Source: an uncultured Parabacteroides sp.
Lineage (GTDB): Bacteria > Bacteroidota > Bacteroidia > Bacteroidales > Tannerellaceae
Direction: 5' to 3'
Assembly: GCA_900552415.1 (NCBI GenBank)
Contig: USAD01000024.1
Location: forward strand, 1 to 16,066
Length of the DNA: 16,066 nt
Below, in pieces: positions 1 to 16,066 of this stretch (position 1 is the first letter of the stretch; each line of letters starts with the position of its first letter). The notes beneath the pieces were generated by a model that did not search any database, had not been told where the DNA came from, and saw only the letters and a program-made list of their open reading frames with translations. Both the position numbers and the translations under genes were made by a program.

Positions 1-662
1 GGATACAATTTTTCCATAGGAGCTCTATCTCTGGAAGATAGAGGCCTTCTAAACGAATCGTATAATTCTGCTATATTTAAAAGATTTACCACTTTCCATC
101 CTTCAGGAATCATCCCCAGCTCCGAATCTACAAACTTGCCATCCTTGAATGGTCCAAAATCTATAAACCAAGACTTGAATAAGGCTTGTGCCTGCTGCTC
201 TAAATTTTCATTGATGCGGCGGTTTAGTTCGATTTTGTCGTCAAGAGAGGAAAGAAAAGAAGCTATTTTTTTTTGCGTTTTATTATTCTCAAAGTACTTA
301 ATTTCAATAGGATGAATATGATTCCTATTCAATGTGGGCACTGCACTTCCTCCACCAAAAGATGATAATGTTATTGTCTTTAAAAGATAATACAAATATT
401 TAGGATCATTACCTTTAAAATCATCTACATATAAAACTGTATTATGAGCCCAACATTTATCGTAAATATATGGAGTTCCTACATTTCCACTTCTTCCAAT
501 AGTAATACAAGGATGAATTGGAGTTTCTTCATTGTGATATCCAATGATACCATTGGAACCAGCAACAGGAATCTTACCATCTTGCATTTTTATCTTTGGT
601 AAATCGTGACCACGTTTAAAATTTAACACATCACCCAATTTTACTATTTTTGTTCGTTCCAT
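1..662 (-). CDS. hsdS: Type I restriction-modification specificity subunit HsdS (partial, C-terminus beyond left edge)
   Basis: HsdS is the DNA-recognition subunit of a type I restriction-modification complex. It binds HsdM for methylation and HsdR for cleavage. The reading frame opens with ATG at 660-662 (minus strand) and stays open to the window edge, giving 220 complete residues. Residues 1-125 form the first target recognition domain, opening with KLGDVLNFKRG. Residues 130-168 are the central conserved helical region, including KIASFLSSLDDKIELNRR and QAQALFKSWFIDF. The second recognition domain begins near residue 180 (ELGMIPEGWK) and is cut by the edge. The start lies 15 bases after the hsdM stop, so the two are cotranscribed. 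The DNA is strongly AT-rich compared with the rest of the window. A run of nine A on the coding strand (266-274) lies at the junction between the first domain and the central region. The family is clear; the DNA target cannot be read from sequence. Confidence 0.93.
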   Translation of the reverse strand, partial: MERTKIVKLGDVLNFKRGHDLPKIKMQDGKIPVAGSNGIIGYHNEETPIHPCITIGRSGNVGTPYIYDKCWAHNTVLYVDDFKGNDPKYLYYLLKTITLSSFGGGSAVPTLNRNHIHPIEIKYFENNKTQKKIASFLSSLDDKIELNRRINENLEQQAQALFKSWFIDFGPFKDGKFVDSELGMIPEGWKVVNLLNIAELYDSFRRPLSSRDRAPMEKLY

Positions 663-677
663 AAATGGTATTTATTA

Positions 678-2186
678 TTAAATCCTAAACCAAATACTTA
701 CCAACTGCTTCCGAATCTCTCCCTCTAATTGATGCGACTTCTCAAACAATGTTGATAGCTCACTAGTGAGGCGGGACATTTTCTCTTCGAAAGGCTCGCC
801 GTCGTCTTCGGCCTCTGCGATGCCCACATAGCGGCCGGGCGTAAGAATATAATCCTGCTTGGCCACGTCGTCGAGTGTAGCCACGGCGCAATATCCTTTT
901 TCAGGTTCCAATGTGCCTGCTTCGAAGTCTTCGAAGGTGCGGGCGATACGCTGAATGTCTTTTTCTTCGTCCAGCTCACGCAACTTGCGGGTGACCATTG
1001 TTCCCATCTGGCGGGCATCGATGAAAAGGATTTTCCCCGGCTGCTTCTTGTTGCGGTTCAGGAACCACAACGAAACGGGAATACCTGTCGTATAGAACAA
1101 CTGCGAAGGCATTGCCACGATACCTTCCACCAAATCGGCCTTGATGATGTTCTCACGAATACTGCCTTCGCCGCCCGACTGTGAAGAGAGCGAACCATTG
1201 GCCAGCACCATGCCGATGCGGCCACGAGGCGAGAGGTGATAAATCATGTGCTGCAACCAGGCAAAGTTGGCATTGCCCGACGGCGGAATACCGTAACGCC
1301 AGCGCGGGTCGTCTTGCAGCTTGTCGGCACCCCAGTCGCTCAAGTTGAAAGGCGGATTGGCTAAGATATAATCGGCTTTCAGCGTAGGATGTTGGTCGTC
1401 GAAGAATGTATCGGCGGCAAATTGACCCAAGTCTGCCTCAATGCCACGTATGGCCAGGTTCATCTGTGCCATCTTCCAGGTCGTTGGATTGCTATCCTGT
1501 CCGAATACGGAGATGTTATTGAGACTGCCCTGATGTTCGTTGATGAATCGGGCCGACTGCACAAACATGCCGCCCGAACCGCAGCATGGGTCGTACACGC
1601 GACCGCTAAAAGGTTGCAACACCTCGACCAGCGTGCGCACAATGCAGGCAGGCGTGTAGAATTCGCCAGCCAGCTTGCCTTCGGCTTCGGCAAACTTCGA
1701 GAGGCAGTATTCGTAGGTGCGGCCCAGAATGTCTTTCGTGTCGCCATGCTCTTTCATCTGAATGTTGGTGAAAAGGTCCACCACATCTCCCAAGCGGCGT
1801 TTGTCTAATTCGGGGCGGGCAAAATTCTTGGGCAAAATACCTTTCAGGCGCGGATTCTCTTTCTCGATCAGGCGCATAGCATTGTCGATCGTAGTACCCA
1901 CTTCAGGCGTATGAGCCGCTTTGGCCACAATCTGCCAGCGAGCTTCTTGCGGCACGAAGAAAATGTTATCGGCCGTGTATTCGTCCTTGTCTTCCTCGAA
2001 GCCGTCGCCTTCTTCCTTCAGTTCGTTATATTTTACCTCAAAGCGATCCGATATATACTTCAGGAAAATCAGTCCCAGCACCACGGATTTATATTCCGAA
2101 GCGTCAAGATTTCCCCGCAACAAGTCTGCCGCCTTCCATATTTCTTTCTCAAAACCAATATCTGCTGTATTATTTGTCTTTGCCAT
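678..2186 (-). CDS. hsdM: Type I restriction-modification DNA methyltransferase subunit HsdM
   Basis: HsdM is the N6-adenine methyltransferase subunit; with HsdS it methylates the host target site using S-adenosylmethionine. The protein has 502 residues, a normal length for the family. The N-terminal helical domain (about 10-150, starting FEKEIWKAADLLRGNLD) matches the HsdM N-terminal fold. The catalytic domain holds the AdoMet motif DPCCGSGG (199-206) and the catalytic motif NPPF (277-280). The C-terminal tail (about 465-495) is a charged helix of the type that contacts HsdS. The start at 2186 is preceded by TAGGAA and begins the conserved N-terminal domain. It is the first gene of the unit; hsdS follows after 15 bases, and hsdR, if present, would lie left of the window. 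GC content is intermediate between hsdS and the plus-strand genes. Confidence 0.96.
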   Translation of the reverse strand: MAKTNNTADIGFEKEIWKAADLLRGNLDASEYKSVVLGLIFLKYISDRFEVKYNELKEEGDGFEEDKDEYTADNIFFVPQEARWQIVAKAAHTPEVGTTIDNAMRLIEKENPRLKGILPKNFARPELDKRRLGDVVDLFTNIQMKEHGDTKDILGRTYEYCLSKFAEAEGKLAGEFYTPACIVRTLVEVLQPFSGRVYDPCCGSGGMFVQSARFINEHQGSLNNISVFGQDSNPTTWKMAQMNLAIRGIEADLGQFAADTFFDDQHPTLKADYILANPPFNLSDWGADKLQDDPRWRYGIPPSGNANFAWLQHMIYHLSPRGRIGMVLANGSLSSQSGGEGSIRENIIKADLVEGIVAMPSQLFYTTGIPVSLWFLNRNKKQPGKILFIDARQMGTMVTRKLRELDEEKDIQRIARTFEDFEAGTLEPEKGYCAVATLDDVAKQDYILTPGRYVGIAEAEDDGEPFEEKMSRLTSELSTLFEKSHQLEGEIRKQLVSIWFRI

Positions 2187-2224
2187 TATTCCTATTGTAT
2201 TGATCTATTTTAATATTATTGAAT

Positions 2225-2269
2225 CCGTAATTTCAAATCTTACTTGATATCAGTAAATTGAACATACGG
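2225..2269. repeat. 45-bp imperfect dyad in the hsd leader
   Basis: The outer arms read CCGTA-AT-TTCAA (2225-2236) and TTGAA-CA-TACGG (2258-2269); five plus five bases pair on each side of a 2-base mismatch. The arms are centred on 2247. The interior adds TTAC/GTAA (2240-2243 and 2253-2256) around a TGATATCA core (2245-2252). It lies between the predicted start of transcription and the hsdM start codon. It could be an RNA hairpin in the leader or an operator for a regulator of the restriction genes. Confidence 0.55.
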
Positions 2270-2308
2270 GAATAAAGATTTATCATTTTCTTGTGATAGA
2301 ATCTTTTA

Positions 2309-2316
2309 CAAAGATA
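2309..2316 (-). promoter_or_regulatory. Predicted promoter -7 box for hsdMS
   Basis: On the minus strand this reads TATCTTTG, a full match to the Bacteroidota -7 consensus TAnnTTTG. A clear TTTG -33 element at the usual distance was not found. If used, transcription would start near 2302 and leave a leader of about 115 bases before hsdM. Confidence 0.55.
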
Positions 2317-2383
2317 AAGAACATTGTTTAATTATAAAGTGAAAACAGTGTTGCAATGCTTTAATCAGAATTTGATTCTACAA

Positions 2384-2510
2384 GAGTTTTATCGGGGTAA
2401 CATCTTTTATTCCACCACTCCCTGAGTATGGGCACGTTCCCATTGGGCATGTTTTTTCCCCTCTTTCTTGCAAATTCCTCGCGAAAAAGGTTTGCCATCC
2501 GATAAAACTC
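2384..2510. repeat. 12-bp perfect inverted repeat flanking a 103-bp segment
   Basis: GAGTTTTATCGG (2384-2395) recurs as its exact reverse complement CCGATAAAACTC (2499-2510). The right arm lies between the predicted -33 and -7 elements of the GDSL hydrolase gene. Short inverted repeats around promoter segments are the hallmark of invertible promoters in Bacteroidota, but no invertase gene is in the window and chance cannot be excluded. Confidence 0.5.
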
Positions 2511-2520
2511 CGTAATTTTA
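2491..2520 (+). promoter_or_regulatory. Predicted promoter of the GDSL hydrolase gene
   Basis: TTTG (2491-2494), an 18-base spacer and TAATTTTA (2513-2520, seven of eight to TAnnTTTG) form a Bacteroidota-type promoter, leaving a leader of about 55 bases. The right arm of the 12-bp inverted repeat occupies most of the spacer. Confidence 0.5.
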
Positions 2521-2582
2521 GCTCTTCATTAGGGGCGATTTCGCTTCGGATACATTAATAATATAAATACGACATAAGAAAG

Positions 2583-3278
2583 ATGAAAAGAATAGGAAAG
2601 ATTTTGGGTCTGGGCCTGGCGATGGGCGGGTTGCTGATGGCGACAAGCGTGTCCGCGCAGACGGAGAAGGGTGATTGGGCGCAATTCGGCCGTTACGCCG
2701 ACGCCAACAAGCGGGTGACGACGCCCGCCAAGGTGGTCTTCATGGGCAATTCCATCACGGATGGCTGGTGGCCGAAGGACTCCACATTTTTTATAGACAA
2801 TAATTTCCTGGACCGTGGCATCAGTGGCCAGACCACTTCCGAGATGCTGGTCCGTTTCCGCCAGGACGTCATCAACCTGAAGCCGAAAGCGGTGGTCATC
2901 CTGGCCGGCATCAACGATATCGCCCACAACAACGGCGTGATCTCGCTCGAGAATGTCTTTGGCAACATCGTCTCGATGGCCGAGCTGGCGAGGTATAACA
3001 AGATCACCCCGATCATCTGCTCCGTATTGCCCGCCTACGATTTCCCCTGGCGCCGCGGCATGAACCCCGCGCCGAAGGTGATCGAGCTGAACAAGATGCT
3101 GAAGGCCTACGCTGACAAGGAGGGACTGACCTACGTGGATTATCACTCGGCGATGAAGGACGAGCGCGACGGATTGCCCAAGAACCTGGCGAGCGACGAG
3201 GTGCATCCGACCCTCGAGGGCTACAAGATCATGGAAAAGATCGTTCTTGAGGCCATCCATAAAACCATTGGTGAGTAA
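2583..3278 (+). CDS. Secreted GDSL/SGNH-family hydrolase (esterase/acetylhydrolase type)
   Basis: This is a serine hydrolase of the SGNH superfamily that probably removes acyl or acetyl groups from a carbohydrate or lipid in the periplasm or at the cell surface. The 231-residue protein starts with a signal peptide (about 1-25, charged MKRIGK, hydrophobic core, cleavage after SVSA). Block I is GNSITDGW with the nucleophile Ser57. Block II is GISGQTT with the oxyanion glycine Gly82. Block III is GIND with Asn111. Block V is DEVHP with Asp205 and His208 of the triad. All catalytic residues are present. It has its own promoter and is GC-rich like the genes to its right. The closest named group is platelet-activating-factor acetylhydrolase-like esterases; the substrate is unknown. 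The following gene, proS, starts 83 bases on, with its own likely promoter. Confidence 0.93.
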   Translation: MKRIGKILGLGLAMGGLLMATSVSAQTEKGDWAQFGRYADANKRVTTPAKVVFMGNSITDGWWPKDSTFFIDNNFLDRGISGQTTSEMLVRFRQDVINLKPKAVVILAGINDIAHNNGVISLENVFGNIVSMAELARYNKITPIICSVLPAYDFPWRRGMNPAPKVIELNKMLKAYADKEGLTYVDYHSAMKDERDGLPKNLASDEVHPTLEGYKIMEKIVLEAIHKTIGE

Positions 3279-3280
3279 AG

Positions 3281-3314
3281 TTGAGGGAAAATAAGTGAAT
3301 ATTTTGTAAATTCG
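3281..3314 (+). promoter_or_regulatory. Possible promoter of proS
   Basis: TTG at 3281-3283 is followed after 16 bases by TATTTTG (3300-3306); an alternative -7 box TAAATTCG (3307-3314, seven of eight) overlaps its end. The run resembles common Bacteroidota promoters, but spacing is not ideal for either choice. Confidence 0.35.
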
Positions 3315-3361
3315 CGGATCAAAAAAAGGTCGAACGACATAAAGAAACAAGATAAAAGAAT

Positions 3362-4843
3362 ATGGCAAAAGAGCTGAAAGAACTCACCCCGAGAGGCGTG
3401 AATTACTCACAATGGTATCAAGATCTGGTTATTAAGGCGGACTTGGCGGAGAATTCCGCTGTGCGCGGGTGCATGGTTATCAAGCCTTATGGATACGCGA
3501 TCTGGGAGAAGATGCAACGGATCCTGGACGATATGTTCAAGGAGACAGGGCACGTGAATGCCTATTTCCCGTTGTTGATCCCGAAGTCATTCCTGAGCCG
3601 CGAGGCGGAGCACGTGGAGGGTTTCGCGAAGGAGTGCGCCGTCGTGACGCATTATCGCCTGAAGACGAACCACGACGGGACAGGTGTTGTTGTCGATCCC
3701 GAGGCTAAGCTGGAGGAGGAGTTGATCATCCGTCCGACTTCCGAGACGATTATCTGGAATACGTACCGCAACTGGATCCAGTCGTATCGCGACCTGCCTA
3801 TCCTGTGCAACCAGTGGGCGAACGTGATGCGTTGGGAGATGCGTACCCGCCTGTTCCTGAGAACGGCCGAGTTCTTGTGGCAAGAGGGCCATACGGCGCA
3901 CGCCACACGCGAGGAGGCCGAGATCGAGGCTCGCAAGATGCAGCAGGTTTACGCCAACTTCGCGGAGAACTACATGGCGATGCCGGTCATCAAGGGCGTG
4001 AAGTCGGAGAGCGAGCGTTTCGCCGGCGCCCTGGATACCTATACGATCGAGGCGATGATGCAAGACGGCAAGGCGTTGCAGGCCGGCACGTCGCACTTCC
4101 TGGGCCAGAACTTCGGTAAGGCTTTCGACGTGACCTTTATCGACAAGAACGGTAAGTCCGACTACGCTTGGGCGACCTCATGGGGCGTCTCTACCCGTTT
4201 GATCGGCGCGTTGATCATGTCGCACTCGGATGATAACGGTTTGGTATTGCCGCCACACCTGGCGCCGATCCAGGTTGTCATCGTGCCGATCTACCGCAGC
4301 AATGAGCAGCTGGCGCAGATCAGCGAGAAGGTGGAGGGCATCGTCGCTCGCCTGAAGGCGCTGGGCGTTTCCGTGAAATACGATGACGCGGACAACCGCA
4401 AGCCGGGCTGGAAGTTTGCCGAGTATGAGCTGAAGGGTGTGCCTGTCCGTCTGGCGATGGGTGGCCGCGACCTGGAGAACGGCACGATCGAGGTGATGCG
4501 CCGCGATACGCTCGAGAAGGAGACACGCTCGTGTGAGGGCATCGAGGAGTACGTGAAGAACCTGTTGGAGGAGATCCAGGCCAATATCTTCCAGAAGGCG
4601 TTGAAGCACCGTGAGGAGCGGACCATCTGTGTCGACACTTACGATGAGTTCAAGGAGAAGATCGAGCAGGGTTACTTCATCATGGCGCATTGGGACGGTA
4701 CGCCCGAGACAGAGGAGCGTATCAAGAACGAGACGAAGGCGACGATCCGTTGCCTGCCTTTGGAGGGCGACATGACACCGGGCAAGTGTATGGTGACCGG
4801 AAAGCCTTCAGCGCGCCGGGTATTGTTCGCGAGAGCGTACTAA
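3362..4843 (+). CDS. proS: Prolyl-tRNA synthetase, archaeal/eukaryotic-like type
   Basis: It charges tRNA(Pro) with proline in the cytoplasm using ATP. The 493-residue protein is of the short type without the editing insertion found in the E. coli enzyme. Class II motif 1 lies near 45-73 (GYAIWEKMQ to NAYFPLLIP). Motif 2 is at 163-180 ([18 protein letters not shown]) and motif 3 at 275-300 ([19 protein letters not shown]). The anticodon-binding domain covers about 300-405. A C-terminal zinc-binding-like domain with Cys423, Cys464 and Cys476 runs to the end, and the protein finishes in tyrosine as this type usually does. The start MAKELKELT is typical. It is followed after 101 bases by xpt, with a strong hairpin between the two. 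Confidence 0.98.
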
Positions 4844-4865
4844 TCTCTATATAAACGGGCTTTCG

Positions 4866-4895
4866 TCCGGGAGGTCCCGACGGGGATTTCCCGGA
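4866..4895 (+). terminator. Strong hairpin between proS and xpt (terminator or leader structure)
   Basis: TCCGGGA-GG-TCCC (4866-4878) pairs with GGGA-TT-TCCCGGA (4883-4895) around a GACG loop. In RNA this is an uninterrupted 13-bp stem if the two G-U pairs are counted. No U-run follows, so it is not a textbook intrinsic terminator. It could be a Rho-linked stop, a stability element, or part of an xpt leader. Confidence 0.5.
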
Positions 4896-4944
4896 TGGCG
4901 GCCATTGTTCTCAGGAAAGGAATTAAAGGAATATTGTTAAGGGC

Positions 4945-5514
4945 ATGAAAGAGTTAAAGGATCGTATTTTGCGCGACGGCATTTGCCTGGAGGGTGGCGT
5001 GCTTAAAGTGGATGGCTTCATCAATCACCAGATGGATCCGGTTTTGATGCGCTCGATGGCGGCCGAGCTGGTGCGCCGTTTCAAGGATGAGAAGATCAAC
5101 AAGATCCTGACCATCGAGGCGAGTGGCATCGCTCCGGCGATCATGGTCGGCTATGTGTTGAACGTGCCGGTCGTCTTCGCCAAGAAAAAGAAGCCGAGCA
5201 CGATGAAGGCCATGTTGACCACTCAGGTCTATTCCTTCACGAAAAAGAGGTATTATGATATTTGCGTCAGCCAGGAGTTCCTGGGCGCTGGCGATAATGT
5301 CTTGTTCATCGATGATTTCCTGGCGAACGGGAACGCCGCGAAAGGTATTATCGACCTGGTGGAGCAATCGGGCGCCCGGCTGGCCGGCATGGGCTTCCTG
5401 ATCGAGAAGGCTTTCCAGCATGGCGGCGATTATCTTCGCGAGAAGGGCTTCCACGTGGAGTCGTTGGCCATCATCGACAGCCTGGATAATTGCCAGGTTA
5501 AATTCAAGGAATAA
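4945..5514 (+). CDS. xpt: Xanthine phosphoribosyltransferase
   Basis: It salvages xanthine by transferring the phosphoribosyl group of PRPP to make XMP, feeding GMP synthesis in the cytoplasm. The 189-residue protein has the length and layout of Bacillus-type Xpt. The N-terminus reads [16 protein letters not shown], and the sugar-binding region carries [10 protein letters not shown] (56-65). The PRPP loop [16 protein letters not shown] lies at 119-134. IEKAF (153-157) and [10 protein letters not shown] (171-180) are further family signatures. The start at 4945 gives the expected N-terminus. The next gene, a NikR-like regulator, begins 33 bases after the stop and is probably cotranscribed. No purine riboswitch core was recognised upstream, only the hairpin at 4866-4895. 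Confidence 0.95.
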
Positions 5515-5528
5515 GTTTATCAATAATG

Positions 5529-5544
5529 AGGAGGAGGAGAGGAG
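5529..5544 (+). promoter_or_regulatory. Unusually strong Shine-Dalgarno sequence of the NikR-like gene
   Basis: AGGAGGAGGAGAGGAG ends three bases before the ATG at 5548, with the perfect AGGAGG cores about 7-13 bases upstream of it. Most genes in this window have weak or no Shine-Dalgarno sequence, so this one stands out and fixes the start. Confidence 0.7.
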
Positions 5545-5547
5545 CCG

Positions 5548-5949
5548 ATGGGCATTAAGCGCTTTGGGGTCTCGCTGGAGGATTTCCTGCTGGAGTCGTT
5601 GGATCAGTATGTGATAGAGAATGGCTTCGCCAACCGCTCGCAAGCGATCCGTTTCTTGATCGAGAAGAATGTCGCCGAGAAGAAATGGCTTTGCGATCAC
5701 CTGGTGGCGGGGACGATCATCATCATGTACGACCAGGCCAAGAAGGAGATCTTCTCCAAGATCAACCTGATCGAGCAGGCCTACAAGGAGGTGATCCTTT
5801 CCTCTTCCCAATATTATATCAATCAGAATTTCTGCCTGCGCATCGTGACCGTGATGGGCGTGGCGCATACCCTGACGGAATTGGCGGACCAGCTGACCGC
5901 CATCAAGGGGATCAAGCATGGAAAACTGGTGATGAGCCGGGCGGATTAG
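5548..5949 (+). CDS. NikR-family ribbon-helix-helix regulator with altered metal site
   Basis: NikR proteins are tetrameric DNA-binding regulators: an N-terminal ribbon-helix-helix pair reads DNA and a C-terminal ACT-like domain binds nickel. This 133-residue protein has both parts. The DNA-binding domain is residues 3-45 (RFGVSLEDFLLESLDQY, then GFANRSQAIR); the regulatory domain is 53-130, ending with the conserved GIKHGKL. Aligned on Cys96 (E. coli Cys95), the other E. coli nickel ligands His76, His87 and His89 fall on Gln77, Gln88 and Tyr90. The canonical square-planar nickel site is therefore not present, and the effector may be another metal or ligand. It follows xpt by 33 bases, has a strong ribosome site, and its stop codon lies inside its terminator. 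Two operator-like sites of NikR spacing lie just downstream, in front of a TonB-dependent receptor. Family certain; nickel response doubtful, so no nikR symbol is given. Confidence 0.88.
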   Translation: MGIKRFGVSLEDFLLESLDQYVIENGFANRSQAIRFLIEKNVAEKKWLCDHLVAGTIIIMYDQAKKEIFSKINLIEQAYKEVILSSSQYYINQNFCLRIVTVMGVAHTLTELADQLTAIKGIKHGKLVMSRAD

Positions 5950-5961
5950 CCCGTTTTTTTT
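5938..5961 (+). terminator. Intrinsic terminator overlapping the stop codon of the NikR-like gene
   Basis: CGGGC (5938-5942) pairs with GCCCG (5949-5953) around a 6-base loop, followed by eight T (5954-5961). The TAG stop (5947-5949) spans the end of the loop and the first base of the 3' arm. It ends the upstream unit before the operator region. Confidence 0.75.
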
Positions 5962-6012
5962 GGCGCCAAGGTGACACGATTCAAGCGTTTCGTGTTATTT
6001 GGCGCCAAAAAA
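5954..6012. repeat. Nested palindrome: two TTGGCGCCAA boxes around operator 1
   Basis: The 10-bp palindrome TTGGCGCCAA occurs at 5960-5969 and 5999-6008, flanked outside by a T-run (5954-5961) and an A-run (6007-6012). The boxes are placed symmetrically around the centre of operator 1, so the block forms an imperfect dyad of about 59 bp. As RNA it folds into TTTTTTGGCGCCAA with its complement, an internal loop and an ACACGA/TCGTGT stem with a 10-base loop. Confidence 0.6.
5971..5998. promoter_or_regulatory. Putative operator 1 for the NikR-like regulator
   Basis: GTGACA (5971-5976), 16 bases, TGTTAT (5993-5998). The 6-16-6 geometry equals that of the E. coli NikR operator (GTATGA-N16-TCATAC), with different half-sites. 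The site lies between the regulator's terminator and the receptor gene. Confidence 0.6.
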
Positions 6013-6024
6013 TAGGCCGTTAGG

Positions 6025-6052
6025 GTGGCACGATCCGAAGGGTTCATGTCAC
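6025..6052. promoter_or_regulatory. Putative operator 2 for the NikR-like regulator
   Basis: GTGGCA (6025-6030), 16 bases, TGTCAC (6047-6052), with a flanking G and C extending the dyad. Its centre is 54 bp from that of operator 1, close to five helical turns, and the two sites share many spacer bases (CGATyC, GTTC). It ends 36 bases before the receptor start, a good position for repression. Confidence 0.6.
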
Positions 6053-6088
6053 CGAATGGCGATGAATAGTGATTATAAAAGTCGAAAA

Positions 6089-7984
6089 ATGAATAAGATG
6101 AGAAAAAATGTACTTTTGGCCTTCGGGCTTATGTTGATGCCATCCGCTTTCGCCGCGAATCCCGTGGAAGAGCCGGATAGCCTGATTAACCTTCAAGGAG
6201 TCGTTATCTCGGCGAACAAGATCCGGGTCAACCGGAGCAGCGTGCCGCTGACCATCTCGGTGATCGACCAGCAAGCGATAGAAGCCAGTAGCGAGTCGGC
6301 CTTGCTGCCGGTGCTTTCCGAGCGTGTGCCGGGTCTTTTCGTGACGGAGAAGGGCATCACGGGATTTGGCGTCTCTGAGGGCGCCGCCGGAACGATCAAC
6401 ATTCGTGGCGTTGGTAGCGGCAACAAGGTGCTGGTCCTTTTTGACGGGCAGCCCCAATGGGCCGGCCTGTTCGGCCATTCCCTGCCGGATACTTATGTGG
6501 CCTCGGACGTGGAGCGTGTCGAGGTGATCCGTGGTCCGGGCTCGTTGCTTTATGGCTCGAATGCGATGGGCGGTGTCATCAACATCATCACACGGAAGCA
6601 TCACCAAGCGGGCAGACGGACGCGGGCACGGGTGATGTACGGCTCATACAATACGCAGAAGTATATGGTGAACAATGGTTATAACGTCGGCAATTTCAGC
6701 AGCTTTGTCTCGATCAACCACGACCGGACGGACGGGCACCGGCCCCACTCGGATTTCCGGATCACGAACGGCTTCGCCAACCTGGGCTATCGCTTTAACG
6801 ACCATTTCAAGCTGACCGGCGACGTGAGCCTGGCGAAGTACAAGTTCCAGAATCCGGGCAAGACCTATTCCCCGATGATCGATAACAAGATGAACATCTT
6901 CCGCGGGACGGCCTCGCTGGGCTTCGAGAACCATTTCGAGAAGGCGAGTGGCGCCGTGCAGCTCTTTTACAACTGGGGAAACCACAAGATCAACGACGGT
7001 TATCAGGCGAGCGAGCAGCCGCAGGACTACCTGTTCCGCTCGACGGACCAGAACCTGGGCGTCCTGCTCTATGAGTCGTTCCATCTGTTCGAGGGCAACA
7101 CACTGACGGTCGGCATCGATTACAAGAACTGGGGCGGACACGCCTGGAACGACATGAACGATGGGAGTAAGGAGGAGATCATCGACAAGAGCATCAACGA
7201 GACAGCCGGCTACGTCATCATGCAGCAGGAGCTGTTCGACCTCTTGAGCCTGAACGCCGGCGTGCGTTATGAGCATAACAGCGCCTATGGTGGCGAATGG
7301 GTGCCGCAGGGCGGATTGACGGTGCGTCCTTTCGAGGGAAACACGATCCGCGGCTCCATCTCGAAAGGCTTCCGTAGCCCGAACATCCGCGAGTTGTATA
7401 TGTGGGGCACCAAGAACCCGGACCTGCTGCCGGAGAGCATGATCAATTACGAGGTCGCGATCAGCCAGAACTTTCTGGACAACCGCCTGTTCGCCGAGCT
7501 GACCGCCTTCTTTATCGACGGCAAGAACCTGATCGTGGCCGACCGGGTCAACAGCAACTCCGAGTTCCCGAAGATCAACCGCAACCTGGGCACCTTCACG
7601 AACAAGGGTATCGAGTTCGAGACACGCTACCAGATCCTGAACAACCTGAGCGTCGACGCGAACTACAGCTATCTGCACATGAGCAAGGCGATCCCGGGCG
7701 CGCCCGAGCATAAGCTTTACGCGGGCGTCTCGTACGCTCCGGGCCGTTTCTCGTTCAACGTCAGTGTCCAGTCCATCTTTGGCCTCTACACGGACGACGC
7801 CTGCAAGAAAGAGGAGGATTATACGACCCTCAACGCCCGGGCGGCCTATCGTTTCGGCTCTGTCGACAAGGGATTGAGCCTCTTCGTGAAGGGCGAGAAC
7901 CTGACGGCGACCCGCTACGAGATCAACGACGGCTTCCCGATGCCGAAGGCGATATTCATGGGCGGCGTAGAGGTGACTTTCTGA
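6089..7984 (+). CDS. TonB-dependent outer-membrane receptor
   Basis: This is a gated outer-membrane beta-barrel that imports a scarce substrate (metal chelate, heme, cobalamin or similar) with energy from TonB. From ATG 6089 it has 631 residues. A signal peptide covers 1-22 (MNKMRKNVLLAFGLML core, cleavage after AFA). A likely TonB box follows at about 33-40 (INLQGVVI). The plug domain spans about 48-170, with TINIRGVGSGNKVLVLFDG, VERVEVIRGPGSLLYGSNAMGG and INIITRK in the order typical of the family. The 22-stranded barrel fills the rest and ends in phenylalanine (VEVTF), the usual outer-membrane insertion signal. Histidines in the early barrel (HH at 171-172 and DGHRPHSDF) could bind metal, but that is only suggestive. 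ATG 6098 is an alternative start. The two operator-like sites upstream imply control by the NikR-like protein. Substrate unknown; metal uptake is the leading guess. Confidence 0.93.
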   Translation: MNKMRKNVLLAFGLMLMPSAFAANPVEEPDSLINLQGVVISANKIRVNRSSVPLTISVIDQQAIEASSESALLPVLSERVPGLFVTEKGITGFGVSEGAAGTINIRGVGSGNKVLVLFDGQPQWAGLFGHSLPDTYVASDVERVEVIRGPGSLLYGSNAMGGVINIITRKHHQAGRRTRARVMYGSYNTQKYMVNNGYNVGNFSSFVSINHDRTDGHRPHSDFRITNGFANLGYRFNDHFKLTGDVSLAKYKFQNPGKTYSPMIDNKMNIFRGTASLGFENHFEKASGAVQLFYNWGNHKINDGYQASEQPQDYLFRSTDQNLGVLLYESFHLFEGNTLTVGIDYKNWGGHAWNDMNDGSKEEIIDKSINETAGYVIMQQELFDLLSLNAGVRYEHNSAYGGEWVPQGGLTVRPFEGNTIRGSISKGFRSPNIRELYMWGTKNPDLLPESMINYEVAISQNFLDNRLFAELTAFFIDGKNLIVADRVNSNSEFPKINRNLGTFTNKGIEFETRYQILNNLSVDANYSYLHMSKAIPGAPEHKLYAGVSYAPGRFSFNVSVQSIFGLYTDDACKKEEDYTTLNARAAYRFGSVDKGLSLFVKGENLTATRYEINDGFPMPKAIFMGGVEVTF

Positions 7985-8026
7985 AAAACCGGGGGCTGTT
8001 CCATAACACCGAATCCGAAAAAATCT

Positions 8027-8034
8027 TACTTTTG
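8027..8034 (+). promoter_or_regulatory. Predicted promoter -7 box of the GNAT-nitrilase operon
   Basis: TACTTTTG matches TAnnTTTG fully and lies 37 bases before the start codon at 8071. No good TTTG -33 element was found at the usual spacing. The 86-base gap after the receptor gene has no clear terminator. Confidence 0.6.
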
Positions 8035-8070
8035 TAATCTTGGAACATGTAAATTTTTGTTGGTTTAGGT

Positions 8071-9609
8071 ATGGAACAACATACGCACAAGATTAACAAG
8101 GTAGCGATACGCACTTTGCAACTTTCGGATTATGAGCAGCTCTCGCAATCATTCAGACGAGTTTATGCGGATGGGTCAGATGTCTTTTGGACCCGCGAGC
8201 AAATAGAGAAACTGATCACGATCTTCCCGGAAGGGCAGATCGTGACGGTTGTCGGTAACAAGATCGTCGGCTGCGCCTTGGCGATTATCGTCGATTATGA
8301 CCTGGTCAAGAACGACCATACTTATGCGATGGTCACAGGCAAAGAGACCTTTAGCACCCACAATCCCAAAGGGAACATCCTTTATGGCATCGAGGTCTTC
8401 ATCCATCCGGATTATCGTGGATTGCGTTTGGCCCGGCGCATGTACGACTACCGCAAGGAGCTGTGTGAGAGCTTGAACCTGAAGGCGATCATGTTTGGTG
8501 GCCGTATTCCCAATTATCACAAGTATGCGAAGGAGTTGCGCCCCAAGGAGTATATCGACAAGGTCCGCAAGAAGGAGATCTATGATCCGGTGCTGACCTT
8601 CCAGCTTTCGAACGATTTCCACGTCCGGAAGGTGATGACCAATTATTTGCCCAACGACGAGGAATCGATGCACTACGCGACCCTCTTGCAATGGGATAAT
8701 ATCTATTATACGCCGAAGCCGGAGATCGTGACGACTAAGTCGACAGTCCGCATCGGATTGGTGCAATGGCAGATGCGTCCTTACAAGAGTTTGAATGACG
8801 TGTTCGAGCAGGTGGAGTTCTTCGTGGATGCCGTATCGGACTACAAGAGCGATTTCATCCTTTTCCCGGAATATTTCAACGCCCCGTTGATGGCCAAGTT
8901 CAACCACATGAGCGAGTCGGAGGCCATCCGTGAGCTGGCGCAATACACGAACGACATCCGCGACCGGTTCATCAACCTGGCGATCAGCTATAACATCAAT
9001 ATCATCACCGGAAGTATGCCGTTGCTGAAGGAGAACGGGTTGTACAACGTCGGGTTCCTTTGCCGCCGTGACGGTACTTACGAGACATACGAAAAGGTTC
9101 ATATCACGCCCGACGAGAGCAAGAGCTGGGGTCTTTCCGGCGGAAGCGCCGTCAAGACGTTCCAGACCGATTGCGCCAAGATCGGTATCCTGATCTGTTA
9201 CGACGTGGAGTTCCCCGAGTTGTCGCGCATCATGGCCGACCAGGGAATGCAGATCCTCTTCGTGCCATTCCTGACCGATACGCAGAATGGCTATTCGCGT
9301 GTCCGCGTCTGCGCTCAGGCCCGGGCGATCGAGAACGAGTGTTTCGTGGCCATCGCCGGCAGCGTGGGCAATTTGCCGCGTGTGCATAACATGGACATTC
9401 AATATGCCCAGTCGGGTGTCTTCACGCCTTGCGACTTCGCCTTCCCGACCGATGGAAAGCGCGCGGAGGCGACACCGAACACGGAGATGATCCTCGTCTC
9501 GGACGTGGATCTGGACCTGCTGAGCGAGCTCCATACTTATGGAAGCGTGCGCAACCTGAAGGATCGCCGTTCGGATTTATATGAGGTTAAATTGAAGAAA
9601 AGAAATTAA
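8071..9609 (+). CDS. Fusion of a GNAT acetyltransferase and a carbon-nitrogen hydrolase
   Basis: The 512-residue protein joins two enzymes. Residues 10-215 are a GNAT domain; the acetyl-CoA-binding motif A is at about 105-130 (YGIEVFIHPDYRGLRLARRM), with arginine where the usual second glycine of the Q/R-x-x-G-x-G/A loop sits. Residues 225-490 are a nitrilase-superfamily amidohydrolase with the complete triad: Glu267 in FPEYFN, Lys342 in YEKVHI and Cys376 in ILICYDVEFPE. The hydrolase would split an amide or nitrile C-N bond; the acetyltransferase would act on an amine. The same domain pair is known from Bacillus YhcX-like proteins, annotated as bifunctional but without a settled substrate. 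The start is preceded by TAGGT. The stop is one base before the next ATG, so translation is probably coupled. Cytoplasmic, no signal peptide. Confidence 0.93.
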   Translation: MEQHTHKINKVAIRTLQLSDYEQLSQSFRRVYADGSDVFWTREQIEKLITIFPEGQIVTVVGNKIVGCALAIIVDYDLVKNDHTYAMVTGKETFSTHNPKGNILYGIEVFIHPDYRGLRLARRMYDYRKELCESLNLKAIMFGGRIPNYHKYAKELRPKEYIDKVRKKEIYDPVLTFQLSNDFHVRKVMTNYLPNDEESMHYATLLQWDNIYYTPKPEIVTTKSTVRIGLVQWQMRPYKSLNDVFEQVEFFVDAVSDYKSDFILFPEYFNAPLMAKFNHMSESEAIRELAQYTNDIRDRFINLAISYNINIITGSMPLLKENGLYNVGFLCRRDGTYETYEKVHITPDESKSWGLSGGSAVKTFQTDCAKIGILICYDVEFPELSRIMADQGMQILFVPFLTDTQNGYSRVRVCAQARAIENECFVAIAGSVGNLPRVHNMDIQYAQSGVFTPCDFAFPTDGKRAEATPNTEMILVSDVDLDLLSELHTYGSVRNLKDRRSDLYEVKLKKRN

Positions 9610-9610
9610 T

Positions 9611-10141
9611 ATGGTACAAAGCGAGAGAGATTTGCGGCAGGAGCTGGTGCTCGAGGCCGCGCGAAGGATGATGGTGGCCGCCCGGACCGCGCCTAAAGGG
9701 AAGGGGATCGACGTGATCGAGATCGGCCTTGTCACGGGAGAGGACATCAAGCGCCTGTCCGCCGAGATGGAGCATATCTATCGGGAGACGGGCTTCAAGT
9801 TCCTCCTGCGCGACGCGGAGAACCTGGGAAGCGCCGGAGCGGTGGTGATCATCGGGACGCGCCAGCAGGTGCAGGCCCTGAATTGCGGCCATTGCGGTTT
9901 CCCGACCTGCGGCGAGAAGCCGGCGTTGGTGCCCTGCGCGATCAACTCGGTCGATTTGGGTATCGCGATCGGTTCCGCTTGCGCCATGGCGGCTGACATG
10001 CGTGTCGACACGCGGGTCATGTTTAGCGCCGGCCTGGCCGCCCAGCGGTTGGGGATGCTTGGCGATTGCAAGTGTGTCATGGCCATCCCGGTCAGTTGCT
10101 CGTCGAAGAACCCGTTCTTCGACCGGAAACCGAAAGCTTGA
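9611..10141 (+). CDS. DUF2148-type ferredoxin-domain (Fe-S) protein
   Basis: This 176-residue protein matches the DUF2148 family of small Fe-S proteins, whose function is not established. The cluster motif is CGHCGFPTCGEK, with Cys92, Cys95 and Cys100, and Cys109 as the likely fourth ligand, as in the CO-dehydrogenase-type Fe-S domain. Further cysteines at 124, 153, 155 and 163 could bind a second cluster or be structural. The N-terminal half (MVQSERDLRQ to about 75) is helical and lacks a signal peptide. The middle reads GSAGAVVIIGTRQQVQALNC, typical of the family. The gene starts one base after the stop of the GNAT-nitrilase fusion and is followed after 28 bases by the unknown gene. Tight linkage suggests a redox or electron-transfer role with its neighbours, which is inference only. 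Confidence 0.87.
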   Translation: MVQSERDLRQELVLEAARRMMVAARTAPKGKGIDVIEIGLVTGEDIKRLSAEMEHIYRETGFKFLLRDAENLGSAGAVVIIGTRQQVQALNCGHCGFPTCGEKPALVPCAINSVDLGIAIGSACAMAADMRVDTRVMFSAGLAAQRLGMLGDCKCVMAIPVSCSSKNPFFDRKPKA

Positions 10142-10169
10142 TTTGAATAGGAATGGTATCTCAGTTAAA

Positions 10170-11147
10170 ATGAATTCTATGGAAAACACGTGGGTAAGAT
10201 TTGGCAATAAGCTGGAAATACGTTATCATTTCGAAGATAGGTCGAATTGCATTGACGCATTGATCAGGCACCGCTGCGAGAAGGAGGTCATCAATATCTT
10301 GCGGGCGCTGGCCGAACTGTTTGGTGTTAAGATGACGATCTATGCGGATTCGTGCGAGAACGAGAGCGATTATAAGGAACGGTGGGCGATCGCCGGCGAG
10401 AGCAGCCGGGCCATCTCCATCCTGGTCAATATCTTCATGCAATTGATGTCGAGGCCCACGTTGTCCGTCGGTGGGCAGCTCCTCGCGGATTACAATGAGG
10501 AGACCGACTTGAGGCTCCAGAAGAGCGCCGGCAGCCTCAGGCGCGACCTGCGGCAGAAAAAGGCCGGTTCGGTAATCCCGAGCGACCTGATCGACCTGTT
10601 GAGCGCCTCGCCCCGTTACCGGAAATGCAAGTCGAACTTCTATGAGGTCCTTCGGGGTTATCCCAAGGTCTCGAGAATCAGCATGCGTGAGTTGAATGAC
10701 AAGAACCGCGGTCGCTCGGGCGTGCTGGAGATCAAGCGCGACCATTTCAATCTTTATATCTTGAGAAGCGATGACCTGCCGACCATTAAGGATACGAAGG
10801 CGACGATCGAGATCATCTCGCCAGTCCTGAAAGACAGCAAGTATCGCTGGAAAGGTATCTATAACAAGGGCGGCGAGACGATCGACTTCTATATGCGCGA
10901 CGAGGATTTCAAGCAGCAGATGTTCGACGAGAAGATCGCCTTCTCGAGCGGCATGTGCATCGATTGCGTGCTGGAGATCGAGCGCCGGCTCTCCGAGATG
11001 GGCGAGGTGATCCCGACCTGCTACACCGTCACGACGGTGATCCGGACAAGGCTAGACAAGCTGGTGATCGTCACCCCGCAGGGCAAGCGACACTTGAGGA
11101 AAATAGAGGCGGAGAAGCAGCAGCTGACGCTGGATTTCTTTGGCTGA
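10170..11147 (+). CDS. Protein of unknown family with C-terminal clamp-binding-like motif
   Basis: I do not recognise the family. From ATG 10170 it has 325 residues; ATG 10179 (MENTWVR) is an alternative start, and the longer open frame upstream overlaps the previous gene and is unlikely to be translated. Residues 30-95 look helical and amphipathic. A basic segment lies at 115-132 (SLRRDLRQKK). The C-terminal half (185-310) appears beta-rich, with WKGIYN (227-232), a CIDC pair (263-266) and a VTTVIRT strand. The last residues are QQLTLDFFG; QLTLDF (318-323) fits the bacterial sliding-clamp hexapeptide pattern QLxLxF, and such motifs usually sit at the extreme C-terminus. No signal peptide or membrane segment is seen. 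It is the third gene of the operon and is followed by a strong hairpin. A DNA-associated role is possible from the tail alone. Confidence 0.8.
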   Translation: MNSMENTWVRFGNKLEIRYHFEDRSNCIDALIRHRCEKEVINILRALAELFGVKMTIYADSCENESDYKERWAIAGESSRAISILVNIFMQLMSRPTLSVGGQLLADYNEETDLRLQKSAGSLRRDLRQKKAGSVIPSDLIDLLSASPRYRKCKSNFYEVLRGYPKVSRISMRELNDKNRGRSGVLEIKRDHFNLYILRSDDLPTIKDTKATIEIISPVLKDSKYRWKGIYNKGGETIDFYMRDEDFKQQMFDEKIAFSSGMCIDCVLEIERRLSEMGEVIPTCYTVTTVIRTRLDKLVIVTPQGKRHLRKIEAEKQQLTLDFFG

Positions 11148-11157
11148 CAAGATGGAT

Positions 11158-11209
11158 ATCCATTGTTGCCGGGGCAGGAGGACGATCGTCTGGCCCGGCA
11201 ACAACGGAT
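11158..11209 (+). terminator. Long hairpin after the operon (possible terminator without T-run)
   Basis: TTGTTGCCGGG (11163-11173) is the exact reverse complement of CCCGGCAACAA (11194-11204). One mismatch outside this, ATCC (11158-11161) pairs with GGAT (11206-11209). The loop holds the palindrome GACGATCGTC (11181-11190). It starts 11 bases after the stop of the unknown gene. No T-run follows, so it may stabilise the 3' end or act with Rho. Confidence 0.5.
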
Positions 11210-11304
11210 GGATCGTCCGGAACCTGTCCGGGCTCACGTAGAATAAGTGAAAAGGGCCGTTTTATGACAACTTGTAAGAAAAAGAGTTTTGTTCCCTATA
11301 AAAC

Positions 11305-11330
11305 CTTTTTCAAGAAGAAAAAGTTATTCT
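11305..11330 (+). terminator. Weak A/T-rich hairpin with T-rich tail
   Basis: CTTTTTC (11305-11311) pairs with GAAAAAG (11317-11323) around AAGAA, followed by TTATTCTTTT. It could be an intrinsic terminator before the next promoter, but the stem is mostly A-T. Confidence 0.3.
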
Positions 11331-11368
11331 TTTGAATAAAATAACATTAAAATGTACGATATTGTCTG

Positions 11369-11376
11369 TATCTTCG
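11369..11376 (+). promoter_or_regulatory. Predicted promoter -7 box of the purF-like/carAB operon
   Basis: TATCTTCG matches seven of eight positions of TAnnTTTG and lies 24 bases before the ATG at 11400. The sequence upstream is AT-rich, but no TTTG is found at the normal -33 distance. Confidence 0.4.
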
Positions 11377-11399
11377 CGTGATTAATAAAGGTACAATAA

Positions 11400-13286
11400 A
11401 TGGAAGTATTAAAGCATGAGTGTGGCGTAGCGATGGTCAGGCTACTGAAACCTCTTGAATATTACCATCAGAAGTATGGTAGTTGGATGTTTGGCCTGAA
11501 CAAGCTCTACCTGCTTATGGAAAAGCAACATAACCGAGGGCAAGAGGGCGCAGGTTTAGCGTGCGTGAAACTGGAGGCGGATCCCGGTGAGGAGTATATG
11601 TTTCGTGAACGGGCACTAGGTACGGGAGCGATCACTGAGATTTTCTCGGAAGTTCACAAACATTATCACGATTTGTCAGCAGAACAATTGAATGATCCTT
11701 TCTTCGCTAAGGCCAATCTTCCTTTCGCTGGCGAGCTTTATATGGGACATCTTCGTTACAGCACGACCGGCAAGTCCGGCATCTCTTATGTTCATCCTTT
11801 CCTGCGCCGCAATAATTGGCGGGCCAAGAACCTGGCGCTTTGCGGCAATTTCAACTTGACAAATGTCGATCAGATCTTCAAGGAGATCACCGCGACGGGG
11901 CAGCATCCCAGGAAGTATGCGGATACTTATATCATGCTCGAGCAGGTCGGCCACCGGTTGGATCGCGAGGTGGAGCGTTTGTTCAGGGATTGCGAGAGCG
12001 AGGGATTGACAGGCATGGACATCACCCATGCCATTGAGGACCGGATCGATCTCTCGAACGTGCTCAGGCGATGCGTCCCGACGTGGGACGGCGGTTTCGT
12101 GATCTGTGGTATCACGGGAAGTGGCGAGATGTTTAGCGTCAGGGATCCCTGGGGCATACGTCCCGCCTTTTATTATGCCGACGACGAGGTGATCGTGCTC
12201 GCCTCCGAGCGTCCGGTCATCCAGACGGTCATGAATATTCACGCGCAAGACATCCGGGAATTGAACCGGGGCGAGGCGCTGCTTGTTAATAAGAAAGGGG
12301 AGTGGCGGACATGCCAGATCGTCGAGCCCAAGGAGAACCGGGCCTGCTCGTTCGAGCGGATCTATTTCTCGCGGGGAAGCGACGTGGATATCTATCAGGA
12401 GCGGAAACGCTTGGGCAAGAACCTGGTGAACCCGATCCTGAAGGCGGTCGACTACGACTTGAACCATACGGTCTTCTCCTTCATCCCAAACACGGCCGAG
12501 GTGGCCTATTTCGGTATGCAAGAGGGATTGGAGACCTACTTGAACAAGCTGAAGAAGGAATGGATCGCTGACCGGAGTCACCTCTTGCACGAGAGTGAGT
12601 TGGAGCGGATTCTTTCCATGCGAATCCGTTGCGAGAAGGTGGCGATCAAGGATATCAAGCTTCGTACCTTTATCTCGGAAGGCAAGACGCGCGATGACCT
12701 TGCGGCTCACGTCTACGATATCACGTATGGCAGTATCGTGCCCTTCGAGGACAACCTGGTGATCATCGATGACAGTATCGTTCGGGGTACGACGCTCAAA
12801 CAGAGCATCATTGGCATCCTCGACCGCTTGCATCCGCGGAAGATTGTTATTGTCTCGTCATCACCACAAGTGCGTTATCCAGACTATTACGGGATCGACA
12901 TGGCTCGCATGAGCGAGTTTATTGCCTTCAAGGCAGCTGTGGCGTTGCTTAAGGAACGAGGCATGACGTCGATCCTCCATGAGGCTTACCAAAAGGCGAA
13001 AGCCTGGGAAGATAGGCCTGGCGAGGAGCAGGGAAATTGCGTGAAGGCGATCTATGCGCCCTTCACGGATCAGGAGATCTCGGCCAAGATGGTGGAATTG
13101 CTCAAGCCGAGCGGGGTGCGTGCCCGGGTGGAGATCGTCTATCAGACGCTCGAGGGATTGCGCAAATCCTGTCCGGATCATCCGGGAGATTGGTATTTCT
13201 CGGGCGATTATCCGACGCCGGGCGGTGTCCGGCTGGTCAACAGGGCCTTTATCAATTACATGGAACAGGAATATAAGGAAGAATAA
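11400..13286 (+). CDS. Long amidophosphoribosyltransferase-like protein (PurF family)
   Basis: Classical PurF makes phosphoribosylamine from PRPP and glutamine, the first step of purine synthesis. This 628-residue relative has an N-terminal glutamine amidotransferase domain (8-about 300). Cys8 (HECGV) is the nucleophile, so removal of a 7-residue propeptide is needed, as in Bacillus PurF. Arg119 (GHLRYSTTGKSG) is conserved. The phosphoribosyltransferase domain has the PRPP loop VIIDDSIVRGTT (455-466) and the flexible loop near LRTFI (421-425). It is longer than usual PurF (about 470-505 residues): there are insertions after residue 14 and around 385-415, and an extra C-terminal part. The oxyanion segment NGNLTN reads NFNLTN (150-155). 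The Fe-S cysteines of Bacillus PurF are absent (YPDYYGID replaces HPCFYGID). It precedes carA by 32 bases. It could be the purine enzyme or a paralog with another role; I give no symbol for that reason. Confidence 0.88.
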   Translation: MEVLKHECGVAMVRLLKPLEYYHQKYGSWMFGLNKLYLLMEKQHNRGQEGAGLACVKLEADPGEEYMFRERALGTGAITEIFSEVHKHYHDLSAEQLNDPFFAKANLPFAGELYMGHLRYSTTGKSGISYVHPFLRRNNWRAKNLALCGNFNLTNVDQIFKEITATGQHPRKYADTYIMLEQVGHRLDREVERLFRDCESEGLTGMDITHAIEDRIDLSNVLRRCVPTWDGGFVICGITGSGEMFSVRDPWGIRPAFYYADDEVIVLASERPVIQTVMNIHAQDIRELNRGEALLVNKKGEWRTCQIVEPKENRACSFERIYFSRGSDVDIYQERKRLGKNLVNPILKAVDYDLNHTVFSFIPNTAEVAYFGMQEGLETYLNKLKKEWIADRSHLLHESELERILSMRIRCEKVAIKDIKLRTFISEGKTRDDLAAHVYDITYGSIVPFEDNLVIIDDSIVRGTTLKQSIIGILDRLHPRKIVIVSSSPQVRYPDYYGIDMARMSEFIAFKAAVALLKERGMTSILHEAYQKAKAWEDRPGEEQGNCVKAIYAPFTDQEISAKMVELLKPSGVRARVEIVYQTLEGLRKSCPDHPGDWYFSGDYPTPGGVRLVNRAFINYMEQEYKEE

Positions 13287-13318
13287 AAGTTAGGACAATA
13301 TATTTTACAAGATACGAT

Positions 13319-14497
13319 ATGCGAACAAGAAAAACGGCAACATTGATTTTAGAGGATGGAAGTCAATTCCAGGGATGGTCTTTCGGCGCTGAGAGGGAGA
13401 CGGCCGGCGAGGTGGTGTTCAACACCGCCATGACGGGCTATCCGGAGAGCTTGACCGATCCTTCCTACGCGGGGCAATTGATGGCCTTGACCTATCCGTT
13501 GGTGGGCAACTATGGCGTACCGCCCTTCACGTTCAAGGAGAATGGCCTTCCGGTCCATATGGAGAGCGAGAAGATCCATGCGGAGGCGATCATCGTGAGC
13601 GACTATAGTGAGGAATATAGCCATTGGAACGCCTGCGAGAGCCTCGAGGAGTGGCTGAGACGCGAGAATGTCCCCGGCCTGACGGGCATCGACACCCGGG
13701 CCTTGACGAAGCGGATCCGCGAGCATGGCGTCATGCGTGGCCGAATCGTCTTCAATAACGACGAGGAGAGGTGGAAGAACGAGGAGCGGCTGGCTTTCCC
13801 GGCTTATGGGGAGATCAATTTCGTGGATCGGGTCAGTTGCCAATCCATCCTGTGCTATTTGCCGGATGGCTCTGTTCGTGAGTTCCCGCGGACGGGCGTC
13901 GACGACGCCGCGCTCTCGTGGATCGATCCCTCGTTGAAGAAGGTGATCCTGGTGGATTGTGGTGTCAAGGCGAATATCATCCGCAGCCTGCTGGAGCGGG
14001 GCGTGGCGGTGATCCGTGTGCCTTGGGATTACGATTTCAATCATCTCAACTACGACGGGTTGTTTATCAGCAATGGCCCGGGCGACCCCGACACGTGCGA
14101 CGCCGCCGTGCGCAATATCCGCAAGGCCCTCGAGGGCGATCGCCCCATTTGCGGCATCTGCATGGGCAACCAGCTTTTGGCGAAGGCGGGTGGCGCCACG
14201 ATCTATAAGTTGAAATATGGCCATCGGAGCCATAACCAGCCGGTGCGCATGGTCGGTACGGAGAAATGTTTCATCACGAGCCAGAACCATGGTTATGCCG
14301 TTGACAGCGAGACACTGGGTGCCGATTGGGAGCCGCTTTTCGTCAACATGAACGACGGGACGAATGAGGGCATCCGCCATAAGACGAAGCCTTTCTTCTC
14401 GTCGCAATTCCATCCCGAGGCGTGCGGTGGCCCGCTCGATACGATGTTCATCTTCGATAAGTTCGTCGGGATGCTTCAGGCTCAACCAAGGGGTTGA
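13319..14497 (+). CDS. carA: Carbamoyl-phosphate synthase small (glutaminase) subunit
   Basis: It splits glutamine and passes ammonia to CarB for carbamoyl phosphate, the precursor of pyrimidines and arginine. The 392-residue protein has the normal length. The N-terminal domain begins LILEDGSQFQGWSFGA and carries FNTAMTGYPESLTDPSYAGQ (34-53). The class I glutaminase domain has the nucleophile Cys281 (GICMGNQLL), His365 and Glu367 (QFHPEA), and the signature ISNGPGDP (250-257). GHRSHNQPV (301-309) resembles the animal CAD sequence more than the E. coli one. It starts 32 bases after the PurF-like stop and is followed by carB after 44 bases; no promoter or terminator was seen between them, so one operon is likely. 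Confidence 0.97.
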   Translation: MRTRKTATLILEDGSQFQGWSFGAERETAGEVVFNTAMTGYPESLTDPSYAGQLMALTYPLVGNYGVPPFTFKENGLPVHMESEKIHAEAIIVSDYSEEYSHWNACESLEEWLRRENVPGLTGIDTRALTKRIREHGVMRGRIVFNNDEERWKNEERLAFPAYGEINFVDRVSCQSILCYLPDGSVREFPRTGVDDAALSWIDPSLKKVILVDCGVKANIIRSLLERGVAVIRVPWDYDFNHLNYDGLFISNGPGDPDTCDAAVRNIRKALEGDRPICGICMGNQLLAKAGGATIYKLKYGHRSHNQPVRMVGTEKCFITSQNHGYAVDSETLGADWEPLFVNMNDGTNEGIRHKTKPFFSSQFHPEACGGPLDTMFIFDKFVGMLQAQPRG

Positions 14498-14541
14498 GGT
14501 GATTCGAATAGCATATAGTAAACACTAAAAGATTCCGAAAA

Positions 14542-16066
14542 ATGAAAGAAAACATAAAGAAAGTCCTGATTCTCGGTTCCGGCGCCCTCAAGATCGGTGA
14601 GGCGGGCGAGTTCGACTATTCAGGCAGCCAGGCATTGAAAGCCATCAAGGAGGAGGGAATTGAGACCGTCTTGATCAACCCCAATATCGCGACGGTGCAG
14701 ACGTCGGATGGCGTGGCGGATACGGTCTATTTCTTGCCCGTGACACCCTTCTTCGTCGAGAAGGTGATCGCCAAGGAGCGTCCCGACGGCATCCTTCTGG
14801 CTTTTGGCGGACAGACGGCGCTGAACTGTGGCGTCGCGCTCTATCAGAGTGGTGTCCTGGAGAAGTATCATGTCGAGGTGCTGGGAACGCCCGTGCAGGC
14901 CATTATGGATACGGAGGATCGCGAGTTGTTCGTGCAACGCCTGGACGAGATCGGCGTGAAGACAATCAAGAGCGAGGCGGTCGAGAACGCCGCCGACGCG
15001 CGCCGTGCGGCAGCCGAGCTGGGTTATCCGGTCATTGTCCGCGCCGCTTATGCCCTTGGTGGTCTGGGCTCCGGTTTCTGCGACAATGAGGAAGAGCTTA
15101 ACACATTGGTCGAGAAGGCCTTCTCGTTCTCTCCTCAAGTATTGGTTGAGAAAAGTTTGAAGGGCTGGAAAGAGGTGGAATATGAGGTGGTACGCGACCG
15201 TTTCGACAATTGCATCACCGTTTGTAATATGGAGAACTTCGACCCGCTGGGCATCCACACGGGCGAGAGTATCGTCATCGCGCCTTCACAGACCTTGAGC
15301 AATACGGACTATCACAAGCTGCGTGAGCTGGCCATCCGCATCATCCGCCACATCGGCATCGTGGGCGAGTGTAATGTGCAATATGCGTACGATCCGGAGT
15401 CGGAGGATTATCGGGTGATCGAGGTGAACGCTCGCTTGAGCCGCTCGTCGGCGTTGGCGTCGAAGGCGACCGGCTATCCGCTGGCTTTCGTGGCCGCCAA
15501 GTTGGGCTTGGGCTATGGCCTGTTCGACCTGAAGAACTCGGTGACGAAGACGACCAGCGCCTTCTTTGAGCCGGCCTTGGACTATGTGGTTTGTAAGATC
15601 CCGCGTTGGGATTTGGGCAAGTTCCACGGTGTGGCTCGCGAATTGGGCTCGAGCATGAAATCGGTCGGCGAGGTGATGGCCATCGGCCGTACTTTCGAGG
15701 AGGCGTTGCAGAAGGGCTTGCGTATGATCGGCCAGGGCATGCATGGCTTCGTCGAGAACAAGGAGCTGGTGATCCCCGATATCGACAAGGCGCTCCACGA
15801 ACCGACTGACCGTCGTATCTTCGTGATCTCGAAGGCCTTCAGGGCAGGTTATAGCGTGGACCAGATTCATGAGCTGACCAAGATCGACCGCTGGTTCCTC
15901 CAGAAACTTTATGATATCATGCAGACCTCCAAGGAGCTGCATGCCTACGACCTGAAAGGGGTCAGCCGCTGGAAACTTGATCCGGCCTTAGTACGCCGGG
16001 CGAAGATTCAGGGTTTCTCCGATTTCCAGATCGCTCGGGCGATCGGGCTTGATGATCTCGAGAAGG
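14542..16066 (+). CDS. carB: Carbamoyl-phosphate synthase large subunit (partial, C-terminus beyond right edge)
   Basis: CarB makes carbamoyl phosphate from bicarbonate, two ATP and the ammonia from CarA. The frame opens at ATG 14542 and gives 508 residues before the edge, about the first half of a protein of roughly 1070 residues. The first ATP-grasp unit is complete: [18 protein letters not shown] (11-28), [10 protein letters not shown] (88-97), [13 protein letters not shown] (167-179), [13 protein letters not shown] (207-219), [14 protein letters not shown] (239-252) and the carboxyphosphate motif [17 protein letters not shown]. The allosteric and second ATP-grasp parts are beyond the window. 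[13 protein letters not shown] and APSQTL match the eukaryotic CAD form, whereas E. coli has RPSFTMGGTGGG and APAQTL. Last gene visible in the operon. Confidence 0.97.

Follow-up and report, generated by a model that had tools for sequence, protein, structure and literature searches.

A NikR-family regulator with an altered nickel site and a putative operator before a TonB-dependent receptor in Parabacteroides and its relatives

A close counterpart of the sites considered here is the NikR signal of delta-proteobacteria, which was reported in 2004 as GTGTTAC-[N13/14]-GTAACAC; the same paper gives the opposite order, GTAACAC-N13-GTGTTAC, for Desulfotalea psychrophila and a mismatched form of it upstream of nikK in Desulfovibrio vulgaris (Rodionov et al., PMC545781). 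According to the excerpt of that paper used here, the targets are nickel ABC transporter genes and hydrogenase. A second precedent is Helicobacter pylori, where a nickel-responsive NikR represses the TonB receptors FecA3 and FrpB4 (PMC11247825). The part used of a further article (PMC2667541) makes no mention of TonB. Control of a TonB receptor by NikR and the half-site GTGTTAC/GTAACAC are already known. A 2010 paper also reportedly describes a Geobacter uraniireducens NikR with the same half-site. For Bacteroidota, a NikR-TonB operator is named in no title or abstract opening found in a literature search of open-licence papers. The locus analyzed here and its relatives share half-site, spacer and reversed orientation with the delta-proteobacterial regulon (PMC545781, as excerpted), but differ from it in the target, a TonB receptor, in direct-repeat arrangements, which that excerpt does not mention, and in a sensor that lacks three nickel ligands. 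With H. pylori they share the putative placement of a TonB-type receptor under NikR, although lineage and receptors are different and the H. pylori protein responds to nickel (PMC11247825, in part). In the open-licence literature searched, partly in excerpt, two features were not found: a clade of NikR proteins that retains operator and target with its nickel site dismantled, and half-sites arranged as direct repeats.

The window, i.e. the whole stretch of 16,066 nucleotides analyzed from an uncultured Parabacteroides sp., carries on its plus strand a gene that reads from sequence alone as proline-tRNA-synthetase-like, followed by xpt, a NikR-like gene and, after a gap of 139 bp between the regulator's stop codon and the ATG at 6089, a gene for a TonB-dependent receptor (Table 1). 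Inside this gap lie both dyads that the earlier note had pointed out, present exactly as it described them. An intrinsic-terminator search returned two overlapping sites at the end of the regulator gene (mean of 0.6 in shuffles), and because this terminator-like hairpin with its T8 tract lies over the end of the NikR-like gene, the receptor looks like a separate transcription unit, probably divided from the regulator transcript by this element. A sigma-70 promoter scan found none. The best NCBIfam match of the receptor is the B12 receptor model TIGR01779, at 151.4 bits against a cut-off of 599.7, which is far below the curated equivalog score for BtuB, the TonB-dependent B12 receptor. After the receptor, at 8071-9609, a GNAT acetyltransferase and a carbon-nitrogen hydrolase are fused in one reading frame, a fusion without match in the DNA around 80 relative loci (best 80 of 227). 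Near the edge of the window (678-2186, minus strand), an HsdM-type N6 DNA methylase of a type I restriction system is encoded (PF02384, PF12161).

Table 1. Regulator, receptor and intervening elements in the window
Feature	Position	Strand	Basis
NikR-family regulator, 133 aa	5548..5949	+	ribbon-helix-helix N-terminus and NikR_C domain
Terminator-like hairpin and T8 tract, spanning the regulator stop codon	5938..5961	+	intrinsic-terminator search
Half-site 1a, GTGACAC	5971..5977	+	pattern match
Half-site 1b, + strand reads GTGTTAT (consensus GTGTTAC, 1 mismatch)	5992..5998	-	pattern match
Half-site 2a, GTGGCAC	6025..6031	+	pattern match
Half-site 2b, + strand reads ATGTCAC (consensus GTGTCAC, 1 mismatch)	6046..6052	-	pattern match
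TonB-dependent receptor, 631 aa, plug and beta-barrel	6089..7984	+	domain and NCBIfam profiles

The two 28-bp sites, GTGACACGATTCAAGCGTTTCGTGTTAT at 5971-5998 and GTGGCACGATCCGAAGGGTTCATGTCAC at 6025-6052, lie 54 bp apart and match the pattern of the earlier note without mismatch. When up to two mismatches are allowed, 7 matches are obtained against 4.66 expected from shuffling, so that loose matches are uninformative and the signal rests on the two exact dyads. The 6-16-6 layout initially assigned to them needs revision: the dyads are real, but a better unit is 7-14-7, with half-sites GTRRCAC and their complement GTGYYAC placed 21 bp apart, start to start, which gives the half-site pair about two helical turns apart that is characteristic of NikR. 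Both window sites deviate from this consensus at a single base, which in either case lies in the second half. The consensus was drawn partly from the loci first tested, and later tests covered other sequence. Site 1 is moreover flanked by two copies of the palindrome TTGGCGCCAA (5960-5969 and 5999-6008), which form, together with T and A tracts, a perfect 14-bp inverted repeat around it; no such pair was noticed in the gaps of the relatives compared by eye. Double dyads are also present in L036, offset by 54 bp as in the window, and in L020 and L021, offset by 32 bp.

Related loci were collected by a profile scan of genome contigs with an alignment of close homologs, and the 80 loci used are the best 80 of 227 relatives; in 50 of them, the regulator and a receptor ortholog share a strand and are no more than 800 bp apart. 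Conservation of the dyads next to receptor orthologs, the check proposed along with the original observation, was found in these 50 loci and the window: 38 of the 51 regulator-receptor gaps contain an exact pair 20-21 bp apart and 49 a pair with at most one mismatch (best 80 of 227; means of 0.0 and 0.04 in dinucleotide shuffles), in related species whose counts are not independent events. In the two misses, L040 and L057, the second half has two mismatches, as judged by eye. Exact pairs at 21 bp are inverted (><) in 27 loci and direct in 8 (>>) and 3 (<<) loci, and all remaining spacings between 8 and 60 bp are represented by exact pairs in 1 or 2 loci each (51 gaps, best 80 of 227). The 30 loci in which no receptor follows the regulator have no pair up to 300 bp after it (0/30; best 80 of 227), with at least 800 bp of downstream DNA in 24 of them. 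Twenty-nine of these 30 belong to searchable genomes; at a threshold of E <= 1e-80, the receptor is matched in 23 of these genomes and unmatched in 6. Enough upstream DNA is available for 21 of the 23 receptors, and 15 of these are preceded by an exact pair, 19 by a pair with at most one and 20 with at most two mismatches (shuffle means 0.0 for exact pairs and 0.05 for one mismatch), the exact pairs occurring only at 21 bp. Two of these receptors, L183 and L184, still have the regulator nearby; the best pair upstream of L183 has two mismatches, and L178 has no site in the 164 bp upstream. At paralogous TonB receptor loci, the half-site pair is absent (0/14). By these comparisons, the putative operator goes with the receptor and not with the regulator gene, and the unit of regulator, operator and transporter predicted by the earlier note is well supported, the site being kept before the receptor even without a regulator gene upstream.

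Among 38 genomes of the genus, 14 contain exactly one exact inverted site, which lies at this receptor in 13 of them, and 24 contain none. A reversed-pattern control yielded 13 sites against the 14 real ones; since the two are nearly equal, location alone is informative and the genome-wide number of sites was rejected as evidence. The first 15 genomes searched include 10 with one inverted site each, 9 of which are at the receptor, and 5 direct-repeat sites, all at the receptor; a lone everted site lies away from it, in a 3-kb locus without receptor or regulator homolog.

At this fixed spacing, the orientation of the half-sites varies. The best sites beside the regulator are inverted in 36 cases (one at 20 bp), direct in 13 and unassigned in 2 (n = 51; best 80 of 227), and those away from the regulator with at most one mismatch (n = 19) are inverted in 8, direct in 9 and everted in 2. 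In half-sites of the type GTGNCAC, the direction is shown by the middle base alone, which applies to the first halves in the window, the everted L177 and L182 and the direct L175, L176 and L180; L058 and L080 can also be read as inverted. Direct repeats are unambiguous (GTARCAC or GTGYTAC) in L007, L012, L013, L015, L016, L029, L031, L032, L049, L056, L172, L179 and L185, and clear everted pairs precede the nickel-type nikR genes of L136 and L161. On the tree of regulator and receptor, the arrangement would have changed at least seven times, with three long branches being unsure. A likely reason for the occurrence of either orientation is that the GT-N3-AC half-site has a two-fold symmetry of its own, which matches that of the beta-ribbon in a ribbon-helix-helix dimer. 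Before the receptor of L049 (6424-6493), four half-sites follow each other head-to-tail in exact 21-bp steps, an array that suggests cooperative binding of two tetramers.

The regulator combines an N-terminal ribbon-helix-helix domain with NikR_C, as does NikR, scoring 69.7 bits against PF08753 (cut-off 22) and 20.5 bits against RHH_1, right at the cut-off of 20.5. Its predicted structure, which served fold recognition only (pLDDT 84; below 50 for residues 1-8), has its best matches among NikR structures (2bj3, E 3e-12). The scores remain below the curated equivalog or subfamily levels for NikR, with 102.7 against a cut-off of 105 for the best NCBIfam model and 62.6 against 175 for TIGR02793. 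At the positions equivalent to H76, H87, H89 and C95, the nickel ligands of E. coli NikR, the window protein has Q77, Q88, Y90 and C96; three of the four ligands are gone and the square-planar His/His/His/Cys set is absent. The same positions hold Q in 71, Q in 80, Y in 75 or F in 6, and C in 79 of 81 variant proteins (best 80 of 227 plus the window), against H/H/H/C in 32/32 nickel-type proteins (best 30 of 71 phylum genomes plus two class-search loci). Two residues appear as gains of this clade, C49 and H51: C49 is present in 81/81 variants and 0/32 nickel-type proteins, H51 in 74/81 and H98 in 77/81 variants (best 80 of 227 plus the window), with R in place of H98 in the window regulator. 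In a FastTree phylogeny rooted at the midpoint, the variants group together as one clade (support 0.90) that adjoins the nickel-type protein L098, whose gene has neighbors that read as FmdE-like and transporter-like. The changed effector anticipated by the earlier note agrees with the altered nickel site (Q77/Q88/Y90), whereas the link drawn from it to a changed DNA code is not borne out.

The ordinary nature of this code becomes visible in the relatives with a nickel-type NikR. Of 395 phylum genomes, 11 contain a receptor homolog at E <= 1e-60; two of these homologs (G002 and G008) belong to the variant clade, and five of the nine outside it adjoin a NikR with all four nickel ligands (L157, L158, L160, L161 and L163, the last a partial frame; receptors 37-41% identical by tblastn). 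The pair lies 20-21 bp apart before nikR in all five of these loci, in L157 with one mismatch, and their DNA-reading strand is RFGVS in four and RIGIS in L157; at the receptor homologs whose genomes have no NikR match, the pair is found in 0/4. From these two counts, the unit of operator, nikR and receptor is probably ancestral, and a nickel-NikR/receptor operon is the probable origin of the variant system. The nickel-type units have a homologous receptor and the same half-sites as the variant clade, but differ from it in keeping all four ligands and in an operator that precedes nikR instead of lying between nikR and receptor. Autoregulation was rejected for the variant clade, in which a pair upstream of the regulator occurs in 0/78 loci (2/80 being too short; best 80 of 227). 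Nickel-type nikR genes of Bacteroidota in general carry the pair before their own gene in 9/32 cases, 6 of them exact (shuffle mean 0.1; best 30 of 71 plus two). The reading strand R5-F6-G7-V8-S9 is invariant in 81/81 variants (best 80 of 227 plus the window), and all 32 nickel-type proteins share its R, F and S, 30 of them also having the G, with V or I at position 8. On this comparison, the clade reads DNA by the usual code of the NikR family: NikRs with nickel ligands share both half-site and reading strand, contrary to the idea of a code altered to match the effector, and the half-site that had been taken as new is the GTGTTAC/GTAACAC published for delta-proteobacterial NikR (PMC545781, in part).

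In our judgment it is highly probable that the dyads are operators of the adjacent NikR-family protein, which would repress the separately transcribed TonB receptor through its core promoter. Comparative evidence at the sequence level supports an operator, its strict register, its tie to the receptor and its absence from the four NikR-less homologs; binding by the window regulator, repression and effector are what we infer from it. One tetramer would bridge two GT-N3-AC half-sites at a distance of two helical turns (21 bp); once bound, it would cover the core promoter and repress the receptor's own transcription unit. The motif TAnnTTTG, presumably the Bacteroidota -7 element, starts at site offset 25, inside half-site 2, in 17/51 loci and at offset 24 in one (best 80 of 227), so that a bound regulator would cover the promoter, resulting in repression. 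In the gap of the window itself no TAnnTTTG is seen by eye, which makes the promoter-covering step weaker for the window.

The repeats could instead belong to an RNA structure in the receptor leader, a hairpin attenuator or riboswitch, as the plus strand folds far better at 5940-6065 than shuffles do (z -8.1). This fold is accounted for by the dyads and the 14-bp inverted repeat around site 1, and 5400-6600 matches no Rfam family up to E=1. The 21-bp register is kept by direct repeats too, whose two copies are unable to form a stem with each other (13/49 sites beside the regulator, 10/38 of the exact ones, and 9/19 elsewhere), and the overlap of the site with the promoter-like box in 17/51 loci (best 80 of 227) also speaks against RNA; this reading, hardly credible to us, was rejected on these three grounds. 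Binding of another receptor regulator to the dyads, the NikR-like gene being a mere neighbor, would agree with the loss of the regulator's classical effector site, and is nevertheless very unlikely given the same half-sites before nickel-type nikR genes (9/32; best 30 of 71 plus two), their assignment to NikR in delta-proteobacteria (PMC545781, in the part used), their absence at receptor homologs of NikR-less genomes and the conserved DNA-reading strand of the regulator.

Within the account of a NikR-family operator, the point left to weigh is the trigger of repression. Since three of the four nickel ligands are lost, a different metal or a metal chelate imported by the receptor is the most likely trigger, with chances that are about even. 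Sensing of nickel through a rebuilt site is possible, if doubtful, and a trigger without metal is unlikely. A still nickel-responsive protein that uses unusual ligands, with the receptor importing a nickel chelate, fits the five receptor homologs beside four-ligand NikRs, the retention of C96 in 79/81 variants and the [NiFe]-hydrogenase (PF00374) in 6/15 variant genomes, but it is rendered questionable by the Q at the H87 equivalent in 80/81 and the Y or F at the H89 equivalent in 81/81 variants (best 80 of 227 plus the window). Furthermore, 9/15 variant genomes have the regulator yet neither PF00374 nor urease, whereas PF00374 is found in 7/7 nickel-type genomes and urease in 0/15 variant and 0/7 nickel-type genomes, all counted in genomes of completeness not given. 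No conserved partner gene that would name the substrate was found after the receptor, and the downstream genes differ among loci. In L015 (8422-11181), the receptor is followed by panB and genes for cobyrinate a,c-diamide synthase and cobalamin adenosyltransferase, and the first two of these genes, judged by their opening residues, also occur in L016 and L019; with such genes in 3/50 loci, a cobalt or B12 substrate is a lead only.

Tentatively, a clade of NikR proteins may have swapped its sensor while keeping DNA code and target. In place of the dismantled nickel site, C49-x-H51 and C96, with H98 in most members, would then sense another metal or chelate that the receptor imports, and the self-symmetric half-sites could be flipped singly and still function, which would have allowed inverted and direct arrangements (everted in relatives) to evolve at one fixed spacing. 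Proteins of this clade that are named 'nickel-responsive transcriptional regulator NikR' may lack nickel sensing of the classical kind. With one regulator, one kind of operator and one receptor, the system represents a delimited, testable regulon in Parabacteroides and its kin, and the fixed register of half-sites that can face either way provides a direct prediction on how ribbon-helix-helix tetramers read DNA. A DNA code that is kept while the sensor changes would constitute a natural experiment on effector change in a metalloregulator.
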